A stretch of DNA of 64,000 nucleotides from Sphingobacteriaceae bacterium (GCA_029266635.1 JAQSWM010000002.1:310001-374000); one strand, 5' to 3'; shown: positions 1 to 64,000, counted from the stretch's first letter. A program made the numbers and translations. Notes: generated by a model from the sequence alone, not told the origin.

Positions 1-743
1 CGATGATCAGCTTTATCCTGAAAAGCTTGCAAATTGATGGCTACAAAACCATCGGTGCCCGCAACGGTGCACAAGCGCTGAAGCTCCTGGATGAGCATCA
101 TATTGATTTGATCATATCGGACGTGATGATGCCCCACACCGACGGGCTGGAGCTTTGTAAAAAGGTAAAGCAGGACATCAATTTCAGCCACATCCCTTTT
201 ATACTTTTAACTGCTAAAGCCAACTCAGAAGCTGAGATTGAAGGATTTGAAAACGGTGCTGATGCATACATTGTGAAGCCTTTTAAATGGAAACACGTAT
301 CGGCTGTTATAAAAAACCTTCTTGGCTCCAGGGCCATTTTGAAGGAGAAGTTCAGCCAGCAGCCGCTCGCAGAAGCTAAGGGCCTTACCACCAATACCCG
401 CGACAGTAAATTCATTCAGAAGATCATCAGCATTATTGAAGAACGGATAACTGATCCTCAGCTTTCGGTAGAGGAGCTGAGCCGTGAGATGGCCATGAGC
501 CGCTCGTCGCTTCATAAAAAGCTGAAGTCTATGACAGGTAGTGTACCAAATGAATTCATCCGCCTTGTGCGCCTGAAGCATGCCGCCAAACTGTTGTTGC
601 TGCAGGAGTATAATGTATCTGAAGTAGGTTTCATGGTAGGCTTTAACTCACATTCATACTTCTCGAAATGCTTTTTCCAGCAGTTTAATCAAACCCCAAC
701 CGAGTTCGCAGAAAATGGAGCAGAGGCCGATGTTGTGAAGTAG
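1..743 (+). CDS. Hybrid two-component system regulator, C-terminal part (response receiver + AraC-type HTH), truncated by window edge
   Basis: The reading frame is open at the left edge, so the first visible methionine (nt 3) is probably internal. The visible 246 residues hold a receiver domain, with the phospho-acceptor Asp in LIISDVMMP (about residue 40) and the conserved Lys in IVKPF (about 92). An AraC/XylS-type helix-turn-helix domain follows at about 135-240 (LSREMAMSRSSLHKKL, then VGFNSHSYFSKCF). Receiver plus AraC at a C-terminus beside glycan-degrading genes is the usual layout of Bacteroidota HTCS regulators, whose N-terminal periplasmic sensor and histidine kinase would lie left of the window. 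It is co-directional with the sulfatase cluster, 80 nt ahead, and is the obvious candidate regulator. A free response regulator is less likely. Confidence 0.85.
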   Translation, partial: MISFILKSLQIDGYKTIGARNGAQALKLLDEHHIDLIISDVMMPHTDGLELCKKVKQDINFSHIPFILLTAKANSEAEIEGFENGADAYIVKPFKWKHVSAVIKNLLGSRAILKEKFSQQPLAEAKGLTTNTRDSKFIQKIISIIEERITDPQLSVEELSREMAMSRSSLHKKLKSMTGSVPNEFIRLVRLKHAAKLLLLQEYNVSEVGFMVGFNSHSYFSKCFFQQFNQTPTEFAENGAEADVVK

Positions 744-823
744 CCGCTACAGATGTTGCAAATTGCAATACAATCTTTACAGGGCAGTTGCGATATTCAG
801 CTTAAACTTGTAGAAAAATAGAA

Positions 824-2272
824 ATGAACAGTAAGCTTCTTTGGGCTATTTGCTTAGTTGCAATGGCAATATCTGTTTCGGGATTTAAAACTTTTGCGAA
901 AGAGATTGATCCCGCTGGTGCTTCACAGAAGCCTAATGTGCTATTTATCGTGGTGGATGATATGAACTCTTGGAGCGTTTTGGGCGACTACCCTGCACTT
1001 AAGGTCCCCAATATCAAGAAGCTATTATCACAATCATATTATTTCAGCAATGCTTCATGCGCTGCCCCAGTTTGCATCCCGTCAAGGGCTTCGTTCTTTA
1101 GCGGCGTATACCCTCATAATACCGGCGTTTACGGCAATGGCCCTGATGTTTGGGGTGTTTCAAAAAAGCTCGGTGAGGTAGAAACCCTTCCGGAGTGCTT
1201 TAAACGCAATGGCTATACAACGTGGGGCAGGGGCAAAACTTTCCACGTATCTCTTCCAGGCACCCGTGAGCAGGATATGTTTGACAATGCTGTTTACAAT
1301 GGAGGTTTTGGCCCATTCCCGGCCAAAGCTTACTGGTCGGGGAAAAGCCACTGGTATGGCATACAACCCTGGGAAGGGCCCGACACTGATTTCCCTGATG
1401 TGAAAAACGCGACTGCCGCAGTTGAGTTTCTGAATCAAAAACACGAGAAGCCTTTCTTTATGTATTATGGATTGTATCGTCCACATTCCCCCTACACTGC
1501 TCCAAAGCGGTTTATGGAAATGTACAAAGATTCAGAGATTACACTACCACCCGGGTATTTGAAAAATGACCTTGACGATATTCCTGATAAGGGAAAAGAA
1601 TTGATTGATGGGATGCGTGCGCTCCAAACTGCGGGCTTAACTAAAGAACAGGCCTGGCTGCGCTTCCTGAAAGCTTACTGCGCCAATTACAGTTTTGCCG
1701 ATTGGAATTTAGGGCGAGTATTGGAAAGCCTCGATAAAAGCCCTTATGCTAAAAATACAATTGTTGTTTTTTGTTCAGATAACGGCTTTCATAACGGTGC
1801 CAAAGATCACTGGACCAAAAGTACCCTTTGGGAGCAAGCTGATGCGGTTCCGTTCCTCATCCGCCTTCCAAACGGAAAAGCTTATAAATGTCCCCAGCCA
1901 ATTACGCTGGTGGATATTTACCCTACATTAGTGGAGTACTGTGGCATTCAGGCTCCTAAGCAGAAGCTCGACGGACAAAGCTTGGTGTCAATTTTGAAAA
2001 ATCCAAAGTTGAAGTCGACCAGAACTGCCCTTACCACTTATGGCGAAGGCTATTCGTCGGTACGTAGCGAGCAATATCGCTATATAAAATATCCCGATGG
2101 CTCAGAAGAGCTGTACGATCATTCAGTTGATCCATACGAGCATACTAATCTCGCTTCAAAGCCAAACATGAAAGGTGTGATTGCCAGGCTCGCCGCCGGC
2201 ATCCCTACCCACTTTGAAAAAGCAGTGCCCTCAAAACTACATGGTAAGCGGGGCAATAATGATGAAGGTTAA
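824..2272 (+). CDS. Sulfatase, S1 family, iduronate-2-sulfatase-like (S1_7-type)
   Basis: This 482-aa enzyme should hydrolyse sulfate esters on a glycan in the periplasm. An N-terminal hydrophobic signal segment covers residues 1-25. The metal-binding VVDDMN is at about 44-49. The formylglycine motif is C84-I-P-S-R followed by ASFFSG, so Cys84 is the residue to be oxidised. Later come GRGKTFH, the substrate-side YRPHSPY motif and SDNGFHNG, the second metal site. The VDDMN/RPHSPY/DHWTKSTLWEQA pattern resembles iduronate-2-sulfatases, although the sugar specificity cannot be read. It is the first gene after the regulator and lies 12 nt before the next sulfatase. It needs a maturase, which is not encoded in the window. 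Confidence 0.9.
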   Translation: MNSKLLWAICLVAMAISVSGFKTFAKEIDPAGASQKPNVLFIVVDDMNSWSVLGDYPALKVPNIKKLLSQSYYFSNASCAAPVCIPSRASFFSGVYPHNTGVYGNGPDVWGVSKKLGEVETLPECFKRNGYTTWGRGKTFHVSLPGTREQDMFDNAVYNGGFGPFPAKAYWSGKSHWYGIQPWEGPDTDFPDVKNATAAVEFLNQKHEKPFFMYYGLYRPHSPYTAPKRFMEMYKDSEITLPPGYLKNDLDDIPDKGKELIDGMRALQTAGLTKEQAWLRFLKAYCANYSFADWNLGRVLESLDKSPYAKNTIVVFCSDNGFHNGAKDHWTKSTLWEQADAVPFLIRLPNGKAYKCPQPITLVDIYPTLVEYCGIQAPKQKLDGQSLVSILKNPKLKSTRTALTTYGEGYSSVRSEQYRYIKYPDGSEELYDHSVDPYEHTNLASKPNMKGVIARLAAGIPTHFEKAVPSKLHGKRGNNDEG

Positions 2273-2284
2273 ACAAAATATACT

Positions 2285-3679
2285 ATGTTGAAGAAATACA
2301 TTACTATGTCGATATTTCGCCCTGCGGCGATTTTATGCTTAGGGCTATTGCCATTCTGTTCTTTTTCGCAGTCTAAACCCGGCCGGGCTCCGAACGTAAT
2401 TATAATCTTTGCCGATGATTTGGGCTACGGAGATCTAAGTTGTTACGGCAGCCCCACCATCCACACCACATACCTGGATAAAATGGCTTCGGAAGGGATG
2501 CGCTTCACACAGTTTTATGTGGGCACAAGCATTTGCACCCCGAGCCGGGCGGCGCTCCTCACCGGAAGATTGCCGATCCGCAGCGGGATGAACTCTGTAG
2601 ATGGCGCAAATGTGCTTTATCCGGGAACCGATGGTGGCTTGCCTGAATCGGAAATCACCATCGCCGAAGCCTTGAAAACAAAAAGCTATCAAACAGGCCT
2701 CATCGGGAAGTGGCATTTAGGCGATCAGCCAAAATACATGCCTAATAACAATGGGTTTGACTATTACTTTGGCTTGCCTTATTCAAATGACATGGGGCGT
2801 GCAACAAACAAGAATTATCCGCCGCTGCCGGTTTACCGAAACGGAAAGGTATTGGAAACAGATCCCGATCTCAGTTTGCTGACCCAGCGTTACACGGAGG
2901 AGGCAGTTAACTTTATCAAACGCAACAAAGACAAGCCGTTCTTCTTGTATTACGCCAGCAATTCGCCGCATACACCTTTGTTTGCGTCGGCAGCTTTCAA
3001 AGGTAAAAGCAAACGAGGTATATATGGTGATGTTGTGGAGGAACTTGACTGGAGCGTGGGTAAGGTACTTGAAACCCTAAAAGCACTGAAAATTGATCAA
3101 AATACCCTGGTAATCTTCACCAGCGATAACGGACCGTGGTTGATCAAGGATGAAAATGGTGGCTCAGCCGGTCCCTTATCAGGAGGAAAAGGTTCGCCAT
3201 ACGAGGGCGGCTATCGCGTGCCTGCCATCGCGTGGTGGCCGGGTACAATTAAGCCCGGGCAGGTGGTGTATAATGTTGTGCGCACCGTAGATCTATTCCC
3301 GACCATAATAAAAATGGCTAATGTAAACCTCCCTAAAGACCGGGTAATAGATGGGGCAGACATCTACCCAATCTTAACAAGCTATCAATCTACCAACAAT
3401 GGAGTGGTTTGTTACTTCACTCGTGACAAACTATGTGCTGTGCGAAAAGGCCAGTGGAAGGCACTTTTTCGTTCTGATGAGGTTTACGGGAAAAAGCCTG
3501 TTGTTGAACACAATCCACCTTTATTGTACAATGTTGAGACCGATCCCGCAGAGAAATACGATGTGTCAAAGCAATTTCCAAACATTGTGGAAGAACTGAA
3601 GCGTGAATACAGCAAACAACTTGCTTCAGTGGTGTCAGTACCCGCTCAGTTGAAGCCTTACAATAAAGGAAAAGAATAA
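2285..3679 (+). CDS. Sulfatase, S1 family, arylsulfatase A / N-acetylgalactosamine-6-sulfatase-like
   Basis: This is a 464-aa exported sulfatase. The signal peptide ends near the SFSQ segment (about residue 29). Conserved features are IFADDLGYGDLSCYG (metal ligands), C84-T-P-S-R followed by AALLTGRLP (formylglycine site), GKWHLGD, the SNSPHTP histidine and FTSDNGPW (second metal pair). After that, GGKGSPYEGGYRVP is typical of the arylsulfatase A/GALNS group. The C-terminal small domain carries the usual RKGQWKALF strand. Translation probably couples to the next gene, whose ATG lies one base after this stop. The target sugar is unknown. Confidence 0.9.
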   Translation: MLKKYITMSIFRPAAILCLGLLPFCSFSQSKPGRAPNVIIIFADDLGYGDLSCYGSPTIHTTYLDKMASEGMRFTQFYVGTSICTPSRAALLTGRLPIRSGMNSVDGANVLYPGTDGGLPESEITIAEALKTKSYQTGLIGKWHLGDQPKYMPNNNGFDYYFGLPYSNDMGRATNKNYPPLPVYRNGKVLETDPDLSLLTQRYTEEAVNFIKRNKDKPFFLYYASNSPHTPLFASAAFKGKSKRGIYGDVVEELDWSVGKVLETLKALKIDQNTLVIFTSDNGPWLIKDENGGSAGPLSGGKGSPYEGGYRVPAIAWWPGTIKPGQVVYNVVRTVDLFPTIIKMANVNLPKDRVIDGADIYPILTSYQSTNNGVVCYFTRDKLCAVRKGQWKALFRSDEVYGKKPVVEHNPPLLYNVETDPAEKYDVSKQFPNIVEELKREYSKQLASVVSVPAQLKPYNKGKE

Positions 3680-3680
3680 G

Positions 3681-5408
3681 ATGAATATAAGTACAGTGAA
3701 TGGCAGGATCCGCTCTGTTATCACCATTTCAATTTTTGCTCTCGGAGCTTTTACAGGCCTGAAGGCACAAACGTCTGGTAACAAAGACAAGCGTCCGAAT
3801 ATCGTTGTGATTTTAGCAGATGATCTTGGATTTTCGGATATAGGTTGCTACGGAGGTGAAATCAAGACCCCAAACATCGACTATCTTGCTGCGAACGGAT
3901 TAAGATTTACCCAATTTTATAACACCTCTCGCTGCTGCCCGACAAGAGCCTCCCTGCTAACCGGTTTATACAATCATCAGGCAGGGATTGGTGAAATGAG
4001 TGAAAACCGGAATCAGCCAGGCTATCAAGGGCACATCACCAAAAATGCAGTGACATTAGCTGAAGTTTTGAAGGATGCTGGATACAACACCGCAATGTCG
4101 GGCAAATGGCACGTTTCCAACACGCTCGCTCAGCCCACTCCCCAAAAGCAGTTGAACTGGCTTAACCATCAGGAGTCTCATCCTTTATTTTCCCCGATTG
4201 AGCAATATCCCACTAACCGCGGCTTCGACCGATTTTTCGGCACCATCTGGGGCGTGGTGGACTATTTTGATCCATTCAGCCTGGTTAGCGGCACAACACC
4301 AATTATTTCGGTACCGCCTAACTACTATCATTCGGATGCGATAAATGACACGGCGTCGGCATACATCCGCGACCTCGCCAAACAAGATAAGCCATTCTTC
4401 CTGTATGTTGCGGAAAATGCGCCTCACTGGCCGCTACAGGCGTTGCCGAAAGACATAGCGAAGTACAAGGATACCTACAAAGCGGGATGGGATGCTATTC
4501 GCGAAGCCCGTTATAAACGACTGGTTAGCCTCGGAATTATCAATCCTGCTACTGCGCCCTTGTCGCCACGTTGGAAAAGCGAATTGTCGTGGAAAGATAA
4601 TCCCGACAAAGAATGGGATGCTCACGCGATGGCGGTCCATGCAGCGATGGTTGACCACATGGATCAGGGTATCGGGAGGATAATCAAAGCCTTGAAAGAA
4701 ACAGGGCAACTTGAGAATACCCTTATTCTGTTTTTGAGCGATAATGGGGCAAGCCCTGAAAATGCCGCCAAATACGGTCCCGGATTTGATCGGCCAAGCC
4801 AAACACGGAACGGAACGCCAATCGCCTATCCGGTGGACAAAAGCGTTTTACCCGGTCCGCAAACGTCTTACACTTCCATCGGCGACCGTTGGGCCAATGT
4901 ATCCAACACTCCATATCGTTACGCAAAAGAAGAATCGTACGAAGGCGGGGTTCATACGCCTTTAATTGCATTTTATCCAAAAGGGATCACGGTCAAAAAA
5001 GGTTCGTTAAATACGGGTCGGGTTGGGCATGTGATGGACTTTATGGCCACTTTCATTGAACTGGCCAAGGCTAAATATCCTTCGGCTTACAAGGGAAACA
5101 ATATTACCCCGATGCAAGGCCTTAGTTTAGTTCCTGCCCTGAAAGGTGCAGCATCTAAAGGACATCAGGCTTTGTTCAATGAGCATTTCGGTGCCCGATA
5201 TGCCCGAGTTGACAATTGGAAACTCGTTTCAACCAAGGCAGACAGCACCTGGCATTTATACCAGATTCAGGACGACCAAACGGAGGTAAACGACCTGGCA
5301 TCCAAATATCCGGAAAAGGTAAAGGAACTAAACGCCAAATGGCGCAATTGGGCTGTTCAGAATAATGTGTTCCCTAAGCCGGTAAAGAAAGCAAAAAAGG
5401 CAGAATAG
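3681..5408 (+). CDS. Sulfatase, S1 family, long arylsulfatase (S1_4-type)
   Basis: This 575-aa exported sulfatase has a signal peptide ending near GLKAQ (residue 30). Diagnostic sequences are ILADDLGFSDIGCYGGE, the double-Cys formylglycine motif C85-C-P-T-R, GKWHV, ENAPHWPLQA and FLSDNGAS. The CCPTR, PHWPLQA and the long insert after DTYKAGWDAIREARY are shared with the two later long sulfatases of this cluster (starting at 16509 and 18132), so the three form one paralogous set resembling S1_4. The ATG follows the previous stop by one base. It is the last gene before a 151-nt gap with a long inverted repeat, so a transcription unit may end here. Confidence 0.9.
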   Translation: MNISTVNGRIRSVITISIFALGAFTGLKAQTSGNKDKRPNIVVILADDLGFSDIGCYGGEIKTPNIDYLAANGLRFTQFYNTSRCCPTRASLLTGLYNHQAGIGEMSENRNQPGYQGHITKNAVTLAEVLKDAGYNTAMSGKWHVSNTLAQPTPQKQLNWLNHQESHPLFSPIEQYPTNRGFDRFFGTIWGVVDYFDPFSLVSGTTPIISVPPNYYHSDAINDTASAYIRDLAKQDKPFFLYVAENAPHWPLQALPKDIAKYKDTYKAGWDAIREARYKRLVSLGIINPATAPLSPRWKSELSWKDNPDKEWDAHAMAVHAAMVDHMDQGIGRIIKALKETGQLENTLILFLSDNGASPENAAKYGPGFDRPSQTRNGTPIAYPVDKSVLPGPQTSYTSIGDRWANVSNTPYRYAKEESYEGGVHTPLIAFYPKGITVKKGSLNTGRVGHVMDFMATFIELAKAKYPSAYKGNNITPMQGLSLVPALKGAASKGHQALFNEHFGARYARVDNWKLVSTKADSTWHLYQIQDDQTEVNDLASKYPEKVKELNAKWRNWAVQNNVFPKPVKKAKKAE

Positions 5409-5449
5409 CTATCTGCGTGACCTTAGTTAGTGTAATTCCGGACAGAGCT

Positions 5450-5512
5450 ACAATATTATCAACAATCGCTACAAAAATGGTATTCTGCCGTGCGGCCTTC
5501 TCATAATATTGT
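5450..5512. repeat. Inverted repeat ahead of the first GH2 gene
   Basis: ACAATATTAT at 5450-5459 is exactly complementary to ATAATATTGT at 5503-5512, with 43 nt between. It lies in a 151-nt gap, the largest in the left part of the cluster. It could be a long-looped hairpin or paired sites for a dimeric regulator. No T-run follows that would make it a standard terminator. The role is inferred from position only. Confidence 0.4.
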
Positions 5513-5559
5513 TTTTTGAACTACATCTGCTAACCACAATAATCTTAATCTTCAAAAAC

Positions 5560-7800
5560 GTGAGAAAATTCTTGTTGCTGTTGTTTCTATTTACGTCCAC
5601 TTCGTACTGCTTAACTGCACAAGAATGGCAACCCGTGGGCAACAGGATAAAAACCCGGTGGGCGAAAGATGTCACCCCGCAAAATGCATGGAAAGGCTAC
5701 CCGCGGCCGCAGTTGGTGAGGCAGGATTGGAAGAATCTGAATGGCATGTGGGAATATGCTATCCTTCCGAAGGGGCAGAGCGCACCGAAGGCATTTCAAG
5801 GAAAGATCCTGGTGCCCTTCTGTATTGAGTCGAGCTTATCTGGAGTAGGAAAGCCAGTCAATCCGGATCAGGAACTATGGTATCGTACGAAGTTTACGTT
5901 GCCCGCTGGTTGGAATGGACAAAATATCAAGCTTCATTTTGGAGCTGTAGACTGGCAGTCGACGATATTCTTGAATGGCAAAAAGGTAGGCGAGCACAAA
6001 GGTGGCTCAGATCCTTTCACTTTCGACATCACAACGGCTTTGAAAGCTGGAGAAAACCAACTTATTGTACAGGTTTGGGATCCTACCGACACAGGCATCC
6101 AGCCTCGCGGCAAGCAGGTTCTGAAACCACAGGGATTTTGGTACACTGCCGTAACCGGGATTTGGCAGACAGTTTGGTTAGAGCCGGTAAATAAAACCAG
6201 CCTGGCGCAAGTAAACCCTGAGCCGGATATTGATGCCGGGCTTATCAATATCAAAACTGATTTATCCGGAGCTCAGGGCAACGAAAAGTTGTCTTTTAGG
6301 ATTTTGGAACACGGCAATCTTGTGAAAGAGGTTACGGTTCCTTATTCGAAAAAGGTAAGCATTAAACTCCCAAGCCCTAAACTATGGAGCCCCGACGCTC
6401 CGAACCTCTACCAATTTCAGGTTCAAGTGAGCCGGGCAGGCAAGGTGCTGGATAAGGCAAACTCGTACTTTGCTATGCGCAAGATTTCGATGGGCAAAGA
6501 CGAGCACGGCAACATGCTGATACAGCTCAACAACAAGCCTATGTTCCAGTGGGGTACGCTTGATCAGGGTTGGTGGCCAGAAAGCTTGCTTACGCCGCCC
6601 ACTGAAGAGGCTATGTTGTACGACATGCAGGTACTTAAAAAGATGGGCTTCAATATGCTTAGAAAGCACATCAAAGTAGAACCCGCGAAATATTATTATC
6701 AGGCAGATTCCATTGGTTTGTTGCTTTGGCAGGATATGCCTAGCGGATTTCTTAAGCTTAATGATCCGCAGCAGCACGTAAAATTCGATGCGTTAACAGA
6801 TTGGGAAAGGCCCAAGGATTCCGCTGTTCAGTTCGAAGCTGAGTGGAAGTCTATCATGGATAACCTGCGTTTCTTCCCATCTATTGTGGTCTGGGTGCCT
6901 TTCAATGAAGGCTGGGGCCAATATGATACTAAACGCGTAGTTGAGTGGACACAGAAGTATGATCCAACTCGACTGGTGGATGGTACAAGCGGCTGGACCG
7001 ACAGGAAAGTTGGCGACATGTATGATGCTCATCAATATCCGGGTCCATCGATGGAAGTTGGCAGCCAAAATCCTGGCCGCACAATGGTCTTAGGAGAATT
7101 TGGCGGCTTAGGCTGGCCAATAGAAGGGCATTTGTGGAATCCAAACAGCAAGAACTGGGGCTACCGCACTTACTTTGATGAACCTACATTCCTGACGGAA
7201 TATTCAAAAGTGATCAATAATCTTCATCCGCTGATTGCCCGCGGCCTGGCGGGAGCTATTTACACCCAAACCACAGACGTTGAACTGGAGGTTAACGGGC
7301 TCATGACTTACGACCGGGAAGTTATCAAGTTGCCAATTTCGCGGGCTCTGGCCTTGCATACGCCTTTGCTTCAGCAAACGCCTGGCAACCCAACGTTCCT
7401 GGTGAGCGATTCTGAAGTGGTGCCTTCAACCTTGCATGTTTCTTTTAGCCAGCCTTCCGCCGGTTGGAACCTGCACAATCCTTTCGAGGCTAAATTTCAG
7501 TCGCACACAGGGCCGGTTCCTGTTAAAAAGGGGCAGTCGCTTTGGGCTGTGAATAGTTTTACATCATCTGCCGATGCCAAAAATCTGGCTATGAAGTTGT
7601 ATGCTCAAGGCGATTTAACGGTCTACCTGAACGGCGAGCCCATTTATAAAAACGAAAAAATATTGACCAAACGCCACTACGACGAGGTTAACATCAGCGA
7701 CTTTACAAAATACCTGAAAGACGGTAAAAACGTCATCGGCCTGGAACTGAAAAACGCGGAAGCTGATTCTGACTTTGACTTTGGAGTATATCAGTTTTAG
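5560..7800 (+). CDS. Glycoside hydrolase family 2 enzyme (beta-galactosidase/glucuronidase clan), copy 1
   Basis: An exo-acting beta-glycosidase of the GH2 type, 746 aa from the chosen GTG. GTG at 5560 is preferred over TTG at 5509 because a clean signal peptide begins there (VRKFLLLLF to CLTAQ), whereas the upstream extension adds unrelated hydrophobic residues. The order is: N-terminal jelly-roll sugar-binding domain (RPQLVRQDWKNLNGMWEY, GGSDPF), Ig-like domain, TIM barrel with acid/base Glu450 in VPFNEGWGQYD and nucleophile Glu513 in VLGEFGGLG, and a C-terminal beta domain ending YLNGEPIY...FDFGVYQF. It is closely similar throughout to the protein starting at 14241. The sugar specificity cannot be assigned. 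The long gap before it suggests its own promoter. Confidence 0.9.
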   Translation: MRKFLLLLFLFTSTSYCLTAQEWQPVGNRIKTRWAKDVTPQNAWKGYPRPQLVRQDWKNLNGMWEYAILPKGQSAPKAFQGKILVPFCIESSLSGVGKPVNPDQELWYRTKFTLPAGWNGQNIKLHFGAVDWQSTIFLNGKKVGEHKGGSDPFTFDITTALKAGENQLIVQVWDPTDTGIQPRGKQVLKPQGFWYTAVTGIWQTVWLEPVNKTSLAQVNPEPDIDAGLINIKTDLSGAQGNEKLSFRILEHGNLVKEVTVPYSKKVSIKLPSPKLWSPDAPNLYQFQVQVSRAGKVLDKANSYFAMRKISMGKDEHGNMLIQLNNKPMFQWGTLDQGWWPESLLTPPTEEAMLYDMQVLKKMGFNMLRKHIKVEPAKYYYQADSIGLLLWQDMPSGFLKLNDPQQHVKFDALTDWERPKDSAVQFEAEWKSIMDNLRFFPSIVVWVPFNEGWGQYDTKRVVEWTQKYDPTRLVDGTSGWTDRKVGDMYDAHQYPGPSMEVGSQNPGRTMVLGEFGGLGWPIEGHLWNPNSKNWGYRTYFDEPTFLTEYSKVINNLHPLIARGLAGAIYTQTTDVELEVNGLMTYDREVIKLPISRALALHTPLLQQTPGNPTFLVSDSEVVPSTLHVSFSQPSAGWNLHNPFEAKFQSHTGPVPVKKGQSLWAVNSFTSSADAKNLAMKLYAQGDLTVYLNGEPIYKNEKILTKRHYDEVNISDFTKYLKDGKNVIGLELKNAEADSDFDFGVYQF

Positions 7801-7835
7801 TGGAACTAACTAACCTAAACTATAAAAGGAACCTC

Positions 7836-9281
7836 ATGATGAAAGCAACCAAAGCACTATGTGTGTTATTTACACTCGCCGTAGCCGGTGCATGTTCCAG
7901 TACAAATCCCAATAATGGAACTGCTGCAAGAGCCCAAACCAAGCCAAATGTAATTTACATTCTGGCGGATGATTTAGGACATGCCGAGTTGGGATGTTAC
8001 GGAAACACCTTCAACGAAACTCCAAACATTGATAAACTTGCAGCGCAGGGAGTACGGTTTACAACGGCATACGCTGCAGCGCCCGTCTGCTCGCCTTACC
8101 GTGCTGCCTTGATGACTGGACAATACCCAGCTCGCGTTGGCATTACAGATTATCTGCGTCCAAATTCAGCAGATCATCTAAGCCTCGCACATACCACGCT
8201 TGCCGAAATGTTTCAGCAAAACGGCTATCACACTGGTATTGTTGGAAAATGGCACTTGTCGGGGTATGTGAAGGAAGGTGCGCCAGAGGAAACATTGCCA
8301 GACCAGCACGGGTTTGATGAAGTGCGGGTGAGCGAGAATCGTGGTATTGCAGAAGGCTGGTACTTTCATCCGTATCTTTTCAATAAAGAAATCGAGAAGA
8401 AGCTGCCCGGCGAACATGAATACATAACTGATCGTCAGAATGCAGAAGCGGTAGATTTTATCGAGAAGAACAAGGATAAGCCATTCTTCCTGTATCTGAG
8501 CCATTATGCTGTGCATACTACCGTTCACGGTAAACCGGAAATTGTAGATCATTTCAGAAGGAAGCCCGGAGCCGGAACAAAGCCTCCTATAAACAACCCG
8601 GAGAATGATCCCTATAAGCAGTGGCCGGCTGATTCACGTGCCAAAGGGAACAACCCGCACTTAGCAGCACAATTGTTCGTTATAGATCAGGGCGTGGGAA
8701 TGATTATGGATAAGCTTAGGAGCCTGGGGCTCGACAAAAACACGATAATTGTATTTACCGGCGATAATGGCGGAGAAACAACAATTACAACTAACGCACC
8801 TTTGCGTGGCGGCAAAAGCCAGTTATACGAAGGCGGGTACACTGAACCTTTGATTGTTTGGGATCCCACCCTGTTTAAAACTCCTGCAGTTGTAACTCAA
8901 CCAACTGTAAATTTTGATTTTTATCCAACGTTCATGGAGTTAATAGGTGCAAAACCGAACAACCAAAAACTTGACGGAATCTCAATTGCAAGCGTTTTGA
9001 AGAATCCGAAGACAGCAAAGCTTCCGGAACGCAGCTATTACTGGAATTATCCTTTGGCGAAGCCTCACTTTTTGGGAGGAAGATCAGCGGCAAGTATTCG
9101 GAAAGGTGATTGGAAAATGATCGAATTTTATGATACCGGCGAGTTTGAGCTTTATAATCTGAAAAATGATCTGAGTGAGACTAAGAATCTGGCAGTTACA
9201 AACCCGGCTAAACTTCAGGAACTGAAAACTGATCTGATTGCGTGGAGAAAAGAAGTAGGGGCGAAGACTAAAGTAGACTAA
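7836..9281 (+). CDS. Sulfatase, S1 family, probable lipoprotein, CSPYR active-site variant
   Basis: A 481-aa sulfatase. ATG 7836 is chosen over GTG 7800 because AAAGGA lies just upstream and a lipoprotein signal starts there (MMKATKAL, lipobox-like AGAC then SS). Motifs are ILADDLGHAELGCYG, C85-S-P-Y-R followed by AALMTGQYPARVGITDYL, GKWHLSG, HYAVHTT and FTGDNGGET. Tyr at the fourth place of C-x-P-x-R is uncommon but allowed by the general pattern. If lipidated, it would be membrane anchored while most other sulfatases here look soluble. It is related to the sulfatases starting at 12758 and 21587 (shared ITD/LTD segment after GQYPAR). Its TAA overlaps the next ATG (TAATG). Confidence 0.9.
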   Translation: MMKATKALCVLFTLAVAGACSSTNPNNGTAARAQTKPNVIYILADDLGHAELGCYGNTFNETPNIDKLAAQGVRFTTAYAAAPVCSPYRAALMTGQYPARVGITDYLRPNSADHLSLAHTTLAEMFQQNGYHTGIVGKWHLSGYVKEGAPEETLPDQHGFDEVRVSENRGIAEGWYFHPYLFNKEIEKKLPGEHEYITDRQNAEAVDFIEKNKDKPFFLYLSHYAVHTTVHGKPEIVDHFRRKPGAGTKPPINNPENDPYKQWPADSRAKGNNPHLAAQLFVIDQGVGMIMDKLRSLGLDKNTIIVFTGDNGGETTITTNAPLRGGKSQLYEGGYTEPLIVWDPTLFKTPAVVTQPTVNFDFYPTFMELIGAKPNNQKLDGISIASVLKNPKTAKLPERSYYWNYPLAKPHFLGGRSAASIRKGDWKMIEFYDTGEFELYNLKNDLSETKNLAVTNPAKLQELKTDLIAWRKEVGAKTKVD

Positions 9282-10666
9282 TGCTGAAGAAATTACTGTT
9301 TGGAATTTGTGTTTTAATTAGTATTCAAAGAATGGCAGCGGCACAGGGCGCTGCTCAACGGCCCAATGTAATTATCATCATGGCCGACGACCTCGATAGC
9401 AGGCAGTTAAGCTGTTACGGAGGAAAGAATATTTCCACTCCAAACATAGACCGGCTTGCGAAGGAAGGATTAAAATTTACAAATAATTATGCATCAGAAG
9501 CGATGTGCGTTCCCATACGTGCATCGCTTTTTACTGGCTTGTATCCCGCAAGGCACGGCTCTTTCCAAAACCATAAGCAGGCATCGCCGGGAACTAAAAG
9601 CATCGCACATTATCTGCCCGATCTCGGCTATACCGTAGCCCTCACCGGCAAAAATCACAGTACCAGACCTGAGTCGATATTTCCATTCCAGTTTATCGAT
9701 GGCTTTGAGCCGAATTGCGTATCTGCAACCGACAATTACTCACTGGCTGGCTTAAAAAAGTTTATCACCACGAACAAGAAGCCATATTGCCTTTTCGTGA
9801 TGAGCATCAACCCGCATGCTCCATGGACCGTAGGAGATCCTTCTGAGTTTGATCCTGATAAACTTGTATTGCCGCCAAACTGGATAGACACTAAGCTTGC
9901 TCGCACCGAGTTCTGCAAGTACCTGGCAGAAGTCAGGCAACTCGACAATCAGGTGGGTGAAGTTCTGAAAACGCTGAAAGAAGCCGGCCAGGAAAAAAAT
10001 ACGCTTGTAATGTTTTTGGGAGAGCAGGGGCCACAGTTCCCGGGAGGAAAATGGACTTTGTGGGATAATGGCATTAGAAGTGCGATGATCGCTCGTTTTC
10101 CGGGGAAGATCAAGCCCGGCTCAGAAACGAGCGCAATGGTTCAGTATGAGGACATTACTCCCACAATTATTGACCTGGCGGGAGGAAAGCCGCTTGCCAA
10201 TCTTGACGGAAAAAGTTTCCTGCCTGTGTTTTGGGGACAAAAGCAGGAGCATCGGGATTTTGCGTATGGTATCCACAACAATATCCCGGCAGGAACTGCT
10301 TACCCAATGCGCAGCATCCGTGATTCTAAGTACAAGTTGATACTGAATCTCAGTCCTGAAAAGAAGTATCACGTTAACGCGATGATGAACCCCAATGGAA
10401 AGAAGAAAGTTTGGGATAGCTGGGTGGCGCAATCCACCTCAGACAAGCAAGCCAAATTTATCACAGATCGCATCTTGTATCATCCGGCGGTGCAGCTTTA
10501 TGATATCCGAAAAGATCCGTACGAACTAAACGACTTAGCTGCCGACCCGGCCAATAAGACAATTATCGAGAAATATATCGCCAAGCTAAAGGAGTGGACG
10601 AAGCAGCAGGGCGATACCGGTGCTGCCATGGACATAGATTATGGCGACGGAGGAGAAGGAGAATGA
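9281..10666 (+). CDS. Sulfatase, S1 family, heparan N-sulfatase-like, with EQG metal-site variant, copy 1
   Basis: A 461-aa exported sulfatase with a signal peptide ending near MAAAQ. It keeps IIMADDLDS, the formylglycine motif C76-V-P-I-R followed by ASLFTGLYPARHG, GKNHST in place of GKWHxG, and SINPHAPW. The usual SDNG metal pair is replaced by GEQG in FLGEQGPQFPGGKW, that is Glu-Gln for Asp-Asn. The same change is in the paralogue starting at 20195, so it is a family trait and not decay. The general fold pattern resembles N-sulfoglucosamine sulfohydrolases, but activity on N-sulfate is not shown. It overlaps the previous gene by 1 nt and the following GH43 gene by ATGA. Confidence 0.88.
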   Translation: MLKKLLFGICVLISIQRMAAAQGAAQRPNVIIIMADDLDSRQLSCYGGKNISTPNIDRLAKEGLKFTNNYASEAMCVPIRASLFTGLYPARHGSFQNHKQASPGTKSIAHYLPDLGYTVALTGKNHSTRPESIFPFQFIDGFEPNCVSATDNYSLAGLKKFITTNKKPYCLFVMSINPHAPWTVGDPSEFDPDKLVLPPNWIDTKLARTEFCKYLAEVRQLDNQVGEVLKTLKEAGQEKNTLVMFLGEQGPQFPGGKWTLWDNGIRSAMIARFPGKIKPGSETSAMVQYEDITPTIIDLAGGKPLANLDGKSFLPVFWGQKQEHRDFAYGIHNNIPAGTAYPMRSIRDSKYKLILNLSPEKKYHVNAMMNPNGKKKVWDSWVAQSTSDKQAKFITDRILYHPAVQLYDIRKDPYELNDLAADPANKTIIEKYIAKLKEWTKQQGDTGAAMDIDYGDGGEGE

Positions 10667-11607
10667 AACGAATAGCTTTTATATTATTTTTTGCCTTAGG
10701 AGCCTTGGGTGCTCTTGGCCAAACTGCTACCAAGCCGGTTATTATTGAAGGCCTGGCAGATCCCTGTGTGTTGAAGTACAACAACAAATACTACCTCTAT
10801 GGCACCAGCGATGGCGCCTCTTCAGGCTTTAAGGTTTATGTATCGGATGATTTGAAAACCTGGAGCAGTGCTGCCGGTGTTACCGACGGGTATGCGCTTC
10901 ACAAGAATGATGTGTGGGGCACCAAAGGCTTTTGGGCACCGGAAGTGGTTTACCAAAACAATAAATTTTACATGCTTTATTGTGCCGATCACCACATTGC
11001 CCTCGCCACAAGCAACTCGCCTTTAGGCCCCTTCACCCAAACGGATAAAAAGCCTCTGCATCCGGCTACCAATGAAATAGATCCGGCTTTATTGTTTGAT
11101 GATAATGGCAAGGCATATCTCTACTTTGTGCGCTTTGATCATGCTAACCAAATCTATGGCGCAGAGATCAATAGCGATCTCGCTTCGCTGAAAACGGAGC
11201 CCGTGAAAGTCATCACTGCAACAGAGCCGTGGGAGCACACAGCCAACAACCCCAATATGAAATGGCCCGTTACGGAAGCTCCATACGTCATGAAGCACAA
11301 GGGATATTACTACTTGTTCTATACAGCCAATCACTTCAAAAACCCGGATTACGCATTGGGGTACGCCATCAGCAAAAGCCCGCTTGGGCCATTTGAAAAG
11401 TATTCAGGTAATCCGATATTAATGGGGAGTGACAGCTTTAAAGGAACGGGAACTAACTCGATTGTGCTCGGTCCCAATAATCAATATTATATCTTTTATC
11501 ACGCTCACTTCAGTCCCGAAAAAGTTTCGCCACGTAAAACGCTGATCAGCCCTATGGAATTCATAAAGCAAGGGAAAGGCAAGCCTGACGCGGTAAAAAT
11601 AAATTGA
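10663..11607 (+). CDS. Glycoside hydrolase family 43-like protein, copy 1
   Basis: A 314-aa exported five-bladed beta-propeller glycosidase, probably releasing alpha-L-arabinofuranose or beta-D-xylose side residues. ATG 10663 is chosen because it overlaps the previous stop as ATGA and begins a good signal peptide (MKRIAFILFF to ALGQ). The GH43 catalytic triad is visible: Asp33 in LADPCVL (base), Asp140 in EIDPALLFDD (pKa modulator) and Glu205 in TEAPYVM (acid). WAPEVVYQNNKFYMLY and SPLGPF are further family signatures. The tight overlap implies co-translation with the sulfatase before it. The substrate linkage is not predictable by eye. Confidence 0.88.
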   Translation: MKRIAFILFFALGALGALGQTATKPVIIEGLADPCVLKYNNKYYLYGTSDGASSGFKVYVSDDLKTWSSAAGVTDGYALHKNDVWGTKGFWAPEVVYQNNKFYMLYCADHHIALATSNSPLGPFTQTDKKPLHPATNEIDPALLFDDNGKAYLYFVRFDHANQIYGAEINSDLASLKTEPVKVITATEPWEHTANNPNMKWPVTEAPYVMKHKGYYYLFYTANHFKNPDYALGYAISKSPLGPFEKYSGNPILMGSDSFKGTGTNSIVLGPNNQYYIFYHAHFSPEKVSPRKTLISPMEFIKQGKGKPDAVKIN

Positions 11608-11624
11608 AGAACTTAACACATCTG

Positions 11625-12737
11625 ATGATTTTACGTACCTCAAAATTTATTGCCTTTTTGTTTCTGACCGCCTGTTTCTCAACGGGTGTTTCTTTGGCGC
11701 AAGATTCCGCTTCTCAATTCAGTGATCCTACAGCACCGGTCGGTAATAAAGCGCTGACCATGCCTGCCAGCGTAAAGCCGATCCTTGATCAATGGCTACG
11801 CGATACCTATATCACCTATGGACCAGACGGTTTTTACTACATGACCGGTACTGTAACTGTTCCAAAAGGGCAAAAAGGCATTTACATGTGGCGTTCGCCC
11901 GATATGAAGAAATGGGAGGCTTTGGGCTGCGTCTGGTCGATGGATAAGGATGCCACATGGCAAAAAAACTGGTGCCCCGAAAAAACCAAAGATTGGGAAA
12001 CTAATTTGCCCGACTCTGCCTACAAAGGCGTTTGGGCACCGGAAATTCACTACATAAAAAGCCAAAAGCAGTGGATGATCATAGCTTGTATTAGCCATGG
12101 AGGGTCGTTTATTCTGAAAAGTACATCGGGAAAACCGGAAGGCCCTTATGTGAACATTGCAGGCAACTCTACTGCACCAATATTTAACCACATCGACGGA
12201 GGTCTTTTTGAAGATGATAATGGCGATGTGTACGTGATGGGGCACAATCATTTTGTAGCAAAAATGAAAAGCGACCTGAGCGATATCGCAGAGCCATTCA
12301 GAAAACTAGATGAAAAGCCGTACAATCCTGAGCCTTACCTGGAAGGAATTTACATGGTCAAGGCGAATGGCAAGTACCAGCTTTTGCAAACCGCCTGGTC
12401 TGTGAAGAAGCCAGACGGCACTTATACATACATCCGCCCGGACTCAAAAAGAAATGATAATATCATCAGTTACGACGTGATTGTAGCTGAAGCTGATAAT
12501 ATTTACGGACCTTACAGCAAAAGATACCCTGCTATTTTAGAGGGCGGGCACAACAACCTTTTTTATGGCGCTGATAGCAAATTGTGGTCCACCACGTTTT
12601 TCAATCCCCGTGGACAAAGAGGAAGTGAGTTTGCGGTAACATGCCGCCCGGCTGTAGTTGCTGTAAAATGGCAAAATGGAAAGCTTATGCCGGATGTTGA
12701 GCGTACGGACGCTTTCTACAAAACACTAAAACCCTGA
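11625..12737 (+). CDS. Glycoside hydrolase family 43-like protein, copy 2
   Basis: A 370-aa beta-propeller glycosidase. ATG 11625 begins a signal sequence (MILRTSKFIAFLFL); a TTG at 11604 overlapping the previous stop as TTGA is an alternative start adding seven residues. The signal contains both a lipobox-like LTAC and a later SLAQ cleavage site, so lipoprotein or soluble export are both possible. Triad candidates are Asp60 in LRDTYITYG, Asp191 in HIDGGLFEDDNG and Glu240 in YLEGIYMVK. VWAPEIHYI is the typical GH43 blade. It is distinct from, not a recent copy of, the neighbouring GH43: the base motif is RDTYIT, not ADPCVL. Confidence 0.82.
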   Translation: MILRTSKFIAFLFLTACFSTGVSLAQDSASQFSDPTAPVGNKALTMPASVKPILDQWLRDTYITYGPDGFYYMTGTVTVPKGQKGIYMWRSPDMKKWEALGCVWSMDKDATWQKNWCPEKTKDWETNLPDSAYKGVWAPEIHYIKSQKQWMIIACISHGGSFILKSTSGKPEGPYVNIAGNSTAPIFNHIDGGLFEDDNGDVYVMGHNHFVAKMKSDLSDIAEPFRKLDEKPYNPEPYLEGIYMVKANGKYQLLQTAWSVKKPDGTYTYIRPDSKRNDNIISYDVIVAEADNIYGPYSKRYPAILEGGHNNLFYGADSKLWSTTFFNPRGQRGSEFAVTCRPAVVAVKWQNGKLMPDVERTDAFYKTLKP

Positions 12738-12757
12738 TTGTATTCAAGCCAGAGATC

Positions 12758-14134
12758 ATGAAAAGATTATTGTCGTCCTTAATTGTTTTAGCGTTGGGCT
12801 CGAATTTGTTCGCTCAGACCAAACCCAACATTATCCTGATCCTGGCTGATGATATGGGCTGGACAGATCTTTCAGGCTACGGCAGCAAATCCTACGAAAG
12901 CCCGAACATCGACAGGTTGGCTGCTTCGGGGATGAAGTTTACAAAAGCATATTCAGCATGCACGGTTTGCTCGCCAACCCGGGCTTCCATCATGACCGGG
13001 AAAGCTCCCGCGAGGCTACACCTCACGGATTGGATCGCCGGGCAGAAGATGCCTTTTGCCAAGCTCTCGCCACCCGACTGGACTACGCATCTCCCACTTG
13101 AGGAGACTACCATCGCCGAAGTGCTAAAGAAGAATGGATATGCAACAGGAGCGATCGGAAAGTGGCATTTGGGAGCGAGCGAGAAATATGCTCCCGAACA
13201 TCAGGGTTTTGATTATTATTCCGATCAGGGTTCAAACTCAATGCCGGTGTCGGCCACTAACGTAAACGGAAAGGGAACAAAAGAGATCACTGATGCGGCA
13301 CTGAAATACATTGCCGAGAAAAAAGACAGACCTTTCTTTCTTTACCTGCCGTTTTACGCGGTACACCTTCCGCTCCAGGCTCCTGAAGCCGATATTGAGT
13401 ATTTTAAGGGGAAAATCGATCCAAAGTCAGCACAAAATAACGCCACTTATGCGGGTATGGTCAAAGAACTCGACAGGGGAGTGGGAAGGATTGTAGATAA
13501 AGTGAAGGAGCTGAATCTCGCCTCCAATACATTGATTATTTTTATCAGCGATAACGGCGGGCTCATCGGCAACACGGCTAAAGGCAATGGCATTACTTCA
13601 AACCTTCCTTTGCGGGATGGAAAGGGCAGCGCATACATGGGTGGGGTCCGGGTTCCGGCAATATTCTCCTGGCAGGGGAAAATAAAACCCGGCACTACCT
13701 CATCCGAACAGATCATATCGACAGACCTTTTCAGCACCATCGCAAACATCGCGGGAGCTAAGGAAACAAAGTCAGTAGACGGTACCAGTATTTTGCCCGT
13801 GCTGATGGGCGCCACCCTGAAAAAACCTCTCCACGATAACCTTTACTGGCATTATCCGCATTATCATAACGGCGGTGCCACTCCTTACAGCGGCATCCTC
13901 GAAGGCAATAAGCACCTGGTTTATTTCTACGAAACCGGCAAAAAGGAATATTATGATATTGGCAGCGATATAAGCGAAAAGAACGACCTCTATCCAACCC
14001 ACACCAAAGAAGCGGAAGCCTTGTATGCTAAACTTCAGGCCTGGCTTGCCGACACCAAAGCTCAGCCGCCTGTGCCTAATCCCAAGTACGACGAGAGTAA
14101 GAAAAATCAGAAAGCAGGCGGCGGTGAAAACTAG
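12758..14134 (+). CDS. Sulfatase, S1 family, arylsulfatase-like with CSPTR site
   Basis: A 458-aa exported sulfatase; the signal peptide ends near NLFAQ (residue 20). Key motifs are ILADDMGWTDLSGYG, C71-S-P-T-R followed by ASIMTGKAPARLHLTDW, GKWHLGA, FYAVHLPLQA and FISDNGGLIG, then LRDGKGSAYMGGVRVP. The LTDWIAGQ insert after the active-site helix places it with the sulfatases starting at 7836 and 21587, a group often annotated as arylsulfatase A-like. The C-terminus is Lys/Gln/Gly rich. It is followed by a 106-nt gap with a hairpin before the second GH2 gene, so a transcription boundary is plausible here. Confidence 0.9.
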   Translation: MKRLLSSLIVLALGSNLFAQTKPNIILILADDMGWTDLSGYGSKSYESPNIDRLAASGMKFTKAYSACTVCSPTRASIMTGKAPARLHLTDWIAGQKMPFAKLSPPDWTTHLPLEETTIAEVLKKNGYATGAIGKWHLGASEKYAPEHQGFDYYSDQGSNSMPVSATNVNGKGTKEITDAALKYIAEKKDRPFFLYLPFYAVHLPLQAPEADIEYFKGKIDPKSAQNNATYAGMVKELDRGVGRIVDKVKELNLASNTLIIFISDNGGLIGNTAKGNGITSNLPLRDGKGSAYMGGVRVPAIFSWQGKIKPGTTSSEQIISTDLFSTIANIAGAKETKSVDGTSILPVLMGATLKKPLHDNLYWHYPHYHNGGATPYSGILEGNKHLVYFYETGKKEYYDIGSDISEKNDLYPTHTKEAEALYAKLQAWLADTKAQPPVPNPKYDESKKNQKAGGGEN

Positions 14135-14180
14135 CCAATCTGTGCGTTAGAGCCTTTCTGCCACAATTGTTACACTTCGG

Positions 14181-14201
14181 TTTTAAGCCAAAAGCTTAAA
14201 A
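14181..14201. repeat. Palindromic hairpin ahead of the second GH2 gene
   Basis: TTTTAAGC at 14181-14188 and GCTTAAAA at 14194-14201 form a perfect 8-bp stem with a CAAAA loop in the 106-nt gap between the sulfatase ending at 14134 and the GH2 gene at 14241. It could be an operator or a weak terminator with an A/T-rich stem. No Bacteroidota promoter box matches perfectly nearby; TAACTTTC at about 14232 is one base off. Confidence 0.4.
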
Positions 14202-14240
14202 TTGTATCTATAAACTACAAGTTCACTTACACTAACTTTC

Positions 14241-16484
14241 ATGAATTTCTTTAAGGCACAAATCCTAAAAAGCACTTTTTATTTTCTGCTTATAAGTTCT
14301 GTAGCTGTTGCGCAGGAAAAAGCTGTCAATCCGGGGAACATGCAAACCCGCTGGGCAGCATCTGTAAATGCTTCAAATGCCTGGAAAGAATATCCCCGTC
14401 CGCAGTTGGTAAGGAAAGACTGGAAGAACCTGAACGGTTACTGGCAATACGCAATTCGTCCCAAAGCGGAGGCAAAGCCCAAAACCTTTGATGGTAAAAT
14501 ATTGGTGCCTTTTAGTGTAGAATCAAGCCTTTCGGGAGTTGGACACACGGTTAAACCTGATCAAAAGCTTTGGTATAAAAACACCATCACTGTTCCCGCA
14601 AGTTGGAAAGGCAAGCAGGTCCTGCTTCATTTTGATGCGGTTGACTGGGAAACTACATTATGGGTTAATGGAAAGCAAGTAGCTTTTCATCGCGGTGGCA
14701 GCGATCCGTTCACTGTTAACATTACACCATTTTTGAAGTCCGGTTCACAGGAACTCGTAGTTTCAGTTTGGGACCCAACCGACACGGGCACTCAGCCCCG
14801 CGGCAAGCAAGTGCTTGAGCCAAGAGGTATTTGGTACACTCCCGTAACCGGAATCTGGCAAACGGTGTGGATGGAGCCTGTAGAAAAAGCGCACATCAAA
14901 GCCATACAGCCAGAAGCAGACATTGACAATGGGAAGGTTGTAGTGAAGAATGTTGTTGAGGGAGGCACAGGGTCAGAAAAGCTGCTCGTCAAGGTTTACA
15001 AAAACAATAAACTGATCGCTCAGCAATCAACTGCTGCCAACAGCCCGGCTGAGATTAAGGTCCCTTCGGCTGAGCTTTGGACACCAGAAAGCCCGTCTTT
15101 ATATCACCTGCAGGTTGAGCTTAGCAGCGGAACCAAATCGCTTGATAGAGCCTCTTCCTATTTCGCAATGCGGAAAATATCTACCGGGAAAGACGAACTT
15201 GGCTATCAGCGCTTGCTGCTTAATAATAAGCCTGTGTTTCAATACGGAACCTTAGACCAGGGCTGGTGGCCCGAAAGTTTGTTGACGCCACCTTCTGATG
15301 CAGCAATGCGCTATGATATTGATGTGTTGAAAAACATGGGCTTCAATATGCTGCGGAAGCATATCAAAGTTGAGCCATCCAGATATTATTACTACGCCGA
15401 TTCGGTTGGGATGCTGATCTGGCAGGATATGGTTTCGGGTTTCGCTACCGCTGATTCAAAAGTGCAGCACGTTAGTCCAATCGGAGCTGATTGGAACCGG
15501 CCGGCAGAATCTGCCCAGCAGCACGAAACCGAGTGGAAAAATATCATGGACCACCTTCGCTTTTTCCCATCCATTGTGGTTTGGGTACCTTTCAACGAGG
15601 GCTGGGGGCAGTACGACACAAAGCGTATTGTTGAGTGGACCAAAGCTTATGATCCAACCCGTGTGATTGATGGTGTGAGCGGCTGGGCAGATCGTAAAGT
15701 TGGCGATATGAATGATGCTCACCATTATCCCGGTCCGGGAATGGAGCCGGCGGAAGATAATCCCGGCAAAGTAATTGTGTTGGGCGAGTTTGGCGGTTTG
15801 GGTTTGCCCACTGCCAATCATATCTGGAATCCTGCAATGCGTAACTGGGGCTATCGCACCTATCAAACAACAGACGAGTTAATCAAAGAATACAGCAAGC
15901 TCATAACGAACATGAAGCCAATGGTTTCGAAAGGGTTAGCTGCTGCTGTTTACACGCAAACCACAGATGTGGAAGGCGAGGTGAATGGCTTAATGACTTA
16001 CGATCGGGAAAAGATCAAGATCGATCCCGCATTAATGCGCCGCCTTCATGAAGGGCTCTATGAAAAGCCGGTTAGAACCAGCATCGTGTTCAGAGATTCG
16101 GAATTGAAACCGCAAGCATTCCTGGTTGCAGAAAATTCTGCGGTAGATAGTACAAACATCGCGAAATCAAATGTTGATGTTTTCTCTGTATCAGCAAGCC
16201 CTGTGCAGTTGAAAAAAGGCGACAAAAAGTGGGTGATGAAAACGTTTTACCTCAGCCAGGTGCCACAGCATATCCAGCTTCGGATACTCGGCTCAGCCGA
16301 CGTGAAGGTTTACATCAATTCAAAAGAAGTTGTGAACAAGTTCATCAGCACCAAACGTCATTACGATGAGATAAACCTGAACGATTACGCACAGTATCTG
16401 AAGCCGGGAGAAAATACGCTGCTGGTAAAAGTAAACGATGTTAGAAGCGATTCGCCTTTTGATATAGGTATGTACAGCTATTAA
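14241..16484 (+). CDS. Glycoside hydrolase family 2 enzyme, copy 2
   Basis: A 747-aa exported beta-glycosidase with signal peptide MNFFKAQILK to VAVAQ. It has the same architecture as the GH2 starting at 5560: N-terminal sugar-binding jelly roll (RPQLVRKDWKNLNGYWQY, HRGGSDPF), an immunoglobulin-like domain, a TIM barrel with acid/base Glu453 in VPFNEGWGQYD and nucleophile Glu516 in VLGEFGGLG, and a C-terminal beta domain ending FDIGMYSY. Many stretches are identical between the two, including GTLDQGWWPESLLTPP and MLRKHIKVEP, so they are recent paralogues. They may act on the same linkage in differently sulfated contexts (inference). It starts the second half-cluster after a 106-nt gap. Confidence 0.9.
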   Translation: MNFFKAQILKSTFYFLLISSVAVAQEKAVNPGNMQTRWAASVNASNAWKEYPRPQLVRKDWKNLNGYWQYAIRPKAEAKPKTFDGKILVPFSVESSLSGVGHTVKPDQKLWYKNTITVPASWKGKQVLLHFDAVDWETTLWVNGKQVAFHRGGSDPFTVNITPFLKSGSQELVVSVWDPTDTGTQPRGKQVLEPRGIWYTPVTGIWQTVWMEPVEKAHIKAIQPEADIDNGKVVVKNVVEGGTGSEKLLVKVYKNNKLIAQQSTAANSPAEIKVPSAELWTPESPSLYHLQVELSSGTKSLDRASSYFAMRKISTGKDELGYQRLLLNNKPVFQYGTLDQGWWPESLLTPPSDAAMRYDIDVLKNMGFNMLRKHIKVEPSRYYYYADSVGMLIWQDMVSGFATADSKVQHVSPIGADWNRPAESAQQHETEWKNIMDHLRFFPSIVVWVPFNEGWGQYDTKRIVEWTKAYDPTRVIDGVSGWADRKVGDMNDAHHYPGPGMEPAEDNPGKVIVLGEFGGLGLPTANHIWNPAMRNWGYRTYQTTDELIKEYSKLITNMKPMVSKGLAAAVYTQTTDVEGEVNGLMTYDREKIKIDPALMRRLHEGLYEKPVRTSIVFRDSELKPQAFLVAENSAVDSTNIAKSNVDVFSVSASPVQLKKGDKKWVMKTFYLSQVPQHIQLRILGSADVKVYINSKEVVNKFISTKRHYDEINLNDYAQYLKPGENTLLVKVNDVRSDSPFDIGMYSY

Positions 16485-16508
16485 CTACAATTCTTTAGCT
16501 CAAAAAAT

Positions 16509-18122
16509 ATGAGGATTAAACTTAAGCAACTTGCCCTTTCACTGACTTTCTTAGCCGGCGCCTTTACCGTAAATGCACAACAAAAGCCAAACATCGTGTT
16601 GATCATGGCTGATGATATGGGCTTTTCAGATATTGGATGTTATGGCTCCGAAATTTCCACGCCGAATATCGACAAGCTGGCCAGCGATGGTGTAAGGCTC
16701 AAAAACTTTTACAACACCGGAAGATGTTGCCCCACACGGGCTTCTCTTCTCACCGGATTAGATGCACACAACGCCGGGCTTGGCTACATGACCGGCTATG
16801 ATCAGCACACACCTGGCTATACAGGCGAGCTGAACAAAAACTGCGTTACTATTGCTGAGGCTCTTAAACCCGCAGGATACACGAGCTATGCCAGTGGCAA
16901 ATGGCACGTATGCTCCAACATCCGCCCCAAAGGCGATAAACACAACTGGCCAATACAACGCGGTTTCGATGGCTATTTTGGAATCCTCCAAGGCTCCGGA
17001 AGCTACTTCACTCCGGCTACGCTTACCAGTGGAAATAATTTAATTAAGGCTAATGAGGGGTTTTATCTTACAGATGCAATAGCTGATTCGGCCTCGGCAT
17101 TTATAAAAAAGCAAGCCTCGACGAAGAATCCGTTCTTCCTGTATGTGGCTTACACCGCCCCACACTGGCCTTTGCACGCTAAGGAGGCAGATATCCAGAA
17201 ATACATGAAATTGTATGAACAGGGTTGGGATAAACTTCGTGATGAACGGTATAAAAAGCAGCTTAAGCTTGGGATAGTTGATGCTTCAATGAAGTTGAGC
17301 CCGCGTAATGACACTGTTCCTGCATGGAAGGACATTCCTGCTGCAGAAAGACCACGCTGGGTAAAGCGTATGGCTATTTATGCTGCGCAGGTAGATTGCC
17401 TGGATCAGGGCGTGGGCCGGATTACAGATGCTCTTAAGCAAAGTGGCCTGTCGGATAACACAATGGTGATTTTCCTTGCTGATAATGGCGGATGCGCCGA
17501 AGATGCGGATCGCGGGAAGGCTACACTGGAAGAATTAGGATCAGACAAGAGCTTTGAAAGCTATAAAGGAAACTGGGCTAACTTAAGCAACACACCGTTC
17601 CGCCTTTACAAAACACGCGTTCACGAAGGCGGTATCCACACGCCGTTTATTGTAAGCTGGCCAGGACACACAGCCAAGGCAGGCTCGGTGCTTGAAAATT
17701 CGCCGGCACATGTAATCGATCTGCTTCCAACATTTCTTGCAGCCTCGGGAGCGAAATATCCCTCAACATTTAAAGGACAAAGCATTCATCCGGTGGACGG
17801 CGTGAGCATTCTTCCTGCCATTAAGGGCGAGAAGCTGGCGGATCGTACTCTGTATTGGGAACACGAAGGAAATCGGGCTATCCGCGTCAAAAACTGGAAA
17901 ATGGTTTCGAAAAGCTCAGAAAGGGCGCCTTACGTCGGGCCTTGGGAGCTTTATGATCTCACCACCGATAAATCGGAGGTGAACAATCTTGCCGCAAAGA
18001 ATCCTGCCAAAGTAAAAGAGCTTGATGCCATGTATGATAAATGGGCAAAAGCAAATAATGTGTACCCGATTTATGGTACCACTATGGGCCAGCGTGGCAA
18101 AATGTTTCCAAGAGAACATTAA
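16509..18122 (+). CDS. Sulfatase, S1 family, long arylsulfatase (S1_4-type), paralogue
   Basis: A 537-aa exported sulfatase with a signal peptide ending near TVNAQ (residue 24). Motifs are IMADDMGFSDIGCYGSE, C73-C-P-T-R followed by ASLLTGLDAHNAG, GKWHVCS, YTAPHWPLHA and FLADNGGCAED. The second metal site reads ADNG, not SDNG. The long insert around LYEQGWDKLRDERYKKQ is shared with the sulfatases starting at 3681 and 18132. It directly follows GH2 copy 2 by 24 nt, mirroring the S1_4-GH2 adjacency at 3681-7800. The next gene starts 9 nt downstream. Confidence 0.9.
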   Translation: MRIKLKQLALSLTFLAGAFTVNAQQKPNIVLIMADDMGFSDIGCYGSEISTPNIDKLASDGVRLKNFYNTGRCCPTRASLLTGLDAHNAGLGYMTGYDQHTPGYTGELNKNCVTIAEALKPAGYTSYASGKWHVCSNIRPKGDKHNWPIQRGFDGYFGILQGSGSYFTPATLTSGNNLIKANEGFYLTDAIADSASAFIKKQASTKNPFFLYVAYTAPHWPLHAKEADIQKYMKLYEQGWDKLRDERYKKQLKLGIVDASMKLSPRNDTVPAWKDIPAAERPRWVKRMAIYAAQVDCLDQGVGRITDALKQSGLSDNTMVIFLADNGGCAEDADRGKATLEELGSDKSFESYKGNWANLSNTPFRLYKTRVHEGGIHTPFIVSWPGHTAKAGSVLENSPAHVIDLLPTFLAASGAKYPSTFKGQSIHPVDGVSILPAIKGEKLADRTLYWEHEGNRAIRVKNWKMVSKSSERAPYVGPWELYDLTTDKSEVNNLAAKNPAKVKELDAMYDKWAKANNVYPIYGTTMGQRGKMFPREH

Positions 18123-18131
18123 ATAGCAAAC

Positions 18132-20189
18132 GTGAAAAAACATATTTTTTATTCTGCTCTTCTCGCGGCTCTTTTATCCGATGTGTCTACGCATGCGCAG
18201 AATACGAAGCCAAATATCATCGTAATCCTTGCAGACGACATGGGCTATTCTGATATTGGCTCATTCGGCGGAGAAGTGCAGACGCCGAACATTGATAAAC
18301 TTGCGTCTACAGGTCTTAAGTACAGGCAATTTTACAATGCTGCCCGCTGCTGCCCGACACGGGCTTCGCTCATGACCGGCTTATACCCGCACCAGGCCGG
18401 GATGGGTTGGATGGCTGCTGCCGATCTTGGCACACCCGCTTACCAGGACGACCTGAACAAAAGCTGCGTTACCATTGCTGAAGTGCTCAAAACTGCTGGC
18501 TACAGCACCTATATGACCGGCAAATGGCACCTCACTAAAGAGCGTAAAATTGACGGAGGAGTTACTGATAGCTGGCCAAAGCAACGTGGCTTTGACCGGT
18601 ATTTTGGGATTGTTCCCGGCGGAGCAAACTACTTCACGCCATTTCTGTACAGCGATAACAAACGGTACAAAGCACCTGACAATTTCTACCTGACCAACGC
18701 GATCACCGATACCAGTGTAAAGTTTATCGATCAGCATTTCGCTAAGCCTACCAGCAAACCACTGTTTATGTATGTGGCTTATACCTCGCCGCACTGGCCG
18801 CTGCATGCTTTACAGAAAGACATAGACAAGTATAAAGATGTGTACAAAGCAGGTTGGGATAAAATCCGCCAGGCCCGGTTTGAGCGCCAGAAAAAATTAG
18901 GCGTGCTTCCGGCAAATGCAGTTTTATCCCCGCGTGATGAGGCTGTGCCTGCATGGGATTCTCTGTCGGAAAAGGAGAAGAACGAAATGGCTATGCGCAT
19001 GGCTATTTATGCAGCGCAAATAGACATCATGGACCAGGGCATTGGCAGGATTGTCCAGGAATTGAAAGACAAAAATCAGCTCGATAATACACTGATCTTC
19101 TTTATGAGCGACAACGGTGCTTGTGCAGAATTCATTAGCAGCGGCAAAAGCAAAGAAGTAAATGGCAAAGAAGATACGTTTGAAAGTTATCGCATTAACT
19201 GGGCGAATGTAAGCAGTACACCATTCAAAGAATTTAAACATTATACGTACGAAGGCGGCATAGCTACACCGTTAATTGTGCATTGGCCAAACGGCATCAG
19301 CAAACAGCTTTACAGCACTTTTGTAAGCGATTATGGCCATGTAAGCGATATTATGGCTACCTGCGTGGATGTTGCCAAAGCAAATTATCCAAAGAAGTTT
19401 AACGGAAATACAATCACACCGCTGCAGGGCAAAAGCCTTGCACCCAACTTTACCGGTGGACATAATAATCGTGGTGCGGTGTATTGGGAGCATGAAGCCA
19501 ACATCGCTTTGCGTGATGGAAAGTGGAAACTTGTTGCCAAAACCCCCGAGGACGCGGCATTTTCTATAAAAACTCTCCAGTTGTTTGACATGAATGCAGA
19601 TCCATCAGAAATGAACGATCTGGCTGCTAAATATCCCGATAGGGTAAAAACCATGTATGCTTCATGGCTTAGTTGGGCTAAGAACGTGGGCGCATTTCCA
19701 CTTGATACCCGCGAATATGGTGCTCGTATTGAAGCTTACAAGAAGCAGATAAACGGCAGTTTTGATGATAAACTTGGCGGATGGACGGTGAAGAAGAGTC
19801 CGGGTGTTGAAGGAGATATTGTTGAAGACGAAAGTGGGCAAATGACTGGTAGGAATTCTGCTAAGATTACTATGCAAAAACCGGGAGAAAAGCCTGCAGG
19901 ATTATCCATGAGCTGGAATTTTAAAGCCAAAAAAGGAGAGAAATACCAGATAAAATTGAGTTCCAAAGCTAACAAGCCAACCTCGTTCTTCCTGCGTTTT
20001 GAAAAACCAGGTGGTGCAGATAAGCTGCTCGATAAAGAAATTAAGACATCATCCGCTTTAAGCCAAACGCCCGCAACAACAATAGAGATTCAGGAGACAG
20101 GTCCATATCAACTGGTCATGTATTTCGGAAAGCTAAATGCCGGAGATGTAGTGTGGGTTGATGATGTACAAATGTCACTTTTAAAATAA
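18132..20189 (+). CDS. Sulfatase, S1 family, S1_4-type with C-terminal beta-rich extension
   Basis: A 685-aa exported sulfatase with GTG start (VKKHIFYSAL, signal to THAQ). The sulfatase core has ILADDMGYSDIGSFGGE (Ser-Phe where relatives have Cys-Tyr), C73-C-P-T-R, GKWHLTK, YTSPHWPLHA and FMSDNGAC. It is 110-150 residues longer than its two paralogues here. From about residue 540 an added segment begins NGSFDDKLGGWTVKK and ends VWVDDVQMSLLK, a pattern like carbohydrate-binding jelly-roll modules of the CBM4/9 or galactose-binding type (N-x-x-F-D, GxNSAKI, DDVQM). It may hold the enzyme on an insoluble or polymeric substrate. The module call is by motif only. Confidence 0.88.
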   Translation: MKKHIFYSALLAALLSDVSTHAQNTKPNIIVILADDMGYSDIGSFGGEVQTPNIDKLASTGLKYRQFYNAARCCPTRASLMTGLYPHQAGMGWMAAADLGTPAYQDDLNKSCVTIAEVLKTAGYSTYMTGKWHLTKERKIDGGVTDSWPKQRGFDRYFGIVPGGANYFTPFLYSDNKRYKAPDNFYLTNAITDTSVKFIDQHFAKPTSKPLFMYVAYTSPHWPLHALQKDIDKYKDVYKAGWDKIRQARFERQKKLGVLPANAVLSPRDEAVPAWDSLSEKEKNEMAMRMAIYAAQIDIMDQGIGRIVQELKDKNQLDNTLIFFMSDNGACAEFISSGKSKEVNGKEDTFESYRINWANVSSTPFKEFKHYTYEGGIATPLIVHWPNGISKQLYSTFVSDYGHVSDIMATCVDVAKANYPKKFNGNTITPLQGKSLAPNFTGGHNNRGAVYWEHEANIALRDGKWKLVAKTPEDAAFSIKTLQLFDMNADPSEMNDLAAKYPDRVKTMYASWLSWAKNVGAFPLDTREYGARIEAYKKQINGSFDDKLGGWTVKKSPGVEGDIVEDESGQMTGRNSAKITMQKPGEKPAGLSMSWNFKAKKGEKYQIKLSSKANKPTSFFLRFEKPGGADKLLDKEIKTSSALSQTPATTIEIQETGPYQLVMYFGKLNAGDVVWVDDVQMSLLK

Positions 20190-20194
20190 GATTT

Positions 20195-21577
20195 GTGAAA
20201 AAGTTAAAGATTGTTTTTTTGCTGTTTGCGCAGATGATGCCGGCAGTTATTTTTGCTCAGAGTGCAACGAAGCCAAATGTGGTTATCATTATGGCCGACG
20301 ATTTAGACAGCAGGCAGTTAAGCTGCTACGGCGGACAGAATTTAAAGACCGTCAACATTGATGCCCTTGCAAAAGAAGGGCTCAAGTTCAATAAAATGTA
20401 TGCGTCGGAAGCCATGTGCGTTCCGTTGCGGGCATCGTTGTTTACGGGCTTGTATCCGGCAAGACATGGCTCATACCAGAACCACAAACGTGTTGTAGAT
20501 ACTACAAAAAGCGTTGCGCATTTTCTTCCTCCATTGGGTTATACCGTGGCGTTAACCGGGAAAAATCACAGCACCAAGCCGGAGGCAAATTTCCCATTTC
20601 AAATTGTGAAAGGCTTTGAGCCGATCTGTGTTGCTACAACGGATGATTACGATATAAATGAGGTTAAAAAGTTCGTTACCGGTGCAAAAAAGCCGTTTTG
20701 TTTGTTCGTGATGAGCATTAACCCACATGCGCCCTGGACCGTTGGGGACCCATCTGAGTTCGATGCCGATAAGTTGGTGCTTCCTCCGCATTGGGTAGAT
20801 ACTAAAACTACACGGGCAGATTTTACCAAATATCTGGCCGAAGTCCGCAGGCTGGATAACCAGGTTGGCGATGTGATGAAGATGCTGAAGGAAACCGGAA
20901 AAGACAAAAACACTCTGGTCATTTTCCTCGGAGAACAGGGGCCGCAATTCCCGGGAGGAAAATGGACACTCTACGATAACGGCGCTCACAGTTCCATGAT
21001 CGCCCGTTTGCCGGGGGTGGTAAAGCCGGGTACTGTTACAGATGCAATTGTGCAGTTTGAAGATATTACCCCAACGCTCATTGACCTTGCGGGTGGCAAA
21101 CCAATCAGTTATCTGGATGGAAAAAGCTTTCTGTCGGTGCTACAGGGCAAATCATCAACTCATCGCGACCTTGCTTACGGCATCCACAATAATATCCCGG
21201 AAGGCACCGCATTTCCGATCAGAAGCGTGGATGATGGCAGATATAAAATGATTGTCAACTTAACGCCGGCGAAAAGCTATTACATCAAATATTCCATGAA
21301 TACAGAGAATAACAAGCTTGCCTTTACGTCGTGGGTTGAGAAGGCGAAAACAGATCCAGCGGCTAAGAAGCTGGTGGGTCGTGTTGTAACGCATCCGCCC
21401 ATTGAGTTATATGATACGCTTAAAGATCCTTACGAATTGAATAACCTGGCTGGCGATCCAACTTACAAATCAACGATAGCAAAGTTCAGAACTAAACTTG
21501 ATGCATGGATGAAGCAGCAGGGAGATACAGGCGCAGCAATGGACAAACCGGTGGCTCCGGAGAATAAAGGCCAATAA
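20195..21577 (+). CDS. Sulfatase, S1 family, heparan N-sulfatase-like, EQG variant, copy 2
   Basis: A 460-aa exported sulfatase with GTG start 5 nt after the previous stop; the signal peptide ends near VIFAQ. It aligns along its whole length with the sulfatase starting at 9281, sharing DDLDSRQLSCYGG, SEAMC-V-P-x-R (Cys75), LTGKNHST, VMSINPHAPWTVGDPSEFD and FLGEQGPQFPGGKW. The Glu-Gln for Asp-Asn change at the second metal site is conserved. The C-terminal KQQGDTGAAMD tail is shared too. By eye roughly two thirds of aligned residues match, so duplication is clear but not very recent. Specificity is unknown. Confidence 0.88.
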   Translation: MKKLKIVFLLFAQMMPAVIFAQSATKPNVVIIMADDLDSRQLSCYGGQNLKTVNIDALAKEGLKFNKMYASEAMCVPLRASLFTGLYPARHGSYQNHKRVVDTTKSVAHFLPPLGYTVALTGKNHSTKPEANFPFQIVKGFEPICVATTDDYDINEVKKFVTGAKKPFCLFVMSINPHAPWTVGDPSEFDADKLVLPPHWVDTKTTRADFTKYLAEVRRLDNQVGDVMKMLKETGKDKNTLVIFLGEQGPQFPGGKWTLYDNGAHSSMIARLPGVVKPGTVTDAIVQFEDITPTLIDLAGGKPISYLDGKSFLSVLQGKSSTHRDLAYGIHNNIPEGTAFPIRSVDDGRYKMIVNLTPAKSYYIKYSMNTENNKLAFTSWVEKAKTDPAAKKLVGRVVTHPPIELYDTLKDPYELNNLAGDPTYKSTIAKFRTKLDAWMKQQGDTGAAMDKPVAPENKGQ

Positions 21578-21586
21578 GAAAAAGAT

Positions 21587-22990
21587 ATGTTGAAGAGATT
21601 AATTTTTAGTGTTATTGTTTTATTGCCTTTGCTGGCAAATGCGCAATCGAAACCGAACATAGTTTTTATCCTTACCGACGACCTCGGTTCTGCGGAGCTG
21701 GGCTGTTATGAAAATAAGTTTAACGAAACCCCCAACCTGGACAGGCTCGCAGCTCAAGGGTTGAAATTTACCCAAGCGTACGTGGCGGCGCCAATCTGTT
21801 CCCCAACAAGGGCGAGCCTCATGTCGGGGCAGTATCCTGCAAGAGTAAGGATTACTGACTTCCTGCCCGCAAAAAGCGAGCGCTTCCTTGATCCCGCAAA
21901 GGTTACCACGATCAACAATCCACTTCAGGATGTGGGATACCGCACCGGAATGATAGGAAAGTGGCATCTTGATGTGGATTTTAAGAATAATCCCGGTGGG
22001 CCTAAAGCTCATGGGTTCAATGAAGTAATTGGCACCGAAACCAAATACATCGCGGATGGAGACTATTTCTTCCCGTACGATAAGATCAACACGTTTAAAA
22101 CCGGTGCTGAAAACGAGTATCTGACGGACAGGCAATGCAAAGAAGCTGTAAATTTTATAGATCGTAATAAGAAGGACCCGTTCTTTCTTTATCTGGCTTT
22201 CTATGCTGTACATACCCAGCTGGATGCGCCAAAGAATTTGGTAAACAAGTACAAGCAGAAGTATGATAAAATGCACGGTGCGGGGCAGGCTGAAAAGGTG
22301 TTTGGTGCCAACAATCGCCGGCACACTTCCGACGGAAAGGAAAATCCATATCTGGCAGCCATGTTAGAACGGATCGACGTAGGCGTTGGCACTATCATGG
22401 AAAAACTTGAAAAGGAGGGCTTGGCTAAAAATACCCTGATAGTTTTCTATTCTGATAACGGTGGCCCGAAAGGCGTAGGTAATAACGGCATCTTGCGTGA
22501 AGGAAAGTCCTGGCTGTACGAGGGCGGCATCCGTGAGAACCTCATAATGCGCTGGCCTGATCAGATAAAGGCAGGCACTGTGACCAACGTTCCGGTGATA
22601 AGCCTCGATTTTTACCCAACCTTTCTGGCAATGGCCGGAGCTAAGGCGCCGAAGCAAAAGTTAGATGGGGTAAATATTTTACCATTGATTACCAAAGGCG
22701 TAAAACCAGCCCGCGACGAGTTTTACTGGCATTATCCGTCAGAGACCGGGCAATGGGTTAATAAAATGGCCAGTGCTGTGCGCAAAGGCGACTTTAAGCT
22801 TCTGAATTTTTATGAAGATAACCGCCTGGAGTTGTACAATCTGAAAGCAGACCCAAGTGAAAAGCATAACCTGGCAGCCTCAAACCCGGCTAAACGAGAT
22901 GAGTTGTTTAAACTTCTCCAGGCATGGAGAAAAGAAGTAAATGCCGAGGTTCCGAATACGAATGTTAAGAATAGCAGAGGAGCTGAATAG
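21587..22990 (+). CDS. Sulfatase, S1 family, arylsulfatase-like with CSPTR site
   Basis: A 467-aa exported sulfatase; the signal peptide ends near LLANAQ (residue 20). Motifs are ILTDDLGSAELGCYEN, C71-S-P-T-R followed by ASLMSGQYPARVRITDFL, GKWHLDV, FYAVHTQLDA and FYSDNGGPKG, then LREGKSWLYEGGIREN. It resembles the lipoprotein sulfatase starting at 7836 (shared AELGCY, NETPNxDxLAAQG and GQYPARVxITD), so this family is also represented in both half-clusters. It is followed after 7 nt by the phosphoesterase gene. The first DD motif is TDD rather than ADD, a harmless variant. Confidence 0.9.
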   Translation: MLKRLIFSVIVLLPLLANAQSKPNIVFILTDDLGSAELGCYENKFNETPNLDRLAAQGLKFTQAYVAAPICSPTRASLMSGQYPARVRITDFLPAKSERFLDPAKVTTINNPLQDVGYRTGMIGKWHLDVDFKNNPGGPKAHGFNEVIGTETKYIADGDYFFPYDKINTFKTGAENEYLTDRQCKEAVNFIDRNKKDPFFLYLAFYAVHTQLDAPKNLVNKYKQKYDKMHGAGQAEKVFGANNRRHTSDGKENPYLAAMLERIDVGVGTIMEKLEKEGLAKNTLIVFYSDNGGPKGVGNNGILREGKSWLYEGGIRENLIMRWPDQIKAGTVTNVPVISLDFYPTFLAMAGAKAPKQKLDGVNILPLITKGVKPARDEFYWHYPSETGQWVNKMASAVRKGDFKLLNFYEDNRLELYNLKADPSEKHNLAASNPAKRDELFKLLQAWRKEVNAEVPNTNVKNSRGAE

Positions 22991-22997
22991 GAAAAAG

Positions 22998-24218
22998 ATG
23001 TCAACTGAAATTGAAGCCCCGTCTATAAACCGGAGAAAGTTTGTTACTTCTTTGGGCTTGCTTGGCACTGCTGCCGGGCTTAGCCCATTATCCGCATTAG
23101 CAGAAGTACAAAATGTTGCGATAGCCGATGGCGTGATGAAGTGCAAGCCTTACCTTCAGGCGGCGCATACAAAAGGCATTACAGTGAGATGGATCACGAA
23201 TACGCCTTGTTACAGCTGGGTTGAATACGGAGAGAGCGCAGATAAACTTAACCTCAAAGCCAGGCAAATTGAAGATGGGATGGTGCAGGTAGAAAATACC
23301 CTTCACGCAATCCCCCTTACTAATCTGAAACCCAGCACAATATACTTTTACAGGGCTGTTTCTGAAAAGCCAAAGAGCCTTGAGCGCAGAGCAATTGCTT
23401 TCGAGAGTCCTGTGTCGACGCCGGTTTATTCATTTACTACCCCTGCAACTACCGCTACAGACGTTAATTTTCTTGTTTTTAACGATATTCATGACCGCCC
23501 GGAGTCTTTTCCGGTGCTGATGAAATATCAGGGAGACGGCAAAAAAGATTTTGTGCTGCTGAACGGGGATATGTTCAACACGCAAACTGATGAAAACCAG
23601 ATCGTACAAAATTTGCTGAATCCGCTTAGCGATCTGTTTTCAACCGGTACGCCGTTCATATTTGCACGTGGCAATCATGAGACGCATGGCAAGTTTGCAA
23701 GAAGCGTAGGAAACTATTTTGATGGCCAGGAGAATAAGTATTATTACTCGTTTTCATACGGGCCTATGTATGCAATTGTCCTCGATTCCGGCGACACAAA
23801 ATCTGACCAGGAGCCTGTAAACGGCGGCATTGTCGACTTTGATGCTTACCGCGAAAAGCAGGCTGTGTGGCTTGCACAGGAGGTGAAAAAGCCGGCGTTC
23901 ATTAATTCGAAGTTTAAGGTTGTGTTTATTCACATCCCGCCATTTTATATTGATGAGGATGCACACGCATCAAATCAATACGGAAAGATCTGGCTGCCTA
24001 TCCTCAACGCATCCAAAATAGATCTGATGCTCTGCGGGCATACGCACAAGTATGGTATTCATCCTGCTGTTGCCGGTAAACATAATTTTCCAATAGTAAT
24101 TGGCGGCGGCCCTAAAGATGGGAGGCGGACGATTATCCAGGTAAAAGCAAACCAGCAAGCCTTAAACTTAAAAATGACCGACGATACAGGCAAAGTGGTT
24201 GGCACCTTAAAAGTATAA
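22998..24218 (+). CDS. Twin-arginine exported calcineurin-like metallophosphoesterase (purple acid phosphatase-like)
   Basis: A 406-aa enzyme likely to hydrolyse phosphate mono- or diesters outside the cytoplasm. ATG 22998 is chosen because it follows the previous stop by 7 nt and gives a Tat-type leader (NRRKFVTSLGLLG, residues 11-23). Residues about 45-150 form a fibronectin-like N-terminal domain. The metallophosphoesterase signature follows: NDIHD (Asp163, His165), LNGDM (Asp191), ARGNHETHG, FIHIPP and CGHTHKYG. A phosphatase inside a sulfatase run is unusual; it may remove phosphate substituents or act as a promiscuous sulfate/phosphate esterase (inference). Tat export suggests the metal is inserted in the cytoplasm. 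Confidence 0.88.
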   Translation: MSTEIEAPSINRRKFVTSLGLLGTAAGLSPLSALAEVQNVAIADGVMKCKPYLQAAHTKGITVRWITNTPCYSWVEYGESADKLNLKARQIEDGMVQVENTLHAIPLTNLKPSTIYFYRAVSEKPKSLERRAIAFESPVSTPVYSFTTPATTATDVNFLVFNDIHDRPESFPVLMKYQGDGKKDFVLLNGDMFNTQTDENQIVQNLLNPLSDLFSTGTPFIFARGNHETHGKFARSVGNYFDGQENKYYYSFSYGPMYAIVLDSGDTKSDQEPVNGGIVDFDAYREKQAVWLAQEVKKPAFINSKFKVVFIHIPPFYIDEDAHASNQYGKIWLPILNASKIDLMLCGHTHKYGIHPAVAGKHNFPIVIGGGPKDGRRTIIQVKANQQALNLKMTDDTGKVVGTLKV

Positions 24219-24237
24219 CACATTGAACAAAACCTAT

Positions 24238-25491
24238 ATGAGAGCACTGTTTGCTTCATCGAAATCTAAAAATATCCTTCTGGCCCTATTACTGGCTGCC
24301 GGGCTTAGCGTACAGGCTCAATCTACCAAAGTCGCGGCTACTCCGCCTATGGGATGGAATAGCTGGAACTTTTTTGGGAAAGCAGCTATTAATGAAAAGA
24401 TCACCCGTGAGGTAATTGATGCAATTGTCTCTTCGGGGCTTAAAGATGCAGGCTATAATTATGTGGTTGTTGATGGGGGTTGGCGGGATACGCTGCTTGG
24501 ACCAAACGGAGAACTGCTTGTTAATAAATCTAAATTCCCTTCCGGGATGAAGGCTTTAGCCGATTACGCACATTCCAAAGGCTTGAAGTTTGGCTTGCAC
24601 ACAGTGCCCGGCACTCATGATTGCGGTTGCGATAAGGTGGGCGGCTGGAATCATGAGCAAGTGCAGTTCCAGCAATTCTTAGACTGGGGCTTGGACTTCA
24701 TAAAACTGGACAGATGCAGGTTTTCACTGGATGAAAAGCCTGACTATCCGAGGAATGACAAACGTTGGTATGGCGGTTGGGACAAAGAAGGCAAAAATAT
24801 AGAAGAGGCTTATACCCGATGGAATCAGCTGATTAAAAACAGCGGGAAGAACATTTTATTAAGTGCGAGCGCCTATAGGTTTTATGATTGGTATCCAAAA
24901 CTAACCAATATGGGTCGCACAACGGGCGACATCAAATCGCTGCAAACCAAAGGAGCTGTATTCGACAACCCGAACAACAATAGTGTGATGACGGTTGCTA
25001 CCACAAATAATAAGTGGGCTGCACAGGCGCATCCTGGCTATTGGAATGATCCGGATATGCTTGTAACCGGCAAGCAGGGCTTGACGGATGAGGAGCAGAA
25101 AGCGCACTTTGCTTTGTGGTGTATAATGAGTTCACCTTTAATTCTGGGAAACGATCCCCGGAATCTCACAGAAGTGGAGAAAGCTATCCTAACCAACAAA
25201 CTGGCTATTTCTATCAATCAGGATGCTGCCGAACAAGGCAAAAAGATAAAGACAGAAGGAACAACCGAGATCTGGGCTAAGAAACTGAAGAACGGCAACA
25301 CTGCCGTGTTACTGTTAAATCGCGATCCAAAAGCAGCCCAAAAGATAACCTTGTCGGGCTCAGATATTTCTCACAGCGGAAAAATGAACATTATGGATGT
25401 TTACGGCAAAAAGCAAGTCGGGCAGTTTGCAAATAATTACACAGCCGATGTTCAGCCGCATGCAGTGCAATTTTTATTAATAACTAAATAA
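24238..25491 (+). CDS. Alpha-galactosidase-like glycoside hydrolase, GH27
   Basis: A 417-aa exported retaining alpha-galactosidase-type enzyme. ATG 24238 is chosen over TTG 24223 because it begins directly at the signal peptide (MRALFASSKSKN to SVQAQ). GH27 hallmarks are PPMGWNSWN at 36-44, VDGGW at 78-82, nucleophile Asp158 in DFIKLDRC, acid/base Asp231 in GRTTGDI, and PDMLVTG near the barrel end. The C-terminal antiparallel beta domain has the WAKKLKNGNTAVLLLNRD strand. It would release terminal alpha-galactose (or alpha-N-acetylgalactosamine or beta-L-arabinopyranose, which occur in the family). It lies 19 nt after the phosphoesterase and 4 nt before the next sulfatase. Confidence 0.9.
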   Translation: MRALFASSKSKNILLALLLAAGLSVQAQSTKVAATPPMGWNSWNFFGKAAINEKITREVIDAIVSSGLKDAGYNYVVVDGGWRDTLLGPNGELLVNKSKFPSGMKALADYAHSKGLKFGLHTVPGTHDCGCDKVGGWNHEQVQFQQFLDWGLDFIKLDRCRFSLDEKPDYPRNDKRWYGGWDKEGKNIEEAYTRWNQLIKNSGKNILLSASAYRFYDWYPKLTNMGRTTGDIKSLQTKGAVFDNPNNNSVMTVATTNNKWAAQAHPGYWNDPDMLVTGKQGLTDEEQKAHFALWCIMSSPLILGNDPRNLTEVEKAILTNKLAISINQDAAEQGKKIKTEGTTEIWAKKLKNGNTAVLLLNRDPKAAQKITLSGSDISHSGKMNIMDVYGKKQVGQFANNYTADVQPHAVQFLLITK

Positions 25492-25495
25492 GAGT

Positions 25496-26950
25496 ATGAA
25501 AAAGATTTTCGGTTTGTTGCTGGCAACGTTCGTCTTCGCGGGCTTTTCTGCGGTTGCGCAAAAATCTCCCAAAACTAACATCCTGTTCATCTTTGCAGAT
25601 GACCTCGGCTATAAAGACGTAGGTTTCACCGGTGGTGATTACTACGAAACGCCAAACATTGACAAACTGTCGAAAGAAGGAATGGTGTTCAATAATGCTT
25701 ATTCGGGAGGGGCCAATTGCGCTCCCAGCCGGGCCTGCCTTATCTCAGGCCAATATACTCCGCGGCATGGTGTTTACGCCGTTGGAACAACCGATAAAGG
25801 CCCAATCAGAGAAATGAGGCTGATGCCGATAAAGAATACCCAGCACCTTTCTCCGGCAAATTTCACTATGGCAGATGCTCTGCGGACGGCCGGCTATGCT
25901 ACAGGCGTCTTCGGAAAGTGGCACATTGGCGACGAGAAGGATAATACAGATCCGCTGAATCAGGGCTTTGACGTAGCGATGGATGCAAACGGCCCTAAAA
26001 AGGTGAGCGTGCTAGCTGACCCAAAGGCTATTTTCCAGATCACTGACTCAGCCTGTAACTTCATCAAAAGGAATAAAGACAAGCCTTTCTTTGCCTACGT
26101 TTCGCATCACGCCGTGCATGGAAATCATCAGGCACGTGCCGCAACTCTCGCAAAGTTCAAAGCGAAAGCTCACGGCAAAAATCATGGCGATCCATTGTTC
26201 GCGGCATGCGTGTACGACTTTGATGAGGCGGTTGGTAAAGTACTGGCATGTTTAAAGGAACAGGGGCTGGAGAAAAATACACTTGTGATTTTCACTTCCG
26301 ATAATGGCGGAACCTCGGGCTCGTCGCAGGAGCCGCTGCGGGGCAATAAAGGATCGTTTTATGAGGGTGGGATACGCGAACCCTACATTGTAAGGTGGCC
26401 TGGAATTGTAAAGCCCGGCACTCACAGCGATACCCCGATTATCAATCTTGATCTTTACCCGACGTTCGCGGCTCTCGCGGGAGCTAAAATCCCTGCTGAC
26501 AAAATTCTGGATGGCGAAAGCCTGCTGCCTATATTCAAAGGACAGCAAACTTCTACCAAGCGTGATAAGCTGTTCTGGCATTTTCCGGGCTACTTAGATC
26601 GTCCGGTTATCAGAGGTCGCGATTCAATTTTCCGCACAAAGCCGGTAACCACAATGCGGAAAGGGGATTATAAGATCATGTTGTATCACGAGGAATGGCA
26701 GCTTGACGGTGGTTGGGCCAAACGTGCAACCAACAACAGCGTCGAAATGTTCAATTTGAAAACTGATCCGGGGGAACGTAACAACATCGCCAACAAAAAT
26801 CCGCAAAAGCGTGATGAGCTCTTAACCGACTTGCAAGCCTGGATGAAGAAGGTAAATGCGCCAATGGCAACCATCCGTACACCAGCTCAGGAAGCAATGA
26901 AGTTGCAGCCTCAGAAAAAGAGGAAAAAAAGTGCAGAGGATGATGATTAA
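25496..26950 (+). CDS. Sulfatase, S1 family, N-acetylgalactosamine-6-sulfatase/arylsulfatase-like, CAPSR site
   Basis: A 484-aa exported sulfatase; the signal peptide ends near SAVAQ (residue 22). Motifs are IFADDLGYKDVGFTGGDYYETPNID, C75-A-P-S-R followed by ACLISGQYTPRHGVY, GKWHIGD, SHHAVHGNHQ and FTSDNGGTSG, then LRGNKGSFYEGGIREP. The KDVGFTGGDYYETPNID opening and GQYTPRHG differ from all other sulfatases here, so it represents another S1 subgroup and probably another sulfate position. The C-terminus is Lys-rich (KKRKKSAEDDD). Its end overlaps the next gene by 11 nt. Confidence 0.9.
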   Translation: MKKIFGLLLATFVFAGFSAVAQKSPKTNILFIFADDLGYKDVGFTGGDYYETPNIDKLSKEGMVFNNAYSGGANCAPSRACLISGQYTPRHGVYAVGTTDKGPIREMRLMPIKNTQHLSPANFTMADALRTAGYATGVFGKWHIGDEKDNTDPLNQGFDVAMDANGPKKVSVLADPKAIFQITDSACNFIKRNKDKPFFAYVSHHAVHGNHQARAATLAKFKAKAHGKNHGDPLFAACVYDFDEAVGKVLACLKEQGLEKNTLVIFTSDNGGTSGSSQEPLRGNKGSFYEGGIREPYIVRWPGIVKPGTHSDTPIINLDLYPTFAALAGAKIPADKILDGESLLPIFKGQQTSTKRDKLFWHFPGYLDRPVIRGRDSIFRTKPVTTMRKGDYKIMLYHEEWQLDGGWAKRATNNSVEMFNLKTDPGERNNIANKNPQKRDELLTDLQAWMKKVNAPMATIRTPAQEAMKLQPQKKRKKSAEDDD

Positions 26951-28463
26951 ATCTGAGGTTAGCAAAAACAGTTTTCTGCTGTTTTTCAGCATTATTGTGT
27001 GTAACTGCGTCTTTGCGCAGGCCAAACCCAATATCGTTTTCATTTTTTCAGATGACCATGCTTACCAGTCGATAAGCGCCTACAATAGCAGGCTGGCTAA
27101 GTTGGCTCCTACACCGAACATTGACCGAATTGCCAAAGATGGAATGTTGTTCCAGAAGTGCTATGTTACCAATTCGCTTTGCACACCTTCCAGAGCAACG
27201 CTTTTAACCGGGACCCACAGCCACATCAATGGTGTAAGAAATTTAAGTGACCGGCTTAGCCCTCAGATTACCTTTCCGGCGATTCTGCACGACCTTGGCT
27301 ATCAAACTGCTCTTGTCGGGAAGTGGCACCTGAAGTCGGACCCGGTTGGATTTGACTATTGGGATATCCTCATCAATCAGGGACAATACTACAATCCGGA
27401 TTTTGTGAGCGCCGGTGGAACAAGCCGCGTTACGGGCTATGCCACAGATCTGATTACAGACAAGGCACTTTCCTGGCTCGGCGAGAGGAAGAAAGACAAG
27501 CCATTTCTGATGATGATCCACCACAAGGCGCCTCATCGCCCCTGGGAGAAAGGCCCGGCTCACCTCAGCCTTTATGAAGACGTTACTTTTCCTGAACCGG
27601 AAACCTTGTTCGACGATTACAGTGGGAGAGGCACTCCGGCTAAAAAACAGGAAATGAGCATTGATAAGAACATGACGCTCCGGAGCGATTTGAAAATCCA
27701 CACCAATCCTGAAGACGACAAACTATATGCGAGGTTGAATGCCGAGCAACTCGCCGCTGTAAAGAAGGTTTATGACCCTATCACAGCTCAATTCCAAAGC
27801 CTCAACCTCTCGGGCGAAGCTCTTGTAAAATGGAAATATCAGCGGTACATGCGAGACTATCTTGCTGTTGTGCGTTCTGTGGATGATAACGTAGGCAGGG
27901 TGCTGGATTATCTGGATAAGAACGGCCTTTCAAAAAATACACTTGTGATCTATTGCTCAGACCAGGGATTTTACCTCGGGGAGCATGGTTGGTTTGACAA
28001 GCGATTTATGTACGAAGAATCGTTCCGTACACCCTTGCTGATGAAATGGCCGGGAGTAATAAAGAAAGGTTCAGTCAATAACGATCTGGTTTCTAACCTC
28101 GACTTTGCGCAGACATTTATTGAAATGGCTGGAGGCAAAGCTCCGGAACGTATGCAGGGGCTGAGCTTATTGCCAGTGATGAAGGGGCACACGCCTTCTA
28201 GCTGGCGCAAAAGCCTGTACTATCATTATTACGATCATCCCGCAGAACATAACGTGCCCAAACATGAAGGTGTGGCCACTAAGGAATACAAGCTTATCAG
28301 CTTTTATGAACTCGGGGAGTGGGAGCTTTACGATCTAAGAAAAGATCCGCATGAAATGCACAATGAGTATGCTAATCCTGCTTACCTATCTGTAGTTAAA
28401 AATATGAAGCTGGAATTAGACAAGTTGAAAAGGCAATATAAAGCGGAACATTCGACGGATTAG
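26940..28463 (+). CDS. Sulfatase, S1 family, N-acetylglucosamine-6-sulfatase-like (S1_11-type)
   Basis: A 507-aa exported sulfatase. ATG 26940, inside the end of the previous gene, gives a signal peptide MMIKSEVSKNSF to CVFAQ; a GTG at 26931 is possible. Typical S1_11 features are IFSDDHAYQSISAY, C81-T-P-S-R followed by ATLLTGTHSHINGV, GKWHLKS, HHKAPHRPW and YCSDQGFYLGEHGWFDKRFMYEES. In this group DQG replaces DNG. The family includes human GNS-like glucosamine-6-sulfatases, but some members act on other 6-sulfated hexoses. It is the last gene of the cluster, ending 20 nt before a strong hairpin. Confidence 0.92.
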   Translation: MMIKSEVSKNSFLLFFSIIVCNCVFAQAKPNIVFIFSDDHAYQSISAYNSRLAKLAPTPNIDRIAKDGMLFQKCYVTNSLCTPSRATLLTGTHSHINGVRNLSDRLSPQITFPAILHDLGYQTALVGKWHLKSDPVGFDYWDILINQGQYYNPDFVSAGGTSRVTGYATDLITDKALSWLGERKKDKPFLMMIHHKAPHRPWEKGPAHLSLYEDVTFPEPETLFDDYSGRGTPAKKQEMSIDKNMTLRSDLKIHTNPEDDKLYARLNAEQLAAVKKVYDPITAQFQSLNLSGEALVKWKYQRYMRDYLAVVRSVDDNVGRVLDYLDKNGLSKNTLVIYCSDQGFYLGEHGWFDKRFMYEESFRTPLLMKWPGVIKKGSVNNDLVSNLDFAQTFIEMAGGKAPERMQGLSLLPVMKGHTPSSWRKSLYYHYYDHPAEHNVPKHEGVATKEYKLISFYELGEWELYDLRKDPHEMHNEYANPAYLSVVKNMKLELDKLKRQYKAEHSTD

Positions 28464-28483
28464 ATGATCACCACTTTAAAAGG

Positions 28484-28509
28484 AAAAGCCATCCTTTCGG
28501 ATGGCTTTT
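28484..28509. terminator. Bidirectional intrinsic terminator
   Basis: AAAAGCCATCC (28484-28494) and GGATGGCTTTT (28499-28509) form a perfect 11-bp stem with a TTTC loop, A-rich on the left and T-rich on the right. It sits between the end of the sulfatase cluster (plus) and the tRNA-Met gene (minus), so it can end both transcripts. Confidence 0.9.
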
Positions 28510-28515
28510 CAATTG

Positions 28516-28589
28516 TAGCGGGGAGCAGGATCGAACTGCCGACCTTAGGGTTATGAATCCTACGCTCTAACCATCTGAGCTACCCCGCC
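28516..28589 (-). tRNA. tRNA-Met (CAT anticodon), probably elongator
   Basis: Read on the minus strand, the 74-nt gene starts GGCGGGGTAGCTCAG and ends with CCCCGCT plus discriminator A. The acceptor stem pairs over 7 bp with one G-U. The D arm (GCTC/GAGC), the T arm with TTCGATC, and an anticodon loop TTCATAA (anticodon CAT at 28553-28555) are visible. CCA is not encoded. It lacks the GGG/CCC anticodon stem and C1 mismatch of initiator tRNAs, so elongator Met is likeliest; a lysidine-modified tRNA-Ile2 also carries CAT and cannot be fully excluded. Confidence 0.9.
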
Positions 28590-28617
28590 ATTTTACGCAA
28601 ATTCAGCAACACTGCCG

Positions 28618-28661
28618 TCCGCCCATCGGCGGATATGAATTGTTCTCCGCCTGCTGGCGGA
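28618..28661. repeat. Two tandem short hairpins in the tRNA-Met leader
   Basis: TCCGCC-CATC-GGCGGA (28618-28633) and TCCGCC-TGCT-GGCGGA (28646-28661) are two hairpins with identical 6-bp arms and different 4-nt loops, 12 nt apart. They lie between the tRNA and its likely minus-strand promoter, so they would be transcribed in the tRNA precursor. They resemble dispersed GC-rich palindromic repeats (REP-like), but no other copy was noticed in this window. Confidence 0.6.
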
Positions 28662-28703
28662 TACCCCGCCAAGGGCTGAAAACTTGCTTTTTCAAATGGT
28701 TTG

Positions 28704-28711
28704 CAAATATA
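28704..28711 (-). promoter_or_regulatory. Putative -7 box for tRNA-Met
   Basis: On the minus strand TATATTTG matches the Bacteroidota TAnnTTTG -7 box. It lies 115 nt upstream of the tRNA 5' end, so a leader of about 105-110 nt carrying the two hairpins would be expected. No TTG was found at the ideal 19-nt distance. Confidence 0.35.
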
Positions 28712-28784
28712 GATTAAAATCCCTTTCTTTAGAAAGAAATGTAAAAAACGCATAAAGGGGAGCGTTTTCAACCAAACCATCAGG

Positions 28785-29165
28785 ATGTCAGAAAAGAAAA
28801 AGTTTGCTTTGGAATACGAAGTAAAATCTTCGCCTAAAATATTATTTAGTTTCATCAGCGAACCTAATGCGCTTGCCCAATGGTTTGCCGACGATGTTGC
28901 CTACCGTGACCAGATATATACTTTCACCTGGGACAATGAGGAACACAAAGCCAAGCTCCTGTCGCAAAAAGAAAATAAACTAATCAAGTTCCGCTGGCTT
29001 GATGACGATCCACAATGCTATTTTGAATTGGAGATTGTGCAGGATGAACTCACTAACGATGTTGCACTTGCTATCACCGATTTTGCTACTGAAGAAACTA
29101 TGCAGGAGCGCAAGCAAATTTGGGACAATCAAATCCAATACCTGGTACGAGTAATAGGCGCCTGA
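28785..29165 (+). CDS. START-like domain protein (AHSA1/SRPBCC-like)
   Basis: A 126-aa soluble protein with the helix-grip fold pattern of the SRPBCC/START group: FALEYEVKSSPKILFSFISEPNALAQWFADDV at the start, FTWDNEEHKAKLL in the central strands and a C-terminal long helix (QERKQIWDNQIQYLVRVI). There is no signal peptide and no catalytic motif. Such proteins are common in Bacteroidota beside LptF/LptG-type permeases, as here. The biochemical role is not known; a hydrophobic ligand is suggested only by the fold. Confidence 0.8.
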   Translation: MSEKKKFALEYEVKSSPKILFSFISEPNALAQWFADDVAYRDQIYTFTWDNEEHKAKLLSQKENKLIKFRWLDDDPQCYFELEIVQDELTNDVALAITDFATEETMQERKQIWDNQIQYLVRVIGA

Positions 29166-29219
29166 TAATCTCCCATTACTTTCAACGTTTTTCTAAAATC
29201 TAAGCAGGCAATTATTGCT

Positions 29220-29227
29220 TAATTTTG
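29220..29227 (+). promoter_or_regulatory. Putative -7 box for the LptF/LptG-type permease
   Basis: TAATTTTG matches TAnnTTTG and ends only 4 nt before the GTG start at 29232. Transcription starting about 6-7 nt after the box would begin at or inside the start codon, so the mRNA may be leaderless. No TTG at the ideal spacing is seen. Confidence 0.4.
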
Positions 29228-29231
29228 TCGC

Positions 29232-30662
29232 GTGAAAAAAATCCACCTGCTGGTTTTTAAAGCCTTCATCCGCCCGTTCATCGTTACGTTCTTCATCGTG
29301 ATGTTCGTGTTGCTGATGTTGTTTTTGTACAAGTACATTGACGATTTGATTGGCAAAGGTTTTGGGTGGACGGTAATCCTGCAGCTGTTGTGGTATGCAT
29401 CTGCCACACAAGTTGCCATGGCTCTGCCGCTGGCCATGTTGCTTTCCTCTATTATGACTTTTGGCAGCCTGGGCGAAAACTACGAACTGGTCGCCATCAA
29501 GGCAGCGGGCATTTCGCTTCAAAAGGCCATGTTCCCGCTGCTGTGCCTTGTAGGCGTGATCGGTATGGTAGCTTTGCTGTTCTCCAATTACATCCTGCCC
29601 ATTGCAAATTTGAAAATGGGGTCGCTTTTGTGGGATGTAACCCAGCAGAAAGCTTCGCCAATGATTCAGGAAGGCGTTTTCAACAACAGCTTTCAGGGGT
29701 ATACCATTCGGGTGCAGAAAAAAGGCCAGGATGGGCAAACCCTGAATGGGATCATAATTTATGATCACACAACTCCTAGCAATGTTACCGTTACCAGGGC
29801 AGAGAAGGGTAAGATGTACATCACAGACCAGGACCGCACACTGGCTCTTAAGCTGTTTAATGGCGTGCGATATGAAGAGTCGAACGTAAATGGTCACTAT
29901 GACATGCGCCAACGCTTCATTCGCTATCGCTTCAAGGAAACAGAGCAAAAGTTCGACTTGTCTGCTTTCAAGATGCAGCGTACGAATGAGGACTTGTTTA
30001 AAAACAACTACGCAATGCTTAACCTCAAACAGCTTAAGCACTACCGCGATTCGTTTTTAGTTCAATCCGATAGCAGCGTACGAACAACATTTCGTACTGT
30101 ACGGCCCTTTAACCGCCTTTATTTGCCTTTTGCGCACGGGCTATCTGTGGGCAAGAAATTGCCGGCGAGAAAGTACAAGAGCACCATTCTTGAAGTCGTG
30201 CCCAAAGATGACCGGCAGCAAGCAATTAACAACGCTCAATCGCAAATATCGTCTGTTTCTGAGGTTCTTAAAAGTAAGGTTACAAACTTCGAAACGGATG
30301 AGGAGCGAATCCGGAGGTTCATTATTGAGTATCAGCGTAAATTCACCTTGGCGATTTCCTGCCTCGTACTATTTTCTATTGGCGCACCCCTCGGAGCTAT
30401 CATCCGAAAAGGAGGCTTGGGGATGCCTGTTGTAATGTCGATTATTTTCTTCCTGATTTTTCACATAATCTCTACCATCTCCGAGAAATCTGCCAAAGAC
30501 GGGTCGTTAGAACCTATTTTGGGAATGTGGCTGGCCATTATCATACTTACGCCTCTTGGAGTTTTCTTAACATACAAGGCTACGGTAGATTCAGCGATAT
30601 TTAATATCGATAACTATAAGCAGTTTTTTGTTAAACTCTTCAAGAAAAAGAAAGCTGATTAA
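29232..30662 (+). CDS. LptF/LptG-family (YjgP/YjgQ) lipopolysaccharide export permease
   Basis: A 476-aa inner-membrane protein of the Lpt ABC exporter that extracts lipopolysaccharide and passes it to the periplasmic bridge. GTG is the only sensible start. TM segments are at about 13-33, 55-75 and 97-115 (PFIVTFFIVMFVLLMLFLYKY, then LWYASATQVAMALPLAMLL). A periplasmic beta-jellyroll region spans about 140-350, and three TM segments close the protein (LAISCLVLFSIGAPLGAIIRKGGLGMPVV and following). The IGAPLGAIIRKGGLG loop is typical of YjgP/Q. Bacteroidota often carry two related permeases in separate places, so F versus G is not assigned. Confidence 0.88.
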   Translation: MKKIHLLVFKAFIRPFIVTFFIVMFVLLMLFLYKYIDDLIGKGFGWTVILQLLWYASATQVAMALPLAMLLSSIMTFGSLGENYELVAIKAAGISLQKAMFPLLCLVGVIGMVALLFSNYILPIANLKMGSLLWDVTQQKASPMIQEGVFNNSFQGYTIRVQKKGQDGQTLNGIIIYDHTTPSNVTVTRAEKGKMYITDQDRTLALKLFNGVRYEESNVNGHYDMRQRFIRYRFKETEQKFDLSAFKMQRTNEDLFKNNYAMLNLKQLKHYRDSFLVQSDSSVRTTFRTVRPFNRLYLPFAHGLSVGKKLPARKYKSTILEVVPKDDRQQAINNAQSQISSVSEVLKSKVTNFETDEERIRRFIIEYQRKFTLAISCLVLFSIGAPLGAIIRKGGLGMPVVMSIIFFLIFHIISTISEKSAKDGSLEPILGMWLAIIILTPLGVFLTYKATVDSAIFNIDNYKQFFVKLFKKKKAD

Positions 30663-30709
30663 TTACCCTCAGATTATATTACCCTTGGTTATAACTTGCG
30701 CTTATCGCT

Positions 30710-30717
30710 TAATTTTG
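30710..30717 (+). promoter_or_regulatory. Putative -7 box for ribBA
   Basis: TAATTTTG matches TAnnTTTG, 17 nt before the ribBA ATG. A TTG at 30685-30687 lies 22 nt upstream, slightly longer than the 19 nt seen at the best promoters of this window. No FMN riboswitch-like structure was recognised in the 72-nt gap. Confidence 0.45.
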
Positions 30718-30734
30718 CCAATTAATACATTTCA

Positions 30735-31949
30735 ATGGAAATCAAGCTGAACAGTATAGAAAGCGCTATAGAAGATATAAAAAGCGGTAAGATTATCATT
30801 GTTGTCGATGATGAAGACAGGGAGAACGAGGGAGACTTTCTTGTTGCTTCTGAATTTGCCACACCTGAAGTAGTCAATTTTATGGCCCGCCACGGTCGCG
30901 GGCTGATTTGCGCCCCGCTCACTGAACAACGCTGCGACGAGTTGAAGCTTGAACTGATGGTGGGCAATAACACTGCCACTCACGAGACGAATTTTACCGT
31001 TTCTGTAGACCTTATAGGCAATGGCTGCACCACCGGGATATCCGCTACCGACCGATCTAAAACTATAAAAGCTTTAACTGATCCTGCCACAACACCCGAA
31101 GATTTGGGCCGTCCGGGACATATTTTCCCTCTGCGGGCAAAGGAAGGCGGCGTGCTGCGGCGTGCTGGCCACACGGAAGCGGCCGTTGATCTTGCCAGCC
31201 TCGCTGGATTGTATCCTGCCGGAGTTATCGTAGAGATTATGAATGAGGATGGCGAGATGGCAAGGCTTCCTGATCTGATGCTGATCGCCGAAAAGTTTGA
31301 TCTCAAAATCATCTCCATAAAGGACCTGATTTCTTATCGCTTATCTACAGAATCGCTCATTAAAAAGGAAGTAGCAGTGAAACTCCCAACAGAGTGGGGC
31401 GATTTTCAGATGGTAGCTTACACCCAACTAAACACAGGCGAGCATCATTTAGCCTTGATTAAAGGCGAGTGGGAGCCCGATGAGCCTATTTTAGTGCGTG
31501 TCCATAGCTCTTGCGTTACCGGAGATATTTTTGGCTCTTGCCGTTGCGATTGTGGCCCTCAGCTTCATAAAGCGATGGAAATGATTGATAAGGAAGGGAA
31601 GGGCGTAATTATTTATATGAACCAGGAAGGTCGGGGCATCGGGCTGATCAACAAGCTTCATGCGTATAATCTTCAAGAAAACGGTCTTGACACAGTCGAT
31701 GCCAATCTTCAATTGGGCTTCAAAATGGATCAGCGTGATTACGGCATCGGTGCTCAGATCCTGCGCAGCCTGGGCATAACAAAAATGCGGCTGATGTCAA
31801 ATAATCCTACCAAACGTGCCGGGATTATCGGTTACGGGCTTGAAGTGGTTGGGAATGTGCCGATAGAAATAGAATCAAACGTCCACAATGAACTTTATCT
31901 GAAAACCAAACGCGACAGGATGGGGCACAGCATCCTGAAAAATGGCTAA
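30735..31949 (+). CDS. ribBA: Bifunctional 3,4-dihydroxy-2-butanone-4-phosphate synthase / GTP cyclohydrolase II
   Basis: A 404-aa cytosolic enzyme making both early riboflavin precursors. The N-terminal RibB half (about 1-205) converts ribulose-5-phosphate to dihydroxybutanone phosphate, with the acidic [12 protein letters not shown] motif at 24-35 and [11 protein letters not shown]. The C-terminal RibA half opens GTP to the pyrimidine precursor. Its zinc ligands are Cys260, Cys269 and Cys271 in [18 protein letters not shown], and NQEGRGIGL follows. Both active sites look complete. The stop codon overlaps that of the convergent TamB gene. The pathway partner ribH is at 43057-43560. Confidence 0.96.
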
Positions 31950-34900
31950 AGTCCGCCAGTTTTAGCGGGAAGCGAAGTTGTTGGAGGGCTGCTCGGAGTA
32001 GTTGGAGGAGCAACGGCCGGCTGAGCTGGAGCTTCTTTCTGCCTGTCTTCACGGCGTTTTTGCCCGATTAATATTTTTAGGAACTCATTGAAGTTATCAA
32101 ACTCCTGCCGGTAAACTAATCCGATAGCATTTACATATTTATCAGTTTGGCTTAAGTTCAAAAAGTTGCGGTTATCAAGGCGATTCGACGCTTTCAATGA
32201 AAGGCTACCATCTTTTTTAATCAAATACTGAGCTTCAATATCTCGGGTAATATCGCTGCTTATCAAATTTAGATCAGAGATCGCTCGTCTGTCGGTTACT
32301 CCTCCCGTCAGGATTACTCTGCCATTGAACAATCGGAAAGATGCACTTGCATCATTGAAAGACCGAATGCTTAAATCAACGAAGTTTAATCCTAAGGATT
32401 GTGAAATGATATTGTTAACCTGGTTGAAGAATAATTCTGTAACCCCGGTTTGAACTGTGCGGCTGATCTGATCTGTGAGTCCTTCAGAGCCGGTGCCCGG
32501 GCTGAAATTCCTTCTTACAATCAGGTTTAGAGCTTGGGTGTTCACATTATTTGCATCGCTGAAATAGCTGCCAATCTCATCTTTTACGTAAGCATTGGAG
32601 GGGAATTCTATACCCAATGCTATTTTTGGATGCAATAAAGTCTCAGTTAAAGTCATCACGGCTTCAGTAAGCACCACCTGATCTACCGGCGGCCGACCCG
32701 CTGCAATGTAGAGGTTACGCAAACTTGTGCGCAACGAGTACACCGCAGTGAGGTTTATTTGTGCCTGTGTCGGATCGCCATTCCATTTGATCGATCCTCC
32801 GCTGGTGATATCGAATATCTTGTTGATGAAATCTTTCGGAGTAAAGTCAAACTGCCCTGACGCAATTGAGTATGTTCCGAACATTTCGAAAATACCGCCG
32901 CTGGTGATATTCAGTTGAAGATTGTTTGAATTCCCCCTGCCGGACAGTTTTCCGAGGTCTGTAAAGATGTTCACTTCAGAACCTTCATCTACATTTAGCC
33001 TGAAGCTCATGGAAATACCGTTAAACGCCGGTGGTTTCTTAGCCGTAAGCGTTGAATCTTTGGCAACAAAGGTGATGAATTCATTGTCGCCTACTTTCGA
33101 GGCAGAGTTTAGTGGAATATTGAACACGGTGCCTTCTTCAGTCTTAGCATCGATATCAATCACCATGTTATCGGTTGGACCGTTAAACGTGAATACACCC
33201 GTTGCATAGGCGGTACCGTAGTAAAGGGAATTGTCTTTTGCGGTTGTGTTAAGCGCCATGAAGTTTCGGGCAGTGATCCGCACATCAATATCCGGATTGT
33301 TCGGATCATTCATGTTGACGGTGCCGTTCGCGATTGCCTCGTTGTTATTAATATCATGGATGATGAGGTTGTTTAACCTGATCACACTATTCTCTACCAG
33401 TACTTCGTCATCTATCCGATACGGTGTTTTTAAATAGTTAACTGTCATGGCGGCGTTATTCAACTTTAAACGCCCGTTAATTTTCGGATCAAGTAATGTA
33501 CCTGTTAGTTTAAGGTTCGCCGAAGCGGTGCCCTTGAGATTGGAAACAAGCTTGTTAATGAACGGCTCAAAAATTACAATCTCACTTTCATCCATTGTCA
33601 CATCCATGTTGAGGCTGTTTTCAGTGGCTTTGGCGTTGTAAGTACCTGCTATATTTAATGTTTCCTTGCCTTGTTTTAACACAACAGCTTTGGCATCCAC
33701 CAGCTTTGTTTCGTTATCGAAGCCGGCGCTAAATACCACATCGCCTACCAGTGTGTTGTTGAGCTTCATAGAATCTACGCGAAGGTCAGCGTCCATATGG
33801 GGCGCCTTTTCAGCCGCAGCTACCGATATTTCGCCATTCAGCTCGCCGCTCATTGCAATACCCGCACTTTTTGTAAGGGCGTTAAATGTGCTCAGTTTAA
33901 ACCTTCTGAACTCAGCCTTTATATGATCTTCTGTATCGTTAGAGATTACGCCATCAATAGTAAGCAGTTGATTGTCTCTGAACAGCTGAAAGTTTGAAAT
34001 GGAAACCTTGCCGTTATCAAAACCTATCCTTACTTTTTCTTGTATTTTCCAGCTTTCGCGATTAATAACTACGTCTGAAGGAAGCAGGCTTAACACCGCG
34101 GATGTATCCCGGCCAAATTCCACCAATCCGTTTAAGTCGAGCTGATTGGTTGCATCCTTGTCGGACAATTTAACGTTCAGCATCAAACTGTCATTCTGGA
34201 TAAAGTTGGCGATGTTCACGTTCTTAACGTAGAGGCTGTCATCCAGATCAACCCTGTCTGAAGTGACAAAAATGTTGAGGGCCTGCCGGCTGTTAGTTTC
34301 ATCAACAATCAGGTTATTGATTTTGATGTTTCCGTACTGAATTAGCTTTGCCGAGCCATTTAGCGTGGCCACATCGCTTTTCGACTGAAACTTGCCGTGG
34401 AGAGTTGCGCCATCTGGGATTTTGAGCTGAGGTGCGAGAAGCAGGCTTAATGGTTCAAAATATTTGACATTTACGTCAATTTCGAAGTCCTGTACACCCG
34501 GGTGCAAAACACCGGTCTTTAGGGATGGAATGTGCTTCTTAGCCACCCACTTAAAGTAGTCGGGCATATCGCTCAAATCATACTGGCCTTTTATAGTAGC
34601 ATCCAGAATATCCGAATTCAGCACCATTAACCGCCGGGTGCCGGTGCCAGAAGCAGTCAAATACACAGAATCTACCACAAATGATTGTCTCGGATTTGTG
34701 AGCCTTATTTTTCTTATAGCGAGCTTTCCTTCGATGTTGTCCAGGTTGTTTCCTCTAAAGTTTGTTTTAAAATCCGCCTCAATCTGGAGCGTATCCTTCA
34801 TTAGATGAAGCCGGTGAAGGTTGGCTTTATGGACACTGGCGGCGAAATTGAAGACGGGCAAACGGGGATTCAGGTCGAAGCTTCCTTTGAAATCCAGGTT

Positions 34901-36346
34901 TAAATTCCGGTCTCTGACACTGGCAACACCATTGAACATCTTTCGGTTAAAAAGACCATTTATATGCACGTTTGTGTAGCGGTAGCCTTTAAAGTCGATG
35001 TAAGAGATATTGCTGTTTATGTTTTCGCGTAGCTTGGCAAGGTCAAAACTAGTGCCTTTGATGCTGGTAGACATGCTCACCCGCCCTAGCATTTTTTCAT
35101 CCAGAAGCTCTCCGAGATTAAAATCGTAGGCTTTAATTGTGCCAGAGTAAACCGGGACGTTGCCCGCAATTTTCATGTTCACGTCCGAAACCACCCGGCC
35201 CAAAGCTGTCTTAAATTCCCCGTAGGCAATAAAATCCTTTGGAAAACCGGTGAACCGGCCTTTAAAACTGATGTTGCCAAATTTATTGATCACATTGGGA
35301 AGCTTCTGCGTTTTGCCTGTGAATGATTTGGCGATCAGCTCGGCATCTTTCTTATTGGTGTAAACCTGGTCGAAGTCAAGATCGAGAAAAGTCTCACTCA
35401 GCTTAGGAAGACCTGTAATTTTGAAATCGCCCTTGAGGTAAGTAGCCTGTCCAGTCCGCACTGAAAAATTCCTGGCCTTGAAATTATCAACATACCCACT
35501 CACTGTGCCGTCGGCAAGAACATCGAATGTCGCAGTATTGATCTCGGGGATGAACAAGCCGATATCGCGGGCGTTGATCCTTGAGTTTTTTAAGATCGCT
35601 TTTACGTATACCTTCTTTACGAAATGGTTGAAATCATTAAACTCATTGAATTTGAATTGCACGTAATCGCGTATACGAGTCCTGTTTGTTTCAAGGAGCA
35701 GGTTTTCAAATTCCAGTGCATTGCTGTCAATATTAGCATCGGCAGTTAAATTCTTCAGGTAAAAGCCGCTTTTCTCCCGCAAGGTGAGGTTCTCGATGTG
35801 AAAGCTGGCAAGATGGTTCCTGGTGTTGAAACCAGAAATGGTGGTGTTCAGGTTTTGCAGAGCGATGTCGTTGAAGTCAACACCATCAACCTTATCGTTG
35901 TATTTGAAATTGCGGTATTTGAATTTAATGTTATTCAGCACGACTTTATTGAACGTTACCTCGTATGGCTTCCCTTTTGGTTTGGTCGGCTTGGTTGTTC
36001 CGGCATTGAAATAGTTAATAATAAAATCAAGGTTGCTGCTGCCGTCTTTATAGTCCTTCAGGTAAAACTGCCCGTTATCCATCTGCACCGTATTCAGATT
36101 TATTTTTCGCAGCTTCATGGAGAACAGGTCGATATCAACCGTGAATCTTGGGGAGTAAAGAAGGGTGTCCTTTTCGTGATCTTCTACATACAAACCCTTC
36201 AGCACTATAGATTTGAAGGGCTTTACGTATAGGCTGTTAATTTCTATCCGTGTTTTTAATTCCTTCGACAAGTACTTTGCAGCTTTTTTAGCAACGTAAG
36301 TCTGAACGGGCTCAAACCGAAGGGAAAACAATAAAGCAGCTACCAA
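31946..36346 (-). CDS. tamB: TamB-like translocation/assembly module protein (DUF490), start uncertain
   Basis: A protein of at least 1466 aa of the AsmA/TamB bridge family, spanning the periplasm in outer-membrane protein or lipid delivery. It is a long chain of beta repeats with the C-terminal DUF490 domain ([23 protein letters not shown], then [18 protein letters not shown]) and a Pro/Thr-rich tail (residues about 1425-1466). TTG 36346 is the only canonical start in frame, yet it cuts the N-terminal membrane anchor: the frame continues upstream with [22 protein letters not shown], open to the TGA at 36467-36469. The true start is probably a rare ATT, ATC or ATA codon between 36352 and 36409. 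It is convergent with ribBA and divergent from tsaD. Confidence 0.9.
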
Positions 36347-36396
36347 TAAAATAATGGCAGATAATGTCCAAAGGCTTATCTTAAGTGCTTTTTTGA

Positions 36397-36404
36397 TAGT
36401 TTTG
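36397..36404 (+). promoter_or_regulatory. Putative -7 box for tsaD
   Basis: TAGTTTTG matches TAnnTTTG, 38 nt before the TTG start of tsaD, giving a leader of about 30 nt. It sits within the likely N-terminal coding region of the divergent tamB gene, so the two units would share this DNA. Confidence 0.35.
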
Positions 36405-36442
36405 CGTATTAAGCTTTTACAACAAAATTTAACTTCACGGGT

Positions 36443-37444
36443 TTGGCTACAATTCTGGGTATAGAATCATCATGCGATGAAACCTCAGCAGCAATATGTA
36501 TTGACGGCGAAATGCAGTCGAATAGTATCGCCAATCAGCTAGTGCATCAAAATTTTGGCGGCGTGGTTCCTGAATTAGCTTCAAGAGCGCACCAGCAAAA
36601 CATTATACCTGTCGTACAACAAGCCCTTAGTGTGGCAAAAGTACACAAAAATGCCATTGATGCCGTAGCTTTTACCCGGGGCCCGGGCTTGCTGGGCTCC
36701 TTGCTGGTAGGCACCTCTTTCGCCAAGGCTTTTGCGCTGGCTAATAACATTCCGCTTATTGAGGTTAACCACATGCAGGCACACATCCTTGCGCACTTTA
36801 TTGAAGACCCGAAACCGAAATTCCCGTTTCTGTGCCTCACGGTTTCCGGCGGGCACACGCAAATTGTGCTTGTACGCGATTACTTCGATATGGAAGTGGT
36901 GGGCCAAACCACAGACGACGCGGCGGGAGAGGCCTTCGACAAAACAGCTAAAATATTAAACCTTCCTTACCCGGGCGGCCCGCTGGTCGACAAGTACGCA
37001 AAGCAGGGAAATCATTTAGCATATAAATTTCCCGAGCCGCAAATCCCAGGACTTGATTTCAGCTTCAGCGGATTAAAAACCTCAATCCTCTATTTCATCC
37101 GCGATAATGTAGCTGCAAATCCTGATTTCATTGAAAGCAACCTTGCTGACATTTGCGCTTCGGTGCAGCATCGCATAATTACAATCCTGCTCAACAAACT
37201 CGCGAAGGCCGCAAAGCAGTTCGGCATTAAAGAGATTGCTATTGCAGGAGGCGTATCGGCAAATTCCGGCTTACGGGATATGCTAGCCCAAACTGCTGAA
37301 CAATATAGCTGGAACATCTACGTGCCCAGGTTTGAATATTGCACGGATAACGCGGCCATGATCGCGATAGCTGGCTACTACAAGTTCCTGAAGAAGGACT
37401 TTGTCGGACAGGATGTGGCTCCGCTTGCAAGAATGATTATGTAA
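36443..37444 (+). CDS. tsaD: tRNA N6-threonylcarbamoyladenosine transferase TsaD
   Basis: A 333-aa enzyme that transfers the threonylcarbamoyl group to A37 of ANN-decoding tRNAs together with TsaB/TsaE. TTG at 36443 is the only start in frame after an upstream stop and gives the standard N-terminus ATILGIESSCDETS. Iron ligands His110 and His114 lie in NHMQAHI. VSGGHTQIVLV, DDAAGEAFDK, YPGGP, FSGLKTS and AGGVSAN are all present, and the length is normal. nnr follows after 7 nt, so the two genes are probably co-transcribed. Confidence 0.97.
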   Translation: MATILGIESSCDETSAAICIDGEMQSNSIANQLVHQNFGGVVPELASRAHQQNIIPVVQQALSVAKVHKNAIDAVAFTRGPGLLGSLLVGTSFAKAFALANNIPLIEVNHMQAHILAHFIEDPKPKFPFLCLTVSGGHTQIVLVRDYFDMEVVGQTTDDAAGEAFDKTAKILNLPYPGGPLVDKYAKQGNHLAYKFPEPQIPGLDFSFSGLKTSILYFIRDNVAANPDFIESNLADICASVQHRIITILLNKLAKAAKQFGIKEIAIAGGVSANSGLRDMLAQTAEQYSWNIYVPRFEYCTDNAAMIAIAGYYKFLKKDFVGQDVAPLARMIM

Positions 37445-37451
37445 ATTCCAA

Positions 37452-38969
37452 ATGAAAACACTGCTTACATTATCACAAACGCGTAATGCAGATGCTTTTA
37501 CAATCGCTAACAAGCCAATTACGTCTATTGATTTGATGGAAGCCGCGGCTATAGCCTTTGTAAACTGCTTCATCAACCACTTTCCTGATAAAAAGTCCAT
37601 TAGTATCTACTGCGGCACCGGCAACAATGGCGGCGACGGACTTGCAATTGCTCGTTTGCTGAGGGAGCGGGGATATATGGTAAATGTTAAGATTGCTTTT
37701 TTTAATGTAAATCAGTCTGCTGATTTTAAAGCCAACCTTGTCCGGCTGGAAAGTGCGGGTTTGACATATTTAAGAATCGATCCAGGAAACTTTAGTGAAG
37801 AAAATACAGATATAATCTTTGATGCGCTGCTCGGTTCCGGTTTGAGCAGGGCTTTGGATGGCGATTGGAAGCAGCTTGTGGAATATCTGAATAGCAGCAA
37901 AAAGCCGATCGTTTCAGTAGATATTCCTACCGGGATGCCCGCGGAGGGCAGAATCAACCTCGGTCTGGTTGCAATCAGAACTGAACTGGCGATCTGTTTT
38001 CAACGAGCTAAGCTCAATTTCTTCTTTCCTGAATCTGCCGAATACGTGCGCCGCTTTGAAGTGGTAGATATTGGATTGGATGAGGGATTTATTGAGGCGC
38101 AGGAATCGAAATTCAAATTGCTCGAAGATGAAGATGCCCGAGAAATCCTGAAGCCCCGCCAGCCCTTTAGCCACAAAGGCACCTACGGGCATGCACTTTT
38201 GATAGCCGGGGCGAAGGAAACCATGGGCGCTGCACTGCTTTGTGCGGAGGCGACCCTTCGCACGGGCTCCGGACTTACAACTGCCTGCATTCCTGCTGAT
38301 GGTCTGACCGCCCTGAATACACGTCTCCCTGAAGTAATGGCTTTGCTGAGAGATGAAGATTTCGTCTTGCCTTCGCTCGAAAAGTACTCGGCTGTGGCTG
38401 CCGGTCCGGGAATTGGCACTGACGAGGCTCAGGCAAAATTGATCGATGAACTCATTACAACTGCAAAAGCACACCTCGTGCTGGATGCTGACGCACTAAA
38501 TATAATCGCTAAAAACCCAAGCTTATTAGACCGATCGCCCAAAGGCACCATCCTCACCCCGCACATGAAAGAGTTTGATCGCTTATTTGGCGAGCATGAA
38601 AGCTGGTGGGAGCGGGTAGAAACCGGAAGCCAAATGGCGAAAAGACTCGGGATTGTGATTGTGCTGAAGAACAGGTTCACCTTTATTATTTTGCCTGATG
38701 AGCAGGTTTTGATCAATCCAACCGGTGCACCGAATATGGCGACAGGAGGAATGGGCGATGTTTTAACCGGGATGATTGTTTCTTTCCTCGCTCAAGGCTA
38801 CCAGTCAAGAGAGGCAGCGTTGCTGGGAGTTTATATCCACGGCTTGTGCGCAGAAAGGTGTGGCGGGTATGTGTGTCCTGCCTCTGAATTATGTAAGCTG
38901 GTTCCGGAGGTTATGAAAGGTTTGGAAAAGAATAGGGGCAGTGCGGATCAATCAATCCGTTTCAGGTGA
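37452..38969 (+). CDS. nnr: Bifunctional NAD(P)H-hydrate repair enzyme (epimerase + ADP-dependent dehydratase)
   Basis: A 505-aa metabolite-repair enzyme restoring damaged, hydrated NADH and NADPH. The N-terminal epimerase (YjeF_N, about 1-215) has CGTGNNGGDGLAIARLL and SVDIPTGMPAEG. The C-terminal dehydratase (YjeF_C ribokinase-like, about 225-495) has KGTYGHALLIAGA, AAGPGIGTDEAQ, LDADALN, ILTPHMKEFDRL and the ATP/ADP-binding NMATGGMGDVLTGMI. This fused order is usual in bacteria. It starts 7 nt after tsaD. Its 3' end overlaps the convergent hypothetical gene by 22 nt. Confidence 0.96.
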   Translation: MKTLLTLSQTRNADAFTIANKPITSIDLMEAAAIAFVNCFINHFPDKKSISIYCGTGNNGGDGLAIARLLRERGYMVNVKIAFFNVNQSADFKANLVRLESAGLTYLRIDPGNFSEENTDIIFDALLGSGLSRALDGDWKQLVEYLNSSKKPIVSVDIPTGMPAEGRINLGLVAIRTELAICFQRAKLNFFFPESAEYVRRFEVVDIGLDEGFIEAQESKFKLLEDEDAREILKPRQPFSHKGTYGHALLIAGAKETMGAALLCAEATLRTGSGLTTACIPADGLTALNTRLPEVMALLRDEDFVLPSLEKYSAVAAGPGIGTDEAQAKLIDELITTAKAHLVLDADALNIIAKNPSLLDRSPKGTILTPHMKEFDRLFGEHESWWERVETGSQMAKRLGIVIVLKNRFTFIILPDEQVLINPTGAPNMATGGMGDVLTGMIVSFLAQGYQSREAALLGVYIHGLCAERCGGYVCPASELCKLVPEVMKGLEKNRGSADQSIRFR

Positions 38970-39559
38970 AAGTCCAGGCTGTAACGTGGGTACTCGCCTA
39001 TCGTCCAGATTTCGCTTCCTTTCCATACCACCCGGAATGTCTCCGGCTCAATATGGCTGAGAGAGCTAATCACAACATTTGATCCAGATGCCACGGACGA
39101 GGAAACTAGTTCATTTGTTATCAGGTTGCGGTGGTTGGTCGTAATCTGTGCTAATGTTTGCGAGTTTGCTTTATCATAATAAACACGCACACGATTATCA
39201 GGAACACTGTCATAGGTTGTAACCTTTCCTGCGTATTTTACCATCAATTTGCCTACCTGGTTTTTGAAGTTTAACAGCGAGTCAACAAATATAATGGAGT
39301 AGTTGGTTCTACCTTGCCACGCCATCATTACGCCTTGGCTGAATCGTGGATGCCATGTGATAGTAAATAAATCACCACTAATTTTCTTAATCTTCCCTTC
39401 GAATTCTGAATAGCCACCCTCTGTAGATGCCAAGATTAAAGTACTATCTTCATTAATCTTTAGGTGAAGCTTATTCCCGTCAGAACTCTTTCCAGTGAAT
39501 TTTTGCCCTTGGCAAATCCCTGCAAAAGACATTAACAGGATGATTATAGGTAGCTTCAT
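38948..39559 (-). CDS. Hypothetical secreted protein
   Basis: A 203-aa protein not recognised as a known family. A signal peptide is clear (MKLPIIILLMSFAGICQGQ), so it is periplasmic or beyond. The rest is beta-rich with alternating hydrophobic residues (KLHLKINEDSTLILAS, FTITWHPRF, VRVYYDKAN) and no Cys pair or catalytic motif. It overlaps nnr convergently by 22 nt and lies 58 nt downstream of the anti-sigma gene on the same strand, so it might be transcribed with that sigma/anti-sigma unit. Confidence 0.75.
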   Translation of the reverse strand: MKLPIIILLMSFAGICQGQKFTGKSSDGNKLHLKINEDSTLILASTEGGYSEFEGKIKKISGDLFTITWHPRFSQGVMMAWQGRTNYSIIFVDSLLNFKNQVGKLMVKYAGKVTTYDSVPDNRVRVYYDKANSQTLAQITTNHRNLITNELVSSSVASGSNVVISSLSHIEPETFRVVWKGSEIWTIGEYPRYSLDFHLKRID

Positions 39560-39617
39560 TACACGTATTGATAACCTAGGTTAGCAAGTACATTAGCCAA
39601 GTAGAAGTTGTCATCGG

Positions 39618-40451
39618 TTAAATTGAGATCGCCCCCATCACCATCATTTGTTCCATGGTAGGGTTTGCACTGCCCCCGCGTGGTTCCAGCGTAACTGCAA
39701 AAGCTTGAGCGTTTGAAAGCTCCTTCATCCTGATCATTCCAGTAGTATCGGCAGAAGCGTCAAATACTCCAAGATCAACAGGTTTTCCATCCACTAACGC
39801 CCAAAGCTGATATTGATGTTGCTTGTCGTTCTCTGGCATCTTTACAGAAGCGAGGTCAAGCATCACTTCTTTTTGTTTCGGGTTAAAAGCTACCAGAATA
39901 CTTGCATCGGGAGCGTTCTTAGTCCCCTGAAGTTTCACAAACTTAAAATCCGGGCTACGGAGCACCGAAATTTCTGTTTTGCTGCTTTCCAGTTGCTTGT
40001 TGAAATAGTTTACCCGATTTGCAAATTGGCGATTGGAACCTTGCAGAGATGCAATCTGCTCCTGAGAGTTTTGAAGTTTGTTGTAAACCAGAAACAAAGC
40101 CGCCCAGCTAATCAGTAGTATCGCTACAGAAGCGGCGAAAGCAATTTTGTAGAACCCGTTATTGGACTCCCGGCGAAGGCTCACAACCTTTGTTTCAGGC
40201 GCAACGTGACTAGTTTCAACTGCATTTACGCTATTGATGATTTTATCCCGTAAGGAATCTTTCGGAGCTACTGCGGTAGCGTTCGCATAAACTTCCATCG
40301 CAGTTTCAATTTCAAGCAGTTCCTGTTTGATTGCAGGATGTTTCTCTGCCATCAACTCCACTTCCTGGCTTTCGTCAGGGCTCAAATCGCCCATCACGTA
40401 AAGTTCCAGAATTCCACTTTCAATAAATTCCTTGATATTGTCCACTTTCAA
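39618..40451 (-). CDS. Membrane anti-sigma factor (RskA-like)
   Basis: A 277-aa single-pass membrane protein that should bind the partner ECF sigma factor. The cytoplasmic N-terminal region (1-90) resembles anti-sigma zinc-finger-like/ASD domains, with LELYVMGDLSPDE and EVELMAEKHPAI, but lacks a HxxxCxxC zinc site. The TM segment is at about 102-124 (IAFAASVAILLISWAALFLVY), a coiled coil at about 125-155 and the RskA C-terminal periplasmic domain at about 165-277 (QYQLWALVDGKPVDLGVF, FAVTLEPRGGSANPT). TTG 40451 overlaps the sigma stop by 4 nt, indicating coupling; GTG 40445 is an alternative. Confidence 0.88.
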   Translation of the reverse strand: MKVDNIKEFIESGILELYVMGDLSPDESQEVELMAEKHPAIKQELLEIETAMEVYANATAVAPKDSLRDKIINSVNAVETSHVAPETKVVSLRRESNNGFYKIAFAASVAILLISWAALFLVYNKLQNSQEQIASLQGSNRQFANRVNYFNKQLESSKTEISVLRSPDFKFVKLQGTKNAPDASILVAFNPKQKEVMLDLASVKMPENDKQHQYQLWALVDGKPVDLGVFDASADTTGMIRMKELSNAQAFAVTLEPRGGSANPTMEQMMVMGAISI

Positions 40452-40996
40452 TTGAAATATTTCCTGAGCATGATAATAGACATCCTCAACCTTGTTTTTA
40501 CCGTTCCAAGCGGTAAGCCAAGTTCTTCGGCTGCTTCCACATGCGTATATCCTTTAAAATAAACCAGATCTAGTAGCGTCTTTTGTTCTGGTTTTAACTT
40601 GCTAATGAGCTCTTTAACGCCCATTGTGTCAGGGTTTAAAGACGTGTTCCGCTGCTCATCAACGAAATTTACGGTATTATCAATGTCCTGGTTTTTTGAA
40701 TTATTGCGGAAGTCTTTTGAGCGTACCTTGTCAATAGATAGATTGCGGGCAATGTTAGACATCCAGGTAAACAGACGCCCTTTTTCGGAGTCGAATGACG
40801 GAAAAGAATTCCAGATTTTTACAAAAGTTTCCTGTAGCAGGTCTTCGGCGATCTCTTCGTGCTGAACAATCCGAAAAATAATACCATTAAGCGATGATGA
40901 ATACATATCATATAATGCTTCAATGGCAATTTTCTCACGAGCCCGCAACGCCCTGATCAATTCCTCCTCAGACAACTTGATTTTCCTGTTTGCCAA
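40448..40996 (-). CDS. ECF RNA polymerase sigma factor
   Basis: A 182-aa sigma-70 family factor with TTG start. Region 2 covers about 20-90 (AIEALYDMYSSSLNGIIFRIV, EDLLQETFVKIWNSF, TWMSNIARNLSIDKVR). Region 4 covers about 125-178 (LDLVYFKGYTHVEAAEELGLPLGTVKTRLR). A linker rich in Asn/Asp lies between. It is followed by its anti-sigma partner with a 4-nt overlap. Such pairs respond to envelope or redox signals; the inducing signal cannot be read. No autoregulatory promoter was recognised. Confidence 0.93.
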   Translation of the reverse strand: MANRKIKLSEEELIRALRAREKIAIEALYDMYSSSLNGIIFRIVQHEEIAEDLLQETFVKIWNSFPSFDSEKGRLFTWMSNIARNLSIDKVRSKDFRNNSKNQDIDNTVNFVDEQRNTSLNPDTMGVKELISKLKPEQKTLLDLVYFKGYTHVEAAEELGLPLGTVKTRLRMSIIMLRKYFN

Positions 40997-41020
40997 TTTG
41001 TCTAATGTAGAAACTTGAAG

Positions 41021-41899
41021 TTACATTTCAAACAGATGTTTTTCTGCGTGATACGACGAGCGAACAAGCGGGCCGCTTTCTAAATACCGGAAACCCATTT
41101 CTAAGCCAATCTCTTTATAGCGATTAAATTGTTCTGGCTTTATCCAATCTATAACTGGGTGGTGATTGCGTGTGGGTTGCAGGTATTGGCCGAGCGTGAG
41201 AATATGCACACCAACGTTGCGAAGGTCTTGCATGGCTTCCAACACATCTTCTTCTGTTTCTCCTAAACCGAGCATAATGCCCGATTTGGTGCGGAGCCCG
41301 GCTTGTGAGATGTGGCTGAGGCACTCGAGGCTTCTGTCGTATTTTGCTTGTATGCGAACTTCTTTTGTGAGGCGGCGCACCGTTTCAAGGTTATGCGATA
41401 CCACTTCAGGCCTAACGGCAAGCACACGTTCCAGGTTCTCCCAGATTCCCCTGAAGTCGGGGATCAGCGTTTCCAAGGTTGTGTGCGGGCTTTCGCGGTG
41501 GATGGCGTTGATAGTTTCTGCCCATGTGATAGAACCGCCATCTTTCAGGTCATCGCGGTCAACGGATGTGATTACGCAATGTTTTACCTGCATCAGCTTC
41601 ACGGAAGTTGCTACCCGCTGCGGTTCTTCAACATCCACAGGAAGCGGCTTGCCGGTTGCGACAGCACAAAACGAGCATGAGCGTGTACAGATATTTCCAA
41701 GAATCATGAAGGTTGCGGTGCCTGCGCCCCAGCACTCGCCCATGTTCGGGCAATTACCGCTTTCGCAAATAGTGTGGAGCTTGTGGGTATCAACAAGGCT
41801 GCGCACATGTGCATATTCTTTGCCTATTGGGAGCTTGACACGTAACCAGTCAGGTTTTTTTTGAACCTGATCAGCTTGAATAACCGGCAATTCTATCAT
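41021..41899 (-). CDS. lipA: Lipoyl synthase
   Basis: A 292-aa radical-SAM enzyme that inserts two sulfurs into protein-bound octanoyl groups. The auxiliary 4Fe-4S cluster is bound by Cys45, Cys50 and Cys56 in [13 protein letters not shown], and the radical-SAM cluster by Cys71, Cys75 and Cys78 in CTRSCSFC. The final conserved RSSY is present near the C-terminus. Length and motifs are complete. It is monocistronic in appearance, 24 nt downstream of the sigma gene start on the same strand, and divergent from the OsmC gene. Confidence 0.97.
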
Positions 41900-41903
41900 A
41901 CTG

Positions 41904-41911
41904 CGAAGATA
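41904..41911 (-). promoter_or_regulatory. Putative near-leaderless -7 box for lipA
   Basis: On the minus strand TATCTTCG (one base from TAnnTTTG) ends 4 nt before the lipA ATG. The identical octamer stands at the same distance before the FAH-family gene starting at 60108. This spacing suggests a transcript without a leader. Confidence 0.3.
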
Positions 41912-42022
41912 AGGAGAATCAGATTAGATTGTAGGTGCCAGCTACAGATTTGAGCTCGTCAGCATTGATTTGACAAAAGAACGATTAAACCACAATAATG
42001 AAATAGTAGGTTGTTTAATTTT

Positions 42023-42030
42023 TACTTTTG
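42023..42030 (+). promoter_or_regulatory. Putative -7 box for the OsmC-like gene
   Basis: TACTTTTG matches TAnnTTTG, 18 nt before the ATG at 42049. Transcription would start near 42037, which rules out the TTG at 42028 as the start codon and supports ATG 42049. Confidence 0.4.
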
Positions 42031-42048
42031 AGCTTTCAAATTCAAAAC

Positions 42049-42453
42049 ATGGCTACTTCAGAAGTTACTTATTTAGGCGGCTTGCGCACAGAGTCTATCC
42101 ACCTTCAATCAGGCGACAAAATCATCACCGATGCACCCGTTGACAACAAAGGAAAAGGTGAGGCTTTTTCTCCCACCGATTTGCTTGCCACCTCACTTGG
42201 CAATTGCATGCTTACCATCATGGGGATTGCTGCCGATACGCATGGTATTAATATTGAAGGCACTACCTGTTCAATTACGAAAGTTATGGCTGCTGAGCCC
42301 CGGCGGGTGGGAGAAATCCAGGCCACACTTCAGTTTCCCGCAAATAATTATTCAGACAAAGAGCAGAAGATATTGCAGAATGCCGCGTTAACATGCCCGG
42401 TGTACCTGAGCCTGCATCCCGATCTTAAGAAAACGGTTGATTTTAAGTGGTAA
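42049..42453 (+). CDS. OsmC/Ohr-family protein
   Basis: A 134-aa cytosolic protein of the OsmC peroxiredoxin-like superfamily, whose members reduce organic hydroperoxides through two cysteines. The first Cys is in LATSLGNCMLTIMG and the second in ALTCPVYLSLHPDL, matching the OsmC pair. ATG 42049 is preferred over TTG 42028 because of the promoter box just upstream. It converges with ytxJ, overlapping by 11 nt; both are thiol-redox genes. The group is closer to YhfA/OsmC than Ohr, but this was judged by eye. Confidence 0.88.
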   Translation: MATSEVTYLGGLRTESIHLQSGDKIITDAPVDNKGKGEAFSPTDLLATSLGNCMLTIMGIAADTHGINIEGTTCSITKVMAAEPRRVGEIQATLQFPANNYSDKEQKILQNAALTCPVYLSLHPDLKKTVDFKW

Positions 42454-42808
42454 TCAGTCCCGCAGCTTCTTCTGCAGATATGTCGCTGTGAGATGCTTCA
42501 AGGATGCACTCGCCATCTTTGATCAAAAGCATTTGAGGGGATTGGTGATGTACCTGGAAAAGATCAGCGATCTTATTTGAGATGTCCCGATAGGTAAGCA
42601 GGTCTAAAAAGTACAGCGGAGTATTGTCAGGAATAGAATCCCAGTCCATTTCAAAGCGTCTTTTCGCCATCATGCTGATGGAGCACCGGGTGCTGTGCTT
42701 GAAAATCAAGCTGTAGCCTGAAGCGTTTTTAATTTGATTCAGTTGCTCTAAACTGTTCAACTGTGTCCATGTCATGGGTTCTTTTACGTTATCGGCCTGC
42801 ACTATCAT
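42443..42808 (-). CDS. ytxJ: Bacillithiol-system redox protein YtxJ
   Basis: A 121-aa thioredoxin-fold monothiol protein thought to serve as a bacilliredoxin-like factor in bacillithiol-using bacteria. The redox Cys lies in FKHSTRCSISMMAKRRFE, and DLLTYRDISNKIADLFQVHHQSPQMLLI is the typical continuation including the cis-Pro region. It has no signal peptide. It overlaps the 3' end of the OsmC-like gene tail to tail. Presence of YtxJ implies the organism makes bacillithiol; no bsh genes lie in the window. Confidence 0.88.
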   Translation of the reverse strand: MIVQADNVKEPMTWTQLNSLEQLNQIKNASGYSLIFKHSTRCSISMMAKRRFEMDWDSIPDNTPLYFLDLLTYRDISNKIADLFQVHHQSPQMLLIKDGECILEASHSDISAEEAAGLITT

Positions 42809-42888
42809 AAAACTGGAAAATTGAAATTGTGTTTGTAAACGTTACGCACCTGAAGGTGGCAACTGGAGTTGTTATAGAGAACGAATTC

Positions 42889-43005
42889 TTATTTACGGCG
42901 AGCCTTAGGATAAGAGCTATAGGCTGGGCAAAGCTTGGATGAACAAGCCTCAAGAATGGTGGAAAGGATAATAATTGCTAACAATCCTATAGCTACTCGT
43001 CTCAT
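42889..43005 (-). CDS. Small putative lipoprotein, 38 aa
   Basis: Translating the minus strand from ATG 43005 gives a 38-residue protein: MRRVAIGLLAIIILSTILEA, then CSSKLCPAYSSYP and a basic end, stop at 42889. It has positive residues, a hydrophobic helix and then Cys21 in a lipobox-like LEAC (Glu at -2 is not ideal). The compact C-S-S-K-x-C-P-A-Y motif looks constrained. It lies in the gap between ribH and ytxJ on their strand. Function is unknown; it could be a short membrane peptide rather than a lipoprotein. Confidence 0.55.
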   Translation of the reverse strand: MRRVAIGLLAIIILSTILEACSSKLCPAYSSYPKARRK

Positions 43006-43056
43006 AATTAACTTTTTATCACTGCTTAAATATAAGTATAATTTTAAAAAACAAAA

Positions 43057-43560
43057 CTAGAACCTGCCATAGGTAATGTTTCGCTTAATCTGTGCCATTT
43101 GAATCGCTGTTGCTGCGGCCTCATCGCCTTTGTTGCCGTGCTTGCCACCTGCTCTGTCCAGTGCTTGCTCCAGGTTAAGGGTGGTTAATACGCCAAACAC
43201 TACCGGTTTGTTGTGTTTAATTGCAACGTTTGTGATTCCATTCCCAACCGCATTGCATATGTAATCAAAATGCGGGGTTTCTCCCTTGATCACACATCCC
43301 AAACAAATAACAGCATCTAAATCTACGTCAGACAGCAACATATCAGCTCCGCTCGTAAGCTCAAAGCTGCCCGGAACCTCAATAGTTAAGATGTTTGCCT
43401 CAGTTGCGCCGTGCTTTGTTAAGAAGGTATATGCTCCATTATAGAGAGCGCCCGTAACCTCCGCATTCCACTGCGCAACAACGATACCAAAACGGAAAAT
43501 GCCCGCATCTGGTATAGCCATGTTAGAAAAATCAGACAGATTTTTTAATTGGGTGGCCAT
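43057..43560 (-). CDS. ribH: 6,7-dimethyl-8-ribityllumazine synthase
   Basis: A 167-aa subunit of the icosahedral or pentameric lumazine synthase, the penultimate riboflavin step. It joins the dihydroxybutanone phosphate made by ribBA to the pyrimidine. Motifs: FGIVVAQWNAEVTGALYNGA, VPGSFELTSGADML, CLGCVIKGETPHFDYI with the catalytic His, and FGVLTTLNLEQALDRAGGKHGNKGDEAA. Length is normal. It follows the TPR membrane gene by 20 nt on the same strand, so they are probably co-transcribed. Confidence 0.97.
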   Translation of the reverse strand: MATQLKNLSDFSNMAIPDAGIFRFGIVVAQWNAEVTGALYNGAYTFLTKHGATEANILTIEVPGSFELTSGADMLLSDVDLDAVICLGCVIKGETPHFDYICNAVGNGITNVAIKHNKPVVFGVLTTLNLEQALDRAGGKHGNKGDEAAATAIQMAQIKRNITYGRF

Positions 43561-43580
43561 TCAGAAAAAGATAATTAAGC

Positions 43581-44285
43581 CTATTGTTTTGCTTCCGCAC
43601 GTGCTATGTACGCATCGATCAAAGATGCTTCGTTGCTCTCAGAATATTCTTCCTTGATGCGTTTGTAAGCTTCCAAAGCAGATGAATAGTCTTTTTGTTC
43701 CTCGTATACCAAACCCAGTTTCTTTAGGAATAATGGTGAGGTAAACGTGTTTTCAGACTTATCTGCGGCTTTTTTGTAGTAGGTTATTGCTTTTGAATAA
43801 TCTTTTAGCTCGCTGTAGGCATCGCCCAGCATCCCCAAAACTAATGGATCAATCACCGGGCTGCCAGTGCTACTGTAATTTCCCAGCGCTTCGATAGCTT
43901 TTTGGTATTCGCCTTTTTGCAGATACAAACCGCCTAAATACGCGTTCGCAAGGTTGGCTGATTTGGTATTTGAATACTCATCGGCGATTTTTTCGAAGCC
44001 CGGATAAGAGCCGTCTCCTTTTATTGCACGCTCCTGAAGTGAATCAATTGCAACATATTCTTCGGCTTTAAACATTTCGTTTGCTGCCTTTTCTGCCCTT
44101 GGGGCGAGATAGAATTTTTGGTATCCAAGATATAAAAGAACCAGTGCAACAATGGCTATTGCAATTGCTGATAAGCTTTTTTGATTTTCTTTGACAAAGT
44201 TGCCTGTGTTGTTTGCAGGCGCTGCAGTTTGGGCGCTCTTTGTTTTGGTAGGTTTAGCAACAATATCTTTCTGGGTGCTCGCCAT
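43581..44285 (-). CDS. Membrane-anchored tetratricopeptide-repeat protein
   Basis: A 234-aa protein with a Lys/Thr/Ala-rich cytosolic start (1-35), one TM segment at about 37-57 (SAIAIAIVALVLLYLGYQKFY) and three or four TPR units (FEKIADEYSNTKSANLANAYLGGLYLQKGEYQKAIEAL and similar repeats) to the end. It probably acts as a protein-interaction scaffold at the periplasmic face, in the manner of YfgM-like proteins; this is inference. It has the best promoter on this strand (44309-44338) and is followed by ribH. Confidence 0.82.
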   Translation of the reverse strand: MASTQKDIVAKPTKTKSAQTAAPANNTGNFVKENQKSLSAIAIAIVALVLLYLGYQKFYLAPRAEKAANEMFKAEEYVAIDSLQERAIKGDGSYPGFEKIADEYSNTKSANLANAYLGGLYLQKGEYQKAIEALGNYSSTGSPVIDPLVLGMLGDAYSELKDYSKAITYYKKAADKSENTFTSPLFLKKLGLVYEEQKDYSSALEAYKRIKEEYSESNEASLIDAYIARAEAKQ

Positions 44286-44308
44286 GTGCGGTTTTAATTT
44301 AAAGTCCG

Positions 44309-44338
44309 CAAAAATAAGGTTTTAAGTGTTACAATCAA
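44309..44338 (-). promoter_or_regulatory. Bacteroidota-type promoter for the TPR-ribH unit
   Basis: On the minus strand a TTG (44338-44336), a 19-nt spacer and TATTTTTG (44316-44309) match the TTG-N19-TAnnTTTG Bacteroidota promoter exactly. The -7 box lies 23 nt before the ATG at 44285. Confidence 0.65.
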
Positions 44339-44393
44339 CACCTTAAATTACATCGCCAATAAATTTATTAGAAGCTCAAGCAAAGCAAATGAG

Positions 44394-44401
44394 TAAATTT
44401 G
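44394..44401 (+). promoter_or_regulatory. Putative -7 box for recF
   Basis: TAAATTTG matches TAnnTTTG and ends 10 nt before the recF ATG, so the leader would be only a few bases. No TTG at 19-nt spacing is present. Confidence 0.4.
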
Positions 44402-44411
44402 CCATCCTTTT

Positions 44412-45515
44412 ATGTGGCTCAAAAACCTATCTCTCTTAAACTTTAAAAATTATTCTGAGGCGGAGCTTGGTTTTTCGGCTGGCGTGAATGCCTTTACAGG
44501 CGATAACGGTGCGGGAAAGACCAACCTGCTGGATGCTATTCACTACCTCTCTTTATGCAAAAGCTATTTTAATCCGATTGATGTTCAGCAGATAAAGCAG
44601 GGAACAGAATTCTTCATGGTGCAGGGCGATTTTGAGAATGGCGGCCGGGAAGATAAAATAGCATGCAGCCTGAAAAGAAACCAAAAAAAGATCTTTAAAC
44701 GAAATAAAAAAGAGTATCAAAGGCTCGCAGACCATATTGGTTTATTCCCACTGGTGATGATCTCGCCAAATGATATCAGCATCATTATTGAAGGGAGCGA
44801 AGACCGCCGAAAATTTATTGATAATGCTATCTCACAAACAGATAATCAGTATTTGGATGAACTGATCACTTACAATAAAAGCCTTGCAAACCGCAATGCC
44901 TTATTGAAACAGATTGCCGAAAAAGGCAGGTATGATCCGCAACTTCTGGAAATTTTCGACGAGCAACTGACAACTTTGGGCACACAGATTTTCCAGAAGC
45001 GCCGGGTGTTTATGGAGAGTTTTACGCCTGTGTTCAATCAGCATTATAGCTACCTGAGCGATAGTGCCGAGCAGGTAGAACTGATTTACGATTCGCCTTT
45101 GCTTCACGACAACTTTGCTGAACTTCTAAAAAAGTCCTTAGAACGCGATCGTGTGCTGGAACGAACCACAACCGGCATCCATAAAGATGACCTGCTTTTC
45201 TCGATTCACGGAATGCCGATGAAGAAATTTGGTTCGCAGGGGCAGCAAAAGTCGTTTTTAATTGCCCTAAAGCTTAGCCAGTACAGTTATCTTCTTCAGA
45301 AAAAAGGGTTTAAGCCCCTTCTGTTATTGGATGATATTTTTGACAAGCTGGATGAGAAGCGTACCCGCAAGCTAATGAAAATGGTTTCGGAAGAAGGGTT
45401 TGGCCAAATTTTCATCACCGATACCAGCCGCGAGCGTATAAGCCGTATCTTTAAGGAAATTGAAGTTGATGTCAGGTTATTTGACGTAGTTAAAGGAACC
45501 GCAGAACCAATATGA
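44412..45515 (+). CDS. recF: DNA replication and repair protein RecF
   Basis: A 367-aa SMC-like ATPase that loads RecA at single-strand gaps with RecO and RecR. Walker A is GDNGAGKT (30-37). The signature-type helix region and FGSQGQQKSFLIALKLSQ precede Walker B PLLLLDDIFDKLD, and the D-loop/switch region is ITDTSRERI. The length is typical. It overlaps the next gene (DUF721) by ATGA, a recF-DUF721 arrangement common in Bacteroidota. Confidence 0.96.
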   Translation: MWLKNLSLLNFKNYSEAELGFSAGVNAFTGDNGAGKTNLLDAIHYLSLCKSYFNPIDVQQIKQGTEFFMVQGDFENGGREDKIACSLKRNQKKIFKRNKKEYQRLADHIGLFPLVMISPNDISIIIEGSEDRRKFIDNAISQTDNQYLDELITYNKSLANRNALLKQIAEKGRYDPQLLEIFDEQLTTLGTQIFQKRRVFMESFTPVFNQHYSYLSDSAEQVELIYDSPLLHDNFAELLKKSLERDRVLERTTTGIHKDDLLFSIHGMPMKKFGSQGQQKSFLIALKLSQYSYLLQKKGFKPLLLLDDIFDKLDEKRTRKLMKMVSEEGFGQIFITDTSRERISRIFKEIEVDVRLFDVVKGTAEPI

Positions 45516-45802
45516 GCCGTACAAACGATAAATCACTGAAAGACGCTATTGAGCAAATGCTCCAGGTATACAAACTAAAACGGAAGTTTGATGAGACCTC
45601 GCTGGTGAACGTTTGGCCCGAGCTGATGGGGCCGATGGTGGCCAATCGCACCAAGCAAATCTATATCCGCGAGCGCCGGCTTTACATCAAGCTTGAATCG
45701 GCAGTTATTAAAAATGAGCTGGTGATGATGAGAACTCAGATCCTTGACAAAATGAACGAGTATGCTGGCAGCAAGGTTATTGATGAGATTGTTCTATTAT
45801 GA
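45512..45802 (+). CDS. DUF721 protein (DciA-like)
   Basis: A 96-aa cytosolic protein of the DUF721 family, which includes the helicase-loading factor DciA that replaces DnaC in most bacteria. The core is seen in ALKDAIEQMLQ-like helix 1, VNVWPELMGPMVANRTKQIYIRERRLYIKLES and the closing LVMMRTQILDKMNEYAG. The 4-nt overlap with recF points to coupling and a replication role. The family match is by pattern; whether it is a true DciA was not tested. Confidence 0.82.
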   Translation: MSRTNDKSLKDAIEQMLQVYKLKRKFDETSLVNVWPELMGPMVANRTKQIYIRERRLYIKLESAVIKNELVMMRTQILDKMNEYAGSKVIDEIVLL

Positions 45803-45900
45803 GCGAGCATATTAAAAGCGATTCAAGTCGCAGCTCAAGAGACACTTCAGGCCTGACCAATGCAGTAAGTCATAAACGAGCGGTTGCAGCAAACAAGTAA
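45799..45900 (+). CDS. Possible 33-aa peptide coupled to DUF721
   Basis: An ATGA overlap with the DUF721 stop opens a 33-codon frame: MSEHIKSDSSRSSRD, TSGLTNAVSHKRAVAANK, stop at 45900. It is Ser/Arg rich and has no hydrophobic segment. The coupled start, in the same style as recF/DUF721, is the only support; codon composition and length cannot prove expression. It may equally be a chance frame. Confidence 0.35.
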   Translation: MSEHIKSDSSRSSRDTSGLTNAVSHKRAVAANK

Positions 45901-45906
45901 ATATCT

Positions 45907-46416
45907 TTGAAAGTGTATTTGAAATTCAGTTTGTTGTTGGTCTGTCTCTATTTATTGGTCGTATCAATCTGGAATTTAGCTTATTCGCTTACCGCGATTT
46001 TTACCACAGAAACAGATGGGTTTGCTAACACTGCTATCCTTTTTATTCTTACCGTCATTACTTTGGGAACGGGAGCAATTAATGGTTATCTGCTATTTGT
46101 GAGAAGTAAGGCATTGATAAAAATCAATGCTGCGATCTGCCTTTTAGAGGTGTTCCAGGTATTTTCCAACGGGTTTTTCTATAAGTTGACAAATGGTTCC
46201 GAATATGTCATTTTTCTATACAAGGATGAACTAAGTCATCAAATCGATGTCGGTCAAATGTTCGATCCACTGAACCTTGAGTTCATGATCTCGTGGAAAC
46301 ACTCCGATGCGTGGCTGTTTGGTATTAACGTTATTTACGTGATCTTCCTTTTTATCTTGTTAGTAGCCAGTAGAGGCTTAGACGCGAGCAATTCTGCTAT
46401 AAAAAATAAGCCCTGA
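45907..46416 (+). CDS. Hypothetical four-helix membrane protein
   Basis: A 169-aa integral membrane protein of no recognised family. Four hydrophobic segments are visible at about 6-27, 40-62, 70-90 and 137-157 (LLLVCLYLLVVSIWNLAYSL, AILFILTVITLGTGAINGYLLF, INAAICLLEVFQVFSNGFF, WLFGINVIYVIFLFILLVAS), with a charged external loop between the last two. The start is uncertain: TTG 45907 overlaps a TATCTTTG promoter-like box at 45902-45909, so GTG 45913 or TTG 45919 may be used instead. It ends inside a terminator hairpin. Confidence 0.65.
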   Translation: MKVYLKFSLLLVCLYLLVVSIWNLAYSLTAIFTTETDGFANTAILFILTVITLGTGAINGYLLFVRSKALIKINAAICLLEVFQVFSNGFFYKLTNGSEYVIFLYKDELSHQIDVGQMFDPLNLEFMISWKHSDAWLFGINVIYVIFLFILLVASRGLDASNSAIKNKP

Positions 46417-46434
46417 TTGCTCAGAGCTTATTTT
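46403..46434. terminator. Intrinsic terminator after the recF unit
   Basis: AAAATAAGC (46403-46411) pairs with GCTTATTTT (46426-46434); inside, CTGA pairs with TCAG around a TTGC loop with one C-A mismatch. The right arm ends in T4 and the left begins in A4, so it works in both directions. It includes the stop of the membrane-protein gene. Confidence 0.8.
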
Positions 46435-46473
46435 ACAGGTAGAATGATGTTTTGTATAGGTAGATGTAGTATT

Positions 46474-46617
46474 TTAAGCAACCAGTAAGTTGTTATCATT
46501 TCTTAAATCAACCACTGCAGCCCTAACCGATTTTAATTCTTCTTTCAGAATATCGCGTAATTGCCTGTCAAATTTCTCGATCATTTTGATTGCCTGAGTT
46601 TTGTTTGAATTTTTCAT
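46474..46617 (-). CDS. Small hypothetical protein, 47 aa
   Basis: The minus strand from ATG 46617 encodes 47 residues: MKNSNKTQAIKMIEKFDRQL, RDILKEELKSVRAAVVDLRN and a short DNNLLVA tail, stop at 46474. It is almost entirely a predicted amphipathic helix with alternating charge, so it may be a small coiled-coil or binding protein. It lies 40 nt beyond the terminator and 24 nt downstream of the 59-aa gene on the same strand. It is not recognised, and function is unknown. Confidence 0.55.
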   Translation of the reverse strand: MKNSNKTQAIKMIEKFDRQLRDILKEELKSVRAAVVDLRNDNNLLVA

Positions 46618-46641
46618 GATATTGATGGTTTAGGTTAATGA

Positions 46642-46821
46642 TTATTGATCTTCGTTATCGTCTTCTGTTAAATTGGCCTTTCTGAGCTCGGCCTCTTTTT
46701 TTTGCCGGGCTAATTGCTCAGCATCCCTGGCGTCTGCAGCATTCTCCGGTTCAGCCGGATTATCCCATTGCTTGCCTTTTTCATCTTCGGGATCTACAGG
46801 AATTTTGTTGGTTACACCCAT
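46642..46821 (-). CDS. Small acidic hypothetical protein, 59 aa
   Basis: A 59-aa hydrophilic protein from ATG 46821 (MGVTNKIPVDPEDEKGKQWD) to an acidic end (LTEDDNEDQ). The middle is an Ala/Glu/Lys-rich helix (DARDAEQLARQKKEAELRKA). Longer starts at 46860 or 46959 are possible but add unrelated Cys- and Arg-rich sequence, so the short form is preferred. It has no signal peptide or known motif. It lies 24 nt upstream of the 47-aa gene and may form a small unit with it. Confidence 0.5.
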   Translation of the reverse strand: MGVTNKIPVDPEDEKGKQWDNPAEPENAADARDAEQLARQKKEAELRKANLTEDDNEDQ

Positions 46822-47038
46822 TGCTCTAAGTTTAAGTATTCGTAGAAAGGCGAAAAGCATACCAATGTTCTTTTTTACAATTGGAGGTCTTAAACAGCTA
46901 TCCTGACAAGGTTTGTAGGTGGTAAGATATTTGAGTTGTAGACATTGCAATACATTCAATGTAGCTATGTCAGTACAATGTCACAGATGATACAATCAAA
47001 TGTGGATATTTTTGTCGCGGGCGTAGGCTCCCAATAAT

Positions 47039-47046
47039 TAGCTTTG
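47039..47046 (+). promoter_or_regulatory. Putative -7 box for parE
   Basis: TAGCTTTG matches TAnnTTTG, 19 nt before the parE ATG at 47066. A TTTG at 47011-47014 lies 24 nt upstream, longer than the best spacing. Confidence 0.4.
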
Positions 47047-47065
47047 TTGAACGTACCTGATAATT

Positions 47066-48934
47066 ATGGCTGAGAGTAATTATAGTGAAGATAGTATCCG
47101 TTCGCTCGACTGGAAAGAGCATATCCGCCTGCGTCCCGGCATGTACATCGGTAAGCTGGGCGATGGTTCTGCTTACGACGATGGCGTATATGTATTGCTG
47201 AAGGAGATTATTGATAACTCTATTGATGAGTTTGTGATGGGGGCAGGCAAAACGATCGAGATCACGATGAGCGATCATAAGGTCTCCGTGCGGGATTATG
47301 GCCGGGGCATCCCTTTGGGGAAAGTGATCGACTGCGTTTCAAAAATAAATACAGGCGGTAAGTACGATAGCAAAGCCTTCCAGAAATCTGTGGGTTTGAA
47401 TGGTGTGGGTACTAAGGCTGTAAATGCATTGTCAACGAATTTTATCGTGCAATCCTACCGGGATGGCAAGACGAAAGTTGCAGAATTTGAACGAGGGGAA
47501 CTCATCCGCGATGAAAAGGAGAAGGATACCACGCAGAGAAATGGAACATCCATTCAGTTTTATCCTGACGACTCGATCTTTCGCCACTACCGCTTCATTC
47601 CCGAGTTTGTAGAAAACATGATCTGGAATTATGTCTTTCTTAATTCCGGATTGACCATTAACTTCAACGGGCAGAAATATCACTCAGAACGTGGTTTGTA
47701 TGACTTGCTCACCCGCAATACCGACACTGAAACCAGCCGCTATCCAATCATCCACCTAAAGGGCGAAGACATTGAGATAGCCATGACGCACGGCCAGCAA
47801 TATGGCGAAGAATACTATTCGTTCGTAAATGGCCAACACACCACGCAAGGCGGAACACACCAGGCAGCCTTCCGCGAAGCTGTGGTAAAAACCATTCGGG
47901 AATTTTACAAAAAAGAATACGATGCGGCGGACATTCGGGCATCCATTGTAGCTGCTATCGCGATTAAAGTGCAGGAGCCGGTTTTTGAATCGCAGACTAA
48001 AACAAAGCTCGGTTCTCAGAATATTGGTCCGGATGGGCCGTCGGTGCGGGGATTTGTCAATGATTTCCTTAAGAAAGCGTTAGACGATCATTTGCACAAA
48101 AATCCCGCTACAGCGGATGCACTTCTCAAAAGGATCATGCAGTCTGAACGTGAGCGGAAGGATATTGCGGGCATCAAAAAACTGGCAAACGAGCGGGCGA
48201 AAAAGGCATCGCTTCACAACAAAAAACTGCGGGATTGCAAGATTCACTTCGGCGATTCGAACGATCGACATCAAGAAACCACCTTGTTCATAACGGAAGG
48301 GGATTCTGCCAGCGGCTCAATTACCAAGTCACGGGACGTAATGACCCAAGCCGTATTCAGCTTGAAGGGAAAGCCACTGAACTGCTACGGACTTACCAAA
48401 AAAGTTGTGTACGAGAACGAGGAATTTAACCTTCTACAACATGCTTTGAATATTGAAGATGGGCTGGAAGGACTGCACTACAACAACATTGTAATCGCTA
48501 CCGATGCCGACGTCGATGGCATGCACATCCGCCTTCTGCTCATGACCTTCTTCCTTCAGTTTTTCCCTGACCTGGTAAAGGCAGGGCACGTTTCAATTTT
48601 GCAAACGCCGCTTTTCCGGGTGCGGAATAAAAAAGAAACCATTTATTGCTACAGTGATGAGGAGCGGCAACGTGCGATAATGAAGCTGGGAAACAAGCCA
48701 GAGATTACAAGATTTAAGGGTTTAGGCGAGATTTCGCCGGAGGAGTTTGGCCTGTTCATCGGGAAAGATATCAGGCTTGACCCCGTAATTGTTTCAAAAG
48801 AGCTTACCATCAAGAGCATGCTGGAATATTATATGGGCAAAAACACTCCCGACAGGCAGCAGCACATTATTGGGAACCTCCGAATTGAAGTGGATATAGT
48901 GGAAGAGGAGCCGATGTTAGCTGAGGTGGAATAG
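47066..48934 (+). CDS. parE: DNA topoisomerase IV subunit B (ParE; GyrB family)
   Basis: A 622-aa ATPase subunit. The GHKL ATP site shows [18 protein letters not shown] and [14 protein letters not shown]. The transducer domain follows, then the TOPRIM metal site with [16 protein letters not shown] and [19 protein letters not shown], and the C-terminal [13 protein letters not shown]. It is shorter than most GyrB proteins, and the subunit A partner at 54534 has a ParC-like variable C-terminus, so topoisomerase IV is preferred over gyrase. It is monocistronic with a short gap to the secreted protein gene downstream. Confidence 0.92.
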
Positions 48935-48988
48935 TTAAACATTATTTCAGGTAGTTTGTAACTACTTTATGACCAATCATACTCTAAC

Positions 48989-49837
48989 ATGAAAAAACTA
49001 ATCTTTTTAATCGCGTTTTTCGCCTTCGCGTATCTACAGGCGGATGCCCAGCAAGACTCAACCAGGCGCAGAACTCAAGGCGACCAGAATACCTCGGTTA
49101 CTACATCTTCCAGGAAGAATGTACCTGCAAATCAGAGAAACCAGCCCGTGCAAAGCATTTATCGTCCTACAGATCCGGTGAATATGCAAGATCCGCCTGA
49201 CGTGTTGCTTGATGTGCCGAATTTGTCTGTTGATGAGATAACCCTTGATGTTGAAAACCTGACTGCCAACCTTTCTCTGGATGCACGCGTGGCAAACCTC
49301 GTCACTCTTAAAGCAGGTGTAGATGTAGGTGTAGACAAAGTTAAGATCACGATTAAAGGTGTGCAGGCTTCCGCATTATTAATTGTAAGGTTAGATAATG
49401 TTAGGGCGATTCTGGAGAAAACCCTGGAAACGTTAGATAAAAATCCTCAAATAATTGATCAACTTTTAAAGACTGTAGACAATACCGTTAACACAGTTGG
49501 AGGCGTAGCAAACACAGCGCTACAGCCGGGCGGAGTAATAAGCCAAACTGTTAATACACTTGGGCAAACTGTTCAGCGCACTTTAGACACTACCGGCAAC
49601 ATTGTAGAGAAAACTCTAGATTCTACCGGGAAGGTGTTGAACACCAAAACTGTAGGCAAGCTGCTGGACTTGCCCGTTATCAGCCAAACCACCAATGCAG
49701 CGGGTCAGGTTGTGAAACGTGTACGCGACACGACTGGGACTGTTATTGAAGTGGTTACTGATAAGGCTGGAAAGATAGTAAGTCAGAGAGTTGTTAGCCA
49801 CGGCTCTGCCGGCACCAGCTCAACTCCTCAAAGATAA
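48989..49837 (+). CDS. Hypothetical secreted protein with Thr/Val-rich imperfect repeats
   Basis: A 282-aa protein with signal peptide MKKLIFLIAFFAFAYLQADAQ. After a basic, Gln-rich linker (22-65), a conserved-looking middle (LDVPNLSVDEITLDVENLTANLSLDARVANLVTLKAGVDVGVDKVKITIKGV, about 75-125) resembles domains seen in secreted proteins of soil bacteria. From about 150 to 270 there is a chain of short repeats of the kind VNTLGQTVQRTLD, TTGNIVEKTLD, STGKVLN. A fibrous or amphipathic surface is suggested. The family is not named with confidence. A terminator follows. Confidence 0.75.
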   Translation: MKKLIFLIAFFAFAYLQADAQQDSTRRRTQGDQNTSVTTSSRKNVPANQRNQPVQSIYRPTDPVNMQDPPDVLLDVPNLSVDEITLDVENLTANLSLDARVANLVTLKAGVDVGVDKVKITIKGVQASALLIVRLDNVRAILEKTLETLDKNPQIIDQLLKTVDNTVNTVGGVANTALQPGGVISQTVNTLGQTVQRTLDTTGNIVEKTLDSTGKVLNTKTVGKLLDLPVISQTTNAAGQVVKRVRDTTGTVIEVVTDKAGKIVSQRVVSHGSAGTSSTPQR

Positions 49838-49842
49838 AATTG

Positions 49843-49873
49843 AGCAGTGATGCGCCTTCTGTGCATCACTGCT
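49843..49873. terminator. Bidirectional terminator
   Basis: AGCAGTGATGC (49843-49853) and GCATCACTGCT (49863-49873) form a perfect 11-bp stem with a 9-nt loop, followed by TTT. It separates two convergent genes and contains the stop codon of the minus-strand lipoprotein gene. Confidence 0.75.
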
Positions 49874-50285
49874 TTTCATATTCTTTCTTGACTCCTCCAT
49901 CGCTCGCAAAACAGCCTGATGCCAGAAATAACTTGTTGCCTGATATGTGGATGAATGTCTTTTGGGATGAATTATCGCCGTCGTAAATAATCCGGTTCTC
50001 AAATTCACCTTTCTTCTTGACGAGGCAAATGGACATCTCAAATCCGGCATCAGCAACAATCGTATAAGTTCCAGCTTTTGTGACTGCTCCGTTTTTAAGA
50101 ATCTGGTATTCACCTTTTGTGAACTTGATTACATTGCCGTTCCCGGGGGGGTAGGTAATTGTGCCCATGTCGCCTTCCAGCGTTCTTAACTCCCAGGTTC
50201 CCACCAGACTGGATTCAATATCTTCTTTTTTACAGCTGGAAATTAAACTAAAGAGGATTAGAAGGATGATAACAGGAGCTTTCAT
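49866..50285 (-). CDS. Hypothetical lipoprotein with lipocalin-like pattern
   Basis: A 139-aa lipoprotein: MKAPVIILLILFSLISSC gives a clear lipobox (ISSC, Cys18) followed by KKED. The body has the Bacteroidota lipocalin-like pattern LVGTWELRTLEGD, NVIKFTKGEYQILKNG and GTYTI, with two later Cys residues that could pair. It probably sits on a membrane surface. It is on the same strand and 59 nt downstream of the Sco-like gene, so it might be the last member of that sigma-controlled unit, though the link is weak. Confidence 0.75.
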   Translation of the reverse strand: MKAPVIILLILFSLISSCKKEDIESSLVGTWELRTLEGDMGTITYPPGNGNVIKFTKGEYQILKNGAVTKAGTYTIVADAGFEMSICLVKKKGEFENRIIYDGDNSSQKTFIHISGNKLFLASGCFASDGGVKKEYEKQ

Positions 50286-50344
50286 ATATTTTCTTCACAC
50301 TACTACGCTGAGAAGCCGTTTAGTGCTACAAGATACAGAGAAGT

Positions 50345-51013
50345 TTATAGCAGCGCTTCAATATCCTCCACTATTCGCGGGACTTCCGCTTCAAGCGTTC
50401 CGTTATAAATGCCGCGAATATGACCTTTCTGGTCAATTAATACGAAATTTTCCGTGTGCAGAAATTGGGAAGAGGTTTTAGAAAACCCTGTCTCTTCTTC
50501 AATGAAATAGCTCTTTCTCGCTAACTGGTAAATTTCCTCCTTGTTTCCGGTTATAAAATGCCATTGCGGCGACAGCACATGGTTCTTAACGGCATAATTA
50601 TAAAGCTTCGGAACACTGTCAATTTCGGGCGTTACGCTGTGGGAGATGAAAAGTACGTTTGAGTTATTTTTAAAATGTTCCTGAACCAGGCTCATTGTTT
50701 TGGTCAGTCTTGGGCAAATACTGGGACATGAGGTGAAAAAAAAGTTTGCGAGATAAACTTTATCCTTAACAGTTTCTGCAGCAATTTTATGGTTGTACTG
50801 GTCTGTAAAATTAAAAGGTGGAATCCGATGCATTTTATCCAGTGCCGTAGCCCCGGGATTCCATACAGGAGTGAAGGTGGCATCGTTATAATACGGAACC
50901 TCTGCCTTTTTGCGGTCGGCACAGCCACCAACAATCAAAGAAAGGTTAAGGAGTGCTATGAAAGGCAGCATCCCGGAAAACGGAGTAGCAGTTCTTCTTG
51001 CCGATGTTGCCAT
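50345..51013 (-). CDS. Sco-like copper-binding lipoprotein (SCO1/SenC family)
   Basis: A thioredoxin-fold protein of 222 aa that in this family delivers copper to cytochrome oxidase or senses redox. The CuA-type motif is CPSIC in FFTSCPSICPRL, and SHSVTPEIDSV follows. The lipobox-like VGGC ends the signal. ATG 51013 is chosen because GGA lies 10 nt upstream and the leader has Arg-Arg; ATG 51025 or 50971 are possible. The start lies inside the preceding MORN gene, overlapping by 68 nt. It is the last clear member of the ECF operon. Confidence 0.85.
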   Translation of the reverse strand: MATSARRTATPFSGMLPFIALLNLSLIVGGCADRKKAEVPYYNDATFTPVWNPGATALDKMHRIPPFNFTDQYNHKIAAETVKDKVYLANFFFTSCPSICPRLTKTMSLVQEHFKNNSNVLFISHSVTPEIDSVPKLYNYAVKNHVLSPQWHFITGNKEEIYQLARKSYFIEEETGFSKTSSQFLHTENFVLIDQKGHIRGIYNGTLEAEVPRIVEDIEALL

Positions 51014-51548
51014 AATTACGTCCATTTCTTGCCTCATAATTTGACTTGATTTTGCCATTCTCTTCCCATGTTTGCTGCAGCCCGCTTTCCTGTCCGCTTT
51101 TGTAGATCTTTTTGGAAAATAGCCGCCCGTTTGGATACCACTCGTATTGAACACCTTCATACACATCCTTGGCTAAATGATATTTGTATCGCCTGCTTCC
51201 GTTCGGCCAGTAGCCGTAGCTCACGCCATCCTTTTTGCCGTCCTTGTACCATCTCTTTTCCTGTAGCTGCTTATTTGAAAACCAAAGCTTTTGTTGTCCG
51301 TCCTCAGCTCCATCCCGGTAGGATTTGCTGAATATCGTATCTCCGGCTGAGGTAAGCGCATACACTCTCCCGCTGAATGCCTTTGTCCCACTATACATAA
51401 GTCCGTTTTCGGTCCTCAGCTCAAGGCTATCAACATTGATTGCTTTTAAGCTGGTGTCCTGGCGCACATTCCCACATGAAGCCAGACCAGCGGCAGCTAA
51501 TACCAGCAGCTTAATTGCTGACAGTGCCCGGCGTGCCGTAAAAGCCAT
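50946..51548 (-). CDS. MORN-repeat (YwqK-like) lipoprotein
   Basis: A 200-aa protein. The N-terminus (MAFTARRALSAIKLLVLAAAG, then LASC) is a lipoprotein signal. From about 75 to 180 there are four to five MORN-type units of the form Y-x-D/N-G-x-x-x-G-x-x-x-x-W-x-x-N-G (WYKDGKKDGVSYGYWPNG, EGVQYEWYPNGRLFSKKIY). Proteins of this kind are often named YwqK-family antitoxins, but no toxin lies here. Its start overlaps the YHYH gene by 38 nt and its end overlaps the Sco gene by 68 nt. The cell-surface role is unknown. Confidence 0.82.
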   Translation of the reverse strand: MAFTARRALSAIKLLVLAAAGLASCGNVRQDTSLKAINVDSLELRTENGLMYSGTKAFSGRVYALTSAGDTIFSKSYRDGAEDGQQKLWFSNKQLQEKRWYKDGKKDGVSYGYWPNGSRRYKYHLAKDVYEGVQYEWYPNGRLFSKKIYKSGQESGLQQTWEENGKIKSNYEARNGRNYGNIGKKNCYSVFRDAAFHSTP

Positions 51549-52257
51549 TTCCGTTAATGTAAGGATCGGTGGAGGTGATATGATAGTGGTAACTGCCGTT
51601 CGGGTAATCTGCAGTTGCGCTGGTATGTCCGTGATAAGCGTCTAATTGTGCATTCGTTACTGTTGCGCTATTTTCCATCGGGCCATAAACTGGATAACCG
51701 TCCAGCAAAAAGCCAAGTAGCGCTGATTTTCCCTTGTTTGTTGTAAGATAGAAAGGTTCCGCATGGTAATGATATTGCCCCTGCTGTTGCGGATGTCCGT
51801 CGTATTGGTCAAAGCTGACAATCTCGTTGGTTAGAGGCGAGCCGCCTGCAGCGTACTGGTTGAAAAAAGGAACTCCGTTTAGCGAAACGCCGATCGGTCC
51901 CATGGGTGTTGCAGATTTGGTTGCGGCGGGCGATGGATTTAGCGGAATGCGGAATGTGAGGTTTTGCGATACGATTTTACTCGGGTTTTGTGCGAACTGC
52001 CCGGAGCCGTTATACGCCTCGTACATAGAGGCAGCCCACTGTGTGCCCTGGTAATAGGGGCTTTTGTGATCGGGAAGGGCGGTGCTTTTTATAACCACAT
52101 AGTTGCCGTCCTGCGATACGCTTGTGGCGCCGTAAATGCGTTTATAGATGGTTAGATCGGCTGTTGCTACGCTGCTGTCGGACTGATTCTTTTTACAGCT
52201 TACGAAGACGACAAAGGCAAGGGCTCCTGTTACTAATACGTTTAGGAAAAATTTCAT
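51511..52257 (-). CDS. YHYH-domain lipoprotein
   Basis: A 248-aa protein named for its YHYH motifs: QGQYHYHAEP in the middle and NGSYHYHIT near the end, with FLLDGYPVYGPM and DAYHGHTS between. The signal MKFFLNVLVTGALAFVVFVSC is a lipoprotein leader. The dense His/Tyr clusters suggest metal binding, most plausibly copper given the Sco neighbour, but no biochemical role is established to my knowledge. It lies 39 nt after the Spy-like gene and overlaps the MORN gene by 38 nt. Confidence 0.85.
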   Translation of the reverse strand: MKFFLNVLVTGALAFVVFVSCKKNQSDSSVATADLTIYKRIYGATSVSQDGNYVVIKSTALPDHKSPYYQGTQWAASMYEAYNGSGQFAQNPSKIVSQNLTFRIPLNPSPAATKSATPMGPIGVSLNGVPFFNQYAAGGSPLTNEIVSFDQYDGHPQQQGQYHYHAEPFYLTTNKGKSALLGFLLDGYPVYGPMENSATVTNAQLDAYHGHTSATADYPNGSYHYHITSTDPYINGNGFYGTPGTVSN

Positions 52258-52296
52258 AGTTCTAAGGTTAATTTACATGTTAGACGGAACATGAGA

Positions 52297-52758
52297 TTAT
52301 TTCCCCCGCCCGGGCATATCATTTTTTTGCGGGGAGATAACTTGCATCAGTGATGGGATAATTTTTTCAAAACCTTTCTGCTGCTCCGGTGAGCAAATTT
52401 TTTTGATCTCATCAAAGTGCTCGTAAGTAGCATCAACTTTTTGCTTGTATAAACTAGCCAGCACAATTTCAAGAGAATCTTTCTTTGTCTGGTCTCCGCT
52501 GCGGTTTAGTAATCCGAAGTATTCCTCAAAAGGTTGCTTCATCTGTTCGTCAATCTCCGTCATCCTGCCATGATGCTGATCCTTCAGTTTATTAAATGTT
52601 TGTACCTGCTCCTGATTCAGGTTAAGGCTTCTGATGATTTGTTTATCAAATCTTTCCAGCGGCGGCTTAGGCCTTCCCAACACGATAAAAGCCAAACATG
52701 CCACGTTTAGCACAACAAGTGCGATGACACAATATACCAGGATCTTATGTTTGCTCAT
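52297..52758 (-). CDS. Spy/CpxP-like periplasmic protein (heavy-metal sensor type)
   Basis: A 153-aa protein with one N-terminal membrane segment (ILVYCVIALVVLNVACLAFIVLG, 6-28) and an all-helical periplasmic part with the LTxxQ-like LNLNQEQVQTFNKLKDQH and CSPEQQKGFEKIIPSLM motifs typical of Spy/CpxP/CnrX-type proteins. Such proteins act as chaperones or metal-dependent sensors that modulate anti-sigma factors. Its ATG overlaps the anti-sigma stop by 4 nt, so it is coupled to that gene and may be a co-regulator. Confidence 0.82.
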   Translation of the reverse strand: MSKHKILVYCVIALVVLNVACLAFIVLGRPKPPLERFDKQIIRSLNLNQEQVQTFNKLKDQHHGRMTEIDEQMKQPFEEYFGLLNRSGDQTKKDSLEIVLASLYKQKVDATYEHFDEIKKICSPEQQKGFEKIIPSLMQVISPQKNDMPGRGK

Positions 52759-53036
52759 TTGTAAAGGTTTAGATCATACGATTCGATGTAATTGGAGCTA
52801 TCCGTTGGGGCAATGCGCTTAGCGGTCAGCAATATGCCAACATTTAGTAACACCAGGATGCAAGCGGCGGCTAAGGCTATGCGGATCTGGCCTAGGGGAA
52901 GTTTTACAACTTCGTTTTCCCCCTTTTGAACAGATTCCAGTATCCGCGGAAAAAGATGCCCGGGCGCATGCAAGCCCTTAACCTCTTCCGCTGAATCAAG
53001 TACCCGGGCAACCCATTGCTCTCTTTCTTTATCCAT
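52755..53036 (-). CDS. Small membrane protein, putative anti-sigma factor
   Basis: A 93-aa protein from ATG 53036 (MDKEREQWVARVLDSAEEV) with one TM segment at about 60-78 (IRIALAAACILVLLNVGILL) and a short periplasmic tail. The start was chosen because the upstream extension reads through the end of the sigma gene. It lies 16 nt after the ECF sigma gene and overlaps the Spy-like gene by ATGA. Position, size and topology fit an anti-sigma factor, but no zinc-finger motif is seen, so the role is inferred. Confidence 0.75.
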   Translation of the reverse strand: MDKEREQWVARVLDSAEEVKGLHAPGHLFPRILESVQKGENEVVKLPLGQIRIALAAACILVLLNVGILLTAKRIAPTDSSNYIESYDLNLYK

Positions 53037-53052
53037 GTTTTTCTTTAGACGT

Positions 53053-53643
53053 TTAAATTGTGTGTTTCCCCCGCTGATTGTAAATAGCAACCAGAGTTTT
53101 TCTAAGATTTTCTTTCCCCCGCTGGATGAGCCCTTCAACTGCCTTTTCCGTTACTCCGATGATTTCCGCAGCCTGCCGCCCTTTCAAGCCTTCAAGTTGA
53201 GTTAAGATAAGGGCGGTTTTTTGGTTTGCGACAAGCCTTTCCATCGCCGAAAGCAACATTGCTAAGTCTTCCTTCTTGTCTGCGTTTGTTCCGTGATCGG
53301 ATGTATCCGCTATAGAATCTTCCAGTGGTAAGCTGCTGCCGACGGAAAAAATCGAAGAAATAAAACCGAAGCGTTTCCTTGCTTTGAGATACCTGAGCTT
53401 GTCGAGTGATTTGTTTACAGCAATCCTGTAAACCCAGGTGCTAACTGAAGATTTCCCGTTAAATGTCTTTGCCGACCGGTGGATTTCGACAAAAACATCT
53501 TGCGTTAGCTCCTCAGCTTCCTGCTCATTTTGCAAGTAGCTGTAAGCAATGCGATAAACCAGGTCCTTAAAAACTTCATAGAACTCCGAGAAGGCTACTT
53601 CGTCAGCTGATGCAATTCTTTGTAAGAGCTCTGTATGGTTCAA
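53053..53643 (-). CDS. ECF RNA polymerase sigma factor
   Basis: A 196-aa sigma factor with TTG start. Region 2 is at about 15-85 (FSEFYEVFKDLVYRIAYSYLQNEQEAEELTQDVFVEIHRS, STWVYRIAVNKSLDKLR). Region 4 is at about 130-185 (LTQLEGLKGRQAAEIIGVTEKAVEGLIQRGKENLR). It heads a minus-strand unit of up to six genes (anti-sigma-like, Spy-like, YHYH, MORN, Sco). The gene content suggests a response to copper or envelope stress (inference). A weak -7-like TATATTTT lies upstream. Confidence 0.93.
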   Translation of the reverse strand: MNHTELLQRIASADEVAFSEFYEVFKDLVYRIAYSYLQNEQEAEELTQDVFVEIHRSAKTFNGKSSVSTWVYRIAVNKSLDKLRYLKARKRFGFISSIFSVGSSLPLEDSIADTSDHGTNADKKEDLAMLLSAMERLVANQKTALILTQLEGLKGRQAAEIIGVTEKAVEGLIQRGKENLRKTLVAIYNQRGKHTI

Positions 53644-53705
53644 TTTGTAGAGATGGTGCCATGAAAATATAAATATTAATCGGCCTGCAACTCACGTAAA
53701 TAAGA

Positions 53706-53733
53706 AAGCCCCCTCGCTTTCGCGAAGAGGCTT
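53706..53733. terminator. Intrinsic terminator for the NTF2-like gene
   Basis: On the minus strand AAGCCTCTTCGC, a GAAA tetraloop and GCGAGGGGGCTT form a 12-bp stem with two G-U pairs, followed by TCTTA. It lies 26 nt after the stop of the NTF2-like gene and just upstream of the sigma operon. Confidence 0.8.
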
Positions 53734-53758
53734 AACACACATTATTATTAATCGAAAC

Positions 53759-54187
53759 TTATTGAAAAGCGCTTGAGATGTTGGTGATTTTCCAGCCTTT
53801 ATCTGTTTGGGCCATGGTCACATAATTGATCTTTGTAAACGAGTCATACGCCTGGTTAACTTTTACTATCACCTGGCTTGGCAGGTTTTCTATTACAGAA
53901 TAGCTTGTTTTACAGTTCTGCTCAACTCCATTTGTGTTTTTAAGCATTTGTAAGATGTCAGATTTGCTATAGGTTACAATTTTGCTTCCGCGGGATGTTG
54001 TAAGCTTTACATTGTCGTCGAAGATCTCAGATATACCGGAAGCTTTGCCGTGGCTGAATGCATTTACGAAGGTCTTTACTGCATAGGTCATGCTCATTTT
54101 TTCGTCCACTTTTTTGCCATCGGCTTTGCCGGCGAATGTGAACAGAACTAATGCTAAGGATGCGAAGGTAATTTTTAGAGTTTTCAT
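53759..54187 (-). CDS. Secreted NTF2-like protein
   Basis: A 142-aa exported protein. The signal peptide is MKTLKITFASLALVLFTFAGKADG. The rest follows the SnoaL/NTF2-like cone fold pattern: helix TYAVKTFVNAFSHGKASGISEIFDDNVKLTTSRG, then strands ending GWKITNISSAFQ, the typical closing strand. There are no catalytic residues to name. Proteins of this type are common secreted products in Bacteroidota with unknown ligands. It has its own terminator. Confidence 0.8.
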   Translation of the reverse strand: MKTLKITFASLALVLFTFAGKADGKKVDEKMSMTYAVKTFVNAFSHGKASGISEIFDDNVKLTTSRGSKIVTYSKSDILQMLKNTNGVEQNCKTSYSVIENLPSQVIVKVNQAYDSFTKINYVTMAQTDKGWKITNISSAFQ

Positions 54188-54533
54188 GATGTGGTATTTT
54201 TTAGTGTTGTAAGTTTTATGTGTTTGTTTGATTGTTTGTCTAATAGACGCCAGTTGCTAAGCGAACGTTACACGCTGGGAGAGCGAAAAACTGCATTTAA
54301 CATACTTTTAACATTTAATCTCGGTGAACGATATAGTTTCATCGGTGAACTGCGGATAATTTTTCTCTGTGGGTTAACTATGGTACAATGTTACCGCAGG
54401 ATATCCGCGGCAATAAATAAAAGTGACAGAACACCTCAAAAATGTGACGGGCGTGATGCGGCTCTGTTCAAAACTTCCTTGAACAGTTTTCCTGCGATGC
54501 CTTATATTTATGCCCTTAGGAGTTTAGCCAGGA
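54188..54533. other. 346-nt intergenic region between divergent NTF2-like gene and parC
   Basis: No convincing gene is present: the frame that crosses it in the plus direction is Cys/Arg-rich without family features and runs into parC. It holds a perfect 9-bp direct repeat TCGGTGAAC at 54321-54329 and 54342-54350 (21-nt period), an A/T-rich stretch with repeated TTTAACAT-like words at about 54295-54320, and presumably both promoters. No exact TAnnTTTG box was found close to either start. Confidence 0.5.
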
Positions 54534-57299
54534 ATGGGCGAAGAAACAAATCACGAAGACAACCATTTACCCGAGCAGGGGGAAGAGAAATTACATAACG
54601 TTATACCAATCGGCGGACTGTACGAGAACTGGTTCCTGGATTACGCATCGTATGTAATCCTGGACCGGGCTGTCCCGCATATCCACGACGGGCTTAAACC
54701 CGTTCAGCGAAGAATTCTGCATTCGCTGAAGGAGATGGACGATGGCCGCTTCAACAAAGCCGCCAACGTGATTGGTAATACCATGAAGTATCACCCGCAT
54801 GGGGATGCCTCGATCGGCGATGCCATGGTGCAGATTGGGCAGAAGAACCTACTCATTGATTGCCAGGGAAACTGGGGCGATCCCGTCACTGGCGACTCAG
54901 CCGCAGCTCCGCGTTACATTGAGGCCCGGCTATCTAAGTTTGCTCTTGATGTAGTTTTTAATCCGGATACCACCGAATGGTCTTTGAGCTACGATGGCAG
55001 GAACCGCGAGCCTGTCACGCTCCCTGTTAAATTCCCGCTATTGCTGGCCCAGGGTGCCGAGGGGATTGCCGTAGGTTTAGCCACCAAGGTAATGCCACAC
55101 AATTTTGTGGAATTGCTTGACGCTTCCATAGAGGTGCTGAACGGCAATGTGCCGAATCTTGTTCCGGACTTTCCAACCGCAGGTCTTGCGGATTGCTCTA
55201 ATTACAACGCTGGCCAACGCGGGGGTAAAGTTCGTGTTCGGGCGAGGATTGTGGAGCGGGACAAGAAAACACTTGCCATAACGGAAATCCCATTCTCAAC
55301 TACAACAGGAAGCTTGATCGACAGTGTGATTGCCGCGAATGATAAAGGCAAGATCAAGATCAAGAAGATTGAAGACAATACAGCGAAGGACGTAGAAGTT
55401 ATCATCCATCTTGCGCCTGGCATTTCGCCCGATGTTACGATTGATGCGCTTTACGCTTTTACCGACTGCGAAGTCTCTATCTCGCCGAACACCTGTGTGA
55501 TCCGTGCCGACAAGCCGCATTTCATGAGTGTGAATGATATTCTCACGGAAAGCACGCTGTATACCAAAGATCTGCTGAAGCAGGAGCTGGAAATCAGGCT
55601 GAATGAGCTGAAGGAAAAAATATTCTTCAGCAGCTTGCTTAAGATCTTCATTCAGGAAGGTATGTATAAAAGCGGCGAGTACGAAAATGCCGGCAACTTC
55701 GAGGCTGTTGTAGAGGTACTGAATACGCTTTTTGCACCTTTCTTTTCACAGTTCTACCGCGAGATACTTCCCGAAGATTATAAACGGCTTATCGAAAAGC
55801 CGATGAGCAGCATCACCCGCTTTGACGTTAAAAAAGCGGATGAGCAAATGAAGACGCTAGAAGCAGAGATCAAGGAAGTTAAACATCACCTTAAACATCT
55901 AAATGATTACGCAATTGCCTGGTTCGAGAAGATAAAGGCTAAGTACGGCAAAGGCAGAGAACGCAAAACTGAGCTCCGCACATTTGACAGGGTAGAGGCT
56001 GCGCAAGTGGCTTTGGCGAATGTAAAACTGTACGTTAACAAAGCGGATGGCTTTATCGGCTCAGGCCTTAAGAAGGACGAGTTTGTGTGCGATTGTTCTG
56101 ACCTTGATGAGATAATCGTCTTCCGCGAAGATGGAAGGTGCCTGGTCACCAAGGTTCAAGACAAGGTGTTTGTAGGCAAAGATATTCTCCACGTCGCTGT
56201 CTTTAAAAAGAATGACGAGCGGACGGTCTACAACATGATCTACAAAGATGGCGAGAGCGGAAACTCCTACATCAAACGGTTCTCGGTTCTGGGCGTTACC
56301 CGCGATAAGGAATACGATCTCACCAAAGGTGGAAAAGGCTCTAGAGTGCTCTATTTTACTGCAAATCCGAATGGAGAAGCTGAGATTGTAAATGTGCAGT
56401 TGAAACCACATTCCAAGCTCAAGAAGCTGCAGTTCGACTTGAACTTCGCAGATATCGCTATTAAAGGCCGCAGTTCGATGGGGAATACCGTCACCAAATA
56501 TCCCGTCAAGAAAATAGTGCTTAAGTCTAAAGGTGTTTCTACCCTTGCCGGAAGAAAGATTTGGTACGACGATGTTTTGAAGCGCCTGAATGTTGATGGC
56601 CGCGGCAAGTTCTTAGGTGCTTTTGACGGTGAGGACAAGATATTGACAGTGATGAGCAACGGCATCAGCGAACTGGTGAGTTTTGATCTGAGCAATCATT
56701 TCGATGATAAGATGATCCTGATCGAGAAGTACGATCCCGAAAAGGTGTACAGCGTTGTTCATTACGAAGGCAAAGCAAAGAACTATTTTATTAAACGCTT
56801 CAAATTTGAAAATACCGCCATCGGCAAACAAGCGAGTATTATCAGCGATGAGCCGGGCTCCAAGCTTGTGCTGATTTCAGGCGCATCGCAGCCGGTTGTT
56901 AAGGTTGATCAGTTGAAGGGCAAAACGCTTGTCCCGGAAACGGTAGAAATCAATCTTGCTGATGCTATCGATGTGAAAGGCATGCGGGCGCAGGGCAATC
57001 GTTTGTCGCAATTCGAAATTCAAACTGTGGAGCTTTTAACAGAACACGATGATGCTGCAGATGTGCCTGATCCGGTAGCGGAGGTGCCTTTGGAAGAGGT
57101 TGTAAAGGAGGAAAAGGAAGAGATTGAAGCTGAACAGGAGATCTCGGCTGAGCCCGAATTACAGGAACTTGCCGAAACAGCCACGGAGCCTGAGCCTGAG
57201 CCAGAACCAGAAGCGAAGCCTGCGAAGAAGATCGAGTTTGAAATCACCAATCCGAACGATGTGGAGATTGATGATAAAGGACAGCTGGGACTGTTTTAA
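54534..57299 (+). CDS. parC: DNA topoisomerase IV subunit A (ParC; GyrA family)
   Basis: A 921-aa DNA cleavage/religation subunit. The winged-helix/tower core shows DRAVPHIHDGLKPVQRRILHS, KYHPHGDASIGDAMV and the catalytic Tyr128 in AAPRYIEARLSKFA. A coiled-coil tower follows at about 370-460, then the C-terminal beta-pinwheel (about 500-830). It ends in an acidic Pro/Glu tail (about 850-905) and a conserved-looking KKIEFEITNPND, with GQLGLF at the end. A clear GyrA-box was not seen, which favours ParC. parE lies 5.6 kb upstream with unrelated genes between. Confidence 0.93.
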   Translation: MGEETNHEDNHLPEQGEEKLHNVIPIGGLYENWFLDYASYVILDRAVPHIHDGLKPVQRRILHSLKEMDDGRFNKAANVIGNTMKYHPHGDASIGDAMVQIGQKNLLIDCQGNWGDPVTGDSAAAPRYIEARLSKFALDVVFNPDTTEWSLSYDGRNREPVTLPVKFPLLLAQGAEGIAVGLATKVMPHNFVELLDASIEVLNGNVPNLVPDFPTAGLADCSNYNAGQRGGKVRVRARIVERDKKTLAITEIPFSTTTGSLIDSVIAANDKGKIKIKKIEDNTAKDVEVIIHLAPGISPDVTIDALYAFTDCEVSISPNTCVIRADKPHFMSVNDILTESTLYTKDLLKQELEIRLNELKEKIFFSSLLKIFIQEGMYKSGEYENAGNFEAVVEVLNTLFAPFFSQFYREILPEDYKRLIEKPMSSITRFDVKKADEQMKTLEAEIKEVKHHLKHLNDYAIAWFEKIKAKYGKGRERKTELRTFDRVEAAQVALANVKLYVNKADGFIGSGLKKDEFVCDCSDLDEIIVFREDGRCLVTKVQDKVFVGKDILHVAVFKKNDERTVYNMIYKDGESGNSYIKRFSVLGVTRDKEYDLTKGGKGSRVLYFTANPNGEAEIVNVQLKPHSKLKKLQFDLNFADIAIKGRSSMGNTVTKYPVKKIVLKSKGVSTLAGRKIWYDDVLKRLNVDGRGKFLGAFDGEDKILTVMSNGISELVSFDLSNHFDDKMILIEKYDPEKVYSVVHYEGKAKNYFIKRFKFENTAIGKQASIISDEPGSKLVLISGASQPVVKVDQLKGKTLVPETVEINLADAIDVKGMRAQGNRLSQFEIQTVELLTEHDDAADVPDPVAEVPLEEVVKEEKEEIEAEQEISAEPELQELAETATEPEPEPEPEAKPAKKIEFEITNPNDVEIDDKGQLGLF

Positions 57300-57309
57300 A
57301 ATAGTCCCA
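57286..57309. terminator. Hairpin between parC and bcp
   Basis: TGGGACT (57286-57292) and AGTCCCA (57303-57309) form a 7-bp stem around GTTTTAAAAT. Three more pairs are possible outside after one mismatch. It overlaps the parC stop and lies just beyond the bcp stop, so it may serve both convergent genes. The T-run is poor. Confidence 0.55.
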
Positions 57310-57313
57310 ACTG

Positions 57314-57775
57314 TTATTTCAACAAATCCAGCACCTGCTGTGAAGAATTCTGAGTATCTACCTTATCAATTATCTTTTTGATGCGGCCGTCTGCACCAAT
57401 GATGAAGGTTTTGCGGGTTGTGCCCATATACTTTTTGCCATACATGCTCTTCTCGCCCCAAACGCCGTAAGCCTCTACAATCTTTTTGTCGTTATCAGCA
57501 ATCAGGGTAAACGGAAGCTGGTATTTCGACACAAACTTGGTGTGCGATTTTTCATCGTCTGTGCTCACACCGATGATCTCGAATCCTTCCGCCTGCAGCG
57601 ACTGGTAGTTGTCCCTAAAGCTACATGCTTCGGCGGTACAGCCCGGCGTATCATCCTTCGGATAGAAATACAATATTACTTCCTTCCCTGCGAAATCGCT
57701 TAAGGAAACTGATTTGCCATTCTGGTCGTTTGCTGTAAAATCGGGGGCTTTGTCGCCTTCTTTCAAAGTTTCCAT
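57314..57775 (-). CDS. bcp: Thioredoxin-dependent thiol peroxidase (Bcp/PrxQ)
   Basis: A 153-aa atypical two-Cys peroxiredoxin detoxifying peroxides in the cytosol. Peroxidatic Cys46 and resolving Cys51 are in DDTPGCTAEACSFRD. DFTANDQNG and YFYPKD precede, and ADGRIKKIIDKVDT closes the fold. The ATG overlaps the stop of the upstream M23 gene by one base (TAATG), so the two are likely co-transcribed. Confidence 0.95.
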   Translation of the reverse strand: METLKEGDKAPDFTANDQNGKSVSLSDFAGKEVILYFYPKDDTPGCTAEACSFRDNYQSLQAEGFEIIGVSTDDEKSHTKFVSKYQLPFTLIADNDKKIVEAYGVWGEKSMYGKKYMGTTRKTFIIGADGRIKKIIDKVDTQNSSQQVLDLLK

Positions 57776-59484
57776 TATCTGGTAAAATTAGCGGTGTATG
57801 TTTTGCTGTTTAGCTTTTGATCAGTAACAACAAGCTCAAAAACGTGTTTGCCCTTGCTTAGATCCTTGTCGAAAGTATGCCACAAGGTAGCAGTTTTCTG
57901 ATCATATTCCATCAACACCCAAGTTCCGTCTATTGTTGCATTGAAGGTTTTTATTCCCGAAAGGTTGTCTGATATTTTGACAATTGCTTTGCTCACTCCT
58001 GCCATCGACTTTCCATTTGAGATATTCACCGGGCGAATAACAGGCGCAATGGTATCAACTCCCACATAAAAATTGCCGAAATAACGGGCATTTGCCTTTA
58101 CATATCCATCTTCATAAACACCTCCGGTCGAACCACGGCTGGCATCTATAATGATTGCTTTGTCTCTCAAGTCTTCGCGGAGGGTAGAATCTGGTTTTAT
58201 CCAAATTGAAAAGGAATCATGTATGGGGATAAGCCGGGTGTGTACGTGATGCAATGAAGAATATCCACGCTGAGGCTGTGCCGTTACACTATATTTCAGG
58301 TCGATATCACTGTACAAATTGCCTTTCGGAATAGACATGCGGAAATCATCTGTGCTGAAGTCGTTGTCTTCGTTGTACGGGAAATGCTTTACACCTGCTG
58401 CCGTATTGGCCATCACTGGCGCATTGCCACTGTTCCTGATCTTGAACCTGAGCGTGCTGGCGTTTCCCTTTGCATCTTTTACGATGTATTCCATCGAATG
58501 TACTTCGCTATCCTGAATGCTGATCAGTCCGTTGTTGAGCACCTGTTTGTAAATAGTTAAGGGGTTTCCCGGCTCTACAAAGCTCTTCTGGACGGTTACT
58601 CCGGAGCTGTACAATGCAGGATAATCAACATGTGAGTTGATGGCACGGCTGTTGGCGAAGTTGAACTTCTCCCAAACCGATGAATAGATGGTTGTTCCAT
58701 CCATTGTAAGCTCAATGGAATATACGCCATTCTTGCCAACCCCGGGGCGGTATTGATCGTAGGTAACAATGCCAAATGCAGTCTGCCCGCTTACATTAAC
58801 CGGAGTGAAATTTGCCTGGTAACTTCCTGCTTTCCCGCTGATCGGGATGTGTTGTTTGCGGGTGCTCTCGCTGAACGGCTGACCATTCAACTGGTACAAA
58901 TACAAACCGGTTATTATTGGCTTTGCATTATCAGGAATGTCAATCCCGAATAGCTGCGCATTGATGGTTTCTTCTGTTTTTGAATCACGGATTTCAAAAT
59001 GCAGGTGCGGCCCGGCGGTGCCACCTGTATTACCCGAATATGCAATTACATCGCCTTTCTTCACTCGGACGAGATCGGTTTCGGGGAAGAAATCAACATC
59101 GAAGCGCTGGCTTTTGTATTGATTGTCCCTGAGCGCCTGGTGAATTTTCGGGCTGAAACTCTGCAAGTGCATATAAACGGTTGAGTATCCATTCGGGTGC
59201 GTGAGGTAGATGATATTGCCGCCCCCGCCAATCTGGGCTCTGAGCCGCGACACATAGCCATCCGCAGCAGCGTAAACCGGATAGCCCTCGCGTTGGTTGG
59301 TGCGATAGTCCAGCCCGGAGTGGAAATGGTTAGAGCGGAGCTCTCCAAAAGTCCCCGCCAATAACGGCGCCAGGTTTAGTGGTGGCCTGAAATCGCTTTG
59401 CGGATATTCTTTGCTCACAATTATGTCCTGAGCTGAAACGAAAAAAGGAAAGAAGATTAAAATTAAAAGGAAGTATTTCTGCAT
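57775..59484 (-). CDS. M23-family metallopeptidase (LytM/peptidoglycan endopeptidase type)
   Basis: A 569-aa exported protein; the signal peptide ends near FVSAQ (residue 19). The M23 domain is near the N-terminus, with zinc ligands His55 and Asp59 in HFHSGLD and His160/His162 in GPHLHFE. Both are intact, so it should be an active endopeptidase rather than a LytM-type regulator. The long C-terminal part (about 190-569) is beta-rich with Ig-like stretches (FNFANSRAINSHVDY, LVVTDQKLNSKTYTANF). It is flanked by bcp (1-nt overlap) and an FAH-family gene 12 nt upstream. Confidence 0.9.
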   Translation of the reverse strand: MQKYFLLILIFFPFFVSAQDIIVSKEYPQSDFRPPLNLAPLLAGTFGELRSNHFHSGLDYRTNQREGYPVYAAADGYVSRLRAQIGGGGNIIYLTHPNGYSTVYMHLQSFSPKIHQALRDNQYKSQRFDVDFFPETDLVRVKKGDVIAYSGNTGGTAGPHLHFEIRDSKTEETINAQLFGIDIPDNAKPIITGLYLYQLNGQPFSESTRKQHIPISGKAGSYQANFTPVNVSGQTAFGIVTYDQYRPGVGKNGVYSIELTMDGTTIYSSVWEKFNFANSRAINSHVDYPALYSSGVTVQKSFVEPGNPLTIYKQVLNNGLISIQDSEVHSMEYIVKDAKGNASTLRFKIRNSGNAPVMANTAAGVKHFPYNEDNDFSTDDFRMSIPKGNLYSDIDLKYSVTAQPQRGYSSLHHVHTRLIPIHDSFSIWIKPDSTLREDLRDKAIIIDASRGSTGGVYEDGYVKANARYFGNFYVGVDTIAPVIRPVNISNGKSMAGVSKAIVKISDNLSGIKTFNATIDGTWVLMEYDQKTATLWHTFDKDLSKGKHVFELVVTDQKLNSKTYTANFTR

Positions 59485-59496
59485 GTAGGAGGGGAG

Positions 59497-60108
59497 CTAT
59501 CTAACATAAAAGTCTAATAGCTTCTCACCTTCCAAATAGCCTGCCAAATGATCGCCGATTTTTACAGACCCGACACCCTGAGGCGTTCCTGTGAAGATAA
59601 GATCGCCTTTTTTTAACGTAACGTATTGCGAAACAAAGCTGATGAGAGCCTCGAAGGAAAACAGAAGGTTTGAAGTATTACCAGCCTGGATTGTTTTGTC
59701 GTTTACATCCAGCTTGAAATTCAAATTATACAGATTTTCAAACCGGCTTTTTGGAATGAATTTGCTCACAGGCGCAGAGTTGTCAAAGGCCTTGGCAAGT
59801 TCCCAGGGCAAACCTTTCTCTTTATGCCTTGATTGGATATCGCGGGCAGTAAAGTCAACACCAAGCCCAATCTCATCGTAATAGTTGGCTGCAAATTTTT
59901 CGCTGATGTGCTTTCCCTCTTTGCAAACCTTAAGCACGATTTCTATCTCGTGGTGTATATCCGTTGAAAATTCCGGATAGTAGAAGGGTTTATTGTCCTT
60001 CAACACAGCCGTATCCGGTTTCATAAAGATCACCGGAATAATTGGAATGGGGTTGTTTAACTCTTTTGCGTGCTCTGCGTAGTTACGGCCAATGGCAATT
60101 ACCTTCAT
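59497..60108 (-). CDS. Fumarylacetoacetate hydrolase-family protein (acylpyruvase-like)
   Basis: A 203-aa cytosolic hydrolase/decarboxylase of the FAH superfamily. VIAIGRNYAEHAKEL at the start, FMKPDTAVL, the metal-binding HHEIEIVLKV, GLGVDFTARDIQ and the closing FTGTPQGVGSVKIGD are all typical. The short single-domain form matches YcgM/FAHD1-like acylpyruvases or oxaloacetate decarboxylases. The substrate is not certain. The M23 gene follows after 12 nt. Confidence 0.9.
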   Translation of the reverse strand: MKVIAIGRNYAEHAKELNNPIPIIPVIFMKPDTAVLKDNKPFYYPEFSTDIHHEIEIVLKVCKEGKHISEKFAANYYDEIGLGVDFTARDIQSRHKEKGLPWELAKAFDNSAPVSKFIPKSRFENLYNLNFKLDVNDKTIQAGNTSNLLFSFEALISFVSQYVTLKKGDLIFTGTPQGVGSVKIGDHLAGYLEGEKLLDFYVR

Positions 60109-60112
60109 AGGG

Positions 60113-60120
60113 CGAAGATA
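60113..60120 (-). promoter_or_regulatory. Putative near-leaderless -7 box for the FAH-family gene
   Basis: On the minus strand TATCTTCG ends 4 nt before the ATG at 60108, the same octamer and spacing as at lipA. It is one base from TAnnTTTG. Confidence 0.3.
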
Positions 60121-60144
60121 TTAATTCAACAAGAAAGAGTGGTT

Positions 60145-60693
60145 TTAAAGTACCGAAATCCGTTTGATGATGGTTTCCTGGCCAGCTACCAATCGGATGA
60201 AGTAAAATCCACTTTTGAGGCGTGAGGATAGGTTAAAGGTGTTGCTGCGGTCGCCGGCCGAGGTCTTTTGAGAGAACAGCGTGGCAATTTCGTTCCCCAG
60301 CACGTCCATAATCTTGATGGTGACGTTTGAATCTTTGTTGATGTGATAAGAAAGGTTCAGTTCGTCTTCTACCGGGTTTGGATACACCTTTACATTGTTA
60401 AGGATCTTTCCGTCATCCTGTTTGACGGGCTTAGATGCGCCTGCATTGTTAGTAGCTACAACGGCATCTTTCGTGTTAAACGGCTTGAAAGGAACGTAGT
60501 CAACTTTAATGCTGTTCGCAGTTGAAGGTTTGTTCTTTCGGGTATCAGTTATTTTGCCGGAAGCTTTAGGCTGTTTATTTTTGAGAGTATCTACATTCGG
60601 GCCATCGTATGCAAAACCAGAACTCACACTAGCAGTCAAAGCAGCTAATACAAGTAGAGGCAAGCATACAAATTGGAAGTAGAGTTTTCTCAT
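60145..60693 (-). CDS. Small protein with type IX secretion (type A) C-terminal sorting domain
   Basis: A 182-aa secreted protein. The signal peptide is MRKLYFQFVCLPLLVLAALTASVSSG. A low-complexity Lys/Asn/Thr-rich region (30-100) has no recognisable catalytic or binding domain. Residues about 105-182 form the T9SS type A domain: VKVYPNPVEDELNLSY, IKIMDVLGNEI, SSRLKSGFYFIRL and a final IIKRISVL. The protein is thus almost only signal, linker and sorting domain. Export through the type IX system and surface anchoring or release is inferred from the family. Confidence 0.88.
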   Translation of the reverse strand: MRKLYFQFVCLPLLVLAALTASVSSGFAYDGPNVDTLKNKQPKASGKITDTRKNKPSTANSIKVDYVPFKPFNTKDAVVATNNAGASKPVKQDDGKILNNVKVYPNPVEDELNLSYHINKDSNVTIKIMDVLGNEIATLFSQKTSAGDRSNTFNLSSRLKSGFYFIRLVAGQETIIKRISVL

Positions 60694-60711
60694 TCAGTAG
60701 GGTTGTTGATA

Positions 60712-60719
60712 CAAAATTA
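60712..60719 (-). promoter_or_regulatory. Putative -7 box for the T9SS-sorted protein
   Basis: On the minus strand TAATTTTG matches TAnnTTTG, 18 nt before the ATG at 60693. A TTG lies 23 nt upstream, longer than ideal. Confidence 0.4.
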
Positions 60720-60839
60720 TAAATTAAAAATCTATTATACTCCAATGCCCAAAATAAGTTGCCGTATTTAACAAATTTTAACAAGCGGACAGACGTAAGG
60801 TTTAGGTCTTTGAAAAAAAAATTACCACAGTAATCTGCA

Positions 60840-60869
60840 TTGTTTATTCTGATGCATAATGTACTTTTG
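60840..60869 (+). promoter_or_regulatory. Bacteroidota-type promoter for kup
   Basis: TTG (60840-60842), a 19-nt spacer and TACTTTTG (60862-60869) match the TTG-N19-TAnnTTTG promoter exactly. Transcription would start near 60876, which excludes the in-frame TTG at 60840 as start and points to GTG 60894. Confidence 0.65.
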
Positions 60870-60893
60870 TCACCTCATTTACAACCACACAGG

Positions 60894-62831
60894 GTGACAA
60901 ACCACAAAAATCTGCACAAGCTTTCTGCCGCAGGACTTCTTATCAGTTTAGGGATCATTTACGGCGATATTGGAACCTCTCCTTTATATGTATTCAAGTC
61001 GATTGTTGGTGGCAATATCATCACCACAGACCTGATACTTGGCTCGCTTTCGTGTATTTTCTGGACACTTACGCTTCAAACCACCATCAAATATGTGATG
61101 ATCACGCTTAAAGCCGATAACAAGGGCGAGGGTGGCATTTTTTCTTTGCTTTCCCTGGTGCGGAAAAAGGCGAAGTGGTTGGTAATCCCGGCTATGATAG
61201 GAGGGGCATCGCTCCTCGCAGATGGCATGATCACCCCACCCATTACGGTTTCCGCGGCTATAGAAGGATTGGAAATATTTTACGCCAATCTTCCTACTAT
61301 GCCCATCGTGATGGTAATTATTAGTATGCTTTTCATCATTCAACAGTTTGGCACATCAATAGTCGGAAAGGCATTCGGCCCCTTGATGTTGGTGTGGTTT
61401 ACCATGTTGTTGGTGCTGGGTCTTGCCTATGTGATTCAGTTCCCCATAATATTTAAAGCGGTAAACCCATATTGGGCCTATCATATTTTAACTACAAACC
61501 CCAATACCCTTTTCATTCTCGGTGCCGTTTTCCTCTGTACCACCGGAGCCGAGGCGCTATATTCGGATCTGGGGCATTGCGGCAGGTCAAACATCCGCAT
61601 CAGTTGGGTTTATGTAAAAACTTGTTTGGTGATGAATTATTTCGGGCAAGGCGTGTGGTTGTGGCAACATCAGGGTACTACGCTCGATGGCGAAAATCCG
61701 TTTTACCACATCATGCCCGAATGGTTCCTGATCCCCGGCATTTGTATAGCAACAATTGCGGCGGTTATCGCCAGCCAGGCTATGATTTCCGGTTCGTTCA
61801 CCCTTATCGCCGAGGCGGTGCGCCTGAACCTGTGGCCGAAAGTGAGAATTAATTATCCTTCCGACCAGAAAGGACAGCTATACGTGCCATCCATGAACTG
61901 GGTATTGTGGATCGGCTGCCTTGTGGTTTTGCTGATTTTCCGCAGGTCTGAAAACATGGAGGGTGCATATGGGCTTGCCATCACGCTGACGTTTCTGATG
62001 ACCACCATCCTGATGTCGAATTACCTGAAGCGCAAGAAATACCCAACCTATCTGATCGTGATTTTTGCAGCTGTTTACGGAAGCATTGAGCTGATCTTCC
62101 TAACTGCAAACATGGCGAAGTTCCTGCATGGCGGCTGGCTCACCATGTTGCTTGCTCTGCTGATGTTGTCTGTGATGTGGGCTTGGTCATCTGCAAGAAG
62201 AATTAAAAATAGATTCGTGAAGTTTGTAGAGATTGAGGACTATTTCCCGATTATCAAAGAACTGAGCGAGGATGCCAGCGTAACCAAGTACGCATCTCAA
62301 TTGGTGTATCTGACCAGCGCCAATTTTAAATCAGAGATCGAATCTAAAATCATGTATTCCATCCTGCAAAAGCAGCCAAAACGTGCCGATGTGTACTGGC
62401 TGGTGCATGTGGATGTAACCGATGAGCCTTATACACGGGAGTACCGCGTAGATCACCTCATACCGGGAAAAATGATCAGAATCGATTTTAAACTTGGCTT
62501 CCGGGTTGAGCAGAAGATCAATTTGCTTTATCGACTGGTTGTAGAAGAACTGGTGAAGAACGGCGAGATTGATATCACAAGTACCTACGACTCATTGAAG
62601 AAGCACAAAATTGTGGGCGACTTTAAGTTCATAGTGTTGGAAAAAGTGCTTTCAAGATCAAATAAGCTGAAGTTTCTTGAACGACTTGTACTTGATTACT
62701 ATTTTATCTTAAAGAAATTCAGCCTTTCTGAAGAACGTGGGTTCGGCTTAGACCTCAGTTTTGTAACAGTTGAGCAAGTGCCGCTGATTGTCTCCACAAC
62801 AGAGAACGTTGAATTGAAGAGAATCAATTAG
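60894..62831 (+). CDS. kup: Low-affinity potassium transporter Kup
   Basis: A 645-aa inner-membrane K+/H+ symporter of the KUP/HAK/KT family. GTG 60894 is chosen because the promoter lies just upstream and the protein then begins VTNHKNLHKLSAAGLL, a normal Kup N-terminus. GIIYGDIGTSPLYVFK in TM1, KADNKGEGGIFSLL, CTTGAEALYSDLGHCG and GEGG-type motifs are present, with about twelve TM helices to residue 430 and a cytosolic C-terminal domain (about 440-645). The stop is inside a perfect terminator hairpin. Confidence 0.95.
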   Translation: MTNHKNLHKLSAAGLLISLGIIYGDIGTSPLYVFKSIVGGNIITTDLILGSLSCIFWTLTLQTTIKYVMITLKADNKGEGGIFSLLSLVRKKAKWLVIPAMIGGASLLADGMITPPITVSAAIEGLEIFYANLPTMPIVMVIISMLFIIQQFGTSIVGKAFGPLMLVWFTMLLVLGLAYVIQFPIIFKAVNPYWAYHILTTNPNTLFILGAVFLCTTGAEALYSDLGHCGRSNIRISWVYVKTCLVMNYFGQGVWLWQHQGTTLDGENPFYHIMPEWFLIPGICIATIAAVIASQAMISGSFTLIAEAVRLNLWPKVRINYPSDQKGQLYVPSMNWVLWIGCLVVLLIFRRSENMEGAYGLAITLTFLMTTILMSNYLKRKKYPTYLIVIFAAVYGSIELIFLTANMAKFLHGGWLTMLLALLMLSVMWAWSSARRIKNRFVKFVEIEDYFPIIKELSEDASVTKYASQLVYLTSANFKSEIESKIMYSILQKQPKRADVYWLVHVDVTDEPYTREYRVDHLIPGKMIRIDFKLGFRVEQKINLLYRLVVEELVKNGEIDITSTYDSLKKHKIVGDFKFIVLEKVLSRSNKLKFLERLVLDYYFILKKFSLSEERGFGLDLSFVTVEQVPLIVSTTENVELKRIN

Positions 62832-62854
62832 AGGAGATTTCTCCTCTAATTGAT
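62823..62854. terminator. Bidirectional terminator between kup and the APC permease gene
   Basis: ATCAATTAGAGGAG (62823-62836) and CTCCTCTAATTGAT (62841-62854) form a perfect 14-bp stem with an ATTT loop. It contains the kup stop codon and directly abuts the stop of the convergent permease gene at 62855. Confidence 0.75.
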
Positions 62855-64000
62855 CTATATCTGCTTATGCAAACGGCTGTTTTTATAGCCGTAGGTAAAA
62901 TACACCACCAGCCCAATCACCAGCCAGATCAAAAAGCGATACCAGTTTGAGTGGCTTTCCTGCGCCATCAGATAGAAACAGCTTATAAGCCCGAGTACGG
63001 GGATAAGTGAATAGCTCTTTATAAATGCCATCACGCTTACCACAGTCGCGACGACAAAGAACAATATCATTGGGAAACCCTCCTGCCGCAAAAGCCCGCT
63101 GAAATACCCTGGCACCAATGTAGCAATGGTAATAATAGAAGCGATAAATAAGACAGGGATCAAGTATTTGCCATTAACATAAGGAACCTTAAATTTCGAC
63201 TCTGCACCGCCTTCCTGCTGATCCAGCACTAAAACCCCGCCGCACACCAACACAAACGCGAACAGCGTTCCTATGCTTGTGAGGGCAAGAACCACATCCA
63301 GATTCAGGAATAAAGCCGGTATCGCTACCGTTGCTCCTGTAAGCAGAGTTGAAAATGACGGTGTTTTAAACTTGGGATGAATGCGGGAAAATATCTTCGG
63401 CAGCAGCCCATCCCGGCTCATGCTCATCCAGATACGCGGCTGCCCTAATTGAAATACCAGCAACACACTAGCTGTAGCTACAACCGCACTGACCCCAATT
63501 ATCCCGGCAATCCATTTCAAGCCACGAGCATCAAATATCAGTGCCAGCGGATCGCCTACGTTTAATTGTGTGTAAGGGATCATCCCGGTCAGGACGAGTG
63601 CAAGCAAGACGTATAAAATCGTACATATGATTAGCGAATAGATCATCCCGCGAGGCAAATCCCGCTGAGGGTTCTTACACTCCTCGGCAGTAGTAGAGAT
63701 AGCATCAAAGCCGATATATGCAAAGAAAACCGCCGAAACGCCTTTCATAATTCCGGTGAAACCGTTGGGCGAAAAAGGGCTCCAATTTTCCGGCTGTACA
63801 TAATATCCTCCCAAAACAATCACCATGAAAATAACTGCCAGTTTGATGATCACCATAGCATTGCTTGCTGATCGCGATTCGCTGATGCCCCGGTAAACGA
63901 TGGCTGTAATCAGGAGCACGATGCAGAATGCAGGCAAGTCCATGATCAGGTGCATGCCAAAAAGCTGAGGCGCTTCTGTCCAGGCAGTGTATCTGGAAGC
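62855..64000 (-). CDS. APC-family cationic amino-acid permease, C-terminal part (truncated by window edge)
   Basis: The frame stays open to the right edge (upstream residues read YTAWTEAPQLFG), so methionine codon 63955 is internal. The visible 381 residues contain about nine TM helices of the amino acid-polyamine-organocation family. IGFDAISTTAEECKNPQRDLPRGM is the CAT-type signature and RIWMSMSRDGLLPKIFSRIHPKFKTP the conserved cytosolic loop. Transport of a cationic or other amino acid across the inner membrane is likely; the substrate is not assignable. Confidence 0.9.
   Translation of the reverse strand, partial: ASRYTAWTEAPQLFGMHLIMDLPAFCIVLLITAIVYRGISESRSASNAMVIIKLAVIFMVIVLGGYYVQPENWSPFSPNGFTGIMKGVSAVFFAYIGFDAISTTAEECKNPQRDLPRGMIYSLIICTILYVLLALVLTGMIPYTQLNVGDPLALIFDARGLKWIAGIIGVSAVVATASVLLVFQLGQPRIWMSMSRDGLLPKIFSRIHPKFKTPSFSTLLTGATVAIPALFLNLDVVLALTSIGTLFAFVLVCGGVLVLDQQEGGAESKFKVPYVNGKYLIPVLFIASIITIATLVPGYFSGLLRQEGFPMILFFVVATVVSVMAFIKSYSLIPVLGLISCFYLMAQESHSNWYRFLIWLVIGLVVYFTYGYKNSRLHKQI

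Follow-up and report, generated by a model that had tools for sequence, protein, structure and literature searches.

The minus strand of the window, the 64,000-nucleotide stretch of DNA from a Sphingobacteriaceae bacterium analysed here, carries between positions 53643 and 50345 the genes for an ECF sigma factor, a one-helix anti-sigma-like protein, a membrane-anchored Spy-like protein, a YHYH protein, a MORN protein and an SCO protein, in that order (Table 1). The sigma gene starts with TTG, as it does in many relatives, judging from the upstream sequences of these relatives. The anti-sigma and Spy-like genes share an ATGA overlap, the YHYH and MORN genes overlap by 38 nt, and the MORN and SCO genes overlap or nearly do so; the SCO start codon is ambiguous and may lie at 51037, 51025 or 51013. 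A preliminary description of this DNA had named these six genes, their common strand, their order and their tight packing, and all of this is confirmed in the window. The start that it gave, 49866, is not retained, as this coordinate was set by an ORF (49866-50285) that is neither one of the six genes nor conserved. The ORF encodes a small lipocalin-like lipoprotein, which was rejected as a cassette member because it is not conserved beside the cassette: apart from the window copy, the gene was found only once, in the nearest relative, ~4 kb past the cassette. The six-gene unit is flanked on the opposite strand by two topoisomerase IV-like genes, named from their sequences. The genome to which the window belongs comprises 3.6 Mb in 18 contigs, and its nearest named relative by the YHYH protein is a Sphingobacteriaceae MAG.

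Table 1. Genes and promoter motif copies of the six-gene locus, in coordinates of the window.
Feature	Position	Strand	Basis
ECF sigma factor, putative CnrH-like role	53053..53643	-	Pfam Sigma70_r2 1e-18, r4_2 5e-10
Anti-sigma-like protein, 93 aa, single TM, putative CnrY-like role	52755..53036	-	one hydrophobic helix
Membrane-anchored Spy/CnrX-fold periplasmic sensor, Spy/LTXXQ	52297..52758	-	PF07813 1e-6
YHYH lipoprotein	51511..52257	-	PF14240 1e-24; 87.8 bits vs gathering score 25
MORN-repeat (MORN_2) lipoprotein	50946..51548	-	C-terminal Cys187
SCO1/SenC lipoprotein	about 50345..51037	-	Pfam 1e-23
Promoter motif GCGGGGGAAA-N13-CGTCTAA, upstream of anti-sigma gene	53045..53074	-	found blind, genome scan
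Promoter motif GCGGGGGAAA-N13-CGTCTAA, second copy, upstream of YHYH gene	52280..52309	-	genome scan

A search with the YHYH protein provided 80 loci for comparison. These loci span Sphingobacteriaceae, Spirosomaceae/Cytophagaceae, Flavobacteriaceae, Chryseobacterium, Chitinophagaceae, Saprospiraceae and Crocinitomix, and they also come from MAGs labelled Ignavibacteria and Gemmatimonadales. In 78 of the 80 loci, YHYH has MORN and SCO genes as immediate same-strand neighbours, an adjacency far beyond chance, and the sigma module is linked to the cassette in 41. The position of this module varies between upstream, divergent (L041) and downstream (L105, L117), which indicates that the association goes beyond inherited gene order. 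The sigma module is missing from the surroundings of 37 of the 80 cassettes, where the switch is therefore either optional or encoded elsewhere. No further neighbour is conserved in more than 8 of the 80 loci.

The reverse search started from the MORN family and covered 395 genomes sampled evenly across the phylum; 19 of them gave matches. Outside the window, YHYH adjoins all 21 MORN matches and SCO adjoins 19 of them. Among 151 genomes of the family, a MORN orthologue (E < 1e-40) is present in 17, every one of which has YHYH, and these orthologues are set off from paralogues (5e-24) by a wide gap. The conserved co-occurrence of YHYH, MORN, Sco and sigma genes outside close strains, which the preliminary description had made the test of the system, was thus observed: the cassette is Bacteroidota-wide, the system is not refuted, and the six-gene unit is present across much of Bacteroidota. 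A survey of the literature on YHYH with SCO, on CnrX in Bacteroidetes and on ECF factors linked to copper or SCO, which took in few subscription papers, yielded no description of the cassette.

The lipobox cysteine is conserved in the YHYH, MORN and SCO proteins alike. In the YHYH protein it is Cys21, and eight histidines (64, 155, 163, 165, 209, 211, 224 and 226) are nearly invariant (0.96-1.00). The AF2 model of this protein is confident (pLDDT 91.5); its comparison with the PDB by Foldseek and VIA-align returned zero matches, which does not amount to proof of a new fold but means that function is not derivable from the fold. In the MORN protein, the C-terminal Cys187 is conserved (0.99) within an NGRxYGxxGxKxC stretch, and matches to MORN paralogues mostly stop short of this stretch. 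MORN_2 proteins commonly carry the name YwqK-type antitoxin in databases. A toxin-antitoxin reading of the MORN protein was rejected, as YHYH and SCO adjoin it in 78 of 80 loci and a toxin-like partner is absent. The SCO protein conserves a CxxxC motif (C104, C108) and His194 (0.98, n=94 sequences), and its closest solved relative is Bacillus YpmQ/Sco1.

The nature of the regulator was deduced from the Spy-like protein. When its AF2 model (pLDDT 90.7) was compared with the PDB by Foldseek, the first 13 matches were all CnrX (TM 0.72-0.80 by target), the best structural match of this predicted model, followed by NccX, ZraP and CpxP; the E-values for CnrX are modest (0.009-0.04), at a probability of 1.00. 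The family profile searched against the PDB placed NccX first (1.5e-5, in a match that includes the TM anchor), then Spy and CnrX. Helix 3-27 forms the N-terminal membrane anchor of the sensor, His62 and His114 are nearly invariant, and Asn18 in the TM helix is conserved (0.96). The CnrX fold of the predicted structure makes the regulator CnrYXH-like and supports the metal-sensing part that the preliminary description had considered probable.

In 47 loci, a relative of the anti-sigma-like protein is encoded at the corresponding position; Asn65 in the TM helix is invariant (n=48 sequences). The TM helices of the sensor and of the anti-sigma-like protein carry a matching Leu-x-x-Leu-Asn (LxxLN) context around their Asn, a correspondence of polar residues that suggests a direct TM-TM contact. 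The anti-sigma-like protein has no Pfam match and no PDB sequence match, including none to CnrY. The sigma factor of the window contains zero cysteines and hence lacks a Cys-rich C-terminal domain.

This arrangement resembles the nickel/cobalt ECF systems CnrYXH and NccYXH of Cupriavidus metallidurans, in which sigma factor, short one-TM anti-sigma and membrane-anchored CnrX-fold sensor are likewise adjacent. It differs from CnrYXH in phylum, in its sigma-anti-sigma-sensor gene order and in most of the metal ligands. CnrX binds metal through His42, His46, Glu63, His119 and Met123, and only the His119 position is kept here, as His114. The target of CnrYXH is the metal efflux pump CnrCBA, whereas the promoter motif found here stands before the regulator genes, the cassette and genes for secreted redox enzymes. 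The regulator probably works like CnrYXH, yet, given these differences in ligands and targets, it is not filed as a member. In Bacteroidota, a class I anti-sigma is encoded close to only 6% of ECF sigma factors (PMC7406223).

The promoter motif, RGGA/AGTTTT...CRTCTAA, lies upstream of the sigma or anti-sigma gene and upstream of YHYH, and never upstream of the Spy, MORN or SCO genes. The window has two perfect copies, which are unique in its genome, where the scan gave at least 3 mismatches at every other site; the region before the window's sigma gene yielded no copy. Because these copies stand before the anti-sigma gene and before YHYH, they divide the six-gene set into units, and the single operon claimed in the preliminary description is not fully accurate.

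In Emticicia relatives, CGCAAGTTTT-N12-CATCTAA was spotted by eye in the regions upstream of their sigma genes. A generalised form, (GGA/AGT/AGG/AGA)-N14-16-CRTCTAW, stands before sigma in 14 of 40 loci and before anti-sigma in 15 of 40, with both together in none. It precedes YHYH in 27 of the 41 loci with a linked sigma factor versus 4 of the 39 without (Fisher 2e-7), a count that is partly post hoc, because the general form was defined after the YHYH upstream regions, the window's included, had been viewed, and a p-value that serves as a guide only, because loci within one clade are not independent. Two of the 4 sigma-less loci are cut contigs. The first strict form of the motif, derived from sigma upstream regions, precedes YHYH in 16 of 41 versus 0 of 39 loci. 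Across loci, the generalised form was found upstream of Spy, MORN and SCO in 0 cases, and its shuffle controls gave 0.1-0.2.

Motif scans of the whole genomes of relatives gave 18 matches in 10 genomes versus 1 with the reversed pattern, and a further scan gave 26 matches in 23 genomes versus 2 in the control; a shorter pattern gave 36 matches in 18 genomes versus 8. The majority of the matches are the cassette itself, and several others are intragenic and seem to be chance occurrences. Three genomes (L238, L242, L245) have an intergenic copy before a multicopper oxidase; other intergenic copies lie before CCP_MauG-type peroxidases (L239, L240, L244 and the cassette-linked L109), an animal-type haem peroxidase (An_peroxidase; L241) and a PAP2/haloperoxidase-like protein (L236). 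They are also found before two further YHYH genes (L223, L229), a PepSY-like lipoprotein that falls below the Pfam cut-off (L044, L084), a repeat protein (L226) and a cytochrome c (L235). The presence of multicopper oxidase, MauG, haem-peroxidase and PAP2/haloperoxidase-like genes under one promoter defines the regulon as one of secreted oxidative enzymes, and the motif makes this regulon predictable from sequence alone.

The multicopper oxidase loci provide a direct parallel to the cassette. At all three, the gene directly after that of the oxidase encodes a MORN lipoprotein that shares the C-terminal Cys motif; the gene order is SCO-MCO-MORN in L242, and SCO is not adjacent in the other two. 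With the first oxidase-linked MORN protein as reference, the others reach 59-64% identity; identity between oxidase-linked and YHYH-linked MORN proteins is about 30%, so the pairing looks old and not like a recent copy. A multicopper oxidase takes the place of YHYH at these loci, with the promoter, the MORN type and once SCO common to both, and this exchange is the best evidence for YHYH as a metalloenzyme of comparable (copper, redox) kind.

We propose, with moderate confidence in the mechanism as a whole, that a dedicated enzyme cassette is under the control of a transmembrane metal-sensing ECF system of the CnrYXH type. In the resting state, the sigma factor would be held by the small membrane anti-sigma. 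Anchored beside this anti-sigma, the CnrX-fold sensor would bind a metal ion, most likely copper, through His62 and His114, and in its metal-bound state it would loosen the anti-sigma. The freed sigma factor would recognise the RGGA/AGTTTT...CRTCTAA promoter and increase transcription of the genes for its own regulators as well as of the YHYH-MORN-SCO cassette. With its CxxxC motif and His, SCO would deliver copper and/or reduce thiols; the MORN lipoprotein, which bears a C-terminal Cys, may act as partner or scaffold. The metalloenzyme undergoing maturation would be the His-rich YHYH lipoprotein. The three envelope lipoproteins probably serve to assemble and operate a secreted enzyme that depends on copper, and we infer that copper serves both as signal and as cofactor.

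More tentatively, bacterial YHYH proteins could constitute a new class of secreted copper enzymes, characterised by a PDB-unmatched fold, a poly-His site (two YHYH motifs and HGH), functional interchangeability with multicopper oxidases, maturation by SCO and a Cys-bearing MORN protein, and a CnrX-type switch. YHYH and these MORN lipoproteins have so far had no assigned function, and the cassette, which sets them alongside a copper chaperone, suggests a testable role for each; if true, the enzyme-cassette reading would supply the first function for two function-less protein families. It would also place a CnrX-type sensor, known from Cupriavidus nickel/cobalt resistance, in charge of secreted oxidative enzymes in Bacteroidota.

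The sole functional proposal found for YHYH in the literature is the prediction of phage tail YHYH domains as Zn-dependent hydrolases, with a Zn site and hydrolase activity (PMC7824862). Applied to the cassette, it would make YHYH a Zn-dependent hydrolase, SCO a thiol-disulfide reductase and not a copper chaperone, and the whole an envelope-remodelling or stress response; sulfatases adjoin several cassettes, which would favour this reading, but we consider it unlikely. Although phage and cassette proteins both belong to PF14240, the cassette forms are lipoproteins with eight conserved His, whereas the phage forms are parts of tail proteins and lack several of these His. The phage domains have no HGH motif and often lack one of the two YHYH motifs, whereas the bacterial forms keep all three motifs. 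The promoter and MORN type of the cassette, moreover, accompany multicopper oxidases and peroxidases, which points to redox chemistry.

Resistance to copper (or silver), in which YHYH would sequester or oxidise excess envelope copper like CueO/CopA and the sigma factor would be a copper-stress regulator, is in our judgement improbable. It would fit the CnrX-type sensor, the multicopper oxidases in the regulon and the precedent of CorE of Myxococcus xanthus, a copper-dependent ECF sigma factor that regulates a multicopper oxidase (PMC3107203). CorE, however, senses copper by its own Cys-rich C-terminal domain, without a linked anti-sigma, whereas a separate anti-sigma and a CnrX-fold sensor are present here, and CorE also controls P1B ATPases, unlike the system described. 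The cassette, the genes preceded by the motif and the conserved neighbours yielded no metal efflux pump, P-type ATPase or RND pump, and haem and PAP2/haloperoxidase-type enzymes also belong to the regulon. Of the two roles offered in the preliminary description, copper stress or detoxification is therefore less well supported, with secreted redox enzymes found instead of an efflux pump; envelope copper handling gains indirect support from the CxxxC and His kept in Sco and from the multicopper oxidases that share the promoter and the MORN partner. A third reading, in which Sco would serve CuA-site assembly of cytochrome c oxidase with the help of YHYH and MORN, accords with Sco family membership but is highly improbable: the genome has several other Sco genes, one of them ~6 kb from the sole COX2 on another contig, and cox genes are not conserved neighbours in the 80 loci. 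Like the SCO1/SenC copper chaperones, the cassette SCO is a lipoprotein with CxxxC and a distal His; unlike them, it is tied to YHYH and MORN and not to cytochrome oxidase genes.

The YHYH-MORN-SCO cassette, or a multicopper oxidase gene, is adjoined in several genomes by a gene for a Cys-type sulfatase lipoprotein. These sulfatases are possibly an additional client or partner. Other neighbors were also observed in relatives: a large lipoprotein of CotH-like appearance and an EF-hand-like protein are encoded upstream of YHYH in two loci, and a second, longer YHYH protein is encoded directly downstream of the cassette in two others.

In the window, the sigma-to-SCO unit is flanked by topoisomerase IV-like parE and parC genes and lies on the opposite strand to both. 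The start codon of its sigma gene (53643) is TTG, a start that many distantly related sigma genes share and that perhaps keeps the sigma level low.

YHYH domains are also found on viral contigs (L158-L178), where they are embedded in proteins that can reach about 2,200 residues; at the position of the HGH motif of bacterial YHYH, these viral domains have LDxxNGR.

Features near the unit in the window and near YHYH or multicopper oxidase genes in loci of relatives (L-numbers)
Feature	Locus	Position	Remark
Topoisomerase IV-like parE and parC genes	Window	47066-48934 and 54534-57299	
282-aa secreted protein	Window	48989-49837	Repeated TLDTTGNIVEKTLDSTGKV-like segments
Cys-type sulfatase lipoprotein	L095	4543-5868	
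Cys-type sulfatase lipoprotein	L238	1739-3058	
Cys-type sulfatase lipoprotein	L276	about 2.4-3.8 kb	Coordinates on MORN strand
Cys-type sulfatase lipoprotein	L281	about 2.4-3.8 kb	Coordinates on MORN strand
Cys-type sulfatase lipoprotein	L289	5389-6759	
CotH-like-looking large lipoprotein and EF-hand-like protein	L278	2159-4200	
CotH-like-looking large lipoprotein and EF-hand-like protein	L286	2009-3956	
Second, longer YHYH protein, then PEBP-like protein	L071	6326-8246	
Second, longer YHYH protein	L083	8571-9557
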